This document shows positions 1 through 64,000 of a DNA stretch of 64,000 nt, piece after piece. The stretch is from NCBI GenBank assembly GCA_945949045.1, contig CAMFDG010000002.1, forward strand, positions 1 through 64,000, given 5' to 3'. A program made the translations under genes and the position numbers. The notes under the pieces are model-generated. The model was not told the origin of the DNA. It worked only from the letters and a program-made list of their open reading frames with translations, and did not search any database. Positions within the stretch are counted from its first letter, which is position 1, and the number at the start of each line of letters is the position of its first letter. The stretch is from an uncultured Lachnospiraceae bacterium. Its GTDB lineage: Bacteria > Bacillota > Clostridia > Lachnospirales > Lachnospiraceae.

Positions 1-114
1 AGAACTCTTTTCCTGCAAGCAGGAACGATTTCTGACTTTTGACCCTTATATCATTTTATGATATTTTGGAGTACCCGGAATGTCAATGAAGTCATCCCAT
101 GTTTTCTGGCAACA

Positions 115-143
115 AAAGAAAGCCCTGTATCCGGGCTTTCTTT
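115..143. terminator. Bidirectional hairpin terminator
   Basis: A perfect 11-bp stem (AAAGAAAGCCC / GGGCTTTCTTT) with a 7-nt loop is flanked by A and T runs, so it could stop transcription from either side. It lies 3' of the decayed surface-protein gene. Confidence 0.75.
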
Positions 144-184
144 CGTTGCAGCTGTATCTTCCGTAAAGAGTGTAGGACTTCAAC

Positions 185-1683
185 TTACTCTTCGGCACCT
201 TGATCACGGCCTTTCTCTGCCTTCGGGTTGAAGTAAAAGAGGTTTGCGTACAGCCCCTTGTTCTTCGGTTTCAGATTGACCGTCAGGGTTGCGGCAAAGC
301 CAAACCCGCCCTCATGTTTCAGGCTTATCTGCATAGAATGCCGTTTTCTCCTTTGATAAAAGGAATATTCTCTTTCTTCTCATTTTCTGCCGCACTTTCC
401 ATTACACGGACTGTTAACGCAAGTTCTGTTGTATTCGCTGCCTCGTTTTCATCCCCCTGCACATAGCTTTCTCCCATCGGATCATAGCTTACGGTCAGTG
501 TATAAGTTCCTGCAGCAAGAGTCTTTAGGTATGCCTCCTTGAAAGTTATCTTTCCATCCGCATCCACCGTATAATCCGTTCCATCTGTGAGCGCATTATT
601 TCCATTTTGAATACCTGCAACTGTATTTCCATTCAGTGTTACCTTGGCATTCACATCACCGGTTACATTCTTCACATACGTAATCTCTGTCGTATCCGCA
701 GCAGAATCCGTATAAACAACAATTCCTGCCGAATTCACGATAATGGAATTTCCTGCTTCATCTGTGACTTTTGCATAGACGATTTTCTTACTGTTGGCAT
801 TTATGATAAACCCACCTGTGTAGTCTGTCCATGTTACACTGGCTGCTGTCAGCTGACCCTTTGTGAATTCATGGTCCGCCAACAGATACTCTACCGTCGG
901 ATCTGTTGTCAGATTGTCGGTTGCAGTGACGGTTACACTCTTTGTATTCTTAAAGAAATGTCCGAAAGTCACCGGATTCCAGAACTGCTTCCAGCTGTTT
1001 GTCCCCACATTGATCTCTGCCATAGGTACGGTCTTATCAATTTTGTAGGTTTCTGTGGCCTGATTGGAGATTGCCCCGGTCACCTTATTTCTCACATAAA
1101 AGGCGAGGCTGCCAGCTGCGGTTTCTTCCGTGGCAGACAGGGTACTGCTCCATGTGCCGTCTGCTGTGTTGGTCTTGGACAGTTCAAAGCCGGTCTTTGC
1201 AGTTACCACAAAGTCTGTGTTGATCCAGCCATTGGAATTAACCGTATAGTCCTTATTCTGAGCAGCATGATAGCGGTTGTAAATGCTTGCCGTTACACCG
1301 GCTGGCTGGAGCAGTTTATAGTTTGCCGCATCCGCTCCGGTGATGGAGAAGTCCGTAAAGGTTACCGGAATGTTCTCTCCTGCTGCAACTTTTGTAAATG
1401 TCAGTGTGCCGTTTGTAAGGCTCACATCATCTCCGCTTGGCACACCACCTGATAATGCCGGTTCACTTCCATCGGTTGTATAGTAAATCGTTGCTCCTGT
1501 TGATGCTGATGTAAGTGTTACTGTCTTATTCTCTGTATATGTTCCTGCCGGTACATCCACTGTCGGTGCTTCGACAATGCCTGCCGCAAGTACAGACATC
1601 GGCATGACATTCACCAGCAGCAACACAAACGCCATGCAGAATGCCTATAACCTCTTTTTCCTCTTTTTTACTTCACTGTTCAT
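185..1683 (-). pseudogene. Decayed cell-surface protein with chitobiase-C-like and X2-like domains
   Basis: The longest open stretch (325-1635) encodes a secreted protein. It has a hydrophobic signal core ending at an LAAG site and a segment with the YYTTDGSEP motif typical of chitobiase/hexosaminidase C-terminal domains. Further on is an X2-like module (TEITYVKN, then YTLTVSYDPMGES). A good ribosome site (GGAGG) precedes an ATG at 1683. That frame reads MNSEVKKRKKRL, hits an amber TAG at 1645-1647, and then continues in frame into the hydrophobic core. The charged N-region of the signal peptide is therefore separated from its core by one stop codon. At the 3' end the frame stops after FIKGENG. 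A second frame (TAA at 185-187) then reads HEGGFGFAATLTVNLKPKN and YANLFYF, a motif I recall from the C-terminal domain of many Lachnospiraceae surface proteins. I infer an internal deletion plus frame change and loss of the end. Restart at ATG 1635 is possible but would remove the positively charged N-region. Confidence 0.75.
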
Positions 1684-1696
1684 CCTTTTTCCTCCT

Positions 1697-2317
1697 TTAT
1701 TTCTTTTTATTATTGTTTTTTAATAGATAGATACCAGGGTCACAAAGTGCGGAGCAATCCGTAGGTATCATGGGGGCAAAATACCTTTTGCCCCCAACAT
1801 CATATATATCAAATGGCGAAAGTCCTCTGAGTCCACAGTGAAAATCATACACATCCGTACGGAAACGGATTCTTGCGCAAAAGGAGAGGAAACGCACGCC
1901 CCACCTGTGTGACCATGACATGGCTCCGGGTTCGATGCCACCTGCATACCGGTTGCCGATCACCATATCACACTTTCCCTCCGCCAGTGGCTGATACATT
2001 TCTTCCAAATGCAGGAAATCATAGGTGGTATCACAGTCTCCCACAACCAGCACTTTGCCTTTGCTTGCAACTATGCCCGCCCTGATGGCGCTTCCATATC
2101 CCCTTTTTGCCTCTGTGATTACTCTGGTTCCATACCTTTGTGCAATCGCAGCCGATTCATCCTCGGAGCCGTTATCCACCACAAGGACTTCCCCGTTTAT
2201 CCTGTATTTTCTCATAAATTCCCGTGCCTCATCCACGCAATGTTCCACGGTGCTCTCTTCATTCAGACAAGGCATGATGACTGACAACTCAAAACTTTCT
2301 TTTTCCGGCATTTTCAT
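1697..2317 (-). pseudogene. Truncated family 2 glycosyltransferase
   Basis: The N-terminal 170 or so residues are a dolichol-phosphate-mannose-synthase-like GT2 domain. LSVIMPCLNEE opens the nucleotide-binding fold, VVDNGSEDES follows, and GDCDTTYDF carries the acidic metal-site motif. IGNRYAGG and DFHCGLRGLS also fit the family. Full-length relatives are usually well over 300 residues and often carry C-terminal membrane helices. Here the frame passes after GLRGLS into about 90 bp of repeat-like DNA (about 1735-1820) and ends in a lysine/asparagine tail. I infer truncation by a repeat insertion or deletion. It overlaps the end of the broken membrane-protein gene upstream, as expected for a former operon, and the surface-protein ribosome site follows directly. 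Confidence 0.75.
1735..1820 (-). repeat. Repeat element interrupting the GT2 gene
   Basis: On the minus strand this stretch contains GGGGGCAAAAGGT, then TTTTGCCCCC, then GGATTGCTCCGC. The first and last pieces resemble the element at 21830-22090 (GAGGGTCAAAAGGT and GAATTGCTCCGC in the same order). The pair GGGGGCAAAA / TTTTGCCCCC forms a hairpin. Boundaries are approximate. Confidence 0.5.
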
Positions 2318-3020
2318 GGGAAAGCCACCTCCAATCTGTCAGTTCTTCCAGTATCAGCACAATGGCAAGAATCGTTGCCAGTTGAGCTCTGTAGGTAAAA
2401 AAGCAGTGCAGATATGCTTTCTGTGATAGACATACCCCACATAAACCACAAAAAGGAGCAGCGCTATACCGGCAAACATTTCTGCCACCCCATATCCAAA
2501 CGGGAACAGACATTTCATCACCCACATACTAACATATCCAAAGCCCCAGGCCAAAGCTGCCTTTCCTGCTTTTGGGAGTATAGAACGCCCGGACGAATTT
2601 CCATTCCTGTGTATGTCTACCCATAGAATAAGCAGCAGGGGAACCGTGCCAATACCTCATATATTGTTGATTGGCCTCGCAATCATTGGTAACTGCCTCA
2701 AGCAGGTTTTCATTCTCATTCCGGTATTCTGTATAATAGTAGGCAGAACGCATGACAGAAGCAAGGGGATGCCCACTATCATACTGCCATGCGATTCCCA
2801 GCAGTATGGAATCCGCATATCGGTCAATTAGGCTGCCTCTTACCCCCTCCACCACTGATCCGTAAATTTCACCATCACACAAATACTCTGCCGACTCCAG
2901 CACGTTTTTCTTTATGGAAGACTGCGGGATTTTAGCCGAAAGCACCAGGATACCTGCCAATAATATAATTGTCACAAAGAATACAAATATGTATTTCAAA
3001 ATATATTTCACTGTCTGCAT
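2289..3020 (-). pseudogene. Multiply frameshifted and deleted integral membrane protein
   Basis: The first 163 codons (2529-3020) start with a transmembrane segment (ILKYIFVFFVTIILLAGIL). They continue with a soluble part containing DRYADSILLGIAWQYDSGHP and YMRYWHG, then stop. A second frame (2354-2554) reads AWGFGYVSMWVMK and PFGYGVAEMFAGIALLLF. The first frame then resumes with LHCFFTYRAQLATILAIVL and LEELTDWRW to the end. Together these look like the start, middle and end of a multi-spanning protein that I associate with GT2 genes in Lachnospiraceae. At least two frame changes and large internal deletions are needed to explain the pieces. The C-terminus overlaps the GT2 start, consistent with a former bicistronic unit. 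Function unknown. Confidence 0.7.
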
Positions 3021-3094
3021 CGTTTTTTATTTGCCACTGTAGAATATGGTATTCCCATAGATATGTTTTCACAAATTCCATGTATATCCATGCT

Positions 3095-3685
3095 TTAAGT
3101 GTTCATTACAGTGTTGTATTTCATAATAAATAGTTCCAGGGTTTCCTTCAGCACATCCATCTGTACCTTCAGATAGAACTCATCCTCGAACAGTGCGTAG
3201 TGCACGCAGGCTCTGACCAGTATAAAAATCAGCGGCGTCAGCTTTTCGTGGGGAATCCCCAGCTTGCCTTCTAAGCTTTTTGCGTATTCGGTATAACGTT
3301 TATCTACGCCTGCAAAGAATTTCTTACCGTATTCCCTGTATTTCGGGTGGGTGTAGACCTGATACATCAGGCGGTATTTCTTTCCGTGCTTTTCTGCCGT
3401 CCAGTAGGGGATCTCGTCGATGAACCGCCACAAGTCCTCCACATCTGTGGGAGCTTTCGCCATAAAGTCATCCTCCACCTTACTCATGCAGTATTCGGTG
3501 GACTGGATGATCAGGTCGTCCAAATCCTTGAAATATGTATAAATCATAGATGTGTTATATCCGCAATGCTTCGCCAGGGTACGAATGCCGGTGCCGTGTA
3601 AGCCCAGCTCGGCAAAGCCGTCAAAGCACGTTTCCATCAGCTCCATCTTTTTTTCGTTCCATTGTTCTTCTGTATAATTCGCCAC
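3095..3685 (-). CDS. TetR/AcrR family transcriptional regulator
   Basis: The protein is 196 residues, normal for the family. The N-terminal helix-turn-helix reads GLHGTGIRTLAKHCGYNTSM followed by IYTYFKDLDDL, which is the TetR recognition-helix pattern. The rest is an all-helical ligand-binding/dimerisation domain with no recognisable ligand signature. The start is a GTG at 3685 with AAAGGAGG seven bases upstream. A short inverted repeat (AACG-TT-CGTT, 3707-3716) lies just upstream of the ribosome site and could be an autoregulatory operator; that is inference. The neighbouring upstream gene (AAA-ATPase-like) is on the same strand about 90 bp away, and no efflux pump is adjacent, so the regulated target is unclear. 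Confidence 0.85.
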   Translation of the reverse strand: MANYTEEQWNEKKMELMETCFDGFAELGLHGTGIRTLAKHCGYNTSMIYTYFKDLDDLIIQSTEYCMSKVEDDFMAKAPTDVEDLWRFIDEIPYWTAEKHGKKYRLMYQVYTHPKYREYGKKFFAGVDKRYTEYAKSLEGKLGIPHEKLTPLIFILVRACVHYALFEDEFYLKVQMDVLKETLELFIMKYNTVMNT

Positions 3686-3778
3686 CTGTCAGCCTCCTTT
3701 ATTTAGAACGTTCGTTACAAATAAAGGGTAACATATAGCAGATAAAAAAACAAGTATTTGGAGGATCGCCCCTGCTTC

Positions 3779-5473
3779 TTACCCGATCAGCACCTTTTTT
3801 CCCTCAAAGGCAAATCCATAACTGCGGATATGATCCGCCGGAATTCCCCGGCCGGCAAGCTGTGCGGCGTACTGCTTCTCCTGAATCTGTGTCAGGGCTG
3901 CCTGCACCGTGTCCTCCAGACTGCTCTCTTTTCTGGGGTTGATAACTTTAAACTCCAGAATAATGGCATCATCTTCTTTGGGCTTCTTAGGTTCAAGCAT
4001 CACATCATATCGGCCAAATCCGCTTTCACGATTAGAGGTAATGAGGTATCTGTCCTGCAAATCCACAATCAATCCCAGCACAAATCCGTGGTAGAAGCGC
4101 TCCGGCGCATTGCGAGATGGCTTCGATCCGGAATCGAAGGAACTGAATACCTCCTGTGTTACCTCATTCATATATACGTTCATGGCTTCTACATCTCCCT
4201 GCAGCAAAGCCTTTTCAAAATCGTTGTAGTCTCCCTTTACTTCCATGAACCAACTGCGCACCATACCATCAAACATGCGCTGTACTTCGTAGTTGGTCAG
4301 CGCCAGCTCATACATCTGCTCCTGCCCGGGGGACAGAAGCTCCATCCGGTCGTAGGAAAGCACCTTTAAATAACCGCTTGCCAGAAGCAGACTCCAGACG
4401 GCATCCTCATTATGATCCAGCTGATTGTACACGATCTGCTCATCGATGGGAGTACGGATGGTCTCTCCCCGCAGCAATATCTCGAACTGCGCCTTTACAT
4501 TCCGATTTCCTTCCCGAAGCAGCTTTCCCACAAGACTGTTAGAGCTGGTGTTGGCCCAGTAGGTGGTAAATTTACCTTTATCAAGGAAATTCAAGATAGA
4601 CCATGGATTATAAATATCTTTGTGTTTTCCAAAAATAAATCCATCATACCATCTCTTCACTTCTCCCTTTTCTTCGGAAAGACCACATTCATCCAGTGCA
4701 GCAAATACCTCCTCTTCCGTAAAGCCAAAGGATGTGGCATATTTATCGGAAGTGGTTGTCACTACTTCCAGGTTATTCAGATCTGAAAAAATGGACTCCT
4801 TGCTGACTCTTGTGATACCTGTCATGATACCACGTTCCAGCCATGGATTGGTCTTGAAGGTGGAATTGAAGAGACTTCTGGTAAATGCCACCAGATCATC
4901 CCAATATCCATCCACGTATGCTTCCTGCATCGGAGTATCGTATTCGTCCAGCAGGATGATGACTTTTTTGCCATAATAACGATACAGGTAATCAGACAAT
5001 TGATATAATGCCAAAGATGCATCGCTGTCATCCATATCTTCCGAAACACGTTTAAAATAAGCAGCATCTGTTTCATACAGTAGTCCGCTCTCCAGTAAAA
5101 AAGAGTGTTCCGCATACAGCTTGGTAAATAATTGACAGATTTTCTTTCGGGTCATCTTGTAATCTTTTTCCTTTATATTGGCAAAGGACAGACTAATCAC
5201 CGGATACGTTCCCTGCATCTGTCTGTATTTCTCATCCTTCCAGATGGAAAGTCCCTCAAACAAATCCCCCCGGTCCTTGTAATCCACGGAAAAGAACTGC
5301 TCCACCATGCTCATGTTCAGGGTCTTTCCAAAACGGCGGGGACGGTTAATCAATGTCACGTCATCTCCGCTTTCCCACCACTCTTTGATAAAAGGTGTCT
5401 TATCAACATAAAAATAGTTACCATCTATAATCTTTTCAAAACTCTGGATTCCAATCGCTACATTCCTCGCCAT
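3779..5473 (-). CDS. AAA-ATPase-like protein with C-terminal PD-(D/E)XK nuclease-like domain
   Basis: The 564-residue protein matches the architecture common in Bacteroidetes and Clostridia: an N-terminal AAA-ATPase-like domain and a C-terminal PD-(D/E)XK nuclease-like domain (DUF1703-type). Visible motifs are the opening VAIGIQSFEKII and YFYVDKT, the Walker A-like NRPRRFGKTLN near residue 45, and the Walker B-like VIILLDEYDTPM near residue 173. The nuclease core GRYDVMLEPK followed by AIILEFKV lies near residues 478-505, and the protein ends with YGFAFEGKKVLIG. These genes usually occur in many paralogous copies; the role is unknown, with defence or mobile-element links proposed. The start at 5473 has CGGAGG upstream. 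The gene appears intact. Confidence 0.9.
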   Translation of the reverse strand: MARNVAIGIQSFEKIIDGNYFYVDKTPFIKEWWESGDDVTLINRPRRFGKTLNMSMVEQFFSVDYKDRGDLFEGLSIWKDEKYRQMQGTYPVISLSFANIKEKDYKMTRKKICQLFTKLYAEHSFLLESGLLYETDAAYFKRVSEDMDDSDASLALYQLSDYLYRYYGKKVIILLDEYDTPMQEAYVDGYWDDLVAFTRSLFNSTFKTNPWLERGIMTGITRVSKESIFSDLNNLEVVTTTSDKYATSFGFTEEEVFAALDECGLSEEKGEVKRWYDGFIFGKHKDIYNPWSILNFLDKGKFTTYWANTSSNSLVGKLLREGNRNVKAQFEILLRGETIRTPIDEQIVYNQLDHNEDAVWSLLLASGYLKVLSYDRMELLSPGQEQMYELALTNYEVQRMFDGMVRSWFMEVKGDYNDFEKALLQGDVEAMNVYMNEVTQEVFSSFDSGSKPSRNAPERFYHGFVLGLIVDLQDRYLITSNRESGFGRYDVMLEPKKPKEDDAIILEFKVINPRKESSLEDTVQAALTQIQEKQYAAQLAGRGIPADHIRSYGFAFEGKKVLIG

Positions 5474-5514
5474 CTTCCTACCTCCGTTTTATGCATTTGA
5501 CATGAGTTTTACAC

Positions 5515-5604
5515 AAAAAAAACCGCCATACCAAGTTTCTCCGTAACTGATGCAGTATCTTCGCACCTTCATAGCTACGTTTTTCTTTAGTATAGCGGTT
5601 TTTT
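5515..5604 (-). terminator. Long imperfect hairpin with A8/T6 ends, terminator-like
   Basis: Left arm AAAAAACCGCCA and right arm TAGCGGTTTTTT enclose about 65 nt that can form a further imperfect stem (CGTAGCTATG with CATCAGTTACG on the minus strand). On the minus strand it ends in eight T, so it can terminate apt transcription. The same arms with the same mismatch recur at 48623-48678. Confidence 0.55.
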
Positions 5605-5619
5605 ATTAAAATTACAATT

Positions 5620-5721
5620 CTACTTCTTTGCCATTCGTCTCCGTCCGGTTGCGATCTTATATCTGCCTATGTTTTCCCACGGCAATGCACCGCGAAACAG
5701 GTTGCTATGCAGCTCCCGCAA
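5620..5721 (-). other. Possible 33-codon ORF directly after apt
   Basis: Immediately after the apt stop codon the same frame stays open for 33 codons and ends in TAG. It reads NLFRGALPWENIGRYKIA and then TGRRRMAKK. The first codon is TTG and there is no separate ribosome site. It could be a remnant of another gene, a readthrough extension or chance. I do not recognise it. Confidence 0.2.
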
Positions 5722-6246
5722 TTATGCCCCTTCAAACTGCACAACCGAATCCACATCATAATCCTTAAGGACTTCCCGTCCCTTAAGATCTGTCAGTTCA
5801 ATCAGAAACAGTGCCTTAACCACCTCTCCGCCAAGTTCCTCCACCAGCTCCGCTGCAGCCTTCATGGTTCCGCCGGTGGCGATCAGATCATCCAGGAGAA
5901 CTACCTTATCGCCTTTCTGAATTGCATCCTTATGAATCTCAATGGTAGCGGTACCGTATTCCAGGTCGTAAGTCTTTTCCACCGTCTCACAGGGAAGCTT
6001 GCCCTTCTTGCGAATCGGGACAAAAGGCTTGTGAAGCAGATAAGCAAGCGGCATTCCAAAGAGAAAACCTCTCGATTCCGCTCCGGCGATCACATCAAAT
6101 TCCAATCCCTCCAGTTTCTTTGCCAGTTCGTCGATGGCAAGCTTAAGCCCGTCTGCATCCTGCAGAATACTGGTCACATCGCGAAAAATAATCCCCTCCT
6201 CCGGGAAATCCGGGATGTTTCGAATATACTCTTTTAGTTCTTTCAT
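5722..6246 (-). CDS. apt: Adenine phosphoribosyltransferase
   Basis: This enzyme converts adenine and PRPP to AMP and pyrophosphate in purine salvage (cytoplasm). The 174-residue product starts MKELKEYIRNIPDFPEEGI. It carries the type I phosphoribosyltransferase PRPP loop VVLLDDLIATGGTMKAA near residues 115-131, and the substrate-fold motif AGAESRGFLFGMPLA near residue 56. An in-frame ATG exists 21 bp upstream (6267), but the ribosome site AAGGAGAGG lies between the two ATGs and is correctly spaced for 6246, so I chose the shorter form. It appears monocistronic, between a hairpin array upstream and a hairpin terminator downstream. Confidence 0.95.
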   Translation of the reverse strand: MKELKEYIRNIPDFPEEGIIFRDVTSILQDADGLKLAIDELAKKLEGLEFDVIAGAESRGFLFGMPLAYLLHKPFVPIRKKGKLPCETVEKTYDLEYGTATIEIHKDAIQKGDKVVLLDDLIATGGTMKAAAELVEELGGEVVKALFLIELTDLKGREVLKDYDVDSVVQFEGA

Positions 6247-6326
6247 CGCAAACCTCTCCTTGTGCATTTTTCTACTGCCAATTATAAATCTTTTCCTCTA
6301 TAAGTGCAAGCATTTGCTTTTTCCCT

Positions 6327-6718
6327 TTGGGCTCCGGCAACACTTTTCTACTATGTGTCCACGAAATCATCTCTCATCCTCTCATTTTTCCTTTATATGG
6401 GCGATGGCAACAACTTTTGCCCCATGCGCCCACAAACTTTTCCATTATCCGCCCATGCACCCTTTCATATGGGCGATGGCGCACACTTTTCCACTATGCG
6501 CCCACAAATTTCTCTATAACCCGCCAATTTACCCTTTTATAGGGGCGCCGGCAACGACTTTTACGCTATGCGCCCATCTTCACCACGAAATTTGAAGGAG
6601 CGGCAAAAATTATGGGCGCATAGAGAATTTCTTTTCTCCACCGCCCATAATAGCCGATAAAATGCAGATTCATCACTCAATTGTGGGCGCATAGAAAATT
6701 TTTGTTTCCCATCGCCCA
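6327..6718. repeat. Array of six 35-bp palindromes, 71-72-bp period, with orientation flip
   Basis: Units begin at about 6327, 6398, 6470, 6541, 6613 and 6684, each about 35 bp with arms TGGGCG and CGCCCA. The first four read GGGCGATGGC...TATGCGCCCA (the first is degenerate). The last two read TGGGCGCATA...ATCGCCCA, which is the opposite orientation. The array fills the apt-nagB intergenic gap. No gene or promoter was recognised inside it. A second array with the same unit length and period lies at 24556-24877. Confidence 0.85.
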
Positions 6719-6781
6719 ATCTCCCTGAAAACGAATGTCCCTTTTCGGAAAAGTGTTCCCAAAATAGATTCTAATGCCTTC

Positions 6782-7513
6782 TTAAAGATCCACTTCCTTT
6801 AAAGCCGCTTCGTCTGCCACAACGGTCACGTCATTGTGAAGCTGCAGTACGGAGGCCGGCACCGCAGGCGTAATCGGTCCGAAAAAAGCCTTTTTCAGGA
6901 TTTCCGCCTTATCCTCACCGGATACAATCACTAAAATCTTATGGGCAGACATGATGGTCTTAATTCCCATGGTATAGGCCTGTCTGGGTACCTCCTTCTC
7001 ATCCGCGAAGAAACGCATATTTGCCTTGATGGTCTGAGAGGAAAGATTGACACAATGGGTTTCCTTTTCAAAGGCAATCCCCGGTTCATTAAATCCAATA
7101 TGTCCGTTGTGTCCCAGTCCCAGAAGCTGTAAGTCCACACCTCCGATCGAATGAATGATCTCGTTGTATTTGCGGCAGGCAATCTCACTGTCCGGCTCCA
7201 TACCGTCCGGCAGATAGGTGTTTTCCTTATGAATATTTACCAGGTCAAACAGTTTTTCATTCATGAAATAATAATAGCTCTGCTCATTATCCCGTGAAAT
7301 TCCTTTATACTCATCCAGATTCATGGTGGTTACCTGTGAAAAATCCAGGTCACCCTTCCTGTACCACTCCACCAACTGTTCATAGGCCCCAATTGGCGTC
7401 GAACCGGTGGCCAGTCCCAGCACGCAGTCCGGCTTCATGATAATCTGTGCAGATATGATGTTTGCTGCCTTGCGGCTCATATCTTTATAGTCTTTCGCTT
7501 TTATAATTTTCAT
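6782..7513 (-). CDS. nagB: Glucosamine-6-phosphate deaminase
   Basis: This enzyme converts glucosamine-6-phosphate to fructose-6-phosphate and ammonia, the last step feeding amino sugars into glycolysis. The 243-residue product has the family motifs LGLATGSTPIGAYEQL (phosphate loop), TTMNLDEYKGIS (catalytic Asp), LLGLGHNGHIGFNEPG (His/Asp region) and a TMGIKTIM segment. It matches the usual length of about 242. The start at 7513 (MKIIKAKDYK) is preceded by AAAGGATGG; an upstream in-frame ATG at 7555 would add a non-conserved leader. It is the last gene of the operon GH4-kinase-ROK-nagB, about 45 bp after the ROK gene, and a palindrome array follows it. Confidence 0.95.
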   Translation of the reverse strand: MKIIKAKDYKDMSRKAANIISAQIIMKPDCVLGLATGSTPIGAYEQLVEWYRKGDLDFSQVTTMNLDEYKGISRDNEQSYYYFMNEKLFDLVNIHKENTYLPDGMEPDSEIACRKYNEIIHSIGGVDLQLLGLGHNGHIGFNEPGIAFEKETHCVNLSSQTIKANMRFFADEKEVPRQAYTMGIKTIMSAHKILVIVSGEDKAEILKKAFFGPITPAVPASVLQLHNDVTVVADEAALKEVDL

Positions 7514-7558
7514 TCTGATTCCATCCTTTCCCTGCATATCGAAGATATACCACATTCT

Positions 7559-8614
7559 CTAATGCAGTCTCACCTGATGATCCAACAAATCAAGTCCGGC
7601 CTGACCAAGCCCCAGAAAATACTTTTCCCCGCTGTCAGAAATCATCGAAAAGCCGGGTGCTGCCCCTTCCGGCAGACAGGCCAGACACCTCTGTTGTATC
7701 TCTTTGACCAGAGGAGCCGTTATCTCTCCGCCTAAAACAACTTTTTCCGGATTCAGGACACAGATCATATTCACCAGCACTTTAGATAAAAGCTCCGCTC
7801 TTTTCCCGTCATCTGCCCCCGTCAGTTGCTGCTCCGGGCTCGTATCCTCCAGCTTCATGTAGCCCACCTCTCCGGCAAAGCTGCTGCAGCCCATATAGAG
7901 TTTTCCGTCAATGATGATACCTGCTCCCAGCCCGGTTCCTTCCACGTGCAGATAAGCCAGATTTCTCACCGGATCTGTGGAATTGTTTTCCTGCGGAACC
8001 GTGACAGACAGCATTTCCGACGTCAGATATCCTATGGCAATAGCATTGATATCATTCATCACCTTTACCTGCAGGCCGCATTCCTTCTCCAGACAGGACT
8101 GAAGTTGAAATTGTTCCCACTCCGGAATCTGCGGGATTGCAAATACCTTTCCTTCCCGGGAAACCGCCCCCGGAACTCCCACGGAAACAGCCTGTACATC
8201 TGCTGTTTTATGGATGGTATCCTGAAGAATACAGACAAGCTGTTTTGTATAAGACACCTTTTCCTCTCTCGGAATCTGCCCCTTAGTCTCCATCTGAAGT
8301 TTAAGGTCAAACACACCATATTCAAAAAAATCCTTCCGGACAATCACCGATACGATATGATAGCGTTTCCTGTTCAGGGTATAAACTACCGCCTTTCTGC
8401 CACCCGTGGAATCCGCATTACCGAGGCAGAGGACTTCTCTGTTTTCTACCATTTCTTTCATCAGCACATTCACGGTGGGCTGACTGATTCCTGTCCTCTT
8501 AGACAGCTCTACTCTTGTCGCCTGGCCCATCTGAGACAGGGCATCCTTGAGCAGTCCCATATTCACTTCCTTAATCACCTTGGGTTTTCCGGTCATTTCC
8601 CTTTTTGAAGTCAT
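7559..8614 (-). CDS. ROK-family transcriptional regulator (NagC/XylR type)
   Basis: The protein has an N-terminal winged helix (RVELSKRTGISQPTVNVLMK near residue 35) followed by a ROK sugar-kinase-like domain. The nucleotide/sugar fold motifs are VSVGVPGAVS, VMNDINAIAIGY and a VEGTGLGAGII loop. The usual ROK zinc-site cysteines (CxCGxxGC) are not apparent; the corresponding segment reads SFAGEVGYM followed directly by the C-terminal region. The location inside the amino-sugar operon suggests it represses this operon, with GlcNAc-6-P or a related sugar as inducer (inference). I favour the start at 8614 because AGAGGTG precedes it; an ATG at 8647 overlaps the kinase stop but lacks a ribosome site. 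Confidence 0.88.
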   Translation of the reverse strand: MTSKREMTGKPKVIKEVNMGLLKDALSQMGQATRVELSKRTGISQPTVNVLMKEMVENREVLCLGNADSTGGRKAVVYTLNRKRYHIVSVIVRKDFFEYGVFDLKLQMETKGQIPREEKVSYTKQLVCILQDTIHKTADVQAVSVGVPGAVSREGKVFAIPQIPEWEQFQLQSCLEKECGLQVKVMNDINAIAIGYLTSEMLSVTVPQENNSTDPVRNLAYLHVEGTGLGAGIIIDGKLYMGCSSFAGEVGYMKLEDTSPEQQLTGADDGKRAELLSKVLVNMICVLNPEKVVLGGEITAPLVKEIQQRCLACLPEGAAPGFSMISDSGEKYFLGLGQAGLDLLDHQVRLH

Positions 8615-8643
8615 ATAGTTTGTCACCTCTTGTAAGCCTTGTA

Positions 8644-9600
8644 TCATGCACGAATTGCTTCGCTGCTATGCGGTTTCCGAAATTCTGTCATTTGTATTGC
8701 GAGATTGATAGCGCCTGTGACCGGCGCCGCATCAGGAATGATTTCATAAGCCTTCGGACATACCTCATGAACTGCTTTCATGTAGGAACCAATGAGAAGC
8801 GGATTCCCCGTGTGAAACAGACTTCCGATCAACACCATCGGTATTTCCTCCTGCTGCATATGAAGCCTTTTGATCACAGCCGAAGCATATCTGCCTTCCT
8901 CATAACCCATGGTGCGGATCAGATTTTCCGCCACATGGTCTCCATCTTCGGCTGCCCGGAAGACAGCAATGGGCAGCTGGTATTTCTGCTCCTTTGTCAT
9001 CTCTCCCTTCTTTAAAATCGTACATACCTGCTCCATATTTTCTGTGTCGAAGATCGGCGGAATCAGTTCCTCCAGGACAGACTTGTCCCAGGTTCCTTCC
9101 TCCGAGCGAAAAGCATAGTGTAATGCCTTTTCCGCCAGATCCCCGCCGCCGCCGAGGTTGCCCGTAATATATTCCAGATTCCGCAGGGTCAGCTGCTCTC
9201 CTTTTGCGTTTCTGCCTGCATGGGCTGCACCTGTGCCGCAGATGGAAACCACGCCCTGCTCTCCCTCAACCGCCGAGTAAAACCCGAGCCAGGCATCGTG
9301 CACCACCTGAAAAGGGATATCTCCCATAATTTCCCCCACAACAGGATTCAGCAGTTCAAAATCATCCGGTCCGTCCGCGCCGGACATGCCAAAGACGCCA
9401 TAAGAAATATCCGACAGCACAAGTCCTGCCTTTTTTAATGCCTCCCTGATTGCAGTCTGCAAAGAATCCCTTGTCTGTGCAATCCCATAAATCTGGTGTT
9501 GTGCCGCAGGCGCCACCGCTTCTCCCAAAATCTTCTTTGATCCATCGGCAATCATACAATGGGTTTTGGACCCACCTGCATCTATTCCAAGAATGTACAT
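8644..9600 (-). CDS. nagK: N-acetylglucosamine kinase, BadF/BcrA ATPase superfamily
   Basis: The protein opens with MYILGIDAGGSKTHCMIAD, the phosphate-1 loop of the ASKHA fold. It continues with FGMSGADGPDD, VVSICGTGAAHAGR and ITGNLGGGGDLAEKAL, all typical of GlcNAc kinases of the BadF/BadG/BcrA/BcrD group. It would phosphorylate GlcNAc released in the cytoplasm, giving the substrate for NagA. Its presence implies that at least some GlcNAc enters or is produced unphosphorylated, rather than arriving only through a PTS. The gene sits between the GH4 glycosidase and the ROK regulator, with a GGAGAGAGG ribosome region upstream. Symbol by function; the specificity is inferred from the neighbours. 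Confidence 0.87.
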   Translation of the reverse strand: MYILGIDAGGSKTHCMIADGSKKILGEAVAPAAQHQIYGIAQTRDSLQTAIREALKKAGLVLSDISYGVFGMSGADGPDDFELLNPVVGEIMGDIPFQVVHDAWLGFYSAVEGEQGVVSICGTGAAHAGRNAKGEQLTLRNLEYITGNLGGGGDLAEKALHYAFRSEEGTWDKSVLEELIPPIFDTENMEQVCTILKKGEMTKEQKYQLPIAVFRAAEDGDHVAENLIRTMGYEEGRYASAVIKRLHMQQEEIPMVLIGSLFHTGNPLLIGSYMKAVHEVCPKAYEIIPDAAPVTGAINLAIQMTEFRKPHSSEAIRA

Positions 9601-9642
9601 ATGCTATCCTCTCTCCTGTTTTAATCTTTTAGTACATATCCC

Positions 9643-10935
9643 TTATTTCCGGAACTGTGGCAGATAGGCTTCGTGCGCTCTTATCATGTCATCCAGAATA
9701 TGTCTCGCATCCTTTATATCATGCACCAGCGGATTGTTCATAAGGGCCATAAGAGCGGTCTTACGATCGCCGGTGACTGCCGCCTCTATGGTAAGGATCT
9801 CGTAAGCCTTTACCTGCTCGATCAGACCCAATACTGTGAGCGGCACATCCGTCGTCATCGGTTTCGCGCCGTCTTCCCCAATCACACAGTTGGTCTCAAT
9901 CACACAATCCTCCGGAAGCTGTGGGATGATTCCATGATTGGCCACATCCACCACCTGTACATCCTGTCTGTCATTGTAGATACTGTCAATCAGATGAATG
10001 GCAGCCTCGGAATATCTGGATCCGCCCCGCTTCGACAGTGCCTCCGGTTTCTCCTTCAGGTTTTCATCCTGATAACATGCAAATAATTCCTTCTCTACGC
10101 GCTTGACCTGATCCGCCCGGGTTCCTGTGATACTGAGTGCTTCTTTCGTCTCCTTAGAAAGCATCTCCTTCTCGGAGTAGAAATACTGCAGATACGGGGA
10201 AAGCATACAGCCCATCTCCCGGGCCAGGAGATCCATTTCACCGTTCTTCTCAATATTTTTCACAACCCCTTCACTGGTGGAAACAGCCAGCACATCCGCA
10301 ATCCGGTCTTTCCCCTGATAGTAGGCGTGATTCATGACGCTCAAATGATTCAAACCGATGAAACGGCAGTCCAGATCCTTCGCCTCTACCTGAAGCCGCT
10401 TGGCTGCATCATGCTTCATATTGATGGAAACATTACAGAGTCCGATGCATTTTACCTTCGTGTGTTTGAGGACTGCCTCGGTCACAATGCCTGCCGGATT
10501 GGTAAAATTGATCAGCCATGCATCCGGACATACATCCTCCATATCCTTACAGATATCCAAAAGCACCGGAATGGTGCGAAGTGCCTTAAAGAAACCGCCG
10601 GGGCCTGTGGTCTCCTGGCCGATGACTCCATAGGTCAGCGGAATTCTCTCATCCTTTGCTCTGGCATCCAGACCGCCCACCCGAAGCTGCGTAATGACAA
10701 AAGCGGCATCCTTAAGGCCTTCTCTTCGATCCATGGTATAACGGACATCAATGGCAAGTCCCGCCTTCTTCACCATACGTCCGGCAAACTCTGTATTGAT
10801 GCGAACCTTCTCCTGCCCCATCTCCACATCAATCAGCACAATCTCCGTTACCGGGAGGGAATCCTTGTGCAAAATAACGCCCTCGATCAATTCCGGTGTA
10901 TAACTGCTTCCTCCTCCAATCACAACTAACTTCAT
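9643..10935 (-). CDS. Family 4 glycoside hydrolase (6-phospho-beta-glucosidase-like)
   Basis: GH4 enzymes use NAD+ and a divalent metal to cleave phosphorylated disaccharides by an oxidation-elimination route in the cytoplasm. The 430-residue protein starts with the Rossmann motif MKLVVIGGGSSYTPELIEG. It contains ITQLRVGGLDARAKDERIP, INFTNPAGIVTEA, the metal-site cysteine GLCNV and the histidine-containing GLNHLS, as in the 6-phospho-beta-glucosidase branch. As first gene of the amino-sugar operon it could act on phosphorylated chitobiose or a GlcNAc-containing disaccharide rather than cellobiose; that is inference from context. A GGAGAG ribosome site lies seven bases before the ATG. It has its own promoter and lies downstream of the nagA terminator. 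Confidence 0.9.
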   Translation of the reverse strand: MKLVVIGGGSSYTPELIEGVILHKDSLPVTEIVLIDVEMGQEKVRINTEFAGRMVKKAGLAIDVRYTMDRREGLKDAAFVITQLRVGGLDARAKDERIPLTYGVIGQETTGPGGFFKALRTIPVLLDICKDMEDVCPDAWLINFTNPAGIVTEAVLKHTKVKCIGLCNVSINMKHDAAKRLQVEAKDLDCRFIGLNHLSVMNHAYYQGKDRIADVLAVSTSEGVVKNIEKNGEMDLLAREMGCMLSPYLQYFYSEKEMLSKETKEALSITGTRADQVKRVEKELFACYQDENLKEKPEALSKRGGSRYSEAAIHLIDSIYNDRQDVQVVDVANHGIIPQLPEDCVIETNCVIGEDGAKPMTTDVPLTVLGLIEQVKAYEILTIEAAVTGDRKTALMALMNNPLVHDIKDARHILDDMIRAHEAYLPQFRK

Positions 10936-10965
10936 TCCGGTACTCTCCTTTCTACTTTTTTAAGT

Positions 10966-10976
10966 TTATTAAATAA
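10966..10976. promoter_or_regulatory. Candidate operator TTATT-A-AATAA
   Basis: A perfect 11-bp palindrome lies just downstream of the GH4 operon promoter, where a repressor could block initiation. A/T-rich TTATT/AATAA half-sites resemble ROK-family (NagC/Mlc) operators, and a ROK gene is in the operon. Inference only. Confidence 0.4.
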
Positions 10977-10985
10977 GTTGTTTTT

Positions 10986-11014
10986 ATTATATACCAGGGC
11001 AATAAAAAAAGCAA
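10986..11014 (-). promoter_or_regulatory. Promoter of the GH4-nagK-ROK-nagB operon
   Basis: Minus-strand -35 TTGCTT (11009-11014) and -10 TATAAT (10986-10991) are separated by 17 bp. The -35 lies inside the downstream arm and U tract of the nagA terminator. Confidence 0.7.
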
Positions 11015-11035
11015 CAGTTTTTTCTGTTGCTTTAT
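11002..11035 (-). terminator. nagA intrinsic terminator
   Basis: Minus-strand stem AAAGCAACAG / CTGTTGCTTT with a six-A loop is followed by a T run. The stem includes the nagA stop codon region. It separates nagA from the GH4 operon. Confidence 0.85.
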
Positions 11036-12168
11036 GTAAGTATTTTTCCCTTCAGTATCACATGCCTCAGGGAAAGATCTTCCTTGTCTAACAGGACCAG
11101 ATTCGCCTGTTTTCCCGGCGTAATGCTACCGTATTTCTCGTAAATTCCCGCACTCTTTGCGGAATTGACAGCCGCGCATTTCACAGCAGTGGAAAGGGGA
11201 ATCCCCGCTTCCTTTACTGCCCACCGCATACAGTCCATCAGGTTGGTCACCGAACCCGCCAGACTGCCGTTCTCCAGGCGGGCATGCCGTCCCTTTACCT
11301 CTACCTTCTGACCGCCCAGCGTATAGATGCCTTCCTTAAGCCCGGTGGCCCGCATACTGTCACTGATCAAAATGATGCGGTCCTCTCCGAAAAGTTTTAG
11401 CGCCATTCGAACAGCCGCCGGGTGCACATGGATGCCATCACAGATCAGTTCTGCCTCTGCCCCCGCATCCACCGCTGCACCGATCACGGCCGGATCCCTG
11501 TGAGTAAAAGGCGTCATGGCATTATACAGATGGGTTACGTGGCATGCCCCCGCCGCAAAGGCATGCGCAGCCGTATCATAGTCCGCTTCCGTATGGGCAA
11601 TTGACAATACCGTCCTGTCCTTATTGACCCGTATAAACTCCATCGCCCCATCGGTTTCCGGTGCAATCGCCACAAACTTTATCATACCACCGCTCTTTTC
11701 CTGCATCCGGTCAAACAGCTGCTGGTTTGTCTTTTGGATATAATCGGGGTTTTGGGCACCCATCTTTGCTTTGGACACGAAAGGCCCCTCCATGTTGATT
11801 CCGCAGAGAATGGCCTTTTTCTCCTTTTCTCCCGCCTCCTGCTTCCTCCGAAACTCCCGGGCGGCTTCACAGGCTGAAAGCAGTGTCTCCTCCGAAAGCG
11901 TCATGGTTGCCGGAACGATGGTGGTGATCCCATGTCTGGCCTCGTAGTCCGCCATGGTATCCAGTGCCTCCATGGTTCCGTCACTGACATCAGCCCCCAT
12001 ACAGCCATGAAAATGAATGTCAGTAAGCCCCGGGATGGCATAGCAGCCTGCCCCGTTTAACACTTCCTCCTCCGAAGGCGATTCTGCAAACGCTGTTCCT
12101 GCGATGTAAATCTCCTTATCTTCAAATGTGTTTTCTTCTGTATAAACAGTGGCATTTTCTATAATCAT
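11032..12168 (-). CDS. nagA: N-acetylglucosamine-6-phosphate deacetylase
   Basis: This enzyme removes acetate from GlcNAc-6-P to give glucosamine-6-P for NagB. The 378-residue amidohydrolase shows the metal motif TDIHFHGCMGADVSDG near residue 50, NMEGPFVSKAKMGAQ, SIAHTEADYDTA, the substrate/metal histidines in THLYNAMTPFTHRDPA near residue 210, and the catalytic aspartate in LISDSMRATGL. Length and motif order are normal. A GGAGGCG ribosome site precedes the ATG at 12168. It is transcribed ahead of, but separated by a terminator from, the GH4-nagK-ROK-nagB operon, so it can be regulated independently. Confidence 0.95.
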   Translation of the reverse strand: MIIENATVYTEENTFEDKEIYIAGTAFAESPSEEEVLNGAGCYAIPGLTDIHFHGCMGADVSDGTMEALDTMADYEARHGITTIVPATMTLSEETLLSACEAAREFRRKQEAGEKEKKAILCGINMEGPFVSKAKMGAQNPDYIQKTNQQLFDRMQEKSGGMIKFVAIAPETDGAMEFIRVNKDRTVLSIAHTEADYDTAAHAFAAGACHVTHLYNAMTPFTHRDPAVIGAAVDAGAEAELICDGIHVHPAAVRMALKLFGEDRIILISDSMRATGLKEGIYTLGGQKVEVKGRHARLENGSLAGSVTNLMDCMRWAVKEAGIPLSTAVKCAAVNSAKSAGIYEKYGSITPGKQANLVLLDKEDLSLRHVILKGKILT

Positions 12169-12266
12169 CTTAGTATCGCCTCCATCTTAGCGTTTTCATT
12201 TCATCTTCTCATCATACGCCTCACAATATTTTTTCTTAAAGAGGGCAATCGTTCAAGCGGTAATTT

Positions 12267-13655
12267 CTAATACCCCTGTCCTGTCAAATAATAATGTTCC
12301 CACATATATTTTCCTTCAGAGGCAAGATCCGCCATGTTTTCTGCCGTATGGTTTGACCAAAGAGTTTCCGACACATAATACGAATAACGCTCATGACCAC
12401 CGCCCGTCGGATCATCCCATGTACAGTCAATATAATACCAGACACCATCAATCTGCACCCGGTTCCACGCATGTCTACCTGTCGAACCGACAGAATTTGT
12501 TGCATAGCCCGTAACATATTCACATTGGACTCCCGCTGCCGTCGCCATCATATAGAATGCAATGGCATAACTCTGGCAGACCCCCTCTCTGTGCAATAAA
12601 ACGCCACCTGCTCCATGAGCCCACTTTTCTGCAGTGGAGTAATCACCATTATTCACGTAGTCGGCATAGTAAATCAAATAGTCATGGATAGCCTTTACTT
12701 TTTCCTCGTCACTCATTCCTTCTGTTATAATCTGATCAACCGCTGCAAAGGCTGCATCAAATACTTCCTTGCATTCCGGTGAAAAGCCTGTCGCATCCTT
12801 TTTCGTAAGTACATCCTTGATGGCGTAGGAAACCTGAAGTTCTTTTTTACACTCTGTATCTCCCACCACTATTGATAATACATGTCTACCCGGTGTATAT
12901 ACCACCGTATCCGGCATCTCTTTCCCATCCAGCAATAACGAGATTCCCTGTTTTCTCAATTCTTTCGAAGTGAGTTTTACCCCATCTTTTATCATGGATG
13001 AAACCCCAATCTTATATGTAGTTCCTGCAAACACCTCGCAGGCATACGGATCGTCAGTCCGCATATTTCCCAAAATTTCCTGCATGATTCTGGTAGGGGA
13101 ATAAACGGCAAGTCTTGTGGATTTTGAAAAAGAGCCATACGAATATTCAAGACTTCCCCAACCGGGATCTTTGACGCCTCTGCATTTGCCCGTACGACTG
13201 ACTTCGGAATAAGCACACTCAAACTCCAGTTTCACCTGACTCGTATCATACTTATCCGATGCCAGCTTTAGCCGGGTCTTCTGATCAGTAAGAAAAGCCT
13301 CCTGATTCAACCAGACCTCACTTGCCTTTTCCGGTTTCACCGTGATGGTATATGTTCTCCTTTTCTTTCCGGACTTTGCGGTTATCCTGGCAACGCCCAG
13401 GCGCACTGCCTTTACAACACCTTTGGATGTGACCGCTGCCACCTTCTTATTGGAGCTCGAAAATTTACAATTTGTATATTCGGAAGGCAACTTAATTTTT
13501 GCCTGCGATCCGCATACCAGAGACTTCCTTGCACTGGAAAATGTACTTACGGTATTTGCGTACACTACCCGGCTTCCGTTTACCGGGATCATTGCGACCA
13601 GCATCACAAGACAAAGTAAACTTGGAATTTTTCTTAATATCCCTAGATTATTCAT
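12267..13655 (-). CDS. Secreted transglutaminase-like protein with Ig-like domain
   Basis: The protein has a signal peptide (RKIPSLLCLVMLVAMIPV), then a BIG2-type Ig-like domain (SSSNKKVAAVTSKGVVKAV...GVARITAKSGKK) near residues 50-100. A C-terminal transglutaminase-like cysteine protease fold follows. The triad is visible: Cys in REGVCQSYAIAFYMM, His in GRHAWNRVQIDG and Asp in YYIDCTWDDPTGG. Such secreted proteins are common in gut Clostridia; the substrate is unknown. I use the ATG at 13655, which starts the signal peptide. The frame stays open to a GTG at 13721, the first base of the neighbouring IS remnant. No clear ribosome site precedes 13655, so the IS may have displaced the original promoter. 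Confidence 0.85.
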   Translation of the reverse strand: MNNLGILRKIPSLLCLVMLVAMIPVNGSRVVYANTVSTFSSARKSLVCGSQAKIKLPSEYTNCKFSSSNKKVAAVTSKGVVKAVRLGVARITAKSGKKRRTYTITVKPEKASEVWLNQEAFLTDQKTRLKLASDKYDTSQVKLEFECAYSEVSRTGKCRGVKDPGWGSLEYSYGSFSKSTRLAVYSPTRIMQEILGNMRTDDPYACEVFAGTTYKIGVSSMIKDGVKLTSKELRKQGISLLLDGKEMPDTVVYTPGRHVLSIVVGDTECKKELQVSYAIKDVLTKKDATGFSPECKEVFDAAFAAVDQIITEGMSDEEKVKAIHDYLIYYADYVNNGDYSTAEKWAHGAGGVLLHREGVCQSYAIAFYMMATAAGVQCEYVTGYATNSVGSTGRHAWNRVQIDGVWYYIDCTWDDPTGGGHERYSYYVSETLWSNHTAENMADLASEGKYMWEHYYLTGQGY

Positions 13656-13720
13656 GGCACAGCCGTGAAAGTGGCTAAAAACCGCATAGTTACTGTATTT
13701 TAACTGAATATTGCTTTTCA

Positions 13721-14500
13721 CCTATCAAGTGAATGAAAAAAGAGCATCCAAATGTGGTAAAATTAAGGTGTTCAAGACTTAATAAAAACCAACAAAGGAG
13801 CCCTTTATGAGTATTGTAAACACCTTATCATTAGAAAGCAATAGACAGATTAAAATAAATTTTGATGGAGGAGATTTATCCTCCGATGCAGGCTTACTTC
13901 TCATCAAAGAATTCGTAAGCAAACTTGGTATTGATAAGCTTTTAGGCAAAGCTTTCAAGACCAATGATCCTGCATTATTCAGATATCATACGGATCAGAA
14001 AAACCTGCTCCAGATGATATATATGATCATTGCCGGTTATTTCGAAGATGACGCTTCCGATGAACTGACAAACGATCCTGTATTCAAGTCTGTACTTGAA
14101 AAAGATGCCCTTGCATCACAGCCTACGGTATCAAGATTCTTTAACCGTATGGATGAAGATACCTTAAACCAGTTCCTCGCAATTGGCAGAGTACTTCGTA
14201 AGTGCTGAAGATTGCTGCAAAAGTAGTTCATTCAGCAAGATATATCACTTTCAAGCTGTGTAGCAGCTGCCCTTATAAGAAAGAGTTCTATGAGACACTT
14301 TCAAATATCAGCGAGCTTCATGTACAGCTGGAATAGCAACTATTAACGAACCTTGACAGCTTAATAACCATCTTGAAATCTGTCACAGGGATACTATACC
14401 CTTTTGACAGGTTTATGGACTACGGTTATGGCTGCAAGGATCAATTTTTTAATTCATGGCTCAGTTTTTAGTTCAGATGCTGTTCCGTGAATAATTCAGG
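13721..14500 (+). mobile_element. IS1380-type insertion sequence remnant (internally deleted)
   Basis: The element begins with CCTATCAAG and ends with ATAATTCAGG, so both ends carry the CCT...AGG termini expected for this family. The inverted repeats are poor but share GTGAAT/ATTCAC and AGCATC/GATGCT. It is 780 bp, about half the usual length, and contains a broken transposase. The flanking bases do not form a duplication, so the insertion is old or rearranged. Confidence 0.65.
13807..14335 (+). pseudogene. IS1380-family transposase remnant
   Basis: The first 133 codons (13807-14208) read as the N-terminal part of an IS1380-type DDE transposase: INFDGGDLSSDAGLLLIKEF, YHTDQKNLLQMIYMIIAGYFEDD and SQPTVSRFFNRMDE. 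The frame stops at 14206-14208. A different frame then gives KIAAKVVHSARYITFKLCSS, CPYKKEFYETL and ISELHVQLE before a stop at 14333-14335, which I recall as the usual C-terminal end of these transposases. The catalytic middle is absent, so the element cannot move by itself. A GGAGCC ribosome-like site precedes the ATG. Confidence 0.75.
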
Positions 14501-14579
14501 ATTTATATTCTTGTATAAAATTTTCTTAAGGAATATGGGATTAAATTCCACTACATTTCATACAAGCGAAGGTGTGTCC

Positions 14580-14937
14580 GTAGTGGGATGAAATTCCATA
14601 TTTTTTATTTCGCCCGCTTGATTTTTCAACGTAGTACGGGTGAAATTCTCATTTCTCAGATTCCGCCCGTACAATGAGTCCGCTTGGTACGGGTGAAATT
14701 CATATTTTGAGGTTTTCACCCGTACGATCAGTCTGTTGTGTACGGGTGAAATTCCCAATTTGTAGTTTTCACCCGTACGATGTGCCTGTTGTGTACGGGT
14801 GGAATACGCATTTTGCAGTTTTCACCCGTACGATGTGCCTGTTGTGTACGGGTGAAATTCTCGTTTCGCAGATTTCACCCGTACAATGAGTCTGCTTGGT
14901 ACGGGTGAAATACGCATTTTGCAGATTCCACCCGTAC
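14580..14937. repeat. Array of six 39-bp palindromes, exact 53-bp period
   Basis: Full units occupy 14634-14672, 14687-14725, 14740-14778, 14793-14831, 14846-14884 and 14899-14937. Each starts GTACGGGTG and ends CACCCGTAC or CGCCCGTAC. Spacers are exactly 14 bp, of two types (AATGAGTCYGCTTG and GATGTGCCTGTTGT-like). A degenerate unit precedes at about 14580-14619, with a further trace near 14534. The arms pair perfectly or nearly so while the central bases vary. The array lies between an IS remnant and the LytTR gene. A second array with the same period and related arms lies at 21531-21776. Confidence 0.92.
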
Positions 14938-15037
14938 AGAGAGTCTCCGCGAATAAATATATATTCGCGGGAACAGAAATAGAAAAGATAATACTGCAAA
15001 TATCTCCATACTTTCAAGCATTGCCATTCTTTTGTCC

Positions 15038-15498
15038 TTATATATTAAATGCATCTCGAAAACTATGATAATAGCTTCTTGTCACTTCCAAATTTCTTCC
15101 ATCTGCCATGATCAGAACAAATTTCATGGACAACGATGGGATAATATGCTTCACTTTTTTCTTGGCAGTAATCACCGATTTGCTGATTCTTGTAAATCTT
15201 GCAGGATCAAGCATTCCCTCGAGCCGGTATAAAGGATCAAGTCCGTAAAAGACACCATTCTCTGAAGTAATCTCAATTTGATGACCATAGCTTTCTATAT
15301 ACAGAATATCGTCGATGGAAATATAACTCCTGTCATCATTTTCTTTCTTTTTAGCTGCCAGATGTCCTGCATAAGTATCTTTCTGGATCAGAATGAATTC
15401 GGCATCATCGTCAGTTTCGATTCCCTTTTCCTCCAGGAGCTGTCTGACTTCTTCCATTCTCCCATTCTTTCATCTGCAACCGCCAGCCGTATTTTCAT
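15038..15498 (-). pseudogene. LytTR-domain DNA-binding protein with probable frameshift
   Basis: The C-terminal 100 residues form a LytTR DNA-binding domain: YISIDDILYIESYGHQIEI, FTRISKSVITAKKKVKHI and ADGRNLEVTRSYYHSFRDAF. An ATG at 15498 preceded by GGAGGTGGG encodes MKIRLAVADER, the expected start, but is out of frame with the rest. The open frame of the main domain begins at 15457 without a properly spaced ribosome site. A single missing base near 15458-15465 would restore one protein of about 152 residues. Stand-alone LytTR proteins like this usually autoregulate together with a small membrane gene; none is next to it here. Either a pseudogene or a sequencing error. Confidence 0.65.
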
Positions 15499-15681
15499 GA
15501 ACCCACCTCCTTTTGCTTTGATCTTCCCTTTTTGTTGAACCCATTATAGGAAATCGCCTTTTCAAATACAAGAACTTCCTCCCAAGTTGCACCTTTTCAT
15601 GCGTAAAATGCAAAAGACTATTGCCCCGACAATTTTACCAAAAAAATTTACCCACCCTCCAAAAACCTCCCTATTTTTACT

Positions 15682-15717
15682 AAATCAACAAATAGGTGGT
15701 ATGAAATTTGTTGATTT
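15682..15717. promoter_or_regulatory. Inverted repeat upstream of pckA
   Basis: Perfect 12-bp arms AAATCAACAAAT (15682-15693) and ATTTGTTGATTT (15706-15717) are separated by 12 bp. The right arm overlaps the pckA -35 and is also half of a near-palindrome TTGTTGAT-TTT-ATCAATAA. It looks like an operator. The nearby region 15499-15660 shows no gene or other recognisable feature. Confidence 0.55.
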
Positions 15718-15738
15718 TATCAATAAAATATGTATAAT
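15711..15738 (+). promoter_or_regulatory. pckA promoter
   Basis: -35 TTGATT (15711-15716) and a consensus -10 TATAAT (15733-15738) with a 16-bp spacer leave a leader of roughly 95 nt before pckA. Confidence 0.7.
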
Positions 15739-15842
15739 ACTAAATTAGGGAAAAAGGATTTCCCCAGGCACCAGATAAATAGAGGCTGCGCTGCAGTGCT
15801 TTATTCATATTACTATATTATAAGGAAAGAGGTTAAAGGAAA

Positions 15843-17447
15843 ATGGCAGAAATCAATTTAAGCAAGTATGGTATTACCGGTACTACAGAGATCGTACACA
15901 ACCCTTCTTATGATGAGTTATTCAATGAGGAGACAAAGCCGGAACTGGAAGGCTTTGAAAAGGGTCAGGTCAGCGAGCTTGGCGCTGTCAACGTTATGAC
16001 CGGAATCTATACCGGACGTTCCCCGAAAGACAAGTTCATCGTTGAGGATGAGACCTCTAAGGATACAGTTTGGTGGACATCTGATGAATACAAGAACGAT
16101 AACCACAAGGCAAGCAAAGAAGCATGGGATGCTGTTAAGGATCTGGCAATCAAGGAGCTTTCCAACAAGAAGCTTTATGTTGTAGATGCTTTCTGCGGTG
16201 CTAACAAAGATACCCGCATGGCAATCCGTTTTATCGTAGAGGTTGCCTGGCAGGCACATTTCGTAACCAATATGTTCATTCAGCCAACCGCTGAGGAACT
16301 TGAGAATTTTGAGCCGGATTTCGTTGTTTACAACGCATCCAAGGCTAAGGTTGAGAACTACAAGGAGTTAGGATTAAATTCTGAGACTGCTGTTATGTTT
16401 AACCTGACCACCAAGGAGCAGGTAATCGCAAATACCTGGTACGGCGGAGAGATGAAGAAGGGTATGTTCTCCATGATGAACTACTTCCTGCCGCTGAAGG
16501 GCATCGCTTCTATGCACTGTTCTGCAAACACCGACTTAAACGGCGAGAACACCGCAATCTTCTTCGGTCTGTCCGGAACAGGTAAGACTACCCTTTCTAC
16601 TGACCCGAAGCGTCTTCTGATCGGTGATGATGAGCACGGCTGGGATGACAACGGTGTATTCAACTTTGAGGGTGGCTGCTACGCTAAGGTTATCGATCTG
16701 GACAAGGATTCCGAGCCGGATATCTACAATGCCATCAAGCGTGACGCTCTGTTAGAGAACGTAACACTGGATGAGAACGGCAAGATTGATTTCGCTGATA
16801 AGAGCGTAACCGAGAACACTCGTGTTTCTTACCCGATTAACCATATTCAGAATATTGTACGCCCGATCTCTTCTGCACCGGCAGCAAAGAACGTAATCTT
16901 CCTGTCAGCAGATGCATTCGGAGTACTTCCTCCGGTATCTATCCTGACACCAGAGCAGACCAAGTACTACTTCCTGTCCGGTTTCACCGCAAAGCTTGCC
17001 GGAACCGAGCGTGGAATCACTGAGCCGACTCCTACTTTCTCCGCATGTTTCGGACAGGCATTCCTTGAGCTGCATCCTACCAAGTATGCTGAGGAGCTTG
17101 TTAAGAGAATGGAGAAGAGCGGCGCAAAGGCTTACCTTGTAAATACCGGATGGAACGGAACCGGAAAGCGTATCTCCATCAAGGATACCCGTGGTATCAT
17201 CGATGCCATCTTAAACGGAGATATCTTAAACGCTCCTACTAAGAAGATCCCATACTTCAACTTCGAGGTACCGACCGAGCTTAACGGTGTGGATACAGGC
17301 ATTCTTGATCCTCGTGATACCTATGCAGATGCTTCTGAGTGGGAAGCTAAGGCTAAGGATCTTGCGCAGAGATTCATCAAGAACTTCGCTAAGTATGAGG
17401 GCAATGAGGCTGGTAAGGCATTAGTTGCTGCTGGTCCTCAGCTTTAA
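15843..17447 (+). CDS. pckA: Phosphoenolpyruvate carboxykinase (ATP)
   Basis: The 534-residue enzyme interconverts oxaloacetate + ATP and PEP + CO2 + ADP. In fermentative gut anaerobes it often runs toward oxaloacetate. Motifs are the substrate loop [18 protein letters not shown] near residue 50, [19 protein letters not shown] (PCK-specific), the P-loop [14 protein letters not shown] near residue 240, the metal-site segment [20 protein letters not shown] and the C-terminal lid [10 protein letters not shown]. Length is normal. AAGGAAAGAGG lies upstream of the ATG. Codon choice is strongly biased compared with neighbours (many AAG, GAG, AAC), suggesting high expression. It is monocistronic, with its own promoter and terminator. 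Confidence 0.98.
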
Positions 17448-17485
17448 TTCTTCGAAATCCCCGGATTTCAAATGAGCAGATAAAG

Positions 17486-17519
17486 AAACGCTGGAGCCAT
17501 CATGGTTCCAGCGTTTTTC
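17486..17519 (+). terminator. pckA terminator
   Basis: A 12-bp stem with one G-U pair (AACGCTGGAGCC / GGTTCCAGCGTT) is followed by a T run. Confidence 0.85.
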
Positions 17520-17525
17520 TTATTT

Positions 17526-19060
17526 CTATCCTTTTTCCAATTCGATGGTTTTTGTTGCAATTTTCTTACGAAATCTTGCATCATGCTCCACAAAGAGCAT
17601 GGTTGGTTTCACTTCCAGCAGCAATTTTTCAATCTGCATCCTGGAAAATACATCAATATAATTTAAGGGTTCATCCCAAAGATAGAGATGTGCAGGAGTA
17701 AGCAGGCTCGCCGCAATCAGAAGCTTCTTCTTCTGTCCCTCCGAGTAATCGGAAAAGTCCTTTGTAAACTGTCCCCGGTCCACATCCAGCTGCCTTAAGA
17801 TGGAGCAGAGCAGGCTTTCATCCAGTTCTCTCTCTTCGCAGAAATCCCGGATGTCTCCCCGCAACATAGACGTATCCTGATTTACATAGGAGATGATTAA
17901 TCCGGAGGCCACCTCACAGATACCGGATTCTGTGACCGGCATTTTCATACCTGTAAAACCTGTTTTCTGCAAAATCATCTTAATCAGCGTGGACTTCCCG
18001 CAGCCGTTTACTCCATGAAGCGCAATCCGATCCCCGGCATGGATTTCAAAGGTAATCCCCCTTAACACGGCCTGCTGTCCATTCCTATATTGAACCGAAT
18101 AATCTCTGAGATCAACCAGCCTGTTTTTGTGATGCAAAAGCGGCATCATTTTCAAATCCACCGGCTTTTCCAGATCAACAAGAAGTCCTTTTTTCTCCTT
18201 GATTTCCCGGTCCATCCGCTTCTCCATCTGTTTTACTCGGCTCTGCATTTTTTTCGTTTTGGCCCCAATATACGACCTCGTGCCGATAAACCGGTCATGC
18301 TCCTTGGTGGGATCAAAACCAATTTTTGTTTTTTCATTTTAACTGCCCAATTTTCGGTCCGGGCCGCCGCTGCCTTAAGCCCGGCAATTTCCTTTTGATG
18401 CTTTTCATTTTCTGCCTGTTCAAAGCGGTCTCTCCGCTCCTTGTTTCCCCACCAGCTGGAAAAATTTCCTCTCTGTACCTCAATGGTCTGACGGTTCAGA
18501 ACAAGCACATGATCCACACAGGCATCCAGTAAGTCTCTGTAATGGGAAACCAGAATAAACCCCTTTTTCTAAGCTAGATATTCTTTTATCTTCTCCCGTG
18601 ACTGCTGGTCCAGATGATTCGTCGGCTCATCGATCAGCAGGAAATCCTGTTCTCCGGAGAACAACACTGCCAACAGAATTTTGGTGCGTTCTCCCGGACT
18701 CAGCTGTCCAAAGGGCCGGTATAAAATATCCGCACCCTCCCCTAATAGATTTAATTCGCAGATGACACGCCATAGCTCACACCAACTTTTCAAATGATCC
18801 ATAAAATCAGCTGCAGGAAGCTGCAGCTGTTCCTGTGTGATTTCATATGGAAAATAGTCGAAAAGGGCTGAAGTACTGATTGATCCTTTGTAAGGGTACT
18901 CTCCCCTCAATAACTTTAGAAACGTTGTCTTTCCTTTTCCGTTACGTCCGATCAAGCCCAGCTTCCAATCCGTATCTATCGAAAAAGATACATCCTCAAA
19001 AATTGTATCCGTACTTCCCTCATAGGAAAATGTCAGATGGTTGACACTAATTTGTGACAT
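17526..19060 (-). pseudogene. Broken ABC-F protein, Lsa-like
   Basis: Three pieces form one ABC-F protein, a class of soluble double-ATPase proteins that act on the ribosome, including the Lsa-type lincosamide/pleuromutilin/streptogramin A protection factors. Piece 1 (18569-19060) has Walker A LIGRNGKGKTTFL, signature QLSPGERTK and Walker B FLLIDEPTNHLD. It ends at an in-frame amber TAG (18569-18571). The same frame continues with KKGFILVSHYRDLLDACVDH, the expected H-loop. Near 18330-18345 a run of six A, where seven would be in frame, shifts translation out of frame. The linker and second ATPase then resume in another frame (HGVNGCGKSTLIKM, YSEGQKKKLLIAA, LWDEPLNYIDV) to 17526. There are thus two lesions, both single-base in nature. 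The 5' ribosome site is good (GGAGG). Confidence 0.85.
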
Positions 19061-19381
19061 AAATGGTCCTCCCTTCCATCAATCATCGTTTTGGGTACCA
19101 TGTACCTCAGTAAATGACCCAACATGAAATGTCTGGAATCCCTTTGTCTGCCAACCTCCTATGTACCACCTTTGCTCTGTACAACAACATCATAAATGCC
19201 GGCGGGCAATTTTGCGCACAAAAATAAGAGGTTATGAGAACATAATCTACCTAGGCAACATGAACAGACAACATACAGGGAATCCCCTCTACTGCTAAAA
19301 CTTCATGTAAGCAAAAGTATATTATCTTCTCATCTTTTCACCTCTTTCAAATAAGATAACGTTATCATAACATCCGTAATT
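19061..19381 (-). other. Long leader of the ABC-F gene
   Basis: About 270 nt separate the ABC-F start from the next gene. On the minus strand it contains GAGGGGATTCC and AAGGGATTCC in separate copies and the palindrome GGTACATGGTACC. A 28-codon ORF (19107-19193, MMLLYRAKVVHRRLADKGI...) lacks a ribosome site. ABC-F resistance genes are often controlled by leader attenuation, so this may be such a region, but I cannot define paired structures. No other gene seen. Confidence 0.3.
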
Positions 19382-20488
19382 TCATTTGCCAACGAAGGAA
19401 ACCGGTTTTCCATTTTCCTTCGCATAGGAAAGCAATTTCTCGTTGGCCTGCTCAAAGGCTCCAAATTTCCCCCTACAACAGATGACTCTTTCACAGTCAT
19501 CCAGGCTCCGTTTGGCCGCCCCAAATATTTCCTCCGGAATCGGCTCAAAGGCCTCCGTGGCAACAATCTCCGCTGCGAGCGCACGGGCCACCGGATAATC
19601 CAGGTCATTTTCAAACAGTATTCCGGAAGCAAAAGGAATTCCGGCGCGCTGCAGTCTCCGATATACAGGCTTGCCTCTCCCACCCCCGGCAATCACAAAC
19701 ACCTTCGCTTTTTCCTGTACCGGCTGTAATTCCATGCTGTTGTTTTCCTCATCGAAGCTCCCCGTCTCAATCTCAAAAAGTTCCTTGATATATCCCGGCT
19801 GAAAAATCTCGTCCGGCGAGCCAAAACGCTCTATATATTTTCCCTTCACACATAATACTTTATCCGAGACTCGTTCCGCCAGCTCCAGCTCATGAAGGGA
19901 CATGATCACGACCAGTCCCTTTTTTCTGGTAAGCTCCTGCAGAACAGATAGAAATTCCAGCTTGTATTTCACATCCAGAAAGGAGGTTGGCTCATCGAGA
20001 ACTAAGATCTGTGGCTCCTGACAAATGGCCCGGGCTAACATCACCCGCTGTCTCTGCCCATCGCTGATCTTCGTAAAATCCTGATCCTTTATTTCTTCGA
20101 TATGAACCAGCTCCATGGCATTTTCCACAGCCTGATGGTCCTCCCCCGAAAGGATTCCGAATCTTCCGGTATATGGATATCTTCCGGTGGCCACCACATC
20201 CCGGCAGGTCATCATTTCCGTCCGCAGCTTTTCGGTAAACACCACTGCCATCTTCCGGGAAAGTTCGTTTCCGGAAAGACCTGCAATATCCTGTCCATCC
20301 AATCGGACAATACCGCCAAGTAGTGCCAGCTGTCTTGCAATGCTTTTTAAAATTGTGGATTTTCCGGCACCATTGGGACCGATCAGTGTCAGGATTTCTC
20401 CCTTCCCAGCCTCTATGGTAATATTCTCGATCAGTGGAATTCCCTGATAGCCGACGCAGATCTGCTCCGTCTGAAAATAATAATCCAT
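19382..20488 (-). CDS. ABC transporter ATPase (FecE/BtuD type) with C-terminal extension
   Basis: This is the ATPase of a siderophore/cobalamin/heme-type importer. The first 250 residues are a standard domain: Walker A LIGPNGAGKSTILKS, Q-loop VVFTEKLRTEM, signature KISDGQRQRVMLARA, Walker B ILVLDEPTSFLDVKY and the H-loop in SLHELELAERVSD. About 100 further residues follow, with a glycine-rich VFVIAGGGRGKPVYRRL motif and then FASGILFENDLDYPVA. I recall this extension from clostridial metal/corrinoid transporters; its role is unknown. AAGGAGC precedes the ATG. It lies 20 bp after the permease gene and is the last gene of the cobalamin-riboswitch set. The gene appears intact. Confidence 0.9.
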   Translation of the reverse strand: MDYYFQTEQICVGYQGIPLIENITIEAGKGEILTLIGPNGAGKSTILKSIARQLALLGGIVRLDGQDIAGLSGNELSRKMAVVFTEKLRTEMMTCRDVVATGRYPYTGRFGILSGEDHQAVENAMELVHIEEIKDQDFTKISDGQRQRVMLARAICQEPQILVLDEPTSFLDVKYKLEFLSVLQELTRKKGLVVIMSLHELELAERVSDKVLCVKGKYIERFGSPDEIFQPGYIKELFEIETGSFDEENNSMELQPVQEKAKVFVIAGGGRGKPVYRRLQRAGIPFASGILFENDLDYPVARALAAEIVATEAFEPIPEEIFGAAKRSLDDCERVICCRGKFGAFEQANEKLLSYAKENGKPVSFVGK

Positions 20489-20507
20489 GACATGCTCCTT
20501 TTTGATT

Positions 20508-21509
20508 TTACTTTCTCTTTTTTCGTTCGATCATCACCCACAGCACCACGGGGGCACCGAACACCGCCGTCACGGTACTGATAGAAAGCTCCGTTGGTGC
20601 CAGCAGCATTCTTGCCAGGAGATCGCAGAACAGACAGAATACACTGCCGCCTAAGAAACAGGCCGGTATCATCCAGATTGGCTCCGCCGTTCCCAGAAGC
20701 TTCTTTACCAGATGCGGTGTCGCAATTCCCACAAAAGAAATGGGCCCTGCAAAGGCTACAATGCAGGCAGATAAAATACTGGACAACACGACCATAGCGA
20801 GCCGGAGCAGTTTAACATTGATTCCGAGGTTTCCCGCATAAACCTCACCCAGCTGGTAAGCACTTAAAGGTTTTGCCAACATAAATACCATGCAAAAGGT
20901 AACTGCAATGACGCCTGCCATCACCTTCACGTTATCCCAGGTCATCCCAGAAAAACTTCCCTGAGACCAGTTATGAAGATTTGCAATATCTGCATCATCT
21001 GCAAAGGTTACAACAAGCTCTGTGATGGCAGAACAGATGTAGCCGATCATGACGCCGCTGACCACCAGCATGGACATTCCCTGAATTCTTCTCGACATGA
21101 GCAGCACAAATCCCATGGAAATCATCGCCCCAAAAAACGCCGCAAAAATCATGGCTGCGGAAGATACCCGGATGGACTTTCCCAGAAAAAATACCATCAC
21201 AAGCGCCACCACCATTTTCGCGCCGGAAGAGATTCCCAGCACAAAGGGTCCGGCAATGGGATTGTGAAAAAAGGTCTGCAGCAGATACCCGGCCAGTGCC
21301 AGGGCGCCCCCGAGAATCAGAACAGCGAAGGCCCGAGGCATACGAATATCCCAGACAATTTTTCTTAAAGTTTCATCCTCCCTAAGATCTGCAAGATGAA
21401 TGCTGACACTTCCGATACAGATATTTAATATCATGAGGACAACTACGCCAAGAATCAGTATGACACATGCTGCGATATACCGCTGTCTTCTCTTTTGCTG
21501 TTGATCCAT
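20508..21509 (-). CDS. FecCD-family ABC transporter permease
   Basis: The 333-residue protein has about nine to ten hydrophobic segments and the family hallmarks. WDIRMPRAFAVLILGGALAL lies near residue 50, followed by LLQTFFHNPIAGPFVLGISS. The coupling region is FAGPISFVGIATPHLVKKLL, and the final motif is TELSISTVTAVFGAPVVLWV. It would form the membrane channel for a corrinoid, heme or Fe(III)-siderophore together with the ATPase downstream (20 bp) and the binding protein upstream. A 676-bp gap holding a palindrome array and a repeat element separates it from the binding-protein gene, unusual inside a transporter operon. Confidence 0.92.
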   Translation of the reverse strand: MDQQQKRRQRYIAACVILILGVVVLMILNICIGSVSIHLADLREDETLRKIVWDIRMPRAFAVLILGGALALAGYLLQTFFHNPIAGPFVLGISSGAKMVVALVMVFFLGKSIRVSSAAMIFAAFFGAMISMGFVLLMSRRIQGMSMLVVSGVMIGYICSAITELVVTFADDADIANLHNWSQGSFSGMTWDNVKVMAGVIAVTFCMVFMLAKPLSAYQLGEVYAGNLGINVKLLRLAMVVLSSILSACIVAFAGPISFVGIATPHLVKKLLGTAEPIWMIPACFLGGSVFCLFCDLLARMLLAPTELSISTVTAVFGAPVVLWVMIERKKRK

Positions 21510-21530
21510 CCTGCATCCCTCACTTTCCTT

Positions 21531-21776
21531 TACGGGTGGTTTTTATGTTTTTCCTTTTTCGCCCGTATGTTTTCACCCTTGTGTACGGGTGATTATTATG
21601 TTTTTCCATTTTCGCCCGTAATCTTTCGTTCTTTTGTACGGGTGATTTTTATGTTTTCCTTTTTCGCCCGTATGTTTTCATCCTTGTGTACGGGCGATTT
21701 TTGTGTTTTCCCTTTTTCGCCCGTTGGTCTTCATCATTGTGTACGGGCGGTTTTTATGTTTTCCCTTTTTGCCCCA
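21531..21776. repeat. Array of five 36/37-bp palindromes, 53-bp period
   Basis: Units start at 21531, 21584, 21637, 21689 and 21742. Each begins TACGGGTG or TACGGGCG and ends CGCCCGTA or close, with a T-rich centre (TTTTTATGTTTTTCC-like) and 16-bp spacers of the form TGTTTTCAYCCTTGTG. Period and arms match the array at 14.6 kb, while the centres differ. The array sits between the binding-protein and permease genes of the cobalamin-riboswitch set. Confidence 0.9.
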
Positions 21777-21825
21777 TATCAAGCCCTGCAGGATAAGACA
21801 GGACAAGATAAAATGAAACAAGGGC

Positions 21826-22090
21826 CAAAAGGTCGGAACTTGTTTCCATCTTGCAGGACAAAATCTCTGACATATTGACCCCCACACACATGAGAACTGT
21901 CATCAATCTTTGATTGATGACCCTGTGATTTTCCCTGGAAAATCAACTGATTCCGAATGTATGTAGAATTGCGGGGTGCAAGATATCCGGTAGATGTCTG
22001 CTCTGCGCCGACAGGAGCAAAGTGTAGACTTGCATAGCAGCGGAGCAATTCGTGTATCAAATGAGAGAAAAAACACCTTTTGACCCTCAT
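21826..22090 (-). repeat. Dispersed intergenic repeat element (about 265 bp)
   Basis: On the minus strand it opens with ATGATATGAGGGTCAAAAGG. It then carries GAATTGCTCCGCTGCTATGC, the perfect hairpins GATTTTCC-AG-GGAAAATC and CATCAATC-AAA-GATTGATG, and ends near GTCAGAGATTTTGTCCTGC. Its opening recurs at 45-62 and more weakly at 23476-23495, and opening plus middle at 1735-1820. I recall similar intergenic sequence in other Lachnospiraceae. A 103-codon ORF across it looks spurious. The flank 22091-22185 holds nothing recognisable. Confidence 0.6.
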
Positions 22091-22185
22091 ATCATAAAAT
22101 AAATCAGATACGATAGGATAGAATGGGAATCAATTGGACAGAATGGGGGCAAATTGTTTTACTTCCACTATGCCGCATAGCCTTT

Positions 22186-23424
22186 TTACTCAAGATGGAA
22201 CATATATTTCATCCGGCTGTCATCCTCTCCCTCTAACATCCCATGCATATCTCCAATCAAGTACCCGGTGGAAAGAGACTGCTGATACATATCCCTGGTT
22301 GTGCAGTAGACCTTCCCCTCCTTCACGGCCTTGAAATCCGCAAGGAGCGGGCACCTATCAAGCAGTTCCTCCACAGACTGTACACCCCCGTCAATGGAGC
22401 TGTTGTAAATCAGATAATCCGCATCCTTCGCCCCCTGATAGAATTCCTCCTGCTGCATATTTAAAGTGGAACGCCGGCTGTCCGGATCTCCCAGGTTTTC
22501 AAAAATGTATTTTCCGCCTGCCAATTCAATCATTTTAGGAACATAATCATTGGACTGCCTTACCTGCACCAATCCGTTCGCTGTAATGAAGAAAAAGGCA
22601 ACCGTCTGCTCCGTTTTCTCATCTGCAGATACCTGCTGCAGAATAGACATCTGTTCTGCAAAAATTTTTTCTGCCTGCTCCTCTTTCCCGAGAAGCGCGC
22701 CAAAAAATTTGATCCACTCCACCCGCCCCATGGGATGGGACTCATAGCTGGAATACTCAATCATCACAGGAATTCCAAAATCTTCCAGCTTCTCTACCAC
22801 CTCCGGGGCATGACTGATCATCATATTCTCGATTACAAGGGAACAGTTTCCTGATACGATCATCTCATAATCCGGCTTATTATACTTGCCGGCATAGACA
22901 AGGTCCCCCTTTTTCATGGCTTGGCGGGCCGCATCCACATACCAGCCATCCTCCGGCTGGCCGGAAAAGGCAATCGCATCCATTCCGTCCAGAGAAGCAA
23001 ACAAATCCATTACAGAGGAAGCGACCAGATACAGATTCTGCACCGGGCGTTTGATTACTACAATATCTTCCTCCAGCTTCTTTGGTACTTCCTTTTCCTC
23101 CGGCACAACCAGAAACCGGCTGCCATCCATCACGGTTGTCAGCAAAGTATAACCACCCTTATAATAATCAACCGTAAACTGCCTGGCGTACTGCAACTCC
23201 ATGCTGCTTTCATAGCTAAGACCGGAAATTTCTTTATCTGCTTCCTGGGTATGATCCGCGGATTTGCTCCCATCGGATATACCCTCCTCTGAGATACTCC
23301 CCCCGGATGAACTCCCGCCAATACCGTTTTCCCTGGATGCAGAAGAAGGACTGCCACAGCCATACAGCCCCAGCAGCCCTGCAAACAGTAGAAACATTAT
23401 CAGAAAATGATTTATTCTTTTCAT
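22186..23424 (-). CDS. ABC transporter substrate-binding lipoprotein (FepB/BtuF type)
   Basis: The 412-residue protein has a lipoprotein signal (FLLFAGLLGLYGC, lipobox LYGC), then a Ser/Gly-rich linker to about residue 60, and a class III periplasmic-binding fold. Visible family features are KRPVQNLYLVASSVMDLFAS, the loop YNKPDYEMIVSGNCSLVIEN, GIPVMIEYSSYESHPMGRVE and WIKFFGALLGKEEQAEKIF (the long interdomain helix region), and a C-terminal VKEGKVYCTTRDMYQQ. It delivers a ligand to the FecCD permease and ATPase downstream. Ligand not determinable from sequence; corrinoid, heme or another tetrapyrrole is favoured by the riboswitch and CbiK upstream. Confidence 0.88.
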   Translation of the reverse strand: MKRINHFLIMFLLFAGLLGLYGCGSPSSASRENGIGGSSSGGSISEEGISDGSKSADHTQEADKEISGLSYESSMELQYARQFTVDYYKGGYTLLTTVMDGSRFLVVPEEKEVPKKLEEDIVVIKRPVQNLYLVASSVMDLFASLDGMDAIAFSGQPEDGWYVDAARQAMKKGDLVYAGKYNKPDYEMIVSGNCSLVIENMMISHAPEVVEKLEDFGIPVMIEYSSYESHPMGRVEWIKFFGALLGKEEQAEKIFAEQMSILQQVSADEKTEQTVAFFFITANGLVQVRQSNDYVPKMIELAGGKYIFENLGDPDSRRSTLNMQQEEFYQGAKDADYLIYNSSIDGGVQSVEELLDRCPLLADFKAVKEGKVYCTTRDMYQQSLSTGYLIGDMHGMLEGEDDSRMKYMFHLE

Positions 23425-23564
23425 CCTGTCATCCTTCTGTCCAATAAAATATTCGTAATAATATGACTATTCCGAGGCACTTTTGACCCTCACAACATCT
23501 TCCTGTCCGCTATAGCTGTTTCTTAATTGAGTCCAGTTATTGAAAAACAGCTATGCCAGGATAA

Positions 23565-24407
23565 TTACTCGATATTACTCAGCGTATCGGAATGGAACGT
23601 CAGGGTATACTCAACCTCGTGAGGCGTACTCATTGCGACAGTATCACCAATTACAGTCATTGGCTGGTCAAATACCGTTACCGGAATCTCAAAGACCGAA
23701 TTACCATCTGTGTTGACTGGAAGATACTTTTGGTCATCCACCAGCATATAATCGTAATTCGGACTGCTCCAGGTAACCCTTGCCGTTGCTTTGCCATCTG
23801 CTACTTGTAACGTTGCCGGAGACTCGATTTTCGCCTTACCGCTGCCACCCTCAAAGGTAAGCTTGATGCTGTAGGTGCCATCCTCCGGCATCGGATTCGT
23901 AACACTTACCTTATGATCATACCACACACCTTTCGTGCCAAGCAATGCCAGATCAAATTCCTGATTCAGTGCCGGAACCGGCACGTCAAAGCCATTGACC
24001 TCCTCTGTCATGCCATCACTGTAGGTAACTGTATCCACGGTAGGATTAAGCAATATCGCACCATCCTTCCCCGCTTCTTCTGCAGTTCCCGGAAAAAGAT
24101 TGACGATTTTCTTTGAGGTCAGGGAAATGTGTATGGTCATTACACCATCTTTCACTGTCAGCTTTCCCTTGCCGTCACAGGCTTCACTCACATGAAACAT
24201 GGAGCTGTCCGTCTTGAATTCCGCTGTGTATTCTCCGTCCGGAAGCTCTGCCTTCACCTGCTGATCGTCTGTTGTCTCCTGACTATGCTCTTCTGAAGAA
24301 ATAACTGCAGCCTCTGTCCCGGGCTGTTTGGCGTTGCTGCCACATCCAGCCAAAGCCATGCCTGTACAAATAATTCCACAAATCGTTAACTTGAATTTTC
24401 TTTTCAT
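23565..24407 (-). CDS. Lipoprotein with two beta-sandwich domains, transporter-associated
   Basis: The 280-residue lipoprotein has signal CGIICTGMALAGC and two similar domains. The first begins LPDGEYTAEFKTDSSMFHV and the second MPEDGTYSIKLTFEGGSG. Each contains an acidic/aromatic strand pattern; the second has the YDYMLVDDQKYLP segment, reminiscent of the YxxxY-type heme ligand strand of NEAT domains, though I cannot confirm the fold. In related Lachnospiraceae I recall this kind of domain fused to or next to the class III binding protein found here downstream. I propose a surface ligand-capture protein for the same transporter. Ribosome site GGAGGAAATGAGG. It ends 140 bp before the binding-protein gene. 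Confidence 0.6.
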   Translation of the reverse strand: MKRKFKLTICGIICTGMALAGCGSNAKQPGTEAAVISSEEHSQETTDDQQVKAELPDGEYTAEFKTDSSMFHVSEACDGKGKLTVKDGVMTIHISLTSKKIVNLFPGTAEEAGKDGAILLNPTVDTVTYSDGMTEEVNGFDVPVPALNQEFDLALLGTKGVWYDHKVSVTNPMPEDGTYSIKLTFEGGSGKAKIESPATLQVADGKATARVTWSSPNYDYMLVDDQKYLPVNTDGNSVFEIPVTVFDQPMTVIGDTVAMSTPHEVEYTLTFHSDTLSNIE

Positions 24408-24555
24408 TTCCTCATTTCCTCCAACAATCTAAAACATCGGTCCCGGCCTATTTTCTTAACTATCGTGACTTCCCCTGGAAACGATAAGGATATATAGAAA
24501 TAACAAGTCCTCACTCCCCAGCCACAGCTTGTACGTGCTTATTAAATTTCTTCTA

Positions 24556-24877
24556 TGGGCATTCCAGGAGATTTTTTCTATATGCGCCCATACCTTCTTT
24601 ACGACTTCCGCTTATTTTATAGGTTCCAGAACATTTTGAATCACTTTTTTCATATACGCCCATATATCTACAGAACTTTATGATTTTTCCTCGGAATATG
24701 GGCGCATGAAGAATAATTACTCTCCACCGCCCATTTATCCAGCAATCTGACACTCCTATCGTCGATGTCCTGGGCGCATGGAGAATAATTGTTCTCCACC
24801 GACCATTTATTTGTCAATCTGACGCTCCTAACATCCATGGCCTGGGCGCATAGAAAATTTTCATTCCGAATCGCCCA
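24556..24877. repeat. Array of five 35-bp palindromes, 72-bp period, with orientation flip
   Basis: Units are 24556-24590, 24628-24662 (degenerate), 24699-24733, 24771-24805 and 24843-24877. The first two end in the TATGCGCCCA-type arm; the last three begin TGGGCGCAT. Unit orientation therefore inverts once, as in the 6.3-kb array. The 37-bp spacers of the last three units are also alike (CAATCTGACRCTCCTA shared). The array lies between cbiK and the lipoprotein gene. Confidence 0.88.
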
Positions 24878-24956
24878 TTCTGCCTGTGTCATCGATGATA
24901 ATGGCGCTAATTTTCCGCTTAGTCAATATTCACATTGAATCGCTATCCCAAGATAC

Positions 24957-26195
24957 TTATTTCATAACCGCTGCTGTATGTGCAACATAAAGCTGCTGGA
25001 TTGCATCGATCTCACCGAGCCCTGCAATCTGGGTATCGATACGTTCAAACTTGCCGGAAGCCGTAAACATACTCTTCCAGGAATCCTCGTCGTCTCCTGC
25101 CATATCATTGTTGGCATGGTCTCCGGCCACTACCATGAGGGGACGAAGAACGATGTTTTTGTATCCTGCCTTGGAAACGGCATCAATCACTGCCTCACAG
25201 GCAGTATCCTCCGGCTCTCCCTCTACGGTTCCGATAAACACATTTTCGTAACCCAGATTCTTCATCTGTGCCTGCATCTGGCTGTAGGAAACCTTTGCGG
25301 TATGAGAGGTTCCATGCCCCATAAATACAAAAGCGGTTCCATCCTCTTTCGCTGCATCCAGACTGTCATAGCCTGCCGTCTCGACCGCTTTGGCCGTAAT
25401 GGCCTTTGCAACAGCCTCCTTGTCGGAATTCACCGCAGAAGCATCGGAACCAACCTCGCCCAGAAGCGGCTCCGCAACCTTCACCGACTCGAACTTATCC
25501 TGATAAGCATTCACCTCCTCCATCAGTTCATCATATTCTGCCCCGTGCATCAGATGCGTCGGCTGAACCACCAGATTCTTCACACCATTCTTTACCGCAC
25601 GCTCCAATGCCTGATCCATATTGTCAATGCACTCGCCATCTCTTGCCTGAATATGGTTGATGATAATCTGTGCCGTAAAGGCTCTTCGCACAGACCAGTC
25701 CGGGTTGGCCTCCTGCAGAGCATCTTCGATGCCCTTAATATCAGAGACACGGCTGTCATTGAAGGAAGTACCAAAGCTTACCACAAGAATCTCATTTTCC
25801 CCAATGTCATCCTGGTTGCGGGGATCATCCTTAGACGCATCTCCGGTATCCCTTCCGAAATAATCCGGATCCGCATTCTCCCCCTCTACCAGTTCCTTCT
25901 GGGCATCCGTCAGGGCATCCCATGCCTCCTTCGCCGCCTTACACTGTGCATCGGTGTCATCCGTACGCTCCTGCACATAAATCGCGTCGATCAGTGCTGC
26001 CACCTTGTCTGCTGCCGCCTGATCGGAATTTTCTGTTTCTTTTGTCTCCTCACCGGTTTCGGTCTGCAATGCTGTATTCTCTGTGGCTGTCCGGGAGTCC
26101 TGACTTCCTGCATTTGGACTTTCCCCACATCCACCAAACAGCAGTGTACCTGCCATAACCATTGTCATGAATGCAATCACCACTTTGTTTTTCAT
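24957..26195 (-). CDS. cbiK: Lipoprotein sirohydrochlorin cobaltochelatase
   Basis: CbiK inserts cobalt into sirohydrochlorin in anaerobic B12 synthesis. This 412-residue version carries a lipoprotein signal (MTMVMAGTLLFGGC) and an acidic linker of about 100 residues before the chelatase domain. It should therefore be anchored outside the membrane, unlike the cytoplasmic enzyme. The chelatase domain starts EILVVSFGTSFNDSRVSDI. It has the metal-site histidine region VQPTHLMHGAEYDELMEEV, the glycine-histidine loop FVFMGHGTSHTAKVSYSQM and the second histidine region VVAGDHANNDMAGDDEDSW. AGGAGG precedes the ATG at 26195; a longer frame to 26264 runs through the riboswitch terminator. It is the first gene of a set followed by a second lipoprotein and an ABC importer, with no other cob/cbi genes. 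Confidence 0.93.
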   Translation of the reverse strand: MKNKVVIAFMTMVMAGTLLFGGCGESPNAGSQDSRTATENTALQTETGEETKETENSDQAAADKVAALIDAIYVQERTDDTDAQCKAAKEAWDALTDAQKELVEGENADPDYFGRDTGDASKDDPRNQDDIGENEILVVSFGTSFNDSRVSDIKGIEDALQEANPDWSVRRAFTAQIIINHIQARDGECIDNMDQALERAVKNGVKNLVVQPTHLMHGAEYDELMEEVNAYQDKFESVKVAEPLLGEVGSDASAVNSDKEAVAKAITAKAVETAGYDSLDAAKEDGTAFVFMGHGTSHTAKVSYSQMQAQMKNLGYENVFIGTVEGEPEDTACEAVIDAVSKAGYKNIVLRPLMVVAGDHANNDMAGDDEDSWKSMFTASGKFERIDTQIAGLGEIDAIQQLYVAHTAAVMK

Positions 26196-26261
26196 ATGAA
26201 TCCTCCTTATGATTTGAACAGCGGTCCATGCTAAAGCAGCCTCCGGCAAATGGACCAATAA

Positions 26262-26300
26262 CAAAACCGCCCTTTTCTGAGGGCATCAGTAAAAGGGCGC
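26262..26300 (-). terminator. Terminator of the cobalamin riboswitch
   Basis: Minus-strand stem CGCCCTTTT / AAAAGGGCG is followed by a T-rich run (GTTTTGTT), between the aptamer and the cbiK ribosome site. It is the likely expression platform. Confidence 0.75.
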
Positions 26301-26439
26301 AGTGATAGCATAACAAAATAAACCTTCCGTTTTCATGAACTAAGCAAATGTCCTAAAGACGGCTCCGTGGCATCTGCTCCGAAGGTAAGTATTTTCCTAT
26401 ATATCGGTTTGCGACCAATTACTCGTGGCCGGTGGAACA

Positions 26440-26640
26440 TGTTCCACTCCTATGCTGCAGGCAGGTCTCCTGACTTCGCGGATCAAAGCTCATGACCGTC
26501 TTCCCGGTTTCCCAGTGACATCTATGGTCCCTCGCTCCCCGCTCACAGTGACGAGTTCGTACAGGATTTGCACCTGTTTCCCTTTTCATTCTGCCTGTAA
26601 GAAACTGTTCTGTTTCTTACAGCAAAACACCTGCATTTGT
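26440..26640 (-). ncRNA. Cobalamin riboswitch upstream of cbiK
   Basis: Minus-strand conserved blocks appear in order: AACAGGTGCAAATCCTGT, ACGAACTCGTCACTGTGA, CGGGGAGCGAGGGACC, TGTCACTGGGAAACCGGGAA and GAAGTCAGGAGACCTGCC. These are the hallmark segments of the adenosylcobalamin-binding aptamer, including the B12-box region. High cobalamin would repress the cbiK and transporter set through the terminator at 26262-26300. Ends are approximate. Confidence 0.95.
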
Positions 26641-26748
26641 AACCATAACACAATTCTGCTTATTTGTAAACAAAACAGTTCATTTTTTCGTGCTTTACAC
26701 CTCCCGTCGAATCTCCTAAGTCCTATCACATTTTCCCGATTTCATGAA

Positions 26749-27057
26749 TCACGATTTCCCAATCATTGTTTCCCAGTCCTTGTTTCCCTCCATGTATCCA
26801 AACGAGTCCTTGTCTCTAAAACTCTCCAGCAGTTTTTCTTTCATTCCCTCAAGGAAAACACTCTCCGGTCCTTTGAATGTCATGTGCTGAAATAATTTTG
26901 ATTTTTGAAAGGGAGCCAGCAATGCAATATCCGGGTTCGAGTTCCCGTTCTCCCATTTATTCACCGCCGGAGTTGTCACTCCAAGCCTATTGGCCATCTC
27001 TTCCTGTGTGAGACCTGCTTCTTTTCTATATTTCCGAATAACTGCTGCAATGTTCAT
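26749..27057 (-). CDS. XRE-family regulator with internal deletion
   Basis: The N-terminal 50 residues are a Cro/C1-type helix-turn-helix: YRKEAGLTQEEMANRLGVTT followed by PAVNKWENGNSNPDIALLAP. Full members of the subfamily that I recall have about 370 residues, with a TPR-like middle and a tail ending QHMTFK...LKEKLL..FRD..SFGYM. Here NPDIALLAPF is joined directly to QKSKLFQHMTFKGPESVFLE and ESFRDKDSFGYMEG. About 250 residues appear lost while the frame is kept. A 102-residue protein could still be made and bind DNA. AGGTTTGAAC precedes the ATG at 27057. It lies upstream of the cobalamin riboswitch on the same strand. Confidence 0.75.
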   Translation of the reverse strand: MNIAAVIRKYRKEAGLTQEEMANRLGVTTPAVNKWENGNSNPDIALLAPFQKSKLFQHMTFKGPESVFLEGMKEKLLESFRDKDSFGYMEGNKDWETMIGKS

Positions 27058-27179
27058 GTTCAAACCTCCAAATAATGTATTCAAAAGCTTTTGTACCTAT
27101 ATCATAACAGGTATTTTTCGCCGGCACAATTGAGCAGTTGTTAAATGCCATTTCAGGAAGTTAACCAGCAATTAAATAA

Positions 27180-27203
27180 GCACACAGAACAGACTCTGTG
27201 TGC
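27180..27203. terminator. Hairpin after the SGNH esterase gene
   Basis: Perfect 9-bp stem GCACACAGA / TCTGTGTGC with a 6-nt loop lies 20 bp downstream of the esterase stop. The trailing T tract on the minus strand is weak (TTATTTAATT). Confidence 0.6.
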
Positions 27204-27222
27204 CTATAAACAATTGTAATTA

Positions 27223-28269
27223 TTAATCCTCCCACACGGGAATATCCAGATTTTCAATATATGCTGCCAATTCGTCAGACATTTCATCTGCCTCCGTAGC
27301 CCGAATATGCCCGGGAGTTCCCACACTGTTTCTTGTGTAAAGGAAATGGCGGACACGAGAATCTCCCAGACCCTGACAGACCTCCTCAATGGCATCATCC
27401 CAGCTCTTATCATGTTCTAAGATGGTCGTAGCCAGAATCACCACCGCTTTCGGGTATTTCTCCCGAATCTTCTGAATAAAGAGACGGTAATGCTCCTTCC
27501 ACCTCTTTGCCATGGCACCATTCGGATCATTTTTCATAAAATCCTCCGGATGGGCATCATTCTGACCCACTGCAATGATCACCACATGGGGCGTATATTT
27601 GGAAAAATCCCATGGAGTCGGTGTGGTCAGGTTCGGGTAATAATGTACTTTATCCCAAACTTCCTCCATACCGATAAAAATAGGATCCTCCACCCAGCCA
27701 GTTCCACGCATGAGCGGGATTCCTCCCTGGGCAATATCATGAATCTGCGCATGTAGCTTTCGTGCCGTCATCCAGGAATAGGAATACCAGCTGTTGCTAT
27801 ACTCGCCATTGTGCTCCGGGTCCGGCCTGCCCACATAATCCAGCGCCTCCGACACCTCTCCTGCAGAAACGGAATCCCCGTACACCTCGATTCTCCGCCG
27901 GGGAACCGGAAGGGGATCTAACAATTCGCTGCCCTCCGAGAGATACAAATGCTCCAGGACCAGCTCATGGCAGCTATCCATCCGTTTAAAAAACAGAATT
28001 TTATGTTTGCGGTTTCGCTCTTCTTTGACCAGCGTGATTTCCGTCTCCCCGTTTTCGTTTAAAAGCCACTGTCTCTGGATGCCATCCACAATGGCCCCTA
28101 CCCGGTTATCCCAATACTTGTGGCGGTTTTTCACCACAAGCTTTGCCTCATTTCCCCAAAAGCAGAATTGTAAGGAGGTTGCCGGGAAAATCCACTCCGG
28201 TTTTTTCGAATCCGTCTGATCAATTCTTCCGCAATATACTAATTTATGGTTGTCTAATGCAATTTCCAT
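27223..28269 (-). CDS. SGNH hydrolase, carbohydrate esterase family 2-like
   Basis: The 348-residue protein has no signal peptide. The N-terminal 120 residues form a jelly-roll-like domain (FPATSLQFCFWGNEAKLVV), as in CE2 acetyl esterases. The catalytic SGNH domain then begins IEVYGDSVSAGEVSEA (nucleophile Ser near residue 131). It continues with IAQGGIPLMRG (oxyanion Gly), VVIIAVGQNDAHPEDF (Asn block) and TPGHIRATEADEMSDEL (catalytic His). CE2 enzymes de-acetylate plant polysaccharide fragments; a cytoplasmic location suggests action on imported oligosaccharides. Ribosome site AAAGGAAAG. Appears monocistronic with a hairpin downstream. Confidence 0.87.
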   Translation of the reverse strand: MEIALDNHKLVYCGRIDQTDSKKPEWIFPATSLQFCFWGNEAKLVVKNRHKYWDNRVGAIVDGIQRQWLLNENGETEITLVKEERNRKHKILFFKRMDSCHELVLEHLYLSEGSELLDPLPVPRRRIEVYGDSVSAGEVSEALDYVGRPDPEHNGEYSNSWYSYSWMTARKLHAQIHDIAQGGIPLMRGTGWVEDPIFIGMEEVWDKVHYYPNLTTPTPWDFSKYTPHVVIIAVGQNDAHPEDFMKNDPNGAMAKRWKEHYRLFIQKIREKYPKAVVILATTILEHDKSWDDAIEEVCQGLGDSRVRHFLYTRNSVGTPGHIRATEADEMSDELAAYIENLDIPVWED

Positions 28270-28295
28270 ATTTCTTTCCTTTCCAATCCCAACTG

Positions 28296-28785
28296 TTAAT
28301 CCAATACCAAGTACATTGGATCATTTTTATTAATTTCCATATTGTTTTCTTTTTCCATATATTTTGAAAAATCGCAAAATAAATTACGTTCATAAAAGCG
28401 CCTTGCTTTTTTATCAGCGTAAAGAACAATATATCTTGCAGAAGCCATTTCTTCAGCAATCTTTCGACAATGTAAGATAGCTTCAATCATAACAGCATCA
28501 CTAAAATATCTATGTTCATTAGGAATACTGCTTTCTTCCGACTCTTTATCCATATGCAGCTTCTGGTACTTTGTGTCCACAGCAAATACTTCTCTCTTTT
28601 CTGAGTTCCAAACTTTAAAGGGCAATCCATCATCCGAATCAACAATTCCATCTTTAATCATTTCGTCATGAATAAAATGATCCATTTTTTTCATTTCCGC
28701 AAGAAAAAGCCTGAAGTAATTCATAGTCTTCAGGCTTAATCAAGTCATATTCATACTTTATTACTTCTCCGTATAAATACCCCAT
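28296..28785 (-). pseudogene. GNAT-like acetyltransferase with homopolymer frameshift
   Basis: The intact protein should start at ATG 28785 (MGYLYGEVIKYEYDLIKPED, LLQAFSCGNEK). It should continue KMDHFIHDEMIKDGIVDSDD in the frame open from 28724. A run of seven A (28685-28691, minus strand), where six would keep frame, breaks it after GNEK. The later part has DTKYQKLHMDKESEESS, FSDAVMIEAILHCRKIAEEM, the acetyl-CoA-fold end YIVLYADKKARRFYERNLF and MEKENNMEINKNDPMYL. The join EVFAVDTKYQ also suggests a short in-frame deletion of about 25-30 residues between two VFAV-like motifs, judged against relatives I recall. The gene is AT-rich compared with its neighbours and starts within the stop codon of the 52-codon gene upstream (TAATG). 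It may be the toxin of a toxin-antitoxin-like pair. Confidence 0.7.
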
Positions 28786-28943
28786 TAATTCTTTTTTGAT
28801 GCTACCGTGTCAGCTTTTGTTTTTCTATTTTCAAAACGTTTAATAGCATCTGAACTTGTGTTTCCTTTTCTTTCAAAAAATTCTGAAACTTTTTGACTAC
28901 TAAGAACAAAAGCACCGTTAACTGGTTTTGTAATAGCTGCCAT
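28785..28943 (-). CDS. Small protein, putative partner (antitoxin-like) of the GNAT gene
   Basis: The gene has 52 codons, reading MAAITKPVNGAFVLSSQKVS then EFFERKGNTSSDAIKRFENR and a lysine-rich tail. The AAAGGGATG region precedes the ATG. Its TAA stop overlaps the ATG of the GNAT gene, so the two are translationally coupled. The FVLSSQKVSEFF part followed by a basic tail fits a small partner protein. I do not recognise a named family, and the antitoxin role is inferred only from size, order and coupling. AT-rich like its partner, suggesting transfer as a unit. Confidence 0.65.
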   Translation of the reverse strand: MAAITKPVNGAFVLSSQKVSEFFERKGNTSSDAIKRFENRKTKADTVASKKN

Positions 28944-29072
28944 AGTATCATCCCTTTCTTTCGTATTATTATTCTTTTTAATTCCTAATACTTCTCTCTA
29001 CAATTAGTGTCGGCTTCTTCTGTGAAAAACTAAACACCTATCCTTAAATAACAGAAAACTATCTGTGTCTTA

Positions 29073-29101
29073 AATATAGCATCCTCCAGTTTTTTTTGCA
29101 A
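29073..29101 (-). promoter_or_regulatory. Promoter of the small-protein/GNAT pair
   Basis: Minus-strand -35 TTGCAA (29096-29101) and -10 TATATT (29073-29078) have a 17-bp spacer. They leave a leader of about 130 nt without a recognisable structure. Confidence 0.55.
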
Positions 29102-29111
29102 TACTTTACTT

Positions 29112-30803
29112 TTATACGCTGAAATGCTGCATGCTCTCCTCCAGCCCATCCGCAATGGTCTTGAGCCCCTCAGTGCTGCCCTCCACCTGCCGGAAGCTCT
29201 CCGTCACAAGATTTGCATTGGCATTGACCTCCTGGGTGGTAGCCGCATTCTGCCTTGCAATCTCCGAAAGCTCGGCAACGGTCTTAATAATTTCCTGCCT
29301 GGTGCCATCCAGGTAACTTACGCTCTCCTCAATTCCCTTCATGTCCTCTAAGGAATCTCTTAATTTCACCATCACCTCATCGGTAATGGACCGGGTGGCC
29401 TGGATCTGATCGGTCTGATTCTCTATGGTACGAGCCACCTGATCCATGGTGGCAACCGCCTGATTGGAATCCGAGATCAGCTGGGAAATAATGTCGTCAA
29501 TCCGGCTGCTGGATTCATTGGACTGGGCTGCCAGCTTCTGAATCTGCTCTGCCACAACGGCGAAGCCCCTTCCGTTCTCCCCGGCCCGGGCTGCCTCGAT
29601 GCTGGCATTTAAGCTCAGCAGGCTGGTCTCGTCGGCAATGGCTGCAATGATTTCTGTGGCTTCCTTGATTTTCTGGGCAGACTCGTTGGTCTTAAGGGTC
29701 TGTCTAGAAATCTCCTCCACCAGACGTCTCACCTCCTCATTGCTGTCCAGCAGCATATGAATAGTCTTTGCGCCTTCCTCCTCGGAATCCTCCATGGCCT
29801 TTGCATTCCGCTTCATTTCCAGCATCTGCTTTGAGGTCTGCTCGATTCTCTCCCCCATGTCTGCCACATGAAGGGAGGCCTGCTCCGAAATGGCAGCCTG
29901 CTGGGAAGCACTCTGTGCAATGGTGTTTACCGCAGAACCCACCTCTCTCATGGATTCCGTGGTCTGCCTTGCGGTTCCCTCCAGATTCCCGGAGGCATGA
30001 AGCACCGCCTTGGTATTGTCTGCAATTTTCTCAATACTCTGGGACATCTCTGTCTGGAGCACTTTCATTGCCCGGGACAGATCCCCGATCTCATCCTTCC
30101 TCTTCAGAAGCTTCCCGTCAATGTTGGTCCGAAGGTCACCTCTTGCCACCGATTGAACCAAACCAATACTCTTCTTCAGAGAGCCCGTCATGGAGGTGGT
30201 AAAAATCACCGCAAGGAGAATACATACCAGCATGACAGAAAGAGTCACGCCAATAATCATATAGATGATTTTATTGACTGCTGCGTCCTTTCTCGCCTTA
30301 TCGGTTCCCACAAAAATCATGCCGACGGGTGTACTCTCTCCATCCTGAAATACCGGAACATAATAGCCGTAGCAGATTTCTCCGTCCAGAGAAACCGCCT
30401 TGCTGAAATAATCCTGTCCACCCTCTAACACCAGCTTTTTAATTTTATCTCCGGCTGGAGAACCTAAGATCCGGTTGCCTTCCTTGTCCTTTGCAGAGGT
30501 CATAATCCTCTGATCCCCATAGAAAAAGGTCACATCCACGCCCGCTTTTTCCTTAATGCTGTCCACAATGCTTTCGGACCGGGAAATATTATAGCTTCCC
30601 TTCCAGATATCGCCATTGTCCGCCTTAAGGTAGTCTCCCTGATTCTGGTCGTAGGCAGCCAGAGTTGCCGTTGCGGCGCTCTTTAATGCTTCTTGTGTCT
30701 CCTCTACCAGAGAACCCTTCACCACCGTCAGTGCAATCAGGATAACGATAGCCCCCAGCGTCGTCACAGGAAGGACAATCAGTGAAAATATTTTCTTCTT
30801 CAT
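29112..30803 (-). CDS. Methyl-accepting chemotaxis protein
   Basis: The 563-residue chemoreceptor has transmembrane helix 1 ([19 protein letters not shown]) and an extracytoplasmic Cache-like sensor with [16 protein letters not shown] and [12 protein letters not shown]...[11 protein letters not shown]. Transmembrane helix 2 near residue 190 ([18 protein letters not shown]), a HAMP linker and a long helical signalling domain follow. The signalling hairpin tip is conserved: [20 protein letters not shown] then [20 protein letters not shown]. The gene starts 12 bp after the stop of a BMP-type binding lipoprotein, with GGAGG in between, so the two are co-transcribed. I infer that the binding protein and receptor serve the same ligand response. 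Confidence 0.95.
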
Positions 30804-30815
30804 GGCAGCCTCCTT

Positions 30816-32000
30816 CTACTCAAGCACTTCCACATTCTTGTAATACCAGTTGATGCCTCCGGTAATGGTGGCATCATCCAGAGTTCCTCCGTCTTCGCCG
30901 ACGGTATCCCCGGTATTTGTCTCCATCACTCCGTCAAAAACATTGTAAGTGCCGGAGAGGATTTCTACCTTGGCCTCATCCACCTTTTCCTGTGTCCCGT
31001 CCACACAGAAATCAGCAAGATCTGTAATCTCTACCAGTCCCTCTTTCATACCACCGTAATAATTTTCCCCGTTCCAGGTACCATCAATGACACTCTGTAC
31101 CGCAGAAGTATAGTAGGCACTCCAGTTCCACACCACGCTGCACAGACAGGCATCCGGCGTCTCCTTTCTCATATCGGAGTTATAGCCAATGCCGTAGACA
31201 CCGGCCTCCTGGGCCATGGTCTGAGGAAAAGGGGTATCACAGTGCTGTGCCATCACATCGCAGCCCATGTCCAAAAGCTCCTTCGCGGCGGCCTTCTCCC
31301 CTTCCGGGTCATACCAGCTGTTGGTCACCTTCACATAGATCTTTGCATCCGGATTTACCGACGCAATGCCGATGGCAAAGGCGTCAATGCCTCCCGTCAC
31401 CTCGGAATTATCCATGCCCTGGGCTGCCACGTAGCCAATCTTATTGGTCTTTGTGTTCATCCCTGCTACAATTCCGCTCAGATACCGGGCCTGATAGATT
31501 CTTCCGAAATAATTGATAAAATTCTTCCCGTTGCTCTTGTATCCGGTTCCGTGGCAGAAATAAATATCCGGGTATTTCTCCGCCATTTTCTCTGTCGTAT
31601 CCATATAGCCCCAGCTGGTGGTGAAGATGATATTACAGCCCTCGTCCACACATTCCTGAAGAGCCTTTTCTACCGCTGCCTCATCCGTATCATCAATATT
31701 GATTTTCCGGTCAATCTGCTCATCACTTAGTCCCAGGTTCTTCTGCATTCCCTGGATGCCCAGATCGTGAGTATAGGTATATCCGCTTCCCTCTGCCGGA
31801 TCCGTCAGATGCAGGACCCCCACCTTGATTTCTTCCTTAGGGATTCCGTTTCCGGCGGACTCTGCCACCGTTTCCCCGGACTGGGTGCTGCCATAGCCTT
31901 CATTTGTCGCATAGTCGTCCACCGCCTGTCCTGCTCCGCAGCCGGTAATCAGCATCAGCGTAAAAAGCAGCGCTGCAATTCTTTTTACTTTTGTTTTCAT
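30816..32000 (-). CDS. BMP-family (PnrA/Med-like) substrate-binding lipoprotein
   Basis: The 394-residue protein has a lipobox (LFTLMLITGCGAG), an acidic Ser/Thr linker to about residue 50, and the BMP fold. Visible motifs are KVGVLHLTDPAEGSGYTYTH, NIIFTTSWGYMDTTEKMA, IYQARYLSGIVAGM, KIGYVAAQGMDNSEV, YVKVTNSWYDPEGEKAAAKE and DVMAQHCDTPFPQ. Members bind nucleosides and feed ABC importers. Here no permease or ATPase is adjacent; instead a chemoreceptor gene follows after 12 bp. It may work mainly as a ligand-presenting sensor protein, or supply a distant importer. GGGAGG precedes the ATG. Confidence 0.9.
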   Translation of the reverse strand: MKTKVKRIAALLFTLMLITGCGAGQAVDDYATNEGYGSTQSGETVAESAGNGIPKEEIKVGVLHLTDPAEGSGYTYTHDLGIQGMQKNLGLSDEQIDRKINIDDTDEAAVEKALQECVDEGCNIIFTTSWGYMDTTEKMAEKYPDIYFCHGTGYKSNGKNFINYFGRIYQARYLSGIVAGMNTKTNKIGYVAAQGMDNSEVTGGIDAFAIGIASVNPDAKIYVKVTNSWYDPEGEKAAAKELLDMGCDVMAQHCDTPFPQTMAQEAGVYGIGYNSDMRKETPDACLCSVVWNWSAYYTSAVQSVIDGTWNGENYYGGMKEGLVEITDLADFCVDGTQEKVDEAKVEILSGTYNVFDGVMETNTGDTVGEDGGTLDDATITGGINWYYKNVEVLE

Positions 32001-32068
32001 ATAACCTCCCTCATCCTGTAGCCAGCACCAATCTCCGTTCCAATCTAATCAGGCTTTGCAGAATTTTC

Positions 32069-34990
32069 TCAATGGTTCTTCGCCAGTTCCTTCTCAAACT
32101 CCGATTCCGGAATTGGTCTGGAATAAAAATATCCTTGCGCTATATAAGCTCCGATTTCCTGCATCAGATACACGTCCTCCACATTCTCGACACCCTCGCA
32201 GACAACCTGTGCATTGAGTGATTCAGAAAGGTCTACAATACCCCGCATGATTTTAATCTGACGATCCTTATCCTCCTGATTGAGCAGGAAAGAACGATCC
32301 AGCTTAATGACAGAGGCCGGGATCTGCTCAAAAATACCCAGGGAAGAATATCCCGATCCGAAATCATCAATGGACAGACGGATTTCCAGCTCATGAAGCT
32401 TTTCCAGCGTTTTCTTCACATTGTGGGACTGCATCTCCTCCACCAGTATCGTCTCCGTAATCTCTACTTCGATCAATTCCTTCGGAATTTCGTACTGTTC
32501 CAGTATCTCCATAAAATGCTCCGGAAAGCCACTCTTAATGAAATGGAGTCTTGAAAAATTGCAGGATATCGTCACCACCGGAAGTCCCTGATCCAGACGT
32601 CTCCTTATCATTTTGCAGGCACACTCGTATACAAAGAAATCGATTTCCGTAATCCTGCCGGTCTGCTCATAATAGGGCACAAAGAAACCCGGTGATTTGA
32701 TCATTCCCCGCTCCTCGGGATTTAAGAAGCGGACAAGAGCCTCAGCCCCTACAATATTACCGTTTCGAATATCCACCTTAGGCTGATAGAAGGTAACGAA
32801 ATCACGGTCAATTTTTGCATCGTCCAGAAGTTTTTCCTTCTCATGCCGTTCCTTGACCTGTTTTTCCAGTTTCTCATCGTAGGTTTTCATCTCGGTTCCC
32901 GGCGTGGTTCCCGCAGAATCCAGCGCCTGGTTCGCATAATTGATGGCCTTGCGAAGATCGATCACATCATCCGGAATATGGTAAATGCCTACCTGCAAAA
33001 GCATCCGGTTATCTGTCTCCTCCAGAATGGTCTGCTCGATCCGCTCCTTGAGCTTCTGGATTCGCTTGGTAAAAGCCGACCGATCCGTGTAATTGAGGAG
33101 CAGTACAAAACGATCTCCCTGGTTTCTTGCACAGATTTCTGTCCTTCGATCCATATGTTTTGTGAGAATCTCTGCAAGGAGCTCTAAAAGATGTTCTCCG
33201 GCATTCCATCCATAGATGACATTGTAGCGCCTGAATTGGGAAATATTCACATCCACCAGCGCATAGGAGCCCCGCCGTTCCGGCAGAATCCGCTGTTCTC
33301 CCCAGAAGATCAGATAATTGAGATTCCAGATATCCATCTTGGTATCCTTATACATCAGGTTCTGGATCTGCTTCCCGTCCCGCACGATGTGGTTTGCACC
33401 AATAAGAACCAGCACCACAACAACCAGCAGCCCGATAATGATCCACTGACTGTTGTTTCCCAGAAACTGAACCAATGTTGTAAGGGTAGAAGGATTCTCC
33501 TTCAGCATATACTCGTTGACGGTTTTGGTATCGATCTGGGAGATCGTTTTGCCCAGGATGCTTCCCAGCAGATCGTCCTCCCTGCGGATTGCCATGGAAA
33601 CCTTATATTCGCTGCTTAACACATTTTTGATCTGAAGATTTCCATAGGTAAACCTTGTCCGCATCAGATTCTCTGCCAGATAGCCATCACAGAATACCGC
33701 ATCCGCCTCTTTCTTTCGAACCGCTTCAATACACTCCTTCTGGGTTCCGTAGGTGACAATTTCCAGACCATTGGTCTGCATCATGCTGCCTACTTTATCC
33801 GTCAGGAAAGAAACGGTTGCCAGCTTATGAATTGAGCTCACAGTTCTGTTTTTCTGCGTGACAATCACAAGGGGCACCTCAGAATATTCGCATACTCCCT
33901 TCAGCCGGTGGGAATCCAACAGTCGCGAAGTATCCGTATTGTATGCCAGAATATCAATCTGACCACTGCAAAGCATATGCCGTGCCATCTGCCGGCTGGC
34001 AACCTTGCAATACTCCAGCTTGATTCCGGTAATATTCAGACTGCTGTCCAGCAGTTCCCTGGTAAGTCCCTTGAATTCTCCGTCCTCCTCGTAGGAAAAA
34101 GGATAGAACCCGTCCAGATAACCAATCACCAGTGTCTTTTTATTCTCCAGATACTGCGACTCCTCCAGAGTCAGCATGGTGGCCTTGTCGAATCTGCTGT
34201 AGTAGAACCGGTTCATAAGATCCGTCTCCAGCTGCGGACGGTTTATTTTCAGGTCTACAATTCCCTGATTCAGTTCCTGCATCAGATCCTCATTTCCCTT
34301 GTAGGTAATATAGTAAAAAGGCTTTGGAGAAAATCTCGCCAACAAACGCTGCCCCTTTTTTACCTCTGTAAAGGAGTGCAAAAAAACATCGATTTTTCCT
34401 GCATCCAATGCCTCCTGCATCTCTTTCGTCGTATCATACTCCCGAATCGTAGGGTGCTCAATTCCGTTTTTCCTTGCATACTGCAGAAAATCATCCTTGC
34501 GGATGTAGCCCTTTACCATACCAAAGATACAGTGGCGCATCGCCTCAAAATCCTCGTAGGCGATCTTACTGTCGGAATTGGTTGCAACCACGCCAAAGGT
34601 ATACCCACTGGCCAGGTCCGCGTACAGGAAATCCTGGGCACGCTCGTGGGAATACTGGGCAGCCCCCACCAGATCTACCTTCTTATCCCGAAGCAGACGA
34701 AGGGCATCCTCCCAACTGTCGCAGGACACATATTTAATATCCCAATCCGTATACTCGTTCAGGGCATTTAAGTACTCTACATCCATTCCGGTGCAGGAGC
34801 CATCCTCCCCCATCTCGTGAAACCCCTCCATCGGGAAAAATGCGACCTTTACCACCCTCCGGTCAGAGGCTGCCGCCGATATTCCCAACGCACCAAGAAC
34901 ACAGCCAAACAAACATATGTCCAGAAGCCATTTCCATAATTTATGTTTCGATATAACGCTCTTAACGGAACTGATAAAAATCACCCCCAA
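32069..34990 (-). CDS. Membrane sensor with two SBP domains, degenerate GGDEF and intact EAL
   Basis: The 973-residue protein has a signal/TM segment, then two family-3 solute-binding domains (about 45-275, VVKVAFFPMEGFHEMGEDGS; about 285-500, KTLVIGYLDGFYPFSYEEDG). A transmembrane helix (WIIIGLLVVVVLVLIGAN) precedes a GGDEF domain whose signature reads NQGDRFVLLL, so diguanylate cyclase activity is unlikely. The C-terminal EAL domain keeps the catalytic set: GAEALVRFLN, TISCNFSRLHF, EVEITETILVEE, LSIDDFGSGYSSL, VIKLDRSFL, VVCEGVENVED and AQGYFYSRPI. It should hydrolyse c-di-GMP in response to a small extracellular ligand. The start is uncertain. TTG 34990 lacks a ribosome site, while an ATG at 35007 with a strong GAGAGGAG site is out of frame, closes after eight codons and could be rejoined by one extra base. 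Confidence 0.9.
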   Translation of the reverse strand: MGVIFISSVKSVISKHKLWKWLLDICLFGCVLGALGISAAASDRRVVKVAFFPMEGFHEMGEDGSCTGMDVEYLNALNEYTDWDIKYVSCDSWEDALRLLRDKKVDLVGAAQYSHERAQDFLYADLASGYTFGVVATNSDSKIAYEDFEAMRHCIFGMVKGYIRKDDFLQYARKNGIEHPTIREYDTTKEMQEALDAGKIDVFLHSFTEVKKGQRLLARFSPKPFYYITYKGNEDLMQELNQGIVDLKINRPQLETDLMNRFYYSRFDKATMLTLEESQYLENKKTLVIGYLDGFYPFSYEEDGEFKGLTRELLDSSLNITGIKLEYCKVASRQMARHMLCSGQIDILAYNTDTSRLLDSHRLKGVCEYSEVPLVIVTQKNRTVSSIHKLATVSFLTDKVGSMMQTNGLEIVTYGTQKECIEAVRKKEADAVFCDGYLAENLMRTRFTYGNLQIKNVLSSEYKVSMAIRREDDLLGSILGKTISQIDTKTVNEYMLKENPSTLTTLVQFLGNNSQWIIIGLLVVVVLVLIGANHIVRDGKQIQNLMYKDTKMDIWNLNYLIFWGEQRILPERRGSYALVDVNISQFRRYNVIYGWNAGEHLLELLAEILTKHMDRRTEICARNQGDRFVLLLNYTDRSAFTKRIQKLKERIEQTILEETDNRMLLQVGIYHIPDDVIDLRKAINYANQALDSAGTTPGTEMKTYDEKLEKQVKERHEKEKLLDDAKIDRDFVTFYQPKVDIRNGNIVGAEALVRFLNPEERGMIKSPGFFVPYYEQTGRITEIDFFVYECACKMIRRRLDQGLPVVTISCNFSRLHFIKSGFPEHFMEILEQYEIPKELIEVEITETILVEEMQSHNVKKTLEKLHELEIRLSIDDFGSGYSSLGIFEQIPASVIKLDRSFLLNQEDKDRQIKIMRGIVDLSESLNAQVVCEGVENVEDVYLMQEIGAYIAQGYFYSRPIPESEFEKELAKNH

Positions 34991-35017
34991 CAGACAAATT
35001 CGCCCATTTCTCCTCTC

Positions 35018-35818
35018 TTAGCATACTCTATTTTTGTCATAAAGTCTAGTCCTTCGCGACCAGCGAAGAGGCTCATACATACTTTTTAGTGTGCGCACAA
35101 CCTTGTTATGATCGCATCCATTCACGAACACATCATATTTTCCCTCGATACTTCCAAAAGTTACGGTTTTTTCAAGGCCGGTCTCCTGTTTGAGATAGGC
35201 AATCATGTTCTCTCTCGTCGCGTTCTCATTATATATTTTGATATAGGCGTATCCCTCGTAATCGTCCGAATCATAAGTATGGATCCGAAGTTTTTGAAAT
35301 TCCTCTTTTCTTTTCATCTCCTCACAGATGGTTTGGATCCGTTGCTTCGGCTGAATGATCATAAAATAGACGCACTCCGCCTCCGGCAGCAGATTCATGG
35401 TTGTATAATTTCGATACAGTGAGGTATGCATTTTATCATAAATATCTTTCTCCGCATCGTTTTGCAGCTCCTGATACTGGATCACAAGCATATTATCCAG
35501 TATCATGTTCATAAAATAATTGATCCCAAAGGAATCCAGAAATCGCTGAAGACTCTCCACTGTTTCTCTGGAAATCACATAAGCCCGCAGATACTCGTGC
35601 TTATTCAGGTCATACATCACAGCACCGTCCATGGCAATTACAGGGAGTTTCAGCTTCACCCCCCGCAGAGGCTCAATCAGGGAGGCCGGCGTCCTCATAG
35701 TAGACACCCTAAAGTTTGCCCCATCGGCCAGCATCCGGTTTAATTCTACCAGGCTGTAGGGAGAAAGCTTCTGTTCCTCCGACAAAAGCGTATCATCCAT
35801 CCCCGATATGAATGACAA
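35018..35818 (-). pseudogene. HAD-superfamily (Cof-like) protein, 5' end lost
   Basis: The protein belongs to the Cof-type HAD hydrolases. Motif I reads SFISGMDDTLL, so the first (nucleophilic) Asp of the usual DxDxT is Gly. The later parts are typical: STMRTPASLIEPL, PVIAMDGAVMYDL, DDYEGYAYIKIYNENATREN and VTFGSIEGKYDVFVNGCDH. Other clostridial relatives I recall also show ISGMDDT, so the substitution may be ancestral and the protein a non-phosphatase. The only possible start is TTG 35818, directly before motif I, with no ribosome site. Upstream sequence belongs to a membrane-protein fragment in another frame. I infer a deletion that removed the native start. Confidence 0.65.
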
Positions 35819-36000
35819 CGATACTCAAAAACACCACACAGGAAAAATAGGAGGCATCCTTCTTGCGTAAAAGCAGAGTCACATAGATCACGGCAATGAT
35901 CGTGGTTGCCACCAGCAGAGCATAGGCAAATTCTCCCACTGTGGCTGGATGCACCACATTTCGCAGGAAGGACTCCCGTAATGTACTGCAATAGCTATGA
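35793..36000 (-). pseudogene. Membrane-protein fragment
   Basis: About 65 codons read LRESFLRNVVHPATVGEFAY, ALLVATTIIAVIYVTLLLRK and KDASYFSCVVFLSIVVI, two hydrophobic helices with no start or proper end. It overlaps the HAD remnant in another frame and begins at the end of the upstream ABC ATPase gene. It looks like the middle of a larger membrane protein left by a deletion. Family not recognised. Confidence 0.45.
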
Positions 36001-36798
36001 TAAAAGAGCCTTGTCACTGGCGAATTCTTCGCCGCTGACCCGCTCAAACTGTGCCAGCAGGTCGCTGACTGTCAGCTTCTTTTTCTCTTCGCCGGCAATA
36101 TTTAAAATCACCTTACCCTCATGCATCATGATCAGCCGATTGCCATGGGCAATGGCATCCTTCATATTATGGGTAACCATCATAGCTGTCAGATGATTCT
36201 CCGAAATGATCTTATCGGAGATCTCCAGAACCTTTGCTGCCGTCTTCGGATCAAGTGCTGCCGTATGCTCATCCAGCAAAAGAAGCTTCGGCTTTTCAAT
36301 GGAAGCCATCAGCAATGTGATTGCCTGCCTCTGTCCTCCCGATAAAAGCCCCACCTTACTGGTCAGGCGGTCCTCCAGGCCCAGATCCAGGGTCTTTAAC
36401 ATCTCGCGGTATTTCTCCCGCTCACCCTTGGTGATACCCCAGCTTAAACCTCTGGACTTTCCACGCCTTGCCGCAATTGCCATATTTTCCTCGATGGACA
36501 TGGTGGTAGCAGTTCCGGTCATGGGATCCTGAAAAACTCTGCCCAGGTACTTGGCCCGCTTATGCTCGGAAAGCTTTGTCACATCATCTCCGCCGATAAA
36601 AATGCGTCCACTGTCCACCGGCCATACACCAGCCACAGCATTTAAGGTGGTGGATTTTCCGGCTCCGTTTCCTCCGATGACCGTGACGAATTCGCCCTCC
36701 TCCAGAGTCAGATTGACACCGTCTAAGGCCACTTTCTCATTGATGGTTCCGGCATTGAATACTTTTCTGATATTTTCAATTTTTAACATTTCACCCAT
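35995..36798 (-). CDS. ABC transporter ATPase of a TrpXYZ-like importer
   Basis: The 267-residue ATPase has Walker A VIGGNGAGKSTTLNAVAG, Q-loop RVFQDPMTGTATTM, signature GLLSGGQRQAITLL, Walker B LLLLDEHTAALDPKTA (Glu present, His in the D-loop neighbourhood) and H-loop MMVTHNMKDAIAHGN. The DEHTAALDP form is characteristic of the ATPases paired with PF04392-type binding proteins (TrpX/TrpY/TrpZ). It lies 2-3 bp after the permease gene, so the three genes are a tight operon. Likely substrate is an aromatic amino acid or a related compound; inferred from family. Confidence 0.9.
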   Translation of the reverse strand: MGEMLKIENIRKVFNAGTINEKVALDGVNLTLEEGEFVTVIGGNGAGKSTTLNAVAGVWPVDSGRIFIGGDDVTKLSEHKRAKYLGRVFQDPMTGTATTMSIEENMAIAARRGKSRGLSWGITKGEREKYREMLKTLDLGLEDRLTSKVGLLSGGQRQAITLLMASIEKPKLLLLDEHTAALDPKTAAKVLEISDKIISENHLTAMMVTHNMKDAIAHGNRLIMMHEGKVILNIAGEEKKKLTVSDLLAQFERVSGEEFASDKALLS

Positions 36799-36800
36799 TG

Positions 36801-37748
36801 CTACCGTCCCCCTGTCGCTTTCTTCTTATTCTTCAGATATGGAATTGCAAGGAAAATTGCAACCACAATCGCAGAGAACAGCTTCAGATCGTCGGAAGGG
36901 AACTTCAGCCACAGGATCACGCTCAGCACCAGATAGTACAGAATAGATCCAAAAATCACAGCAAACAGTGTATCTGCAAAGGCATGCTTTCTTCGTTCGC
37001 AAAGCTTTCCAAACAACACCTCTCCGATGATGACGGAAGCCAGGCCAATAACAATGGCACCTCGTCCCATATTAACATCCGCGGCACCCTGATACTGTGC
37101 GTACAGTCCACCGGATAAGCCCACCAGACCATTGGAAAGCATCAGTGCCAGCACCTTGCAGAAATCGGTGTTGATTCCCTGGGCTCTGGCCATCTGCGGA
37201 TTGCAGCCGGTTGCCCGGATCGCATGTCCCTGCTCGGTACCGAAAAACCAATACAGCACGATCACCATCACTACACAGAACAGAATACAGGTGGTAAACA
37301 CCTTGATCTTGGCTGCGGTATCTCCGGATACATAACGGAGGGAAACCGTCAGGTTGTACTTGTCAACGCTGACCGCCTGATTGGACTGCCCCATGATATT
37401 CAGATTGATGGAGTAGAGCGCAATCTGTGTCAGAATTCCGGCCAGAATCGGAGGGATTCCGAGCTTTGTGTTCAGAAGCCCCGTCACAAGACCAGCCAGC
37501 ACGCCTGCACCGAAAGCCAGCAGAAGTGCCAGCCATGGATTCATATTGGTACGGATCAGCATGACTGCCACCGCGCCTCCCGTTGCAAAGGAACCATCCA
37601 CCGATAAATCTGCAAAATCCAGAAGTTTATATGTAATATAGACTCCCAATGCCAGAAGACCCCAGATCAGTCCCTGTGCAATGGAACCCGGCATGGCACG
37701 AAACAGTGCCAGCGGGTTCAGGGAGGAGAAATAAGCCTCTAATAACAC
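36801..37748 (-). CDS. ABC transporter permease of a TrpXYZ-like importer
   Basis: The 315-residue protein has about eight to nine hydrophobic segments and belongs to the branched-chain-amino-acid-type permease superfamily. It shows GSIAQGLIWGLLALGVYITY, DFADLSVDGSFATGGAVAVM, TKLGIPPILAGILTQIALYS, MLSNGLVGLSGGLYAQYQG and LASVIIGEVLFG. The start is a GTG at 37748 with GGGGGATAGG upstream. It follows the binding-protein gene by 21 bp and precedes the ATPase by about 2 bp, matching the order of known TrpX-type operons. Confidence 0.9.
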   Translation of the reverse strand: MLLEAYFSSLNPLALFRAMPGSIAQGLIWGLLALGVYITYKLLDFADLSVDGSFATGGAVAVMLIRTNMNPWLALLLAFGAGVLAGLVTGLLNTKLGIPPILAGILTQIALYSINLNIMGQSNQAVSVDKYNLTVSLRYVSGDTAAKIKVFTTCILFCVVMVIVLYWFFGTEQGHAIRATGCNPQMARAQGINTDFCKVLALMLSNGLVGLSGGLYAQYQGAADVNMGRGAIVIGLASVIIGEVLFGKLCERRKHAFADTLFAVIFGSILYYLVLSVILWLKFPSDDLKLFSAIVVAIFLAIPYLKNKKKATGGR

Positions 37749-37769
37749 AATCCTATCCCCCTAACTTCA

Positions 37770-38783
37770 TTACTCTGTCGCAATGGCTTCGTAATCAGCC
37801 GGTACGGTAATTCCAAGTGTATCGCAGATCTCCTTGTTGTACTCCTTGGTTACCTTCGGTGCATACTCAACCTTCATAGTGGTAATATCAGCACCATTTA
37901 CCAGAACATCATATGCCATCTCGCCAGCCTTATAACCGATATCATAATAGCTGATGGAAAGGGTAGCAACACCACATCCTGTACAGATACCCTCTTCTCC
38001 TGCAATAACCGGGATCTTTGCCGGAAGCGTGATATTGTTAATTGCCTCTGTGTTCTGAGCCATTGTATTGTCGGTTGGAATGTAGATGACATCGGCATAC
38101 TCGGTTGCACTCTGAACGACAGATCCAATATCGTTGGAATCAGAAGCTGTGAACTCTTTGTAGCTGATTTTGTCCTCTTCCAGATACTTTTCAAAATTGG
38201 TTGCCTGGAACTTCGAGTTCGGCTCGGCAGAACAGTAAAGAATTGCCACATTCTTAGCATCCGGGAACAGCTCAACCAGCATATTCTCCTGCTCATCCAG
38301 AGGAGCAAGATCAGAAGTACCGGAAATATTTCTTCCGGTAGTACCATCCCAGTTGTCAATCTCCAGCGCAGTAGCATAATCGGTTACAGATGTTCCCAGA
38401 ATCGGAATATCTGTAGTTGCTGCTGCAGAACACTGCAGTGCAGTTGTAGCATTTGCGAGAATCAGATCCACATTGTTTGCCACGAAGTTATTGGCGATGG
38501 TGGACGCGTTGGCCTGCTCATTCTGTGCGTTCTGCACATCGAAGGTCACTTTGTCACCAAGCTTGTCCTTTAAGGCTGCCTGAAATCCTTCCGTTGCCGC
38601 ATCCAGCGCCGGATGCTCTAACTGCTGACAGATACCGATATTGTATACCTTTCCGTCAGTACTTCCTGATGCACCTCCCTGCGTAGATGCTGCTCCGGAA
38701 TCACCGGATCCGCCACAGGCGCCCATAGACATTGCAAGCGCTGCTGCCATGACAACAGCTGTTACTTTCCCTAATTTTCTCAT
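37770..38783 (-). CDS. Substrate-binding lipoprotein of a TrpXYZ-like importer (PF04392 type)
   Basis: The 337-residue lipoprotein has signal VTAVVMAAALAMSMGAC, a Ser/Gly linker, and a type I periplasmic fold. Motifs are YNIGICQQLEHPALDAATEG, ANNFVANNVDLILANATTAL, DIPILGTSVTDYATAL, NISGTSDLAPLDEQENML, NVAILYCSAEPNSKFQATNF, DVIYIPTDNTMAQNTEAINN and VIAGEEGICTGCGVATLSIS. These match the ABC substrate-binding family represented by tryptophan-binding TrpX. No T-box leader was found, only a structured 100-nt spacer after the NCS2 gene. AAAGGATG precedes the ATG. Confidence 0.92.
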   Translation of the reverse strand: MRKLGKVTAVVMAAALAMSMGACGGSGDSGAASTQGGASGSTDGKVYNIGICQQLEHPALDAATEGFQAALKDKLGDKVTFDVQNAQNEQANASTIANNFVANNVDLILANATTALQCSAAATTDIPILGTSVTDYATALEIDNWDGTTGRNISGTSDLAPLDEQENMLVELFPDAKNVAILYCSAEPNSKFQATNFEKYLEEDKISYKEFTASDSNDIGSVVQSATEYADVIYIPTDNTMAQNTEAINNITLPAKIPVIAGEEGICTGCGVATLSISYYDIGYKAGEMAYDVLVNGADITTMKVEYAPKVTKEYNKEICDTLGITVPADYEAIATE

Positions 38784-38789
38784 ATGAAA

Positions 38790-38885
38790 TCATCCTTTCG
38801 TTAATTGAAGTTTTTTCAGAACCCCTCCCCATATATTCGCAAAACCGCACGGTACCCGTGCTTTACCGCCTTCTGAGAGGTTCTG
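38790..38885 (-). other. Structured RNA-like spacer between NCS2 and TrpX-like genes
   Basis: Minus-strand TTCAGAACCTCTC pairs with the later GGAGGGGTTCTGAA, enclosing a perfect GCACGG-GTA-CCGTGC hairpin. The downstream side is A-rich rather than T-rich, so it is not an intrinsic terminator for the minus strand. No known riboswitch consensus recognised. Confidence 0.45.
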
Positions 38886-38893
38886 AACAGATA

Positions 38894-40252
38894 CTATAAG
38901 AATATATATTTGCAGATGAATAATACTGCCAGTACATACATCAGAGGTGTGATCTTCTTAGCCTTTCCACATACAAGGTTGATGATCACATAGGAGATTA
39001 CTCCGATTGCAATACCCTCTGCAATGCTATACATAAGCGGCATAGCAAGTAAGCACAGATATGCCGGAACAGCCTCAGTCAGATCGTTAAAATTGATCTT
39101 AACAATGGCAGATACCATTAAGAAGCCCACAAAGATCAGAGCCGGAGCTGTAGCAAAACCCGGAATTGCCGTAAAGATCGGGGCGAAGAAAATCGCAAGC
39201 AGGAACAGAAGTCCGGTTACCAAGGAAGCCAGTCCGGTCTTTGCGCCCTCGCCTACACCTGCGGAGCTCTCAACAAAGGTCGTTGTGGTGGAAGTACCGA
39301 GAATCGCACCGGCAGAGGTTGCAATCGCATCTGCAAGAAGTGCATTCTTAACACGCGGAAGTTTTCCCTCATTGTCTAACAGACCTGCCTTATCGGATAC
39401 ACCGATCAGAGTTCCGATGGTATCAAACATGTCCACAAACAGGAAAGACAGAAGAACAACGATAAAGTTGAATACGCCTACTCCGTGAAAATCTGCCTTA
39501 AAGCACTGACCGAAGGTCTGGCCGATGGCAGCAAAATTGGTCATAGAAAAAGTCGGATACAAAGAATAATATCCGTTCTCCACATCTACCTGGTAAATAC
39601 CGGTTAACTGAGCGAGCATACCAAGTACCCAGGTAACAAGAATACCGATCAGAATGGATCCCTTAACCTTCTTGATGTAAAGGATTGCAGTGATCAGCAG
39701 TCCGATCAGTGCAAGGAGTGCACAGATTCCTGCTGTATGCCAGTTTGCCGTAAAATTCACATAGGAAACAAGCGTTGAATCATTATTGACAACGATCTTG
39801 CCATCCTGAAGACCGATAAATGCGATAAACAATCCAATACCGGCTCCGACACCCTTCTTCAGATTCGCCGGAATCGCATTAAAGATTGCCTCACGGACAT
39901 TCGTCAGCGACAGAATAATGAAAATAATACCTTCAATAAAGACCGCCATAAGTGCAACCTGCCAGGAATATCCCATGGTCCCGCAGACTGTAAATGCAAA
40001 GTAGGCGTTAAGTCCCATGCCGGGAGCCAGCGCAAACGGATAGTTTGCCATCAGCGCCATAACAATCGTTCCGATAAAGGACGCAAGACAGGTGGCAATC
40101 AGAACAGCTGTCGGATCCATTCCCGCTGCGGAAAGCAGATTCGGATTTACTGCCAGAATGTAAGCCATCGTCATGAAGGTAGTGATACCGCCGATGACCT
40201 CTGTCCGGACATTGGTATTGTTTTCTTTGAGATGAAACACTTTTTCTAACAT
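38894..40252 (-). CDS. NCS2-family purine permease (guanine/hypoxanthine, PbuG/AzgA type)
   Basis: The protein has about 450 residues and 12-14 hydrophobic segments. It has the AzgA-branch signatures VRTEVIGGITTFMTMAYILA, NPNLLSAAGMDP, FALAPGMGLNAYFAFTVCG, FVDMFDTIGTLIGVSDKAGL, ILGTSTTTTFVESSAGVGEG and FAPIFTAIPGFATAPALIFV. The start MLEKVFHLKEN at 40252 follows AAGGAGGAG; a slightly longer frame to 40279 runs through the ribosome site. It is a proton-coupled importer of hypoxanthine or guanine, complementing the purine genes apt and guaB elsewhere in the window. No purine riboswitch consensus was seen in the 105 bp upstream. Confidence 0.94.
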   Translation of the reverse strand: MLEKVFHLKENNTNVRTEVIGGITTFMTMAYILAVNPNLLSAAGMDPTAVLIATCLASFIGTIVMALMANYPFALAPGMGLNAYFAFTVCGTMGYSWQVALMAVFIEGIIFIILSLTNVREAIFNAIPANLKKGVGAGIGLFIAFIGLQDGKIVVNNDSTLVSYVNFTANWHTAGICALLALIGLLITAILYIKKVKGSILIGILVTWVLGMLAQLTGIYQVDVENGYYSLYPTFSMTNFAAIGQTFGQCFKADFHGVGVFNFIVVLLSFLFVDMFDTIGTLIGVSDKAGLLDNEGKLPRVKNALLADAIATSAGAILGTSTTTTFVESSAGVGEGAKTGLASLVTGLLFLLAIFFAPIFTAIPGFATAPALIFVGFLMVSAIVKINFNDLTEAVPAYLCLLAMPLMYSIAEGIAIGVISYVIINLVCGKAKKITPLMYVLAVLFICKYIFL

Positions 40253-40357
40253 TTTTCTCCTCCTTAAAATTTGTAACACATCGTTACATTTTTAAAAAAC
40301 ACTTATACATCATACCATAGAATACAGTAATAGTAATAGTAATTTTTCAAAAAATTA

Positions 40358-41290
40358 TTAATGTGCCTGCACAATCAGCTTAAAAACAGCTGTACTTGCA
40401 TAGGTCAGAGGATCACTGTGCTTAAAAAAGACGCTGCCATCCACCGGAGAAGTCAGGGTGTCAATCACCTCACCCTCGTAAGGATCGATGATTTCCGCCA
40501 GAATCTGTCCCTTATTCACTTCCTGTCCCACGATGACCTTACTCTCAAAAATCCCGGACTTTTTCGTCCGGACGGATACCATATCCGTATCCTCCACCAC
40601 CATGGAAATATAACCGTCATGTCCATAATACTCAACGATTCCCTCCTTGGATAAGAAAGTCAAAATGCTCTGAATCGCCTGAAAAGCACTTGCCTTATCC
40701 ACACTGGAGGTTGTTGTGGTATAGAGACTGAACGCGTTGGTCTCCCAGATCTGCCAGTTGTAATTTAAGGTTGTTGTATCATATGGTCTGGTGTTGCGAA
40801 GCACTACATAGGGCATTCCAAATTTCTTTGCCAGTTCCACATTCTCCATCCCCGCCTTCATCATCCGTACATGGGGCATAAAGGTGCCCGGCATATAAAA
40901 AGATGCAAACTGTATCCCATATTTGTAGTCCTTGATCTCATCAAAGACCCCGGCGGCAATTCGCTGTGTGGTCTCCCCCTCATCATAGCCCGGGAACATC
41001 CGGTTGATATCCGTGTTGTCCGTAGGCCAGAACCGTTTCTGAATATTCATGGAGTAGGGATTTACCGACGGAACCACAAGAATTTTGTGTCCTTTTTTGA
41101 TTCTGCCCTTCTCCTCCATCACCTTCAGACGGCGGGTCAGCTGGGAACATGTATACAACTGCTGTACCTCATTTCCCCGCATGGGTCCCACAATACACAC
41201 GGACTTTTCACCCTCACCAAATTCATACCCCCATACTCTGAAATCATCCCGGTATAAGGACTTTATCTCATAAATAATTTTTTTATTCAT
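40358..41290 (-). CDS. M14-like (AstE/AspA family) protein with lost zinc ligands
   Basis: The protein is a paralogue of the preceding gene in length and layout. Where the zinc motif HGDE should be, it reads VGPMRGNEVQQ (His replaced by Arg). Where the second-shell DIHAS should be, it reads YGIQFASFYMPG. NINRMFPGYDEGETTQRIA and LAEIIDPYEGEVIDTLTSPV are kept, so the fold, including the C-terminal barrel, looks intact. I infer a catalytically altered or inactive partner of the upstream enzyme. Its ATG overlaps the upstream stop (ATGA), which favours equal synthesis. GAGGTG lies 10 bp before the start. Last gene of the ATP-grasp operon. Confidence 0.85.
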   Translation of the reverse strand: MNKKIIYEIKSLYRDDFRVWGYEFGEGEKSVCIVGPMRGNEVQQLYTCSQLTRRLKVMEEKGRIKKGHKILVVPSVNPYSMNIQKRFWPTDNTDINRMFPGYDEGETTQRIAAGVFDEIKDYKYGIQFASFYMPGTFMPHVRMMKAGMENVELAKKFGMPYVVLRNTRPYDTTTLNYNWQIWETNAFSLYTTTTSSVDKASAFQAIQSILTFLSKEGIVEYYGHDGYISMVVEDTDMVSVRTKKSGIFESKVIVGQEVNKGQILAEIIDPYEGEVIDTLTSPVDGSVFFKHSDPLTYASTAVFKLIVQAH

Positions 41291-42234
41291 CGGTCGTACA
41301 CCTCTTTTCTAAGGAGTCGTCCGATCAGAGATCCCTCATCCACAACCGGATACTCACGAATCGTAAATAATATGCCGTCCACCGGCGACACGATTTCATC
41401 CAGAATCCCGCCCCGCAGCGGATCGATGATATTTCCCACCAGATCTCCCTTCTTAAGCACCTCCCAGTGCTTAACGCTGGGAACAAAAATGCCTCCGTGG
41501 GTAGCATTCAGAAAGCTCACATCCTCCGGATCCTCCGAAAGGATCGGTTTACGGACAGGCTGCGTCTCTCCCTGCCAGATCCCCATTTCGTGCATGAGAT
41601 GGAAAATTCCATCCACCAGCTGATAGCCGTAGGTCTTGGTAATCCGCATACCGACTCCCATCTCCACCACAAGGGTCGGCACGCCCCGGCTGTTCATGCT
41701 GTGGGCAAGGGTGGATTCCAGCACCGTATTGGCTTCATGAACCCAGATGAAATCAATATTCAGTTCCCGGGCCAGGGGAATCAGCTTTTCCTTATGAAGT
41801 TTGTTAATTCGAATTTGGGGAATCTCCGTCAGATAGATGTTGCTGGCGTGAATATCCACGCATACATCGGAGCCCTCCAGATCTGCAATAATTTTGGAAG
41901 CCACATATTCCGTCATATCCCCCTCCTTATTTCCGGGAAACAGGCGGTTCATATCCAGGTCAAAGGCCGGGATTCCACGGGTGATGGAATCGATGCCCAA
42001 CGGATTCATGGCCGGATATATATCAACGATTCCGGTCAAAAGCTCCGGATGCTCTTTCATCCTACGTCCCACCTCATAGCAGACAAACTGTCCCTCCAGC
42101 TCGTCGCCGTGAATGCCGGTCACAATACTGATCCTCTTACAGTCTTTCGTCTCGTTCTCAGGACAGTAGCGGTTTTTTCTGATCTCTAAGACCTCATCAA
42201 CAGGAAGTCCTACAGATGCCACTGTTTTTACCAT
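41287..42234 (-). CDS. M14-like metallopeptidase/deacylase (AstE/AspA family)
   Basis: The 315-residue protein belongs to the succinylglutamate desuccinylase/aspartoacylase group of M14-type zinc enzymes, which cleave amide bonds of small N-acyl amino acids or peptides. Zinc-site motifs are intact: SIVTGIHGDELEGQFV near residue 40 (His, Glu), the substrate arginine region AFDLDMNRLFPGNKEGDMTE, and VCVDIHASNIYLTEIPQ near residue 125. A catalytic Glu is plausible in TLVVEMGVGMR. The C-terminal barrel has IIDPLRGGILDEIVSPVDG. It lies 24 bp after the transglutaminase gene and overlaps the next paralogue by 4 bp. Confidence 0.88.
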   Translation of the reverse strand: MVKTVASVGLPVDEVLEIRKNRYCPENETKDCKRISIVTGIHGDELEGQFVCYEVGRRMKEHPELLTGIVDIYPAMNPLGIDSITRGIPAFDLDMNRLFPGNKEGDMTEYVASKIIADLEGSDVCVDIHASNIYLTEIPQIRINKLHKEKLIPLARELNIDFIWVHEANTVLESTLAHSMNSRGVPTLVVEMGVGMRITKTYGYQLVDGIFHLMHEMGIWQGETQPVRKPILSEDPEDVSFLNATHGGIFVPSVKHWEVLKKGDLVGNIIDPLRGGILDEIVSPVDGILFTIREYPVVDEGSLIGRLLRKEVYDR

Positions 42235-42258
42235 ATTACCAGTCCCCTTTTTATCTTT

Positions 42259-43053
42259 TTAGTCTAGGATTTCACTCACATTTACACGGATGCTCTGGGT
42301 CTGGGTTCCACCTCCCAGCATCACGCCACGGTTGATCATGCAGTCCAACGCGTCCCTGCCGCAGCCAATACGGATATGAGAATCCGTTACCAGCAGATCA
42401 TTGGTAGGATCCAATCCATACCAGCAGCCTCCATCATAGATTTCCACCCAGGCATGGCTATATCCCTCGCCAATCAGCATACCTGTCACATAGCGGGCCG
42501 GAATCCCGGCCAGATGGCAGAGTGCAATCAGAATATGGGCATAATCCTGACATACGCCCTTTCCCAGTGTCCATGCCTCCTCCGCTGTGGTATTCATATC
42601 CGTGCAGTTCTTCTCATAGTGAAAATCACGGTACAGCGCATGCATCAGCGCCACGCCCCGTTCGTAGCCGCCTGCCTGTGGCAGACTGCTCTCAAGGCTT
42701 TTGAAATAGGCCTTAAGGTTATCCTGCGCGCAATTCATTCCATGCGGATAACGGAAAACAGGGAAAATCCCCCCGCATTCCGTCTGTTCAAAATCCGAAA
42801 GCCCCACATCAGCATTTCCCGTAATGTGGAAGGAAAAATCCCTGTGGGTTTTCGAAACACATCCATATATTTGTTGGTTTCCAAAGGAATCGTTGTCCCT
42901 CGTATAGCCGTTGTCCGGCAGAAGCTCTATCTTAAGGTCTGAAATTTTCTGTCTGTTTGTCGTGTAAGGCATGCATTTTATTGTAAAATGGCATTCCTTT
43001 GCCGGAATCGTATAGCGGATTTCCATAAAATAGTCAAACTGAAGTTTCTTCAC
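42259..43053 (-). CDS. Transglutaminase-like protease of the ATP-grasp/alpha-E operon
   Basis: The 264-residue cytoplasmic protein begins MKKLQFDYFMEIRYTIPAKE (start GTG at 43053, with AAAGGAGG upstream). The C-terminal half is a transglutaminase-like cysteine protease: Cys in TLGKGVCQDYAHILIALCHL, His in GEGYSHAWVEIYDGG and Asp in WYGLDPTNDLLVTDSHI. The N-terminal half is the beta-rich domain typical of the branch that travels with alpha-E and ATP-grasp genes. Comparative genomics has proposed that this triad makes and trims peptide-like bonds; the chemistry has not been settled as far as I know. It lies 10 bp from the alpha-E gene. Confidence 0.9.
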   Translation of the reverse strand: MKKLQFDYFMEIRYTIPAKECHFTIKCMPYTTNRQKISDLKIELLPDNGYTRDNDSFGNQQIYGCVSKTHRDFSFHITGNADVGLSDFEQTECGGIFPVFRYPHGMNCAQDNLKAYFKSLESSLPQAGGYERGVALMHALYRDFHYEKNCTDMNTTAEEAWTLGKGVCQDYAHILIALCHLAGIPARYVTGMLIGEGYSHAWVEIYDGGCWYGLDPTNDLLVTDSHIRIGCGRDALDCMINRGVMLGGGTQTQSIRVNVSEILD

Positions 43054-43063
43054 GGAACCTCCT

Positions 43064-43726
43064 TTAAATCATGGTTTCTACCTCGTTTACTATCTTATAG
43101 TAATCCAAATCCGGCTCTTCGACAAGTCTTTTTATGGATTCAAACTTTTCCTTATCATATTTCATGCCGCTTTTTTCCACCCGGGGCACCATTCGATGTA
43201 CCTCCCGCTGCAGTTCCTTTTTGTCTGCGCCAAGTCTTGCATACAGATCGATACGCTCTATTCTTTTTCCTGCCTTGATGATATTGCGGACCTGCTCGGA
43301 ATCGATCCGGTCATCCGCGATACCCCAGAATGCAAGGATATTGTCAATCACCCGCTGCATCTCAATCAAAGGTGCATGGCTTACCATGGCCTTGTTCATA
43401 TCATAGATGGCAAGCTGTATGTAAGAAAGTGTCTCCGAGCCAATGCTCTCCCGAAGCACGATGGCGTTGTCGTAGGCACGGTTTAAATTGCTGATAATGG
43501 AATCCGGATTCTCCGCATCGAAGGGATATTTCTTACGGAACACATCCTTGGACCCGTAAATATCCGGAATATCCACCAGCTGACACCATTTCTGATAGCT
43601 GTCCGTAACCTCGTCAATCATTGTATCAAAGCTGCGGGAATATACCCGAATCGTCGTATATACCCGCTCTGTATATCTGCCCAGCCAATAAAGGTGGTCT
43701 GTCTGTTCTACCGAGATAATACCCAT
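43064..43726 (-). CDS. Alpha-E domain protein
   Basis: The 220-residue all-helical protein starts MGIISVEQTDHLYWLGRYTE, with the family opening (WLGRYxER), and continues YDNAIVLRESIGSETLSYIQ and NILAFWGIADDRIDSEQVRN, then RIERIDLYARLGAD. Alpha-E proteins are always found with the circularly permuted ATP-grasp enzyme and transglutaminase and probably scaffold or modify their substrate. Here it overlaps the ATP-grasp gene by 19 bp and is followed by the transglutaminase after 10 bp, confirming one transcript. Shorter than the 300-residue form seen in Proteobacteria. Confidence 0.92.
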   Translation of the reverse strand: MGIISVEQTDHLYWLGRYTERVYTTIRVYSRSFDTMIDEVTDSYQKWCQLVDIPDIYGSKDVFRKKYPFDAENPDSIISNLNRAYDNAIVLRESIGSETLSYIQLAIYDMNKAMVSHAPLIEMQRVIDNILAFWGIADDRIDSEQVRNIIKAGKRIERIDLYARLGADKKELQREVHRMVPRVEKSGMKYDKEKFESIKRLVEEPDLDYYKIVNEVETMI

Positions 43727-45027
43727 GTGTCTTTAAATCCTCCTCCCTGTGATGAATTGACAATAAAGGAATCCGGGTTTCTGGAAAACCGGGTCAGTCC
43801 GCTCTTCCACACCATCGGCTCATCCGCCATCAGTACAAAAGCACGAAGATCCGCTTTTCTCGGTACCGGTCCGCCCTCCTCGAGAATATCGAGATCCTGG
43901 AAATCGATGACCTCCTGGGCGATGAACCGTCTCGGTTCCTCTTTAAGCAGTGTCAGGAAATCCTCCTTCTGCTGCTTTGTCATGCTGCTGCCAAATACGA
44001 CGCCGTAGCCGCCGGCCTCTGCCACATCCTTAAGCACCAGCTTATCAAAGTTCTCCAGCACATATTTCATATCCTCCTCATAGAAGGGAAGATAGGTCGG
44101 TGCATTATTTAAAATCGGCTCTTCGTTCAGATAATATCGGATCATCTTCGGAACAAAATAGTAAATTCCCTTGTCATCCGCCACACCATTGCCCGGCGCG
44201 TTGATGATTGCCACATTTCCCTTGCGGAATACATCATAAAGATGAGGAATTCCAATCACGGACTCCGGATTGAAGTTCATGGGATCCAGATACTCATCGG
44301 AAATTCTGCGGTACACCACGCCTACCCGTTCCAGCTTTCCATCGTAGCCTTCGTAATAGAGCTTGTCATCCACCACCCGAAGCTCCGAGCCGTTCACCAG
44401 ATGGGCTCCGGTTTTCTCTGCCAGATAGGAATGCTCAAAGTAAGCGGCATTATATCTGCCCGGAGTCAGAATCACGCTGTGGCCGCCCACATTGACGTAA
44501 TCCATGGTTTTCCGAAGCAGCTTCGCGTAATTGCGGTTATCCTCCAGCCTCGTATCGTGGAAGGTCTCCGGAGAGCTTCTCCTGCAGAGTTCCCTGGCGA
44601 TCATCGGATAGGATGCTCCCGAGGGCACACGAAGATTATCCTCTAAGATATACCAGCTGCCATCCTTTCCCTTCACCAGATCAATTCCGGAAATGTGGGA
44701 GTAAATATCTTTTACCGGCGTCACTCCCTCACACTCCGCCATGTAACCGCTGGAAGCAAAGATAAAATCCTCCGGAAGAATGCCGTCCTTCACGATCTGC
44801 TTCTTGCTGTAAATGTCCTTCAAAAACAGATTCAGCGCCATCACCCTCTGCTTTAAGCCCCGCTCGAGATAATCGAACTCCTCTTTCTCGATGATCCGCG
44901 GGATCGCGTCAAACGGAAACAGCTGCTCTTTGAATGTGTTGTTCTTGTAGATGCCGAATTTCACACCGTAGCGGGCCAGAAGCTCGTTGACCGTATCGGT
45001 ATTTTTCAGCAGTTCCACTTCCTGCAT
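43708..45027 (-). CDS. Circularly permuted ATP-grasp ligase
   Basis: The 439-residue enzyme belongs to the circularly permuted ATP-grasp family, predicted COOH-NH2 ligases. Visible signatures are RIIEKEEFDYLERGLKQRVM, ALNLFLKDIYSKKQIVKDGI, YILEDNLRVPSGASYPMIAR (nucleotide/metal region), VILTPGRYNAAYFEHSYLAE, VYRRISDEYLDPMNFNPES, INAPGNGVADDKGIYYFVPK, LVLKDVAEAGGYGVVFGSSM and FIAQEVIDFQDL with LRAFVLM. It is the first gene of a five-gene operon (ATP-grasp, alpha-E, transglutaminase, two M14-like proteins). AAGGAGGG precedes the ATG. Product unknown; the family could build a short peptide or amide from an unidentified acceptor. Confidence 0.93.
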   Translation of the reverse strand: MQEVELLKNTDTVNELLARYGVKFGIYKNNTFKEQLFPFDAIPRIIEKEEFDYLERGLKQRVMALNLFLKDIYSKKQIVKDGILPEDFIFASSGYMAECEGVTPVKDIYSHISGIDLVKGKDGSWYILEDNLRVPSGASYPMIARELCRRSSPETFHDTRLEDNRNYAKLLRKTMDYVNVGGHSVILTPGRYNAAYFEHSYLAEKTGAHLVNGSELRVVDDKLYYEGYDGKLERVGVVYRRISDEYLDPMNFNPESVIGIPHLYDVFRKGNVAIINAPGNGVADDKGIYYFVPKMIRYYLNEEPILNNAPTYLPFYEEDMKYVLENFDKLVLKDVAEAGGYGVVFGSSMTKQQKEDFLTLLKEEPRRFIAQEVIDFQDLDILEEGGPVPRKADLRAFVLMADEPMVWKSGLTRFSRNPDSFIVNSSQGGGFKDTWVLSR

Positions 45028-45066
45028 ACCTATCCCTCCTTAGTTTAAGTCAAACATTTCCACATA

Positions 45067-45101
45067 GAAAAAAGGCGCTCTGCTCATCGCAGAACGCCTT
45101 C
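45067..45101 (-). terminator. Terminator after the sensor kinase gene
   Basis: Minus-strand stem AAGGCGTTCTGC / GCAGAGCGCCTT with a GATGA loop is followed by T4C. It separates the two-component genes from the ATP-grasp operon. Confidence 0.85.
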
Positions 45102-45153
45102 GTTATGTCAGCTTATTTATTTTTCTCATAATACCCCTTTTTATGACAAATTG

Positions 45154-47580
45154 TCAAGACCGATTTTTACATTCCTCAAAGCTTAAAATCACCTTAAACA
45201 GATCCCCGTCAATCTGAATGGCGAGATTCCCATCCATCAGGCTGGTAAGGCTCTGGGCGATGGAAAGCCCAAGCCCGTTTCCTTCCGTATTTCTGGAGCT
45301 GTCTCCCCGCACGAAGCGTTCCATCAGCTCGTCACTGGAGATGTTAAGCCGGGATTGGGAAATATTGCGGAAGGTCATGATCACCATACCGTGAAACTGC
45401 TCAAGACTGATATACACTCTTGTTCCCGGCATGGCGTATTTGCATATATTGCTCATGAGATTGTCAATGATCCTCCACAGATGCCTGCCATCTGCCATGA
45501 TATTTACCGGCGGATCCGGACTCTCCACCACAAACTCCAGCTGTTTTGCCGTTGCCCGGTCCTCAAACTCTCCCACCACCTGGGTCAGCATGACGGTTGC
45601 ATCACAGACCTCTAAATGCACCGGTAGATTACCGGTGGAAGCCTTGGAGGCCTCCATCAGATCCTCGATCAGTTTTTTCAGCCTTGCAGACTGGTGATCT
45701 AAAATCCCGATATATTCCTGCACCTTCGGATTCCCAATCTCCTCCTTTTTCATCAGATCCACGTAATTGATAATAGAAGTCAGCGGTGTCTTTATATCAT
45801 GGGAGACATTGGTGATCAGTTCCGTCTTAAACCGCTCACTTTTGATTTTCGCATTCACCGCCTGAGAGATGCCGGTGCCTACGTTGTTGATATTCTCTGC
45901 GTGTTTTTTCAGTTCTCCCAGCATGTGGGAGGTGTCAATGGGATGGCTGTAATCCCCGGCGGCGATGCGCCTGCCGCCCTCTCTTATCCGGTATAACTGG
46001 TGAACGATCCATAGAAGCAAGCCAAATTCTATGCATTTGAAGAAGAAAAAGCCTGCTGCCATGGTATCCCCATCATACAGGCAGCTGGCAACTCCCACTG
46101 CCTCTACAATCGTAACAGCTGCAAAAACCGCAATGGCCTTTAACAGCAAAGGGGTCTTGGCCTTCAGCATCTCTATGCCCCACCGGAATGGAGCCCACAA
46201 ATAATGAAGAATCGTATAGCGCCAGAAGTTCTTTGTCTTCACCCGCACGGCAATACTCATAGCAAATTCCAGCATTGTAAACGCGCAGACAGCCATCACC
46301 AGCAGAACCAGCCCACAGGACAGGGAAAAGCTGATCTCGCCGTTTTCAAGCACCCCGGCCACCAGACAACAGAGTAACACACATCCTGCCGAAATTGCCG
46401 TCACAGCAGCCGTCAGAACCCCGAAGGGTATCTTGTCTGCAAACCGCAGATGAATCTCATCATCCGCCTGCCGCCTGCCTGCCGCCTGCATCAGATATAC
46501 AAAGGCTGCAAGAAAAATGACGACAGCCAGTGCAAGATACCAGCCGCTGGTATGTCGGAAATAGATGAGATAACTGCTCAGTGCCTCTGCCTGCGGAAAA
46601 TAATCTCCCATGCCGTTTTTCAGGGTTAAATTTTCCTGCACCGGATCTGCCACGTCCATATAGACCTGATAGCAGTTCTGGGGGGCCGGATCCATCTCCC
46701 GATAGTGGAGCAGCACCTCCGTCTCTTTTCCCTCGTCAGATCCCACTTCCGTGATCTGGGAATCCGTCCACTCTGTCCAGATTACCTGATCTTCCGGAAC
46801 TGCATCAACCATCCGAATCTGCAGGGCGCAGTCATTGGGCTGGTCCGAAAAACCAGCCCCCAGATTGCCGTCAACCTGTAAAAATCCCTCTTCTTTTGCC
46901 CATTGATTCTCTACCGTATCCTTCGATAATATTCTGTCCTCCGAGCTCACATAGCAGGTCTTTCCTTCTTCCTCCTTTAGGAAATAGTAATCCCCTTCAT
47001 AATTGGTGTAATGATCGATAAACTGAATCTGGGATACCGGAAAATAATCGTGTACATTACTTTTCCAGTAAAACAAGCCGCTCTGTCTGTCATAGACAAT
47101 ACTTACGATGTACGCCATGTCGCTGTCCGGCTCATTTTCCCGCAGATGTCTGCTGACAAGTACATTCCAGAAATCATCCCTTCCGCAGCCATAGATATCC
47201 ATGCGCGGATTCAGTTCCTCGGAATAAAGACAGTGATCCTTATCCACCGACGTATCGTTGCTATAGACTGTCTTTTTTTCCTTCACCACCGTATAGCGGA
47301 TATTTCCTCCATCCAGCAGGTCCCATACCGGTGCCTCCTGCTTTTCTGCCGACCAGCTTTCTGACAGGCCGCTTCCCTGATACAGTTCCGCTGTATAGCC
47401 CTGCAGTAATCTCCGGTTGATGGCATCCTCCAGGGCCTTCGGCTGCTTTCCGAATTCTTCCCCCACGCCAAACAAAATGGTAAAAAAACCGCAAATCAAA
47501 ATTGCGATTGTACTGACCGCCGCAATGACCGCTGCCAGAACTTTCGCCCAGGTCTGCCTTATCAGTTTATTTTTTTTCAT
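45154..47580 (-). CDS. Sensor histidine kinase
   Basis: The protein has about 808 residues: an N-terminal transmembrane helix (VLAAVIAAVSTIAILICGFF), a large extracytoplasmic region of some 320 residues, then several transmembrane helices near residues 360-560 and a HisKA/HATPase core. The H-box is NVSHDIKTPLTSIINYVDLM, the N-box is IIDNLMSNICKYAMPG, and the G-box is DSSRNTEGNGLGLSIAQSL. The start at 47580 (MKKNKLIRQ) follows AAGGAGAG; an in-frame ATG at 47607 lies before that site. The response regulator gene is upstream but separated by about 350 bp of hairpin-rich DNA. Signal unknown. Confidence 0.93.
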   Translation of the reverse strand: MKKNKLIRQTWAKVLAAVIAAVSTIAILICGFFTILFGVGEEFGKQPKALEDAINRRLLQGYTAELYQGSGLSESWSAEKQEAPVWDLLDGGNIRYTVVKEKKTVYSNDTSVDKDHCLYSEELNPRMDIYGCGRDDFWNVLVSRHLRENEPDSDMAYIVSIVYDRQSGLFYWKSNVHDYFPVSQIQFIDHYTNYEGDYYFLKEEEGKTCYVSSEDRILSKDTVENQWAKEEGFLQVDGNLGAGFSDQPNDCALQIRMVDAVPEDQVIWTEWTDSQITEVGSDEGKETEVLLHYREMDPAPQNCYQVYMDVADPVQENLTLKNGMGDYFPQAEALSSYLIYFRHTSGWYLALAVVIFLAAFVYLMQAAGRRQADDEIHLRFADKIPFGVLTAAVTAISAGCVLLCCLVAGVLENGEISFSLSCGLVLLVMAVCAFTMLEFAMSIAVRVKTKNFWRYTILHYLWAPFRWGIEMLKAKTPLLLKAIAVFAAVTIVEAVGVASCLYDGDTMAAGFFFFKCIEFGLLLWIVHQLYRIREGGRRIAAGDYSHPIDTSHMLGELKKHAENINNVGTGISQAVNAKIKSERFKTELITNVSHDIKTPLTSIINYVDLMKKEEIGNPKVQEYIGILDHQSARLKKLIEDLMEASKASTGNLPVHLEVCDATVMLTQVVGEFEDRATAKQLEFVVESPDPPVNIMADGRHLWRIIDNLMSNICKYAMPGTRVYISLEQFHGMVIMTFRNISQSRLNISSDELMERFVRGDSSRNTEGNGLGLSIAQSLTSLMDGNLAIQIDGDLFKVILSFEECKNRS

Positions 47581-47703
47581 CTGCTCTCCTTTTTGTCCCT
47601 CGCCCATAAACTATCAGATACCCTTGCGGATTGGTTTTCCTTTTCCGATCAGCTTCCCTTTTACAATCAACTTTCCATAACTTCCACCTGATTTTAAAGT
47701 CAA

Positions 47704-47855
47704 TGGGCATATGCCATATTTTCTTTCTCTTCACGCCCAATTTAACCTGTTTAACCCCTTGTTTTACTGCCGTTTTCTGGGCATGGGCATGATCTTTTTT
47801 GCTCACAGTGCCCAAAAGCCAATATTTTATGGGCTATTTTCCTTCAAATTGGGCA
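47704..47855. repeat. Short array of TGGGCA/CGCCCA-type palindromes
   Basis: Units at 47704-47739 (TGGGCATATG...TTCACGCCCA) and 47778-47814 (TGGGCATGGGC...CAGTGCCCA) are followed by a partial third unit at about 47829-47855. Spacing is about 74 bp. It resembles the 72-bp arrays but is weaker. It fills the response-regulator/kinase gap (47581-47929), where nothing else was recognised. Confidence 0.6.
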
Positions 47856-47929
47856 TTAGACTTTAATTATCACTTCCGACGCCTGTGGTACATCTTTGAT
47901 GTATCACCTCCTGCATGTCAGGCCTCCTT

Positions 47930-48622
47930 TCAGGAGTCCTGACACATTTTATACCCGCGGCCCCAGACAACCTGCAGATATCTGGGTTCGGCAGGGTTAT
48001 ACTCCAGTTTTTCACGCAGATGGCGGATATGTACTGCGACAGTGTTTTCGATGCCGTAGGGGCTGTCCTTCCAGACTGCCTCGTAGATTTGATTCGGTGA
48101 AAATACTTCGCCCGGATGTTCCATCAAAAGCTTTAAAATCTCATACTCGGTCTTCGTCAGACTGACAGGATCTCCGTCCAGGGTGACCGTCTTGGATTTG
48201 TCATCCAATTCAATTCCTCCGGCACGAAGCTTCGCCTGGGAGGTCTGGCCGCTGCCCAGCTGCATATAACGCCTGAGCTGGGATTTCACTCTCGCCTGCA
48301 GTTCCACCGGATTAAAGGGCTTCGTCACGTAATCATCGGCCCCGACGTTAAGTCCCAATACCTTATCGGTATCCTCGCTCTTGGCTGTCAGAAGGATTAC
48401 CGGCACATTGGAAATTTCACGGATCTTCACCATGGTCTCGATACCGTCCATCTCCGGCATCATCACATCTAAAAGCACCAGATGGATTTCCTCGCTTTCC
48501 ATGTCCTTCAGAGCCTCCTTCCCATTGTATGCCTTATAGACGTTGTACCCATCGCTCTTTAGATAAATCTCCAAAGCATTCACAATATCCTTTTCATCAT
48601 CACAAACTAAAACATTATACAT
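47930..48622 (-). CDS. OmpR-family response regulator
   Basis: The protein has 230 residues. The receiver domain has NVLVCDDEKDIVNALEIYL (acidic pocket), phosphoacceptor Asp in LVLLDVMMPEMDG, Thr in VILLTAKSEDTDK and Lys in DDYVTKPFNPVEL. The winged-helix output domain has SLTKTEYEILKLLMEHPGEV and GIENTVAVHIRHLREKL. I use the ATG at 48622, spaced from GAGGTGG; an in-frame ATG at 48646 is upstream of that site. The ribosome site lies in the right arm of a long hairpin (48623-48678). It pairs functionally with the downstream kinase. Confidence 0.95.
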   Translation of the reverse strand: MYNVLVCDDEKDIVNALEIYLKSDGYNVYKAYNGKEALKDMESEEIHLVLLDVMMPEMDGIETMVKIREISNVPVILLTAKSEDTDKVLGLNVGADDYVTKPFNPVELQARVKSQLRRYMQLGSGQTSQAKLRAGGIELDDKSKTVTLDGDPVSLTKTEYEILKLLMEHPGEVFSPNQIYEAVWKDSPYGIENTVAVHIRHLREKLEYNPAEPRYLQVVWGRGYKMCQDS

Positions 48623-48678
48623 AAAAAACCGCCACCTCGTATTCATGATTAATCATAAATACATTGTAGCGGTTTTTT
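48623..48678 (-). promoter_or_regulatory. Hairpin covering the response-regulator ribosome site
   Basis: Minus-strand AAAAAACCGCTA pairs with TGGCGGTTTTTT, and an inner ATGATTAATCAT palindrome extends the stem. The 3' arm contains the GAGGTGG ribosome site and ends at the start codon, so folding would block translation and could also end transcription. The arms equal those of 5515-5604, including the same mismatch. Confidence 0.55.
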
Positions 48679-48718
48679 TATGAATTTCCAATGAGGAAAC
48701 CTCTTAAGATTTGATTAA

Positions 48719-48752
48719 GAAAAAAGAGGCCCGATCCTCATGGACCAGGCCT
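48719..48752 (-). terminator. Terminator after the 225-residue protein gene
   Basis: Minus-strand stem AGGCCTGGTCC / GGATCGGGCCT with two mismatches and an ATGA loop is followed by CTTTTTTC. Confidence 0.8.
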
Positions 48753-48780
48753 TTACTCATGATATATTACTCCCTCGCAT

Positions 48781-49458
48781 TTACGATTCTGTCTGTACGG
48801 CATTCTGCTGACTCTGGTTTTCCTTTGCCTTTGCTGCAAAATACTCTTCAAACTTCTTATTCGCAGCATCCAGTGTCTTCTGGCTGATATCCGGAAGATC
48901 CCTGCCCCATGCTTTGGTGGCCAGCTTAAAGCCCTTCTCCATGGCAGCCTGCATCTCCTTCATCTTATCCACATCATCTCCCGCCAGTGCACTGGCAAAA
49001 TCAAACAGACGCTCTGAAGTCTGCTTCACACCATAATATCCATCCTCAGAGATATCCTGCTGTGCCTGCAGCTTCGTCTGTGCATCTACCGTGTAATCTC
49101 CCTTTGCAAGGAATTGCCACAGATCGTTGGCGTTGGCGTAGGTGGTAGCCTGCTGCCCCATCATTTTCTGGACAATACTTACCAGCTGCTGCTTACGGGA
49201 TTCCTGATCTGCCTGAAGCTGCTTTACCAGCGCGGCCCGATCCTCTTCGCTCATCTTATTGATGGAATAGGTTGCCTTCCCGGTATCCGCTGAAGCCTCT
49301 GACTTCTCGTAAACAACACCTTCCTCGTTTGTCTTCTCCGTAGCAGTTTCCTTTGTCTTTTCATTGGTGTCTGTTCCTGTACTCCGGGTTTGCGGCGTAT
49401 TGTACGCTGCGTAAACCTCTGCCTGGGATCCCGCCGTATTTACTGCATTTACGCTCAT
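48781..49458 (-). CDS. Conserved protein of unknown function
   Basis: The 225-residue protein is hydrophilic and has no signal peptide. The N-terminal 70 residues are Thr/Glu/Lys-rich and probably disordered. A helical part follows: KMSEEDRAALVKQLQADQES then RKQQLVSIVQKMMGQQ and ANDLWQFLAKGDYTV. The end is AISEDGYYGVKQTSERLFDF-like: DISEDGYYGVKQTSERLFDF, ALAGDDVDKMKEMQAAMEKG and RDLPDISQKTLDAANKKFEE. The end pattern resembles DUF5610-like C-termini found in several phyla. Function unknown. The 10-bp sequence ATGAGCGTAA is duplicated at the start, so an out-of-frame ATG touches the AAGGAGG site and the true ATG lies 10 bp further. Confidence 0.75.
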   Translation of the reverse strand: MSVNAVNTAGSQAEVYAAYNTPQTRSTGTDTNEKTKETATEKTNEEGVVYEKSEASADTGKATYSINKMSEEDRAALVKQLQADQESRKQQLVSIVQKMMGQQATTYANANDLWQFLAKGDYTVDAQTKLQAQQDISEDGYYGVKQTSERLFDFASALAGDDVDKMKEMQAAMEKGFKLATKAWGRDLPDISQKTLDAANKKFEEYFAAKAKENQSQQNAVQTES

Positions 49459-49588
49459 TTACGCTCATCCTCCTTGAACTTATCCCGTGGAATCAAATCC
49501 TTTTGTATCCACTGCTATACTCTACTACTATAGGCTATATCGGACATCTCTTCCTGTTTCTTAATACCTTATTTTGAAAAATACTACT

Positions 49589-50803
49589 TTATAATGATTT
49601 AATACGCTCCAGAGCCTTCACAGTGTTCTCGTAATTGCCAAAAGCAGTCAGACGGAAATATCCCTCTCCGCTTGGTCCAAAGCCGGAGCCCGGAGTTCCA
49701 ACCACATTGGCCTTCTCCAACAGATAGTCGAAAAATTCCCAGGAAGTCATATGATCCGGTGTCTTCAACCAGATATACGGAGCATTGACACCTCCGAATA
49801 CAGTGTAACCGGCATCCTTAAGCCCTTCCTTAATGGTCTTAGCATTTCTCATGTAGTACGCAACCTGCTCCTTCAGCTGCGCCTTGCCCTCCTCCGAGTA
49901 TACGGCCTCTCCGGCGCGCTGTACGATATACGGAGCACCGTTAAACTTGGTGCCGTGACGTCTTGCCCACATGGCATTTAAAGACACATCCCCGCACTTT
50001 AAATCCTTCGGAACAACGGTAAAACCAAGACGAACTCCGGTAAAGCCGGCATTCTTGGAAAAACTGCGAAGCTCGATGGCACAGGTTCTTGCCCCTTCGC
50101 ACTCATAAATGGAATGTGCTACATTATCCTCGCTGATATATGCCTCATAGGCTGCATCATAAATGATCACAGCGCCCACACGGTTGGCGTAATCGACCCA
50201 GCTCTGAAGCTGATCCTTCGTAAGGGTGGTTCCGGTAGGATTGTTCGGCAGACACAGATAGATCATATCCGGTGTCTCCTTCGGGAACTCCGGAACAAAA
50301 TTGTTCTCCGCTGTACATGGCATGTAGATTACATTACTCCAGGTTTCCGTTTCTTTATCATAAGTACCGGTTCTTCCTGCCATGACATTGGAATCTACAT
50401 AAACCGGATAAACCGGGTCACAGACGGCGATACGATTACTCTCGGCAAAAATTTCCTGAATATTTCCGGAGTCACTCTTGGCTCCGTCAGAGATAAATAC
50501 CTCATCGATCTCCACCTGACAGCCTCTTTTTTTATAATCGTTGTCAACGATCGCTTTTCTCAGAAATTCATATCCGAGATCCGGCGCATAGCCACGGAAG
50601 GTTTCTGCATGTCCCATTTCCTCTACCGACTTGTGGAGTGCATCAATAATGGCCGGCGCCAGCGGCTGGGTAACATCGCCGATTCCCAGACGAATAATAT
50701 TCTTATCCGGGTTTGCCTGCTGAAACGCATTTACCTTCTTTGCAATGGTGCTGAACAGATAGCTGCCCGGCAGCTTCTGATAATTCTCGTTAACCTGAAA
50801 CAT
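49589..50803 (-). CDS. dapL: LL-diaminopimelate aminotransferase
   Basis: The enzyme converts tetrahydrodipicolinate directly to LL-diaminopimelate, using glutamate as amino donor, in lysine and peptidoglycan synthesis. The 404-residue fold-type I PLP protein has [90 protein letters not shown] and the PLP lysine in [20 protein letters not shown]. These are specific to DapL rather than general aspartate aminotransferases. The start at 50803 follows AGAGAGGAA. It follows hisA, glnA and the ANTAR regulator on the same strand, about 90 bp from the latter. Confidence 0.95.
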
Positions 50804-50891
50804 GATTATTCCTCTCTTTCCTATATTAATACCATCAATTCCTATGTCACACTTTACCATTTTCTTTCTGCTATGTAAAGTCTTCTAATTT

Positions 50892-51443
50892 CTATAAATC
50901 TTCCATAAGGCTTAAGATCATCTGTGAGACCTCCACCAGCCCGGTTCCATTGTCCATGCTTCTCTTCTGGATATAGCGGTGTGCCTCCTCCTCGGTAAAA
51001 CCATTTCTCTCCATCAAAACGGCCTTCGCCTTCGCAATCAGCTGCTGATCCTCTTTGGATCGAAGCTTTGGCATCTGGCGCATCTTCTTCCTTCTGCGCC
51101 GGATATCCCCCTCCATCATCTCCAATGTCTGTAAAAGCTCGTGGACCTTCAAAGGCATGGTCAGGCTCACCAGGTTGTCCACCTCCCTCTCCTGAATGGA
51201 GGAAGGGGAAGCAATGAGAAGCATCTGAACGCCCTGGGGAAGATATTCGTGTAATTCCGTATATACCATATCCACAAAACGGCTTCCACAGATCAGAATT
51301 CCGCTGTCCAGATCACTGATGCTGGAAAGAGCCTGTGCGCCGGTGGTGCAGACAGCCTGTACACTGTAGCCACTTTGTGCCAGTATTTTCTTTATGTTTA
51401 GTGCTACCTGTTGCTTGGAAAACGCGACTACTATGCTGCTCAA
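50892..51443 (-). CDS. ANTAR-domain RNA-binding regulator
   Basis: The 183-residue protein has a receiver-like N-terminal half (SIVVAFSKQQVALNIKKILA). At the phosphoacceptor position it reads GILICGSRFVDM, with no Asp. A coiled linker leads to a C-terminal ANTAR domain (QLIAKAKAVLMERNGFTEEE then AHRYIQKRSMDNGTGLVEVS). ANTAR proteins bind twin-hexaloop RNA hairpins and prevent termination, often in nitrogen-metabolism genes. The start is TTG 51443 with AGGAGA upstream. It follows glnA by 15 bp, so it likely works on glutamine/nitrogen genes. Without the Asp it may respond to a ligand or be constitutive. Confidence 0.9.
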   Translation of the reverse strand: MSSIVVAFSKQQVALNIKKILAQSGYSVQAVCTTGAQALSSISDLDSGILICGSRFVDMVYTELHEYLPQGVQMLLIASPSSIQEREVDNLVSLTMPLKVHELLQTLEMMEGDIRRRRKKMRQMPKLRSKEDQQLIAKAKAVLMERNGFTEEEAHRYIQKRSMDNGTGLVEVSQMILSLMEDL

Positions 51444-51458
51444 CGAGGTTATCTCCTG

Positions 51459-52790
51459 TTAAATCTTATACAAATATTCTTCCACTTCCCAGTCTGTTAC
51501 CTGTGTGCGATACTGCATCCACTCCGCCTCCTTGGCTTCCACGTACTTTTCGGTAACGTGCTGCCCCAGAACCTCCTGGACAAAAGTATCCTTTTTCAAT
51601 TCCTCCACTGCCTCGTGGAGATCGGCCGGAAGTGACTCGATATTCATCTGTCTCTTCTGCTCGCTGCTCAATTCAAAAATATTTTCGCGGATTTCCGCCG
51701 GCGGCTCAATCTGATTCTTGATTCCGTCAATTCCAGCAGCGAGGCATAAAGCAAGGGCCAGATATGGATTTGCTGCCGGATCCGGATTCCGAAGTTCCAC
51801 CCGGGTTCCTTCTCCTCTGGATGCTGGAATTCGAATCAGCGGACTGCGGTTCGTTGCCGACCACGCAATATAACATGGAGCCTCATAGCCGGGAACCAGT
51901 CGCTTATAGGAATTCACCAGAGGATTCATGATCACGGAGACACCCTTCATATGTTTCATCAGACCTCCGATGAAATATCTCGCCTCTTTACTCAGACCCA
52001 GCTCATCCTTCGGATCATCAAAAATATTATGTCCATCCTTGGACAGGGACATATTGATATGCATGCCGGACCCGTTCACCCCATATTTGGGTTTCGGCAT
52101 AAAGCTTGCAAAAAGGCCATGTCTCTTTGCAATGGTTTTGACCGAAAGCTTAAAGGTCATGATATTGTCTGCTGTCACAAGAGCTTCATCATATTTAAAA
52201 TCAATTTCATGCTGTGCCGGAGCCACCTCATGATGGGAGGCTTCGATTTCAAAGCCCATGTCCTCCAGAGTCAACACCATATCTCTTCTGGCATTTTCCC
52301 CCAGATCCACCGGTCCAAGGTCAAAATAGCCCGCCTTTTCATGGGTGATCGTAGTCGGCTGTCCATTCTCATCCTGATGGAACAGGAAAAATTCACACTC
52401 CGGTCCCACGTTGAAGGTATAACCCAGCTCCTCTGCCTTCTTGATCTGCTGCTTTAAAATGTAGCGGGGATCTCCCTCAAAAGGTGTTCCGTCGGCACAG
52501 TAAACATCACAAATGATCCGGGCCACCTTCCCCTGCTGTGGTCTCCACGGAAAAACGGAAAAGGTATCCAGATCCGGATGCAGATACATATCCGATTCCT
52601 CGATCCTTACAAACCCCTCGATGGAGGATCCGTCAAACATACACTTGTTGTCCAGCGCCTTCTCCAGCTGGCTGGATGTGATTGCTACGTTTTTCAGTGT
52701 TCCGAAAATGTCCGTAAACTGCAGGCGGATAAACTCCACATCTTCTTCCTCCACCATGCGAAAAATATCTTCCTTCGTATACTTGCTCAT
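51459..52790 (-). CDS. glnA: Glutamine synthetase, type I
   Basis: The 443-residue enzyme makes glutamine from glutamate, ammonia and ATP. Motifs are [105 protein letters not shown] and [20 protein letters not shown]. It is the short alpha subtype typical of Firmicutes; I see no adenylylation tyrosine loop. GGAGG precedes the ATG at 52790, whose ATGA overlaps the hisA stop. The operon order is hisA-glnA-ANTAR regulator-dapL. No GlnR box or ANTAR hairpin was recognised in front of hisA. Confidence 0.97.
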
Positions 52791-53584
52791 GCATTTGCCT
52801 CCTTTATATATTGAATGACCTGCTCATAGGACATGGGTCCCCCAAACAGATCTAATGCACTTCCGATCGTTGCGTTCAAATTTCCCTTCCCCAGCTCAGC
52901 AATCTGTTTCAGATTCTCAAAGCTGTGAATTCCTCCGGCATAGGTAATGGGAATTCTGCCCCATTCTCCCAGAAGAGACACCAATGGTTTTTCAATTCCC
53001 TGGGATTTTCCCTCCACATCCACCGCATGCACTAAAAACTCTGAGCAGTATGTGGAAAGCTCTTCCAAAAGTGCTTCTGTCACCTTTTCATCCGTAAATT
53101 TCTGCCAACGGTCCGTCACAATATAATATCCACTGTTCTCACAATTTCCTCGATAACGGCAGGACAGATCCAGGACCAGCTGTTCTTTCCCTGTCACTGC
53201 ACAAAGCTTCCTAAGCCGCGGATAGTCGATCCGGCCGTCCCTGAATACATAGGAGGTCACAATCACAGCCGATGCTCCTGCTTCCAGGAATTCCCCGGCA
53301 TTCTCCGGCGTAATTCCACCCCCGACCTGCAGTCCCCCGGGATAAGCTGCCAGCGCCAGCAGCGCCTGTCTCTTCGTTGCCTCATAGTATTCACTGTCCC
53401 GGGAATTTAAGAGAATGATATGTCCTCCCCGGATATTCTGCTTCCGATATAGTTCTGCAAAAAAAGCAGCGTCCTGCTCAGCCACAAAATTCTCTTTGGC
53501 CTCATTGCCCAAATCCTTTAGACTGCTGCCCACGATCTGCTTGACCCTTCCGTTATGGATGTCAATACATGGTCGAAACTCCAT
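52787..53584 (-). CDS. hisA: HisA-type ProFAR isomerase (eukaryote-like branch)
   Basis: The TIM-barrel protein, about 265 residues, starts [20 protein letters not shown] and contains [100 protein letters not shown] and [16 protein letters not shown]. These match the HIS6/HisA branch of fungi, plants and some bacteria, which isomerises ProFAR in histidine synthesis. The start at 53584 has AAAGGAG upstream; the frame is open to 53695 without support. It stands outside any his operon and overlaps glnA by 4 bp. Confidence 0.9.
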
Positions 53585-53743
53585 ATTTACTCCTTTTGGG
53601 TTATTTTTAAAAAATGGGCATAGAAAGTCCACCTCTGCGGCTCCCTTGCCCTCCAAACAATAACTCTGTGTTCTATTTCTGACTTCAACAATCATACCAT
53701 ATTTTTTTCCATTTGTGAATCATTCTTTTTACATCCATTCCAC

Positions 53744-53772
53744 TTGACATCAAACCATAATTTTGCTATCAT
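53744..53772 (+). promoter_or_regulatory. guaB promoter
   Basis: Perfect -35 TTGACA (53744-53749) and -10 TATCAT (53767-53772) with a 17-bp spacer give a leader of about 55 nt. Confidence 0.8.
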
Positions 53773-53829
53773 CAATGAAATTATAAATACAACAAACGAA
53801 TAAAAAAAGAGAGAAAGAGAGGATTTTAG

Positions 53830-55290
<1,461 letters not shown>

Positions 55291-55314
55291 ATTTAATTAA
55301 TGAGGTGAAATTAT

Positions 55315-56601
55315 TTGGACCCCAGTGACATTATACAGACAATCTTTTTAGTAATTCTTCTCATGCTGTCTGCCTTCTTTTCTTCATCGGAGACAGCTCT
55401 GACCACAGTGAATAAAATACGGATGCGAACACTCTCTGAGGCCGGCGATAAGCGGGCCGCAAGAGTGCTTCGCATTACAAGTGATTCCGGTAAAATGCTG
55501 TCTGCCATCTTAATTGGCAACAACATTGTCAATCTTTCAGCCTCTTCTCTGGCCACTTCCCTTGCCCTTAAGCATTTTGGAAGCGCCGGGGCAGGCATCG
55601 CAACCGGAATCCTTACTTTTTTAGTCCTGATCTTCGGAGAAGTCAGCCCGAAAACCATGGCCACCATCCGGGCTGACCGGCTCTCTTTATCCATTTCCGG
55701 AATCATTGAGTTTTTGATGAAAATACTGACACCGGTGATCTATATCATCAACAAACTCTCCATGGGGCTGTTATTTCTGCTCCGCGTCAATCCAAAGGAT
55801 GCCGAACGTCAGATGACGGAGGAAGAGCTTCGCACGATTTTAGATGTGAGCCAGGAAAGCGGCGTCATCGAAAATGAAGAGCGCGACATGATTCACAACC
55901 TCTTTGATTTTGGAGATGCAGAGGCCTCGGAAATCATGGTTCCCCGAATCGATATGACCTTTGTGCAGGCTGACGCCACCTACCAGGAGGTGCTTGAGGT
56001 ATTCCGCGAGGATATGTATGCCCGCCTGCCGGTATATGAGGACACCACTGACAATGTGATCGGAATCCTCAACATGAAGGATTTTCTTCTCCAGAATGAT
56101 AGCGATCACTTTTCTGTTCGTTCCATGCTCCGCGAACCTTACTTTACCTATGAACATAAGAATACGGCGGACCTGTTTCTGGAAATGCGCAAATCTTCTA
56201 TTTCCATGGCTATTGTTCTGGATGAATACGGAGTTACTGCCGGACTCATCACCATTGAGGATCTCCTTGAAGAGATTGTCGGTGATATCCGTGATGAATA
56301 TGACGCCGATGAAGAAGATGACATTACTCCCATCAGCGGCCGTGAATACTATGTTCTTGGCTCTGCCAATTTAGATGATGTCAGCGACGCACTGCACGTT
56401 GATTTCTCTTCCGATGACTACAATACCATCGGAGGCTACTGCTTAGAGCTTCTCGGTCATCTCCCGGAAAAAAATGAGTGTATCCTGACCGATGACAATA
56501 TTTTTATCCGGATTGACCGCATGGATCAGAACCGTATTGAACGTGTATACATCAGACTTCCGGAATCTATGTCGGAAGATACATCCCCATCCCAAGCCTG
56601 A
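55315..56601 (+). CDS. CNNM/CorC-HlyC family transporter
   Basis: The 428-residue membrane protein has an N-terminal DUF21 domain with about four helices (IFLVILLMLSAFFSSSETAL, ILIGNNIVNLSASSLATSLA, ILTFLVLIFGEVSPKTMATI). A cystathionine-beta-synthase pair follows near 200-320 (IMVPRIDMTFVQADATYQEV; YGVTAGLITIEDLLEEIVGD), then a CorC_HlyC C-terminal domain. The family is linked to magnesium or cobalt efflux; older hemolysin names are misleading. The start is TTG 55315 with GAGGTG upstream. It probably shares the guaB transcript. It converges with the PDPVT-repeat gene, whose end is 2-3 bp away with no terminator visible between them. Confidence 0.93.
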   Translation: MDPSDIIQTIFLVILLMLSAFFSSSETALTTVNKIRMRTLSEAGDKRAARVLRITSDSGKMLSAILIGNNIVNLSASSLATSLALKHFGSAGAGIATGILTFLVLIFGEVSPKTMATIRADRLSLSISGIIEFLMKILTPVIYIINKLSMGLLFLLRVNPKDAERQMTEEELRTILDVSQESGVIENEERDMIHNLFDFGDAEASEIMVPRIDMTFVQADATYQEVLEVFREDMYARLPVYEDTTDNVIGILNMKDFLLQNDSDHFSVRSMLREPYFTYEHKNTADLFLEMRKSSISMAIVLDEYGVTAGLITIEDLLEEIVGDIRDEYDADEEDDITPISGREYYVLGSANLDDVSDALHVDFSSDDYNTIGGYCLELLGHLPEKNECILTDDNIFIRIDRMDQNRIERVYIRLPESMSEDTSPSQA

Positions 56602-56603
56602 AT

Positions 56604-58064
56604 TCAAAGTAGAAGGGCCTGCCGCAGCTTTTCCCGCAGCAATTGATCTGTTGCCCACCGGGAGCCTGCAGCCAGGCCCCCTTTTTCTTCCGGAATCAGA
56701 TTTCTGTTTTCATCTTCAAAGTATTTCCGGCTGATAAATCTGCATCGAATCGGAAGCTTCTTCTCTCCGGCATCCGGTGTGGCCGGATCCGGCTGCGTTG
56801 AGTCCGGTGTGGTGGGATCCGGTGTGGTTGGGTCCGGCGTGGTCGGGTCCGGCGTCACTGGGTCCGGCGTCACTGGGTCCGGTGTGACTGGGTCCGGTGT
56901 GGTCGGGTCCGGCGTCACTGGGTCCGGCGTCACTGGGTCCGGCGTCACTGGGTCCGGTGTGGTCGGGTCCGGCTCCTGTTCCTTCCACACCGCATACAGA
57001 TCTACCTGTGGACTGTGCTTGATGATCCAGCTTCCCCTAATAATGGAATTCACAGAATAATCCTTTTCCTTTGCGCCAGCCGCCAAAGCCCAGCCCAGCA
57101 TATCATTTTTCTCATTCCACCCGGTATTCTGAAAATGCATATTCTCATTTCCATAAGCCACCTTCTGATAGGCGGTTACGGTATCCCCGGAAGATTTATT
57201 CCGATGAAACACAATCGTAAGCTCCTTTGCTCTGGCCACGGCGTTCCACCTCTGATTTCCGTTGACACAGGTGCTTATCTCCGGAAATCCATAACGTTCC
57301 GGTCCCTCCCACCGGTCAAACTCATAGCCGGACTCTGTTTTTGCCTTTAATACCACATTGGTTCCGAAACAGTATTCGCCCCCTCCCGATACAGAAGCAA
57401 TTCCGGTCTCTTTTCTCACCTGCAGCGTAAAAAACAATCCCTGTACCGGTTTATCAAAATAATTATAAAAGGATTGTCTCGCCGATGCACTCCAGTTTGC
57501 AGCATTGGAGATTCCGCTGTAGGTGGTATAGACACTGCCGGAGGTCGGCCCGCTGTCATTCATTGCCCCCTTTGCCCTTCCGTTTTTTACAACGACCATA
57601 CACGCGTCAAATACAATGCTCAGATTTCCCTTGTTCATGGCATTCAGCGCCGCATCATTCATTCTCCGTTTCAGATTTCCCAGGGGGAGCACATACAGAT
57701 TATATTCATAATTGGATTTCGTAGTGACATCTGTTTTATACATGTAAGAGCCGCCCAGCTTAAAATACAGTGTCTGCAGGGTGGAACCCGACCGGTTCTG
57801 AATACGAACCTTCCAGCCAATGGTCCGGTATCTGGTATTGGTGCTGGCCTTGGCCGCCTTTGTAGCACAGTATATTTCCCCATCCGTATTCGAAGTGGGC
57901 CGGAATACCACATCATTTTCATAGCTCCGAAAATACGAATACGCGTTATCCCATACACTTGCCATCACTGTCTGCTGACAGACCGGCAGCATCCCGAAAA
58001 GCATGGCAAGAACCAGACTTACAGACAGACTTCGGATTATCCTCTTTTTTCGTACGCTTCTCAT
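56604..58064 (-). CDS. Secreted surface protein with PDPVT repeats, Tad-locus associated
   Basis: The protein is about 486 residues with a signal peptide (RSLSVSLVLAMLFGML, cleavage near VMAS). Residues about 40-230 form an unrecognised domain (NAYSYFRSYENDVVFRPTSN). A second part has VSGGGEYCFGTNVVLKAKTE and GYEFDRWEGP, like the repeats of bacterial Ig/List-Bact domains, and QVDLYAVWKE. A Pro-rich stalk of about twelve 5-residue units (DPVTP/DPTTP, 56800-56975) is followed by about 50 residues (RFISRKYFEDENRNLIPEEK, SRWATDQLLREKL). No sortase motif or C-terminal helix was found. The next gene upstream overlaps by 4 bp, so it ends the Tad transcript and may be a pilus-associated surface or tip protein (inference). 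Confidence 0.75.
   Translation of the reverse strand: MRSVRKKRIIRSLSVSLVLAMLFGMLPVCQQTVMASVWDNAYSYFRSYENDVVFRPTSNTDGEIYCATKAAKASTNTRYRTIGWKVRIQNRSGSTLQTLYFKLGGSYMYKTDVTTKSNYEYNLYVLPLGNLKRRMNDAALNAMNKGNLSIVFDACMVVVKNGRAKGAMNDSGPTSGSVYTTYSGISNAANWSASARQSFYNYFDKPVQGLFFTLQVRKETGIASVSGGGEYCFGTNVVLKAKTESGYEFDRWEGPERYGFPEISTCVNGNQRWNAVARAKELTIVFHRNKSSGDTVTAYQKVAYGNENMHFQNTGWNEKNDMLGWALAAGAKEKDYSVNSIIRGSWIIKHSPQVDLYAVWKEQEPDPTTPDPVTPDPVTPDPVTPDPTTPDPVTPDPVTPDPVTPDPTTPDPTTPDPTTPDSTQPDPATPDAGEKKLPIRCRFISRKYFEDENRNLIPEEKGGLAAGSRWATDQLLREKLRQALLL
56800..56975 (-). repeat. 15-bp tandem repeat encoding the PDPVT/PDPTT stalk
   Basis: Units of GTCACTGGGTCCGGC and GTGGTCGGGTCCGGC type (plus strand) repeat about twelve times. 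Variants alternate between Val-Thr and Thr-Thr, giving a higher-order pattern (T, V, V, V, T, V, V, V, T, T, T). The stretch is prone to slippage in whole codons. Confidence 0.9.
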
Positions 58065-58627
58065 CTCACACCTGCCTCCCAGTAATAGCACATAATCCTT
58101 CCCTCCTCATCGGTCTGCCCATCTGTATACAAGCCGATAAAATCATAGCGTCCGCCCTCTTTTTGGAGCATTCCGGTATAATCCGGGATTTCATTTGCCG
58201 ATGGAAAAAGGCATAGCATATGACTCTGTACGTTCACAGAAGATACCGAAAGCTTTTGTTTCCGGAAGAAATCGCTGATCTGTTCGGACAGTTCATTATC
58301 ACTGATTCGTCCCTTGGTCCAGCTATTGACCAATCTGTCAAGATACTCTTTTTCTTCCGTTCCCTCCGATGTATCCGCATGGCTCTGGTAAAAAAGCCAT
58401 TGAGGACTTATACTCTCAATGATCTCCGTTTTTATTTCCTCCCCGCCTTCGGTTTCTCCATCATCCTTTACTCTCTCACAGGCCATCACCGCGTGATAGT
58501 CCTCTTCCTCGGAGCACATCTCCGAAATTACTGTTGCTGACACAACTCCGAGAATACAGCCTAATACCGTCAGAACCATAATGACGGTCTGCTTGCCCCG
58601 GGTCGTCAGCCTGAATTTTTTCTTCAT
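58061..58627 (-). CDS. Tad-locus membrane-anchored protein of unknown function
   Basis: The 188-residue protein starts MKKKFRLTTRGKQTVIMVLT and has one N-terminal transmembrane helix (VLTVLGCILGVVSATVISEM). An acidic extracytoplasmic domain follows, with ISPQWLFYQSHADTSEGTEE, YLDRLVNSWTKGRISDNELS and FIGLYTDGQTDEEGRIMCYY. I see no known family. I chose 58627 because GGGAGG is 8 bp upstream; ATG 58633 would be only 3 bp from that site. Position between pseudopilin-like genes and the repeat surface protein suggests a role in pilus assembly or surface display. Confidence 0.7.
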   Translation of the reverse strand: MKKKFRLTTRGKQTVIMVLTVLGCILGVVSATVISEMCSEEEDYHAVMACERVKDDGETEGGEEIKTEIIESISPQWLFYQSHADTSEGTEEKEYLDRLVNSWTKGRISDNELSEQISDFFRKQKLSVSSVNVQSHMLCLFPSANEIPDYTGMLQKEGGRYDFIGLYTDGQTDEEGRIMCYYWEAGVR

Positions 58628-58656
58628 ATCCATTTTCCTCCCAGGAGTGTTTATTT

Positions 58657-59013
58657 TTATTCCACAATCATGGTTTTCTCGCACGCAACCTCCTTTTTCT
58701 GTCCACCAGGCAGTGTAAATATTTCTGACACGCGGACCGATAATATGCCCTTTTCCATGTCACAAGCCTTCACATCCACAGAAAGCTGCGAAGCAGAGCC
58801 AAGCCTTTGCAAAAGTTCCTGCCTGAGAGCCTCCTTTGCCTCCTCATCCGTCTTTCCGGAGTGATAATAGTTTTTGATGCTCTGCTCCACTACCTGTGCT
58901 GTGCAGTTTTCAAGCTCATTTTTTCTCACAGAAATACTGTAAATGCTTAAGCAGGATATGACTGTGCAGAGTACCAGCATGCAGCCGGTAAAACCAAGTA
59001 TGATATTTTTCAA
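58657..59013 (-). CDS. TadE-like pseudopilin candidate
   Basis: The protein has about 118 residues, beginning MKNIILGFTGCMLVLCTVIS at a TTG start with GGAGGTG 5 bp upstream. One N-terminal hydrophobic helix precedes a soluble part (ELENCTAQVVEQSIKNYYHS, SVRVSEIFTLPGGQKKEVAC). Size, single helix and position match minor pseudopilins (TadE/TadF-type) of Firmicute Tad loci. It overlaps the end of the micro-prepilin upstream and the following gene's leader. Confidence 0.65.
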   Translation of the reverse strand: MKNIILGFTGCMLVLCTVISCLSIYSISVRKNELENCTAQVVEQSIKNYYHSGKTDEEAKEALRQELLQRLGSASQLSVDVKACDMEKGILSVRVSEIFTLPGGQKKEVACEKTMIVE

Positions 59014-59177
59014 TGGCACCTCCAATAGCTCTCAAATGCCTGCCCCCAGGTAGTATTTCCCACTGTATTTTCTCCTGCAAGAGACGAATATGGAAGCCCT
59101 GCAATCAACCCCATCAAAACACTTCCCACCAGGACAGCGATCACGCTGCTTCCATAATGTCGAAACACTTCCTTCAT
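59010..59177 (-). CDS. Micro-prepilin-like protein (55 aa)
   Basis: It has 55 codons starting MKEVFRHYGSSVIAVLVGSV, then a hydrophobic stretch and a short polar tail (SSLAGENTVGNTTWGQAFES). The MKE..xxYG start followed by a hydrophobic helix is shared with three other small genes in this locus. GGAGG lies 8 bp upstream. The stop overlaps the start region of the next gene. I interpret it as a minor Flp-type pilin subunit. Confidence 0.7.
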   Translation of the reverse strand: MKEVFRHYGSSVIAVLVGSVLMGLIAGLPYSSLAGENTVGNTTWGQAFESYWRCH

Positions 59178-59178
59178 A

Positions 59179-59325
59179 TTAACAGCCTCCGTTTCCCCAT
59201 GCCGCGATCATCTGAGACAAAAGTCCCTGACCGGAAAACAGCATGAAACCTACCATTCCTAAAAAAAGCACCGCTCCAAGGGCTGCGATCGCAGCAGCCC
59301 CATACTCTCTCATAATTTCCTTCAT
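59179..59325 (-). CDS. Micro-prepilin-like protein (48 aa)
   Basis: It has 48 codons starting MKEIMREYGAAAIAALGAVL, with a hydrophobic helix and the short tail SQMIAAWGNGGC. It belongs to the same small family as its neighbours. Its stop codon lies 2 bp before the next ATG. GGGGGTG lies upstream. A likely Flp-like pilin or minor subunit. Confidence 0.7.
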   Translation of the reverse strand: MKEIMREYGAAAIAALGAVLFLGMVGFMLFSGQGLLSQMIAAWGNGGC

Positions 59326-59326
59326 T

Positions 59327-59434
59327 TCACACCCCCGCAATCATCATAATCACTTTTCCAAAGGCAGCAAGAGCCGCCGCCCCCACGACCATTATGACCG
59401 CGGCTACTCCATACTCCTCAATCAGTTCCTCCAT
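59327..59434 (-). CDS. Micro-prepilin-like protein (35 aa)
   Basis: It has 35 codons starting MEELIEEYGVAAVIMVVGAA, almost only a transmembrane helix. It is preceded by AAAGGAGCAGG and ends 2 bp before the 48-codon gene. It is the shortest of the four EYG-type genes and might be missed by gene callers. Same-strand coupling and the shared start motif support it as real. Confidence 0.65.
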   Translation of the reverse strand: MEELIEEYGVAAVIMVVGAAALAAFGKVIMMIAGV

Positions 59435-59462
59435 ACTTTTCCTGCTCCTTTCTGACAAAATA

Positions 59463-59840
59463 TCATCTTGCATAGCTTACCAGCCTGTGCTCCTTGCTGA
59501 TTCCAAAGAACGCCACACGGAATGGAAACACGAGCTCTACCTTTGCCATATCTGCCCCGCCTGCCGATGACGGAACCTCTCCGGAATTGTGGATGGTGGT
59601 CACAACTGCATTTTCGCAGAATAATGTTACCGTGAGCTGGTATCCGGCCTTCTCACACTGAGACATACATTCCCGGATCACTCCCGGATTATAATCACTG
59701 TTTTCCATCTCATCCACAAAACAGGCCTGCATATCCTGGGCGTCCATCACCTCAAGATAAGCACTGAGGATTCCCATAGCAGTGGCTGTCAAAAACAAGG
59801 TCAGAAATACTCCTAAAAATGCCTTCACGATCTGGCTCAT
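59463..59840 (-). CDS. Tad-locus pseudopilin-like protein (TadE/TadF type)
   Basis: The 125-residue protein has an N-terminal helix (VKAFLGVFLTLFLTATAMGI) and an extracytoplasmic domain with two cysteines (IRECMSQCEKAGYQLTVTLF) and VELVFPFRVAFFGISKEHRL. It lies 12 bp after the TadB/C-like gene with GGGGGTAAGG upstream. It resembles the minor pseudopilins of clostridial Tad systems in size and position; the exact family is uncertain. Confidence 0.65.
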   Translation of the reverse strand: MSQIVKAFLGVFLTLFLTATAMGILSAYLEVMDAQDMQACFVDEMENSDYNPGVIRECMSQCEKAGYQLTVTLFCENAVVTTIHNSGEVPSSAGGADMAKVELVFPFRVAFFGISKEHRLVSYAR

Positions 59841-59852
59841 ACCTTACCCCCT

Positions 59853-61244
59853 TCACAAAGCCCCGATGCCGGCTCCACCGATAAAAGTCAGCATAAACAC
59901 CGCCATATCCACCACGAGTTTCATGGAGGCAGTCACCACCGGCGCCAAAAACAGAAGATACATTCCGCTGCACAGATTTTTAAGTCTTTCCGTCTCTGCC
60001 GCATCTAACATCTCCAGATTCCGGCTGATCAGCTCCCCCATCTGTTGATCTCCGTGGCTGCTGTTGCCCATAGAAATAGAAAACAGCATGCTCATGGCGG
60101 AATGCACCTCCGGAATATGGAATTCTTTCAGAAAATCATGGTAGGGCTCTGCCGACTCCGGCTCCATCAAAAGCCGATCGGTAAGGAGTTCCAGGTCCCG
60201 ACTGAGTATGCCTGGCGCATGGGCCCTGGACTTGCTTAGAGACACCTGCACATTCTCACTCTGAAGAAGCAGCACCAGATCCAAAAGCCATCCGGGGAAC
60301 ACACACTTGATACGTTTTACCATATTTTTTCTGGCGAGACTCCGTCCCACCCGGTGCTGGTTTGCCATCAAAACCGACAGCAACAGACCCAAAGCTCCCA
60401 GCGCCTTTTTCCCAAATAAAAAGGCCACAGCTGTTCCGATCAGTGAAAGTAACGCTAAAATGATGGACATTCGTTTATCCTTTTTCTCATCATAGCTGTA
60501 AAAGGATTTGATCTTCTCCTCATCCTCTTTTTCATCGGTAACCTCCAGTGAAAGCCAGTCCACCGCCATATATTTCTGTGCCCGCCAAAGGATTCTCTCA
60601 TCCAGTACGATCACCACAGCGGTCAGTATCTGTGATAAAACATTTCCGCTGATATCCATATTCATAACCGGAAGATACAAAATAATGCCGCAGATAATCA
60701 GGGAGGCTGCAATTGACATCACAATGTCGGTGAACATCTTTTTCCGTTCCTTCATGGACAGGCGTATCCGGTTCTCCCATCGGTTTTTATCCGCCAGGAG
60801 CAGGCGTACCGGCTGCTCGATTTCTCCCCCATAGCACTCCACATGCACTGCAAAATCATGCACTGCCGATATCCTGCTGCAGGGATAAGCCTCCTCCACA
60901 ATGGCCAGGGATTCCCGCATAACATCCGACTCATCATAGGTCATATGAAGGTGGTCTATGGCATCCTCCACCTTCTCCCTCATAGTGCCCTCCTCCAGCG
61001 CAGCCTCTACATTCTCCAGCGTGCGCTCCACCTTCTCCTCCCGGACAAAGGCGTACAGAAAAGTATCCAGATACCCGGCAGCCTCCCCAAAGCGTTTCGT
61101 TTCCTCCTGCATTTTTTCAAACAGTCTGATGTGCTGTTTTAAGGTAAGCAGCAGATACCCGGTCAGACCAAGGGCTGTTACCCAGTGCATTTTCATCATG
61201 AGGCTAAGGGCATACATTCCCGCCAAAATTAACGCATATATCAT
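59853..61244 (-). CDS. Tad pilus inner-membrane platform protein (TadB/TadC-like)
   Basis: The 463-residue protein belongs to the type II secretion F family. An N-terminal helix (ILAGMYALSLMMKMHWVTAL) precedes a cytoplasmic helical domain (AAGYLDTFLYAFVREEKVER). Helices near 170-210 (VMSIAASLIICGIILYLP) and 250-290 (IILALLSLIGTAVAFLFG) follow, then a second helical domain (GWLLDLVLLLQSENVQVSLS) and C-terminal helices (LCSGMYLLFLAPVVTASMKL). The two-domain layout suggests a fused TadB-TadC platform. GGAGG precedes the ATG, which overlaps the CpaF stop by 4 bp. It anchors the ATPase during pilus assembly. Confidence 0.85.
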   Translation of the reverse strand: MIYALILAGMYALSLMMKMHWVTALGLTGYLLLTLKQHIRLFEKMQEETKRFGEAAGYLDTFLYAFVREEKVERTLENVEAALEEGTMREKVEDAIDHLHMTYDESDVMRESLAIVEEAYPCSRISAVHDFAVHVECYGGEIEQPVRLLLADKNRWENRIRLSMKERKKMFTDIVMSIAASLIICGIILYLPVMNMDISGNVLSQILTAVVIVLDERILWRAQKYMAVDWLSLEVTDEKEDEEKIKSFYSYDEKKDKRMSIILALLSLIGTAVAFLFGKKALGALGLLLSVLMANQHRVGRSLARKNMVKRIKCVFPGWLLDLVLLLQSENVQVSLSKSRAHAPGILSRDLELLTDRLLMEPESAEPYHDFLKEFHIPEVHSAMSMLFSISMGNSSHGDQQMGELISRNLEMLDAAETERLKNLCSGMYLLFLAPVVTASMKLVVDMAVFMLTFIGGAGIGAL

Positions 61245-62296
61245 AGGCCGGTTTCCTCCTCCAGCAGCGGACAGTCAAAGGGATCTACGACTCCGGCTCT
61301 TTCCATCCGTCTATGAATCTGTCCCGGAAGCTGGCCAAGGACCAGTCTTCCATCCTGCACCGCCATCACAATTTGATTCCGGCCCTCCTCCCGCAGGAAA
61401 AAGCATACCTGGTCAATATAACGGTAAGTCATATTCTGCTCGTTCTTTTTCTTTCGGATCAATACCCCCACATCCGTAGCCTGAAAAATATCGTTCTCCA
61501 GACGGTCCGCGTCCACACGGGTCTCCAGCATATTCAAAATACGATCCGGAATATTTCGCACATCATCCGTGTGGATGGTGGTCATACCGCAGACACCGGT
61601 TGACCAGCTCTCCAACAGATACTTTACCTCCTTGGACCTGGCCTCCGAGAGCATGATCCACTTCGGGTTCAGACGAAGACTTGCTTTGATGGCATCTGCG
61701 TAATCGAAGATCGGGCTCACCCGCATCTCAATACAATCCTTTCCCGGATTGGTCTCCCCGTATCGGATTTCCATCGTATCCTCAATGGTAATTACCCGCT
61801 CATTTCCCGGAATATAGCGGGAAAAGAATTTGACACACTCCGTCTTTCCGATACCGGGCATGCCGCAGAAGATCATGTTCATTTTTGCCTGCACACAGCT
61901 TATGAGCATGGACAATGTTCTCCTGTCACAGTAATTTTCCGCCAACGCCTTTTTCGATGTCAGCCGAACGACCGGAGGGGTTTTCCGGATACTGATGCTC
62001 CGGCCCGAACGGGCCACAGACTCATGAATAATTGTCACTCTCAACTCGCTGGTCTCTGCCTCCAGTTCCGGGTTCTGCTTGTTAAACTGCCGGCTGACCA
62101 CATTTGCGATCCGCTGCGTAAACTGCTCCACAAAGGCCGGTGTCAGATTTTCATCCACATAGGCCTGACTGACTCTGTAGCGTTCGTTATATATATTTGT
62201 AAGCCATACCTCCTTCCCGTTGTAATCTACATCTGTGATTTCCTCATTCCCGATATACTTCCACAGTGGCCCGAAGTATTCTCTCCCCAGATCCAT
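61241..62296 (-). CDS. Tad pilus assembly ATPase (CpaF/TadA)
   Basis: The 351-residue secretion ATPase has an N-terminal domain with ADYNGKEVWL-type features (EEITDVDYNGKEVWLTN). Its Walker A is IFCGMPGIGKTECVKFFSRY near residue 150. Further motifs are ITIEDTMEIRYGETNPGKD (Asp box), RLNPKWIMLSEARSKEVKYL (Walker B-like) and the His box GVCGMTTIHTDDVRNIPDRI. It powers Flp-type pilus assembly. It lies directly after a micro-prepilin gene (TAG then ATG, no gap) and overlaps the platform gene by 4 bp. Shorter than many CpaF proteins (about 450), mainly at the N-terminus. Confidence 0.92.
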   Translation of the reverse strand: MDLGREYFGPLWKYIGNEEITDVDYNGKEVWLTNIYNERYRVSQAYVDENLTPAFVEQFTQRIANVVSRQFNKQNPELEAETSELRVTIIHESVARSGRSISIRKTPPVVRLTSKKALAENYCDRRTLSMLISCVQAKMNMIFCGMPGIGKTECVKFFSRYIPGNERVITIEDTMEIRYGETNPGKDCIEMRVSPIFDYADAIKASLRLNPKWIMLSEARSKEVKYLLESWSTGVCGMTTIHTDDVRNIPDRILNMLETRVDADRLENDIFQATDVGVLIRKKKNEQNMTYRYIDQVCFFLREEGRNQIVMAVQDGRLVLGQLPGQIHRRMERAGVVDPFDCPLLEEETGL

Positions 62297-62485
62297 CTAC
62301 TTGACTCCCGGAATACCGGTATTGGCATTTGCCTGTGCAATAAAATTATTGATCAGCTTCGTAAATGCCTCTCCAATCGGTCCCGACGCATCCTTTCCGA
62401 CAACCGCCGATACCACCAAAATAACTGCAAGAATTGCAACAACGGTAATTAATACACCGCCATACTCCTGAAAAATTTCTTTCAT
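62297..62485 (-). CDS. Flp-type major prepilin candidate
   Basis: The 62-codon gene starts MKEIFQEYGGVLITVVAILA. It has a hydrophobic helix (VAILAVILVVSAVVG) and a polar tail (PIGEAFTKLINNFIAQANAN). It is the longest of the four EYG-type small proteins and first in the locus, so it may be the main pilin subunit. The start at 62485 is preceded by GGAAAAAAC; an ATG at 62500 is in frame but lacks a site. The 200 bp upstream (62501-62640) show only AT-rich sequence. Confidence 0.75.
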   Translation of the reverse strand: MKEIFQEYGGVLITVVAILAVILVVSAVVGKDASGPIGEAFTKLINNFIAQANANTGIPGVK

Positions 62486-62643
62486 GTTTTTTCCTTCCAA
62501 TATTCAAAGCTGTAAAATTATATGGAAAATACGCAGAGATTTTCTGCATAATACGAAACAGCCCGCCCTCCGGCATGCCGTTTAAATGAAAAAAAGATAG
62601 TTATTATCATACACGATTTTTTCGATTTGTAAATACCCTTTTT

Positions 62644-62674
62644 AAAAAAACCTCCGGAGAAGTATCTCCGGAGG
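62644..62674 (-). terminator. Terminator after the aminotransferase gene
   Basis: Minus-strand perfect 10-bp stem CCTCCGGAGA / TCTCCGGAGG with a 4-nt loop is followed by seven T. It isolates the aminotransferase from the Tad locus. Confidence 0.92.
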
Positions 62675-62691
62675 ACGAAACACACAACTGA

Positions 62692-63975
62692 TTATTCTGC
62701 CAGAAGCTTTTCTGCACTGACAAGACGGACAACCACTGCAAATACCTTGACAGCCTCTTCCAACTCCTCCCTGGAGGGGTAGGTAGGCGCAATCCGAATC
62801 ACAGAATCTTTCGGATCTTTCTTGTATGGGAACGGCGAGCCCGCTCCCGTCAGAACCACGCCGGCCTCCTTACACTTTGCGACAATTTCCTTTGCACAGC
62901 CAGGAAGGGCTTCAAAGGAGATAAAGTAGCCACCCTTTGGATTAACCCAGCTTCCGATTCCCCGGGAGGCGATCTCCTCAGCGAGAACCTTCTCCACCAA
63001 CTCAAATTTCGGCCGGATCAGGTCTGCCTGTTTTTTCATATGTGCCTTGATACCATCCATGTTCTTAAAGTATTTCACATGGCGAAGCTGATTGATCTTA
63101 TCGTGCCCGATGGTCTGGATGGTCAGTCGCTTCCTGATATCCTCCAGATTTGTCAAGGATGCAGAAATTGCCGCGATGCCGGAACCAGGGAAGCTTACCT
63201 TGCTGGTAGAACAGAACTGGAATACCATATCCGGATGTCCGGCCTTCTCACATTCCTCCAGAATATTTAAAATCTCTGCCTGATCCTCCTCATAGAGATG
63301 ATGAACCGCATAGGCATTATCCCAGAAGATCCGAAAATCCTCCGCTGCCGGTGTCAGTGCTGCAAACCGGCGTACTGTCTCATCCGAATAGACGATTCCC
63401 TGTGGATTGGAGTACTTCGGCACACACCAGATTCCCTTGACTGCCGGATCGTTGTTTACATATTTTTCCACCAGATCCATATCCGGCCCGTCCTCTGTCA
63501 TCGGAATATTGATCATCTCGATGCCAAAGTCCTCCGTGATAGCAAAATGTCTGTCATATCCGGGAACCGGACAGAGGAATTTCACCTTCTCAAGCCTGCT
63601 CCACGGAGTGTTTCCGCAAATTCCAAATATCTCTGCACGGGCAATCTGATCGTACATGATATTCAGACTGGAATTGCCATACACGATCACATTCTCCGGC
63701 TTTGTACCTACCATCTCCGCGATCAGGCGCTTCGCTTCCGGAATCCCATCAAGGATCCCGTAATTGCGTAGATCCGTGCCGTTCTCACTGCTTAGAACCG
63801 ATTTAGAATCCAGAACATCCATCATTTCCATACTGAGTTCCAACTGATCTGTCCCCGGCTTTCCTCTTGACATATCCAGCGCAAGTCCCATCCCCTTAAT
63901 TTTTTCAAATTCTGCCTCAAGAGATACCTTTTCCTTCAGCAGTTCGTCTTTGCTCATCTCCTGGAACTTTTCCAT
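62692..63975 (-). CDS. PLP-dependent aminotransferase (MocR-like / AspT fold)
   Basis: The 427-residue protein belongs to the Aminotran_MocR-type family (class I-related, without the DNA-binding domain). Visible parts are MGLALDMSRGKPGTDQLELS, LRNYGILDGIPEAKRLIAEM, VIVYGNSSLNIMYDQIARAE, FLCPVPGYDRHFAITEDFGI, GIWCVPKYSNPQGIVYSDET and RIFWDNAYAVHHLYEEDQAE. The PLP lysine is in QFCSTSKVSFPGSGIAAISA, and the C-terminal substrate arginine in DSVIRIAPTYPS. It probably transaminates aspartate or another amino acid. AAAGGAGG precedes the ATG. Confidence 0.9.
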   Translation of the reverse strand: MEKFQEMSKDELLKEKVSLEAEFEKIKGMGLALDMSRGKPGTDQLELSMEMMDVLDSKSVLSSENGTDLRNYGILDGIPEAKRLIAEMVGTKPENVIVYGNSSLNIMYDQIARAEIFGICGNTPWSRLEKVKFLCPVPGYDRHFAITEDFGIEMINIPMTEDGPDMDLVEKYVNNDPAVKGIWCVPKYSNPQGIVYSDETVRRFAALTPAAEDFRIFWDNAYAVHHLYEEDQAEILNILEECEKAGHPDMVFQFCSTSKVSFPGSGIAAISASLTNLEDIRKRLTIQTIGHDKINQLRHVKYFKNMDGIKAHMKKQADLIRPKFELVEKVLAEEIASRGIGSWVNPKGGYFISFEALPGCAKEIVAKCKEAGVVLTGAGSPFPYKKDPKDSVIRIAPTYPSREELEEAVKVFAVVVRLVSAEKLLAE

Positions 63976-64000
63976 CTAATTTAATTCCTCCTTTAATTTA

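Follow-up and report, generated by a model that had tools for sequence, protein, structure and literature searches.

What kind of element is formed by a tandem series of six closely similar palindromes lying between an insertion sequence (IS) remnant and a LytTR-domain gene, and does selection act on it as an RNA fold or as DNA? The series, referred to here as array 1, lies in a window of 64,000 nucleotides (the whole stretch of DNA analysed) from an uncultured gut Lachnospiraceae bacterium whose genome, G000, comprises 2.16 Mb in 78 contigs and is 80% complete. Array 1 and its flanks contain the following features.

13807 to 14208, plus strand: truncated DDE_Tnp_1_4 transposase (Pfam), the IS remnant to the left of array 1
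14582 to 14619, no strand assigned: decayed seventh unit, TAGTGGGATG...CGCCCGCT, seen by direct reading; the repeat finder reports a 68% copy at 14581 in the 53-bp register
14634 to 14672, minus strand (the A-rich strand of the array consensus): unit 1 of array 1, by reading and repeat finder
14687 to 14725, minus strand: unit 2 of array 1, by repeat finder
14740 to 14778, minus strand: unit 3 of array 1, by repeat finder
14793 to 14831, minus strand: unit 4 of array 1, by repeat finder
14846 to 14884, minus strand: unit 5 of array 1, by repeat finder
14899 to 14937, minus strand: unit 6 of array 1, by repeat finder; A and T are equal in number in its loop
14673 to 14686, 14726 to 14739, 14779 to 14792, 14832 to 14845 and 14885 to 14898 (region 14673 to 14898), no strand assigned: spacers of array 1, by direct reading
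15038 to 15457, minus strand: LytTR-domain protein gene to the right of array 1, its 3' end facing the array in a convergent context

Direct reading and the repeat finder agree on six 39-bp units at 14634-14937 with start-to-start distances of 53, 53, 53, 53 and 53 bp, and the TRF call spans 14634-14946 with a period of 53. The unit length, constant period, 14-bp spacers and position between the IS remnant and the LytTR gene are as a preliminary description had them, and its six units are real, but the array extends further than the 14634-14937 given there, with a decayed seventh unit upstream that begins at 14582 in the same register. The arms are 9 bp long, GTACGGGTG and CACCCGTAC, except in unit 1, where the right arm is CGCCCGTAC. 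The five spacers, described as being of only two types, do fall into two broad types, but comprise four distinct sequences. A coding origin of the array is rejected by reasoning only, as 53 is not a multiple of three and a continuous frame is impossible. The orthologous site of array 1 was not recovered in the congener G178 or in G188, because their similarity upstream of the PEPCK gene stops at about position 15628 of the window.

The units within an array resemble one another, as they would if array 1 were a single local tandem duplication without function, and the preliminary description had proposed a search of related genomes for the unit and its period. In this search, arms, spacing and A-runs proved to be shared by many loci and by three genomes, a recurrence that refutes a single local duplication and leaves it with practically no probability. 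In G000, the pattern TACGGGYG-N13..26-CRCCCGTA has 58 exact matches per strand and the reversed-pattern control has none. Places of at least 50 of the 58 are among the matches listed, and the arrays were built from these listed places, with arms of up to five mismatches accepted beside a better seed. There are 15 arrays of at least two units, two of them in the window and the others on contigs C9, C12, C17, C19, C20, C21, C36, C53 and C56. Arrays lie at the starts of C9, C17 and C36 and at the ends of C12, C53 and C56; because C12 and C17 share their terminal unit type, and the terminal units of C9 and C56 are similar, the 15 arrays may be 13, with two split by contig ends. The G000 copy number is a lower bound, and draft genomes likely undercount arrays since several lie at contig ends.

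The second array in the window belongs to the same class, with arms as in array 1 and a different loop.

21531 to 21778, minus strand: array 2, five units (the last with three arm mismatches), periods 53, 53, 52 and 53

Array 2 is flanked by Peripla_BP_2 and FecCD genes of one orientation. It is adjoined by a further repeated stretch at window positions 21818-22090, of which the part at 21818-21974 recurs next to a G178 array (L168, 7761-7914); by eye, a stretch of similar appearance precedes an ABC-transporter gene in G188 (L171).

The distribution among other genomes is patchy. Within the genus, the array pattern occurs in two of 62 genomes, G000 and G178; across the family, it occurs in one of 150 genomes, and the single-unit pattern in one of 397 genomes from 334 genera, the positive genome being G000 in each case and both samples being without G178. 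A third carrier is contig CALWMW010000120.1 (L072) of the uncultured Lachnospiraceae bacterium E04__bin340 (genome G457), which has a GC content of 55%, the same arms, 53/52-bp spacing and two alternating loop types, and gives no blastn match to the other loci examined. Among at least 116 stretches matched in a contig scan whose pattern was over-loose, L072 alone showed two units at array distance, and further carriers may have been missed. G457 has four exact units on three contigs, and one of its spacer types (L283, L287, L288) appears by eye to be an imperfect palindrome, unlike the G000 spacers examined.

Each unit has a loop 21 bases long (20 in roughly one unit in four) flanked by the inverted octamers TACGGGYG and CRCCCGTA, and three A-runs lie on one strand of this loop, in G457 as in the other two genomes. 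Measured from octamer to octamer, units in the G000 and G178 arrays are 37 bp long in 82 of 119 cases and 36 bp in 32. Among 96 successive unit pairs (23 arrays in these two genomes) the period is 53 in 66, 52 in 22, 51 in six and 50 in two, and the gap between the octamers of adjacent units is 16 in 86. The A-rich strand is on the array's majority side in 108 of the 112 units with no more than three arm mismatches, with three units opposed and one tie.

In a comparison of the 18 array consensuses, out of 23, that are 37 bp long, A-runs recur near unit positions 9-12, 17-20 and 24-28 and are separated by variable bases. Loop column information in these 18 is 18.8 bits versus 11.8 +/- 0.5 in 2000 within-loop shuffles, none of which reached it, and spacers are also more alike between arrays than shuffles (6.9 versus 2.1 bits); such tests overstate independence, since units within an array share descent. 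In the third genome, A is present at 83% of run columns versus 30% of other loop columns, a difference that 0 of 5000 shuffles reach; these units too are not independent, so that the counts show a shared pattern and not a probability. The run columns (9-12, 18-20 and 25-28) were fixed from the consensuses, in a script written after the units had been seen, and were applied to 11 units of 37 bp in sequence pieces of 54-55% GC, omitting the three-mismatch units (L072 at 18, L286 at 1396) and a 32-bp unit (L072 at 333). Classical curved DNA by helically phased A-runs is unsupported, the A-runs being about 8 bases apart and not a helical turn. The earlier proposal that constant spacing could place bound proteins on one face of the helix is possible for array 1, whose 53 bp make about five turns, but exact phasing does not hold generally, because periods of 50-53 occur and those of a related class of palindromes, class B (described below), are mostly 71 bp (about 6.8 turns).

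Pairwise differences within array 1 amount to 2.1% in the arms, 27% in the loops and 27.5% in the spacers, and the corresponding means over arrays are 11.9% (n=23), 23.1% (n=21) and 24.6% (n=18). Of 21 arrays, 17 show less diversity in the arms than in the loops and four show as much or more; arms are less well kept in most G178 arrays; their conservation between arrays is partly built in, as the units were found through their arms. The low arm diversity, together with recurrence in three genomes, supports the earlier view that the arms are conserved and the unit is under selection.

Since the octamers can pair, the units could act as an RNA element whose transcript would fold into a series of hairpins with A-rich loops, protecting mRNA 3' ends or attenuating downstream genes. 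The location beside gene 3' ends suits this reading, as does array 2, which lies between binding-protein and permease genes of one orientation, and the folds are very stable, with a z of about -13 for array 1 on either strand; any inverted repeat would show a strong fold of this kind. The minimum-energy folds of array 1 pair several units together and do not form six separate hairpins. Covariation, the check suggested for selection on the fold, is absent: in the six units of array 1 none of 13 pairs changes on both sides, a result that does not exceed 500 shuffles, and the claim that loop-side bases vary in a paired way falls with it. At the variable arm position, the 63 G000 units have T..A in 36, T..G in 13, C..A in nine and C..G in five, the last versus 4.0 calculated under independence, and such independent arm bases are what is expected of two separately read DNA half-sites. 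C..A does not pair in those nine units, nor, on the other strand, does its counterpart in the 13 T..G units. The 37 G178 units have T..A in 17, T..G in eight, C..A in two, C..G in seven and other combinations in three, and the seven C..G pairs are more than the roughly four of 34 expected under independence, five of the seven coming from the single locus L168. Mirrored loop positions are not generally complementary and A-runs face A-runs; the pairing frequency of facing positions is close to that in shuffled loops, and at two of ten positions it is above the shuffles (P about 0.01). With these results, and with the strand and terminator observations given below, the RNA reading is an unlikely one.

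Stable folds and the regular repeat-spacer appearance also recall a CRISPR-like array or a string of intrinsic terminators. Spacers recur within arrays, identically in some, unlike those of a CRISPR array, and no intrinsic terminator (a GC-rich hairpin followed by a T run) is present inside 14582-14937, which also counts against the RNA element; either identity for the array is very improbable. Rfam 15 has no match in array 1 at gathering score, with only sub-threshold matches to microRNA families.

Most arrays adjoin a gene 3' end. Codon-scored gene calls at 17 loci, with two orthologous pairs and the split C12/C17 array each counted once, give seven convergent, nine tandem and one divergent context, or six, ten and one if a frame of about 173 codons beside the L153 array, which starts 46-52 bases beyond it on the plus strand and has no Pfam match, is a gene. 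The gaps in a 464-kb sample, as determined with a simpler, different caller, are convergent in 24, tandem in 128 and divergent in 29 of 181. L256, whose gene call runs over the array, is left out of the context count, as are L152a, L162 and L163, which lie at contig ends; at L164, L165 and L166 the context depends in part on frames that are short or score low. The A-rich strand coincides with the sense strand of transcription at six tandem loci and opposes it at three (seven and three with L153), showing no clear preference for an RNA strand, which further weakens the case for a transcript-level role. Exact units are outside ORFs of at least 90 aa in 27 of 36 cases, though such ORFs cover 90% of the sequence examined; nine of the 36 are inside such an ORF, and frames of 80-155 aa overlap arrays.

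At two loci, an array occupies the site in one species and the site is empty in relatives. Locus L158 has five units in G000, and the genes flanking it lie almost end to end in G186, G152 and G155; in G188 they are on different contigs, and in G178 extra genes and a single decayed unit lie between them. At L157, the matched flanks are 527 bases apart in G000 versus 280 in G188 and about 400 in G186, and by eye there is no array in the sequence of either relative. The flanks of the empty sites are too diverged for reading a target-site duplication, which together with terminal inverted repeats of an IS present in the genome is the criterion for a MITE. We note that the histidine-kinase frame at L157 in G000 ends inside the last array unit (3184-3199); by eye, the frame in G188 and G186 seems to stop earlier, and the insertion may have replaced its C-terminus. 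Loops are alike between the arrays at L158, L161, L164 and L167 (L161 and L167 being orthologous places), and likeness between arrays at several loci speaks for dispersal.

Such filled and empty sites are also in keeping with a selfish repeat without a host role, in which arms and A-runs would be what a putative mobilising enzyme needs. Its patchy presence (two of 62 genus genomes, and G000 alone among 397 family genomes) and the lineage-specific sister class B point in the same direction. Yet a Y1 (RAYT) transposase, Y1_Tnp (PF01797), was not found in the G000, G178 and G188 assemblies (80, 90 and 82% complete), though it is positive in 22 of 62 genus genomes and in five of 14 control genomes, and no ends common to all subtypes were found. 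Plasmids and phages gave no match and viral contigs contain no array; 60 viral contigs have one isolated unit match each, none with a second unit at array distance, and these are read as chance, as judged without a shuffled control. We therefore regard a purely selfish repeat as doubtful.

Class B palindromes, TGGGCG...CGCCCA, form a related, separate class that occurs twice in the window.

6398 to 6718, no strand assigned: class B palindromes, by repeat finder
24699 to 24877, no strand assigned: class B palindrome array with a 72-bp period, by repeat finder

The pattern TGGGCG-N21..27-CGCCCA has 133 matches in G000, 85 in G188, one in G178 and 0-8 in other genomes of the genus, with 0-2 for the controls. 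Class B is similar to the class of arrays 1 and 2 (class A) in its tandem organization, length, G-run arms and coexistence in G000, and differs in having other arms, a mostly 71-bp period and a near-absence from the class A carrier G178. Spacings and pairing were determined with 58 class B units: the 26 tandem spacings below 120 are 71 in 19, 62 in three, 70 in two, and 72 and 51 once each, and a seventh pair forms in 17 of 18 units of the 36-bp form versus 8.5 expected and in 12 of 38 units of the 35-bp form versus 13.3 expected. Outside ORFs of at least 90 aa are 21 of the 26 class B units examined in this respect. More generally, G000 looks rich in tandem-repeat elements, with repeats at L228, L233, L239, L246 and L247 of periods 62, 87, 76, 65 and 62, several with palindromic stretches. 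The window also contains a cobalamin riboswitch at 26443-26649 on the minus strand (Rfam RF00174, 106 bits), and a 15/60-bp tandem repeat at 56773-56973, whose periods are multiples of three, is possibly a repetitive protein region.

Class A resembles the REP and BIME elements in being short extragenic palindromes in many copies (58 exact units in G000), clustered at regular spacing and patchily distributed among species. Described REP families come with a RAYT transposase and, according to passages of PMC6006769, are mostly from Proteobacteria. In the definition given there for TnpAREP-associated REPs, a GTAG or GTGG lies 0-2 nt 5' of the stem, the basal stem is 7-20 nt, and the loop is 2-5 nt or an additional stem. 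The class A stem of 9 bp is within this range, but its loop of 20-21 nt is about four times too long, there is no GTAG or GTGG tetranucleotide beside the stem, which itself begins GTAC, and the conserved loop A-runs and 53/52 period are further differences. BIMEs are regularly spaced REPs of alternating orientation, as described in a part of PMC2817692, whereas 108 of 112 class A units are on the array's majority strand. The REP literature compared also includes portions of the RepRanger survey (PMC12306157). In the literature searched, with subscription papers mostly outside its scope, no published description of this palindrome family was found. Binding of gyrase, IHF or Pol I is a further criterion for BIMEs. 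The malE-malF intergenic REP is reported to shield mRNA 3' ends or to attenuate genes downstream, and array 2 is similarly placed between a binding-protein gene and a permease gene in one orientation, but consists of five units of another class. The family works like a REP-type element, but we do not file it as a REP because the transposase, GTAG guide, loop length and alternating orientation do not fit. As judged from sequence, this is a new family resembling REP repeats, whose units are probably protein-binding sites rather than a selected chain of RNA hairpins.

A plausible scenario, which we favor tentatively and at somewhat less than even confidence, is that class A is a lineage-specific REP/BIME-like extragenic palindrome whose units are putative DNA sites for a protein. 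The unit would disperse to intergenic sites, and each copy would then grow or shrink locally by tandem duplication, a proposal under which loops and spacers would resemble each other within an array and differ between most arrays. With octamers and A-runs both kept, the unit would most simply be the DNA site for a protein that reads the octamers as an inverted pair. An array could then form a short nucleoprotein stretch at a gene 3' end, where it would stop or weaken read-through, or protect transcripts that converge there.

A more specific proposal, distinctly unlikely as it stands, is that the 53-bp unit, with inverted TACGGGYG octamers on either side of a core of three A-runs, is a bipartite DNA site for a dedicated protein that would assemble on gene-end arrays and organize transcription or the nucleoid in this lineage; class B would then have a protein of its own, and one genome would hold two parallel systems. 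Since class A occurs in G000 and G178 and class B in G000 and G188, complete genomes would allow the cognate proteins to be sought through gene presence. Dense, constrained palindromes in Lachnospiraceae genomes where the search gave no Y1 transposase also raise the question of what else disperses and maintains such elements.

Follow-up and report, generated by a model that had tools for sequence, protein, structure and literature searches.

An intergenic family of tandem palindromes with a 53-bp period dispersed in a few Lachnospiraceae genomes: possible phased DNA sites

The array locus and its surroundings

The DNA analysed here (the window) is a stretch of 64,000 nucleotides, positions 1 to 64,000 of contig CAMFDG010000002.1 of an uncultured Lachnospiraceae bacterium (assembly GCA_945949045.1), and the host genome is an 80% complete MAG of 2.16 Mb in 78 contigs. 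Between a truncated transposase gene and a LytTR-domain protein gene lies a tandem array of palindromes (array 1, Table 1), which includes six 39-bp units and five 14-bp spacers of two types and keeps a start-to-start distance of 53 bp in all five intervals, exactly as described in an earlier, sequence-only reading of this DNA. The arms are GTACGGGTG and CACCCGTAC, with CGCCCGTAC instead in unit 1, and the spacers are represented by AATGAGTCYGCTTG (two copies) and GATnnGYCTGTTGT (three copies). The 37-bp core of this repeat family, designated as family A, was defined as TACGGGYG-N21-CRCCCGTA, followed by 16 bp to the next core. For the looser palindrome ACGGGYG-N10-30-CRCCCGT, 100 shuffles predict 0.02 matches, whereas the window contains 10, of which six form array 1 and four belong to array 2. 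Array 2 starts 21 bp upstream of a minus-strand FecCD permease gene (Pfam), counted from its start codon.

Table 1. Coordinates of repeat arrays and of the genes flanking array 1 (window positions unless a locus is named)
Feature	Location	Strand	Basis	Remarks
DDE transposase gene, 5' part, truncated	13807..14208	+	Pfam (PF13701)	profile positions 2-125 of 435; left neighbour of array 1
Family A array 1	14634..14937	+	sequence inspection, repeat and palindrome searches	six 39-bp units, five 14-bp spacers, period 53
Array 1 unit 1 core	14635..14671	+	pattern search
Array 1 unit 2 core	14688..14724	+	pattern search
Array 1 unit 3 core	14741..14777	+	pattern search
Array 1 unit 4 core	14794..14830	+	pattern search
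Array 1 unit 5 core	14847..14883	+	pattern search
Array 1 unit 6 core	14900..14936	+	pattern search
LytTR-domain protein gene	15038..15457	-	Pfam (PF04397)	3' end faces array 1, 101 bp away
Family A array 2	21531..21778	+	repeat and pattern searches	five units, the fifth degenerate; spacings 53, 53, 52, 53
Family B array, five units	6396..6720		pattern search	spacings 72, 72, 71, 71; orientations - - - + +
Family B array, four units found	24554..24879		pattern search	spacings 143, 72, 72; orientations - + + +
Family C arrays	L076 6515-6660, L077 1330-1466		tandem-palindrome search

Just left of array 1, at positions 14529-14600, there is an imperfect inverted repeat, ATATGGGATTAAATTCCACTA / TAGTGGGATGAAATTCCATAT, which is perhaps the end of the transposon remnant. 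A cobalamin riboswitch (26443-26649, minus strand, 106 bits) lies upstream of the part of the window that contains the FecCD gene and array 2, and it was the only match at gathering score when the whole window was compared with Rfam 15. In the nearest species the PEPCK locus is different past position 15628, and other genes stand upstream of PEPCK.

Family A loci were taken from the window, L046-L058, and L074-L094 and gave 33 array pieces, L079 being excluded from all unit counts. All 33 pieces lie outside the neighbouring ORFs that were kept, the ORFs overlapping an array by at least 40 nt having been dropped beforehand; there were 22 such overlapping ORFs of at least 85 aa with both start and stop, and 21 of them had no Pfam match. 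The remaining one (L076:1842-2915) is an ABC transporter frame with the domain at residues 129-275, whose longest start runs into the array, and a kinase gene overlaps the L051 array by 16 nt. Classes of gene orientation drawn from these mechanical ORFs contain errors, L076 being scored as convergent after the removal of its ABC frame. One neighbour is missing for 17 of the pieces, L084 and 16 pieces that fall at contig ends, which makes these repeats a practical problem for such assemblies.

Distribution of the family and comparison with known repeats

Array 1 is one copy of an intergenic repeat family dispersed in a few Lachnospiraceae, found in the host genome and in four other MAGs. The host contains 28 exact TACGGGTG...CACCCGTA palindromes and, on one strand, 70 places with at most two mismatches to TAYGGGYG-N21-CRCCCRTA (four for the reversed control), which occupy at least 16 stretches, as judged from 50 of the 70 places together with other matches, among them the exact palindromes; several of these stretches lie at contig ends, and some probably join. 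A scan of 84,980 species with one genome per species, which may lack records close to the host and misses drifted families through its demand for exact arms, revealed 21 stretches. Twenty of them belong to Lachnospiraceae MAGs, namely, E04__bin340 (3), SRR12081296_bin.90 (5), RGIG7929 (6), and Agathobacter sp. SUG487 (6), the last being nearest to the host by PEPCK (99% identical), and the single match in Streptomyces (L079) was taken as chance. Exact spacer-centred pairs numbered 5 in bin340, 12 in bin.90, 15 in RGIG7929, and 15 in SUG487, with none in the controls. Among 59 other genomes sampled, which included 35 congeners, none had the tandem pattern, and there were no matches to family A in phage and plasmid collections and no viral contigs with the tandem pattern. 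Stretches of congeners amounting to 253 kb held no tandem-palindrome cluster of any arm, while blindly chosen host DNA (L059-L063, 100 kb) held three clusters, none of family A. The sequence-only reading had considered a local duplication, with a unit occurring only here and varying without compensatory changes; the first half of this is contradicted by the spread over five genomes, while the second half largely holds, as described below.

Two sister families were also identified. In the host, family B (TGGGCGNATRG...CGCCCA) was matched 60 times, 26 times on one strand and 34 on the other with one place counted on both, and among 63 other genomes two have a single match each and the rest none. 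In the 29 family B arrays collected from 20 stretches chosen around listed sites and from the other loci of this analysis, the 81 intervals measure 70-72 bp in 59 cases, 60-62 bp in 8, and 50 and 66 bp once each, and they are larger in 12, half of these larger ones being sums of two common values. The orientation of neighbouring units passes from minus to plus 25 times and from plus to minus 5 times, and 22 of the 29 arrays have exactly one switch, from minus to plus, so that they may be read as one inverted doublet expanded outwards. The two main spacings are about one turn apart, as helical phasing predicts; a single inherited 10-bp deletion could also have produced the 60-62 bp class. Family C (CGACACGC-N23-GCGTGTCG), found at one locus in two MAGs, has the same 53-bp period as family A, with AAA 8 bp apart.

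Bacterial palindromic repeats of the dispersed kind are usually attributed to copying by RAYT and to hairpins. The REP sequences and BIMEs are described, along with RAYT transposases, as short interspersed extragenic palindromes often standing in regularly spaced groups (PMC2817692, PMC3733652), and family A is likewise composed of short, extragenic, interspersed, and regularly grouped palindromes. It differs in the lack of a GTAG or CGTC end tag, the arm TACGGG being preceded by G, C, T, or A, and in a mostly unpaired middle of 21 bp, where A/T tracts keep fixed places, and in one 53-bp period in five species. BIME units alternate, whereas the direction of A/T tracts in family A appears, from per-array averages, mostly uniform over an array, and the strong polarity of 29 of the 33 pieces (|AT skew| of at least 0.3 averaged per array) would be cancelled by alternation. 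The Y1 transposase profile PF01797 (RAYT) was found neither in the host nor in the four other array genomes, an absence that is not proof in a host MAG 80% complete; membership among RAYT-linked REP sequences was rejected on this missing match. REPINs (PMC8049555) possess inverted arms and a diverse middle and are dispersed through the genome, which is equally true of family A, and family B resembles expanded inverted doublets; the differences of family A are the fixed lengths of middle and spacer, the lack of a detected RAYT in five genomes, and the longer tandem arrays. Regular repeat and spacer lengths are shared with CRISPR arrays, yet near-identical repeats and unique spacers are ruled out, since the spacers of family A recur within an array (69% identical) and its interiors vary (83% identical within an array). 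No description of the element was found in the literature searched, which included PMC2267715 and had preprints and most subscription journals outside its range; this, together with Rfam, agrees with the earlier statement that no named element has such a layout.

Arrays stand at corresponding loci of related species (host L054/L081, L055/L086, L076/L077, and L090/L093), and the window array at 21531 matches L089 on one flank only. Length was compared in L076 and L077, from two species with flanks about 94% identical, where the 302-bp array shows 32 substitutions and no length change, against 18 and 8 substitutions (26 in all) and 75 and 13 internal gap columns in the two 400-bp flanks; the gap columns arise from three gap events, at least the larger of which lies beside another tandem repeat. 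The bases identical between these two arrays are 85 of 96 in arms, 116 of 126 in interiors, and 69 of 80 in spacers, the arms being no better kept than the interiors mostly because the Y/R positions change freely. Arrays L052, L084, L055, and L086, from two species, have a common distinctive first unit and flanks in at least two unrelated sets, L055 and L086 being one locus and L052 and L084 sharing only 44 bp of flank; a shared first unit over unlike flanks indicates that array blocks were probably copied.

Such copying would be natural for a selfish or passive repeat of REP or satellite type without host function, spread by a past or unseen mobiliser and replication slippage, in which the geometry would reflect a demand of the copying machinery. 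This explanation, a close rival of phased DNA sites and a serious possibility at less than even odds, would also account for the patchy occurrence (tandem pattern in 0 of 59 relatives, no clusters in 253 kb of congener DNA against three in 100 kb of the host), for the 16 of 33 pieces at contig ends, where high-copy repeats tend to fall, and for the concentration of family B in the host with its expanded doublets. Against it stand the lack of a PF01797 match in all five array genomes (with the host 80% complete) and the conserved positions of A/T tracts and conserved lengths over near-random spacers, which suggest continuing constraint.

Unit anatomy and base pairing

The lengths were counted in a set of 154 units, restricted to units with a neighbour at 53 +/- 4 bp and derived from the host (71), SUG487 (37), bin.90 (21), RGIG7929 (15), and bin340 (10). 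In this set the start-to-start distance is 53 bp in 94 of 121 intervals, 52 bp in 23, and 51 bp in 4. Because the set preselects lengths, the count was repeated with half-sites alone (arms with at most one mismatch, array +/- 70 bp), leaving aside 7 overlapping self-matches and 17 same-direction neighbours, 11 of which were one period apart, as left by a lost half-site. The interior then measured 21 bp in 119 of 142 cases and 20 bp in 19 (13, 16, 22, and 71 bp once each), and the spacer measured 16 bp in 117 of 131 cases and 15 bp in 12 (12 and 28 bp once each). Sequence identity between arrays of the five species is 0.87 in arms, 0.52 in interiors, and 0.31 in spacers, and the respective values within arrays are 0.92, 0.83, and 0.69. 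The spacer keeps its length without keeping its sequence, which is more than an RNA linker would need, and a fixed spacing that outlasts most of the sequence suggests, without proving it, a row of docking sites for a putative protein.

Inside the interior, A or T accounts for 92-100% of the bases at positions 10-11, 18-19, and 26-27 (weighted by array, arrays unoriented). After orientation by the A-rich strand, which leaves out arrays with |AT skew| below 0.3 and by itself raises the share of A, the same six positions are A in 90-98% of 28 arrays, and the oriented consensus is TACGGGYG RAAW nnnn AAAW nnnn AAAW n CRCCCGTA. Of the 33 array pieces, 30 have left and right tracts on the same strand. 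Array 1 is one of the three exceptions, the other two being probably one array split at a contig end, and due to its tracts on opposite strands its hairpins look longer than the family norm.

The arms of family A are able to fold: each unit of array 1 folds far better than its shuffles (z -4.7 to -6.8), and the arms are paired in 92.5% of cells over 58 distinct units. Selection on the fold, which the sequence-only reading proposed from loop-side bases varying in a paired way, is not clearly seen and is at best weakly supported by the sequence comparisons. In the six units of array 1 the arm-adjacent bases give A-T, A-C, and G-T with no double compensatory change. In the 58 units arm pairs are near-invariant or freely mispairing, and the sole arm pair that changes on both sides, 7-31, is UA in 19, CG in 14, UG in 7, and mispaired in 18; the arm covariation score was reached by 21 of 500 shuffles. 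The interior is paired in 33.7% of cells, reached by 5 of 500 shuffles, with slid controls at 21-30%, and its 40 two-sided cells exceed the 29.3 of shuffles (0 of 500 reach); the slid controls gave up to 39 such cells (slide of 3 columns) and higher covariation scores. With arrays unoriented, the interior complementarity is 0.275 against 0.398 when arrays are mixed (sd 0.035; the former value was equalled or exceeded by all 500 shuffles). In 154 units the outer pair, adjacent to the 8-bp arms, is G-C in 69, C-G in 18, T-A in 7, and G-T or T-G in 30, and it is divided by clade, with G-C in the host, SUG487, and bin340 and C-G in the two sister MAGs. This two-sided change may represent one compensatory event and is equally open to explanation by a symmetric DNA site.

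According to these data an RNA element, in which transcribed 8-9 bp hairpins with A-rich loops would follow one another and stabilise, attenuate, or separate neighbouring transcripts, is improbable. It could draw on the folding scores of the window units, on the outer pair (95 Watson-Crick and 30 G-T or T-G among 154 units, plus the clade change), on the excess of two-sided interior cells, and on the strand asymmetry, where the mean A/T skew is 0.61 in loops and 0.40 in linkers against 0.15 in flanks and, in about 16 of 20 loci, the nearest gene has the A-rich strand as its sense strand (a hand tally with a judged choice of gene and two loci left out). However, gaps between ordinary tandem genes are A-skewed in the sense direction too, in 30 of 43 own and 30 of 37 congener gaps, though to a smaller extent than the arrays, and for this reason the asymmetry was not relied on as a sign of RNA. 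Furthermore, when the pair 7-31 is read on the A-rich strand of 127 units, 35 have C-A and 14 have T-G, the reverse of the RNA wobble prediction; an interior partner slid by 3 columns does nearly as well in two-sided cells and better in covariation; and the linker of an RNA chain should not be fixed in length. Rfam gave no match for the array, the eight microRNA-like matches in 14500-15000 being far below gathering scores. Intrinsic terminators were considered as well, and the two terminator-like sites detected in 14400-15900 are both outside the array.

Phased DNA sites as the favoured reading

Operators of a classical regulator controlling the neighbouring genes as a regulon are very unlikely, since some arrays (window 21531, L047, L080, L083, and L090) do lie 21-58 bp from an ORF start codon, the ORFs near L047 and L080 having no Pfam match, but others are at 3' ends or between convergent genes, and the neighbours (FecCD, LytTR, ArsC, histidine kinase, M20 peptidase, MutS_V, rRNA methylase, beta-CASP nuclease, and NadC) have no common theme.

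The reading favoured over the selfish repeat, the RNA hairpin chain, and the regulon is that family A is a REP/BIME-like dispersed repeat kept as phased DNA sites for a putative protein, about five helical turns apart, with a probability of roughly 0.42. The repeat would then act as DNA, offering binding sites in a regular row, where each 37-bp unit is a bipartite site with two inverted TACGGGYG half-sites 29 bp apart, possibly read in the major groove by a dimer, and the short A/T tracts between them (about positions 10-12, 17-20, and 25-28) may be read or bent at the minor groove. The 16-bp spacer of nearly indifferent sequence would place successive sites about five helical turns apart and could thereby align neighbouring proteins on one face of the DNA, perhaps with cooperative binding. 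The repeat would reach new intergenic places as a block and grow or shrink there by tandem duplication, and a host role, for example, the chromosome organisation proposed for BIMEs, may be envisaged.

Phased DNA sites are consistent with the arms and the period common to five species, with lengths kept over sequence turnover, with the L076/L077 array free of length change beside flanks with three gap events, and with the period of family C under other arms and the spacing classes of family B. The suggestion of the sequence-only reading that the constant period could place proteins on one helix face is in this respect the best surviving of its ideas, drawing on the 53-bp pitch held in five species over near-random spacers and on the two main family B spacings (70-72 and 60-62 bp). 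Several observations weigh on the other side. The closeness of 53 bp to five turns is weak by itself, losses of single bases are tolerated (of 121 intervals, 23 measure 52 bp and 4 measure 51 bp), the flank comparison depends on three gap events with at least one in another tandem repeat, and the 60-62 bp class of family B may descend from one deletion. One-strand A/T tracts, as in 30 of 33 pieces, are not needed by a symmetric dimer, the clade split of the outer pair is also allowed by a hairpin, the arms of L076/L077 are no better kept than the interiors, and patchy distribution with copy-number turnover suits the selfish repeat equally.

A broader reading, which we regard as rather unlikely, is that this Lachnospiraceae lineage has a modular chromosomal scaffold, in which the arrays would be bound by a putative undescribed family of architectural proteins aligned on one DNA face. 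The arms (TACGGGYG, CGACACGC, and TGGGCGNATRG) would provide specificity, and the regular pitch and A/T tracts would be common; if so, the arms change between species and families and the geometry of the machine stays. Family A is of interest as a repeat family with no detected RAYT and little sign of fold selection, in which lengths and tract positions are kept while the sequence turns over, and the array could serve as direct bait for a new DNA-binding protein, with scrambled arms and half-turn spacer insertions as clean controls.

Other repeats were observed in the same material. A tandem inverted-repeat array with a period of 64 (TTGGATTAC...GTAATC) occupies L059 4312-4577, and nested hairpins with CCGAAGG loops are found at L063 6866-7063 (period 87, 95% matches) and L061 6862-7005 (period 80). 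In the window itself, positions 56773-56973 carry a 15-bp/60-bp tandem repeat, TCCGGTGTGGCTGGG, which is perhaps coding.
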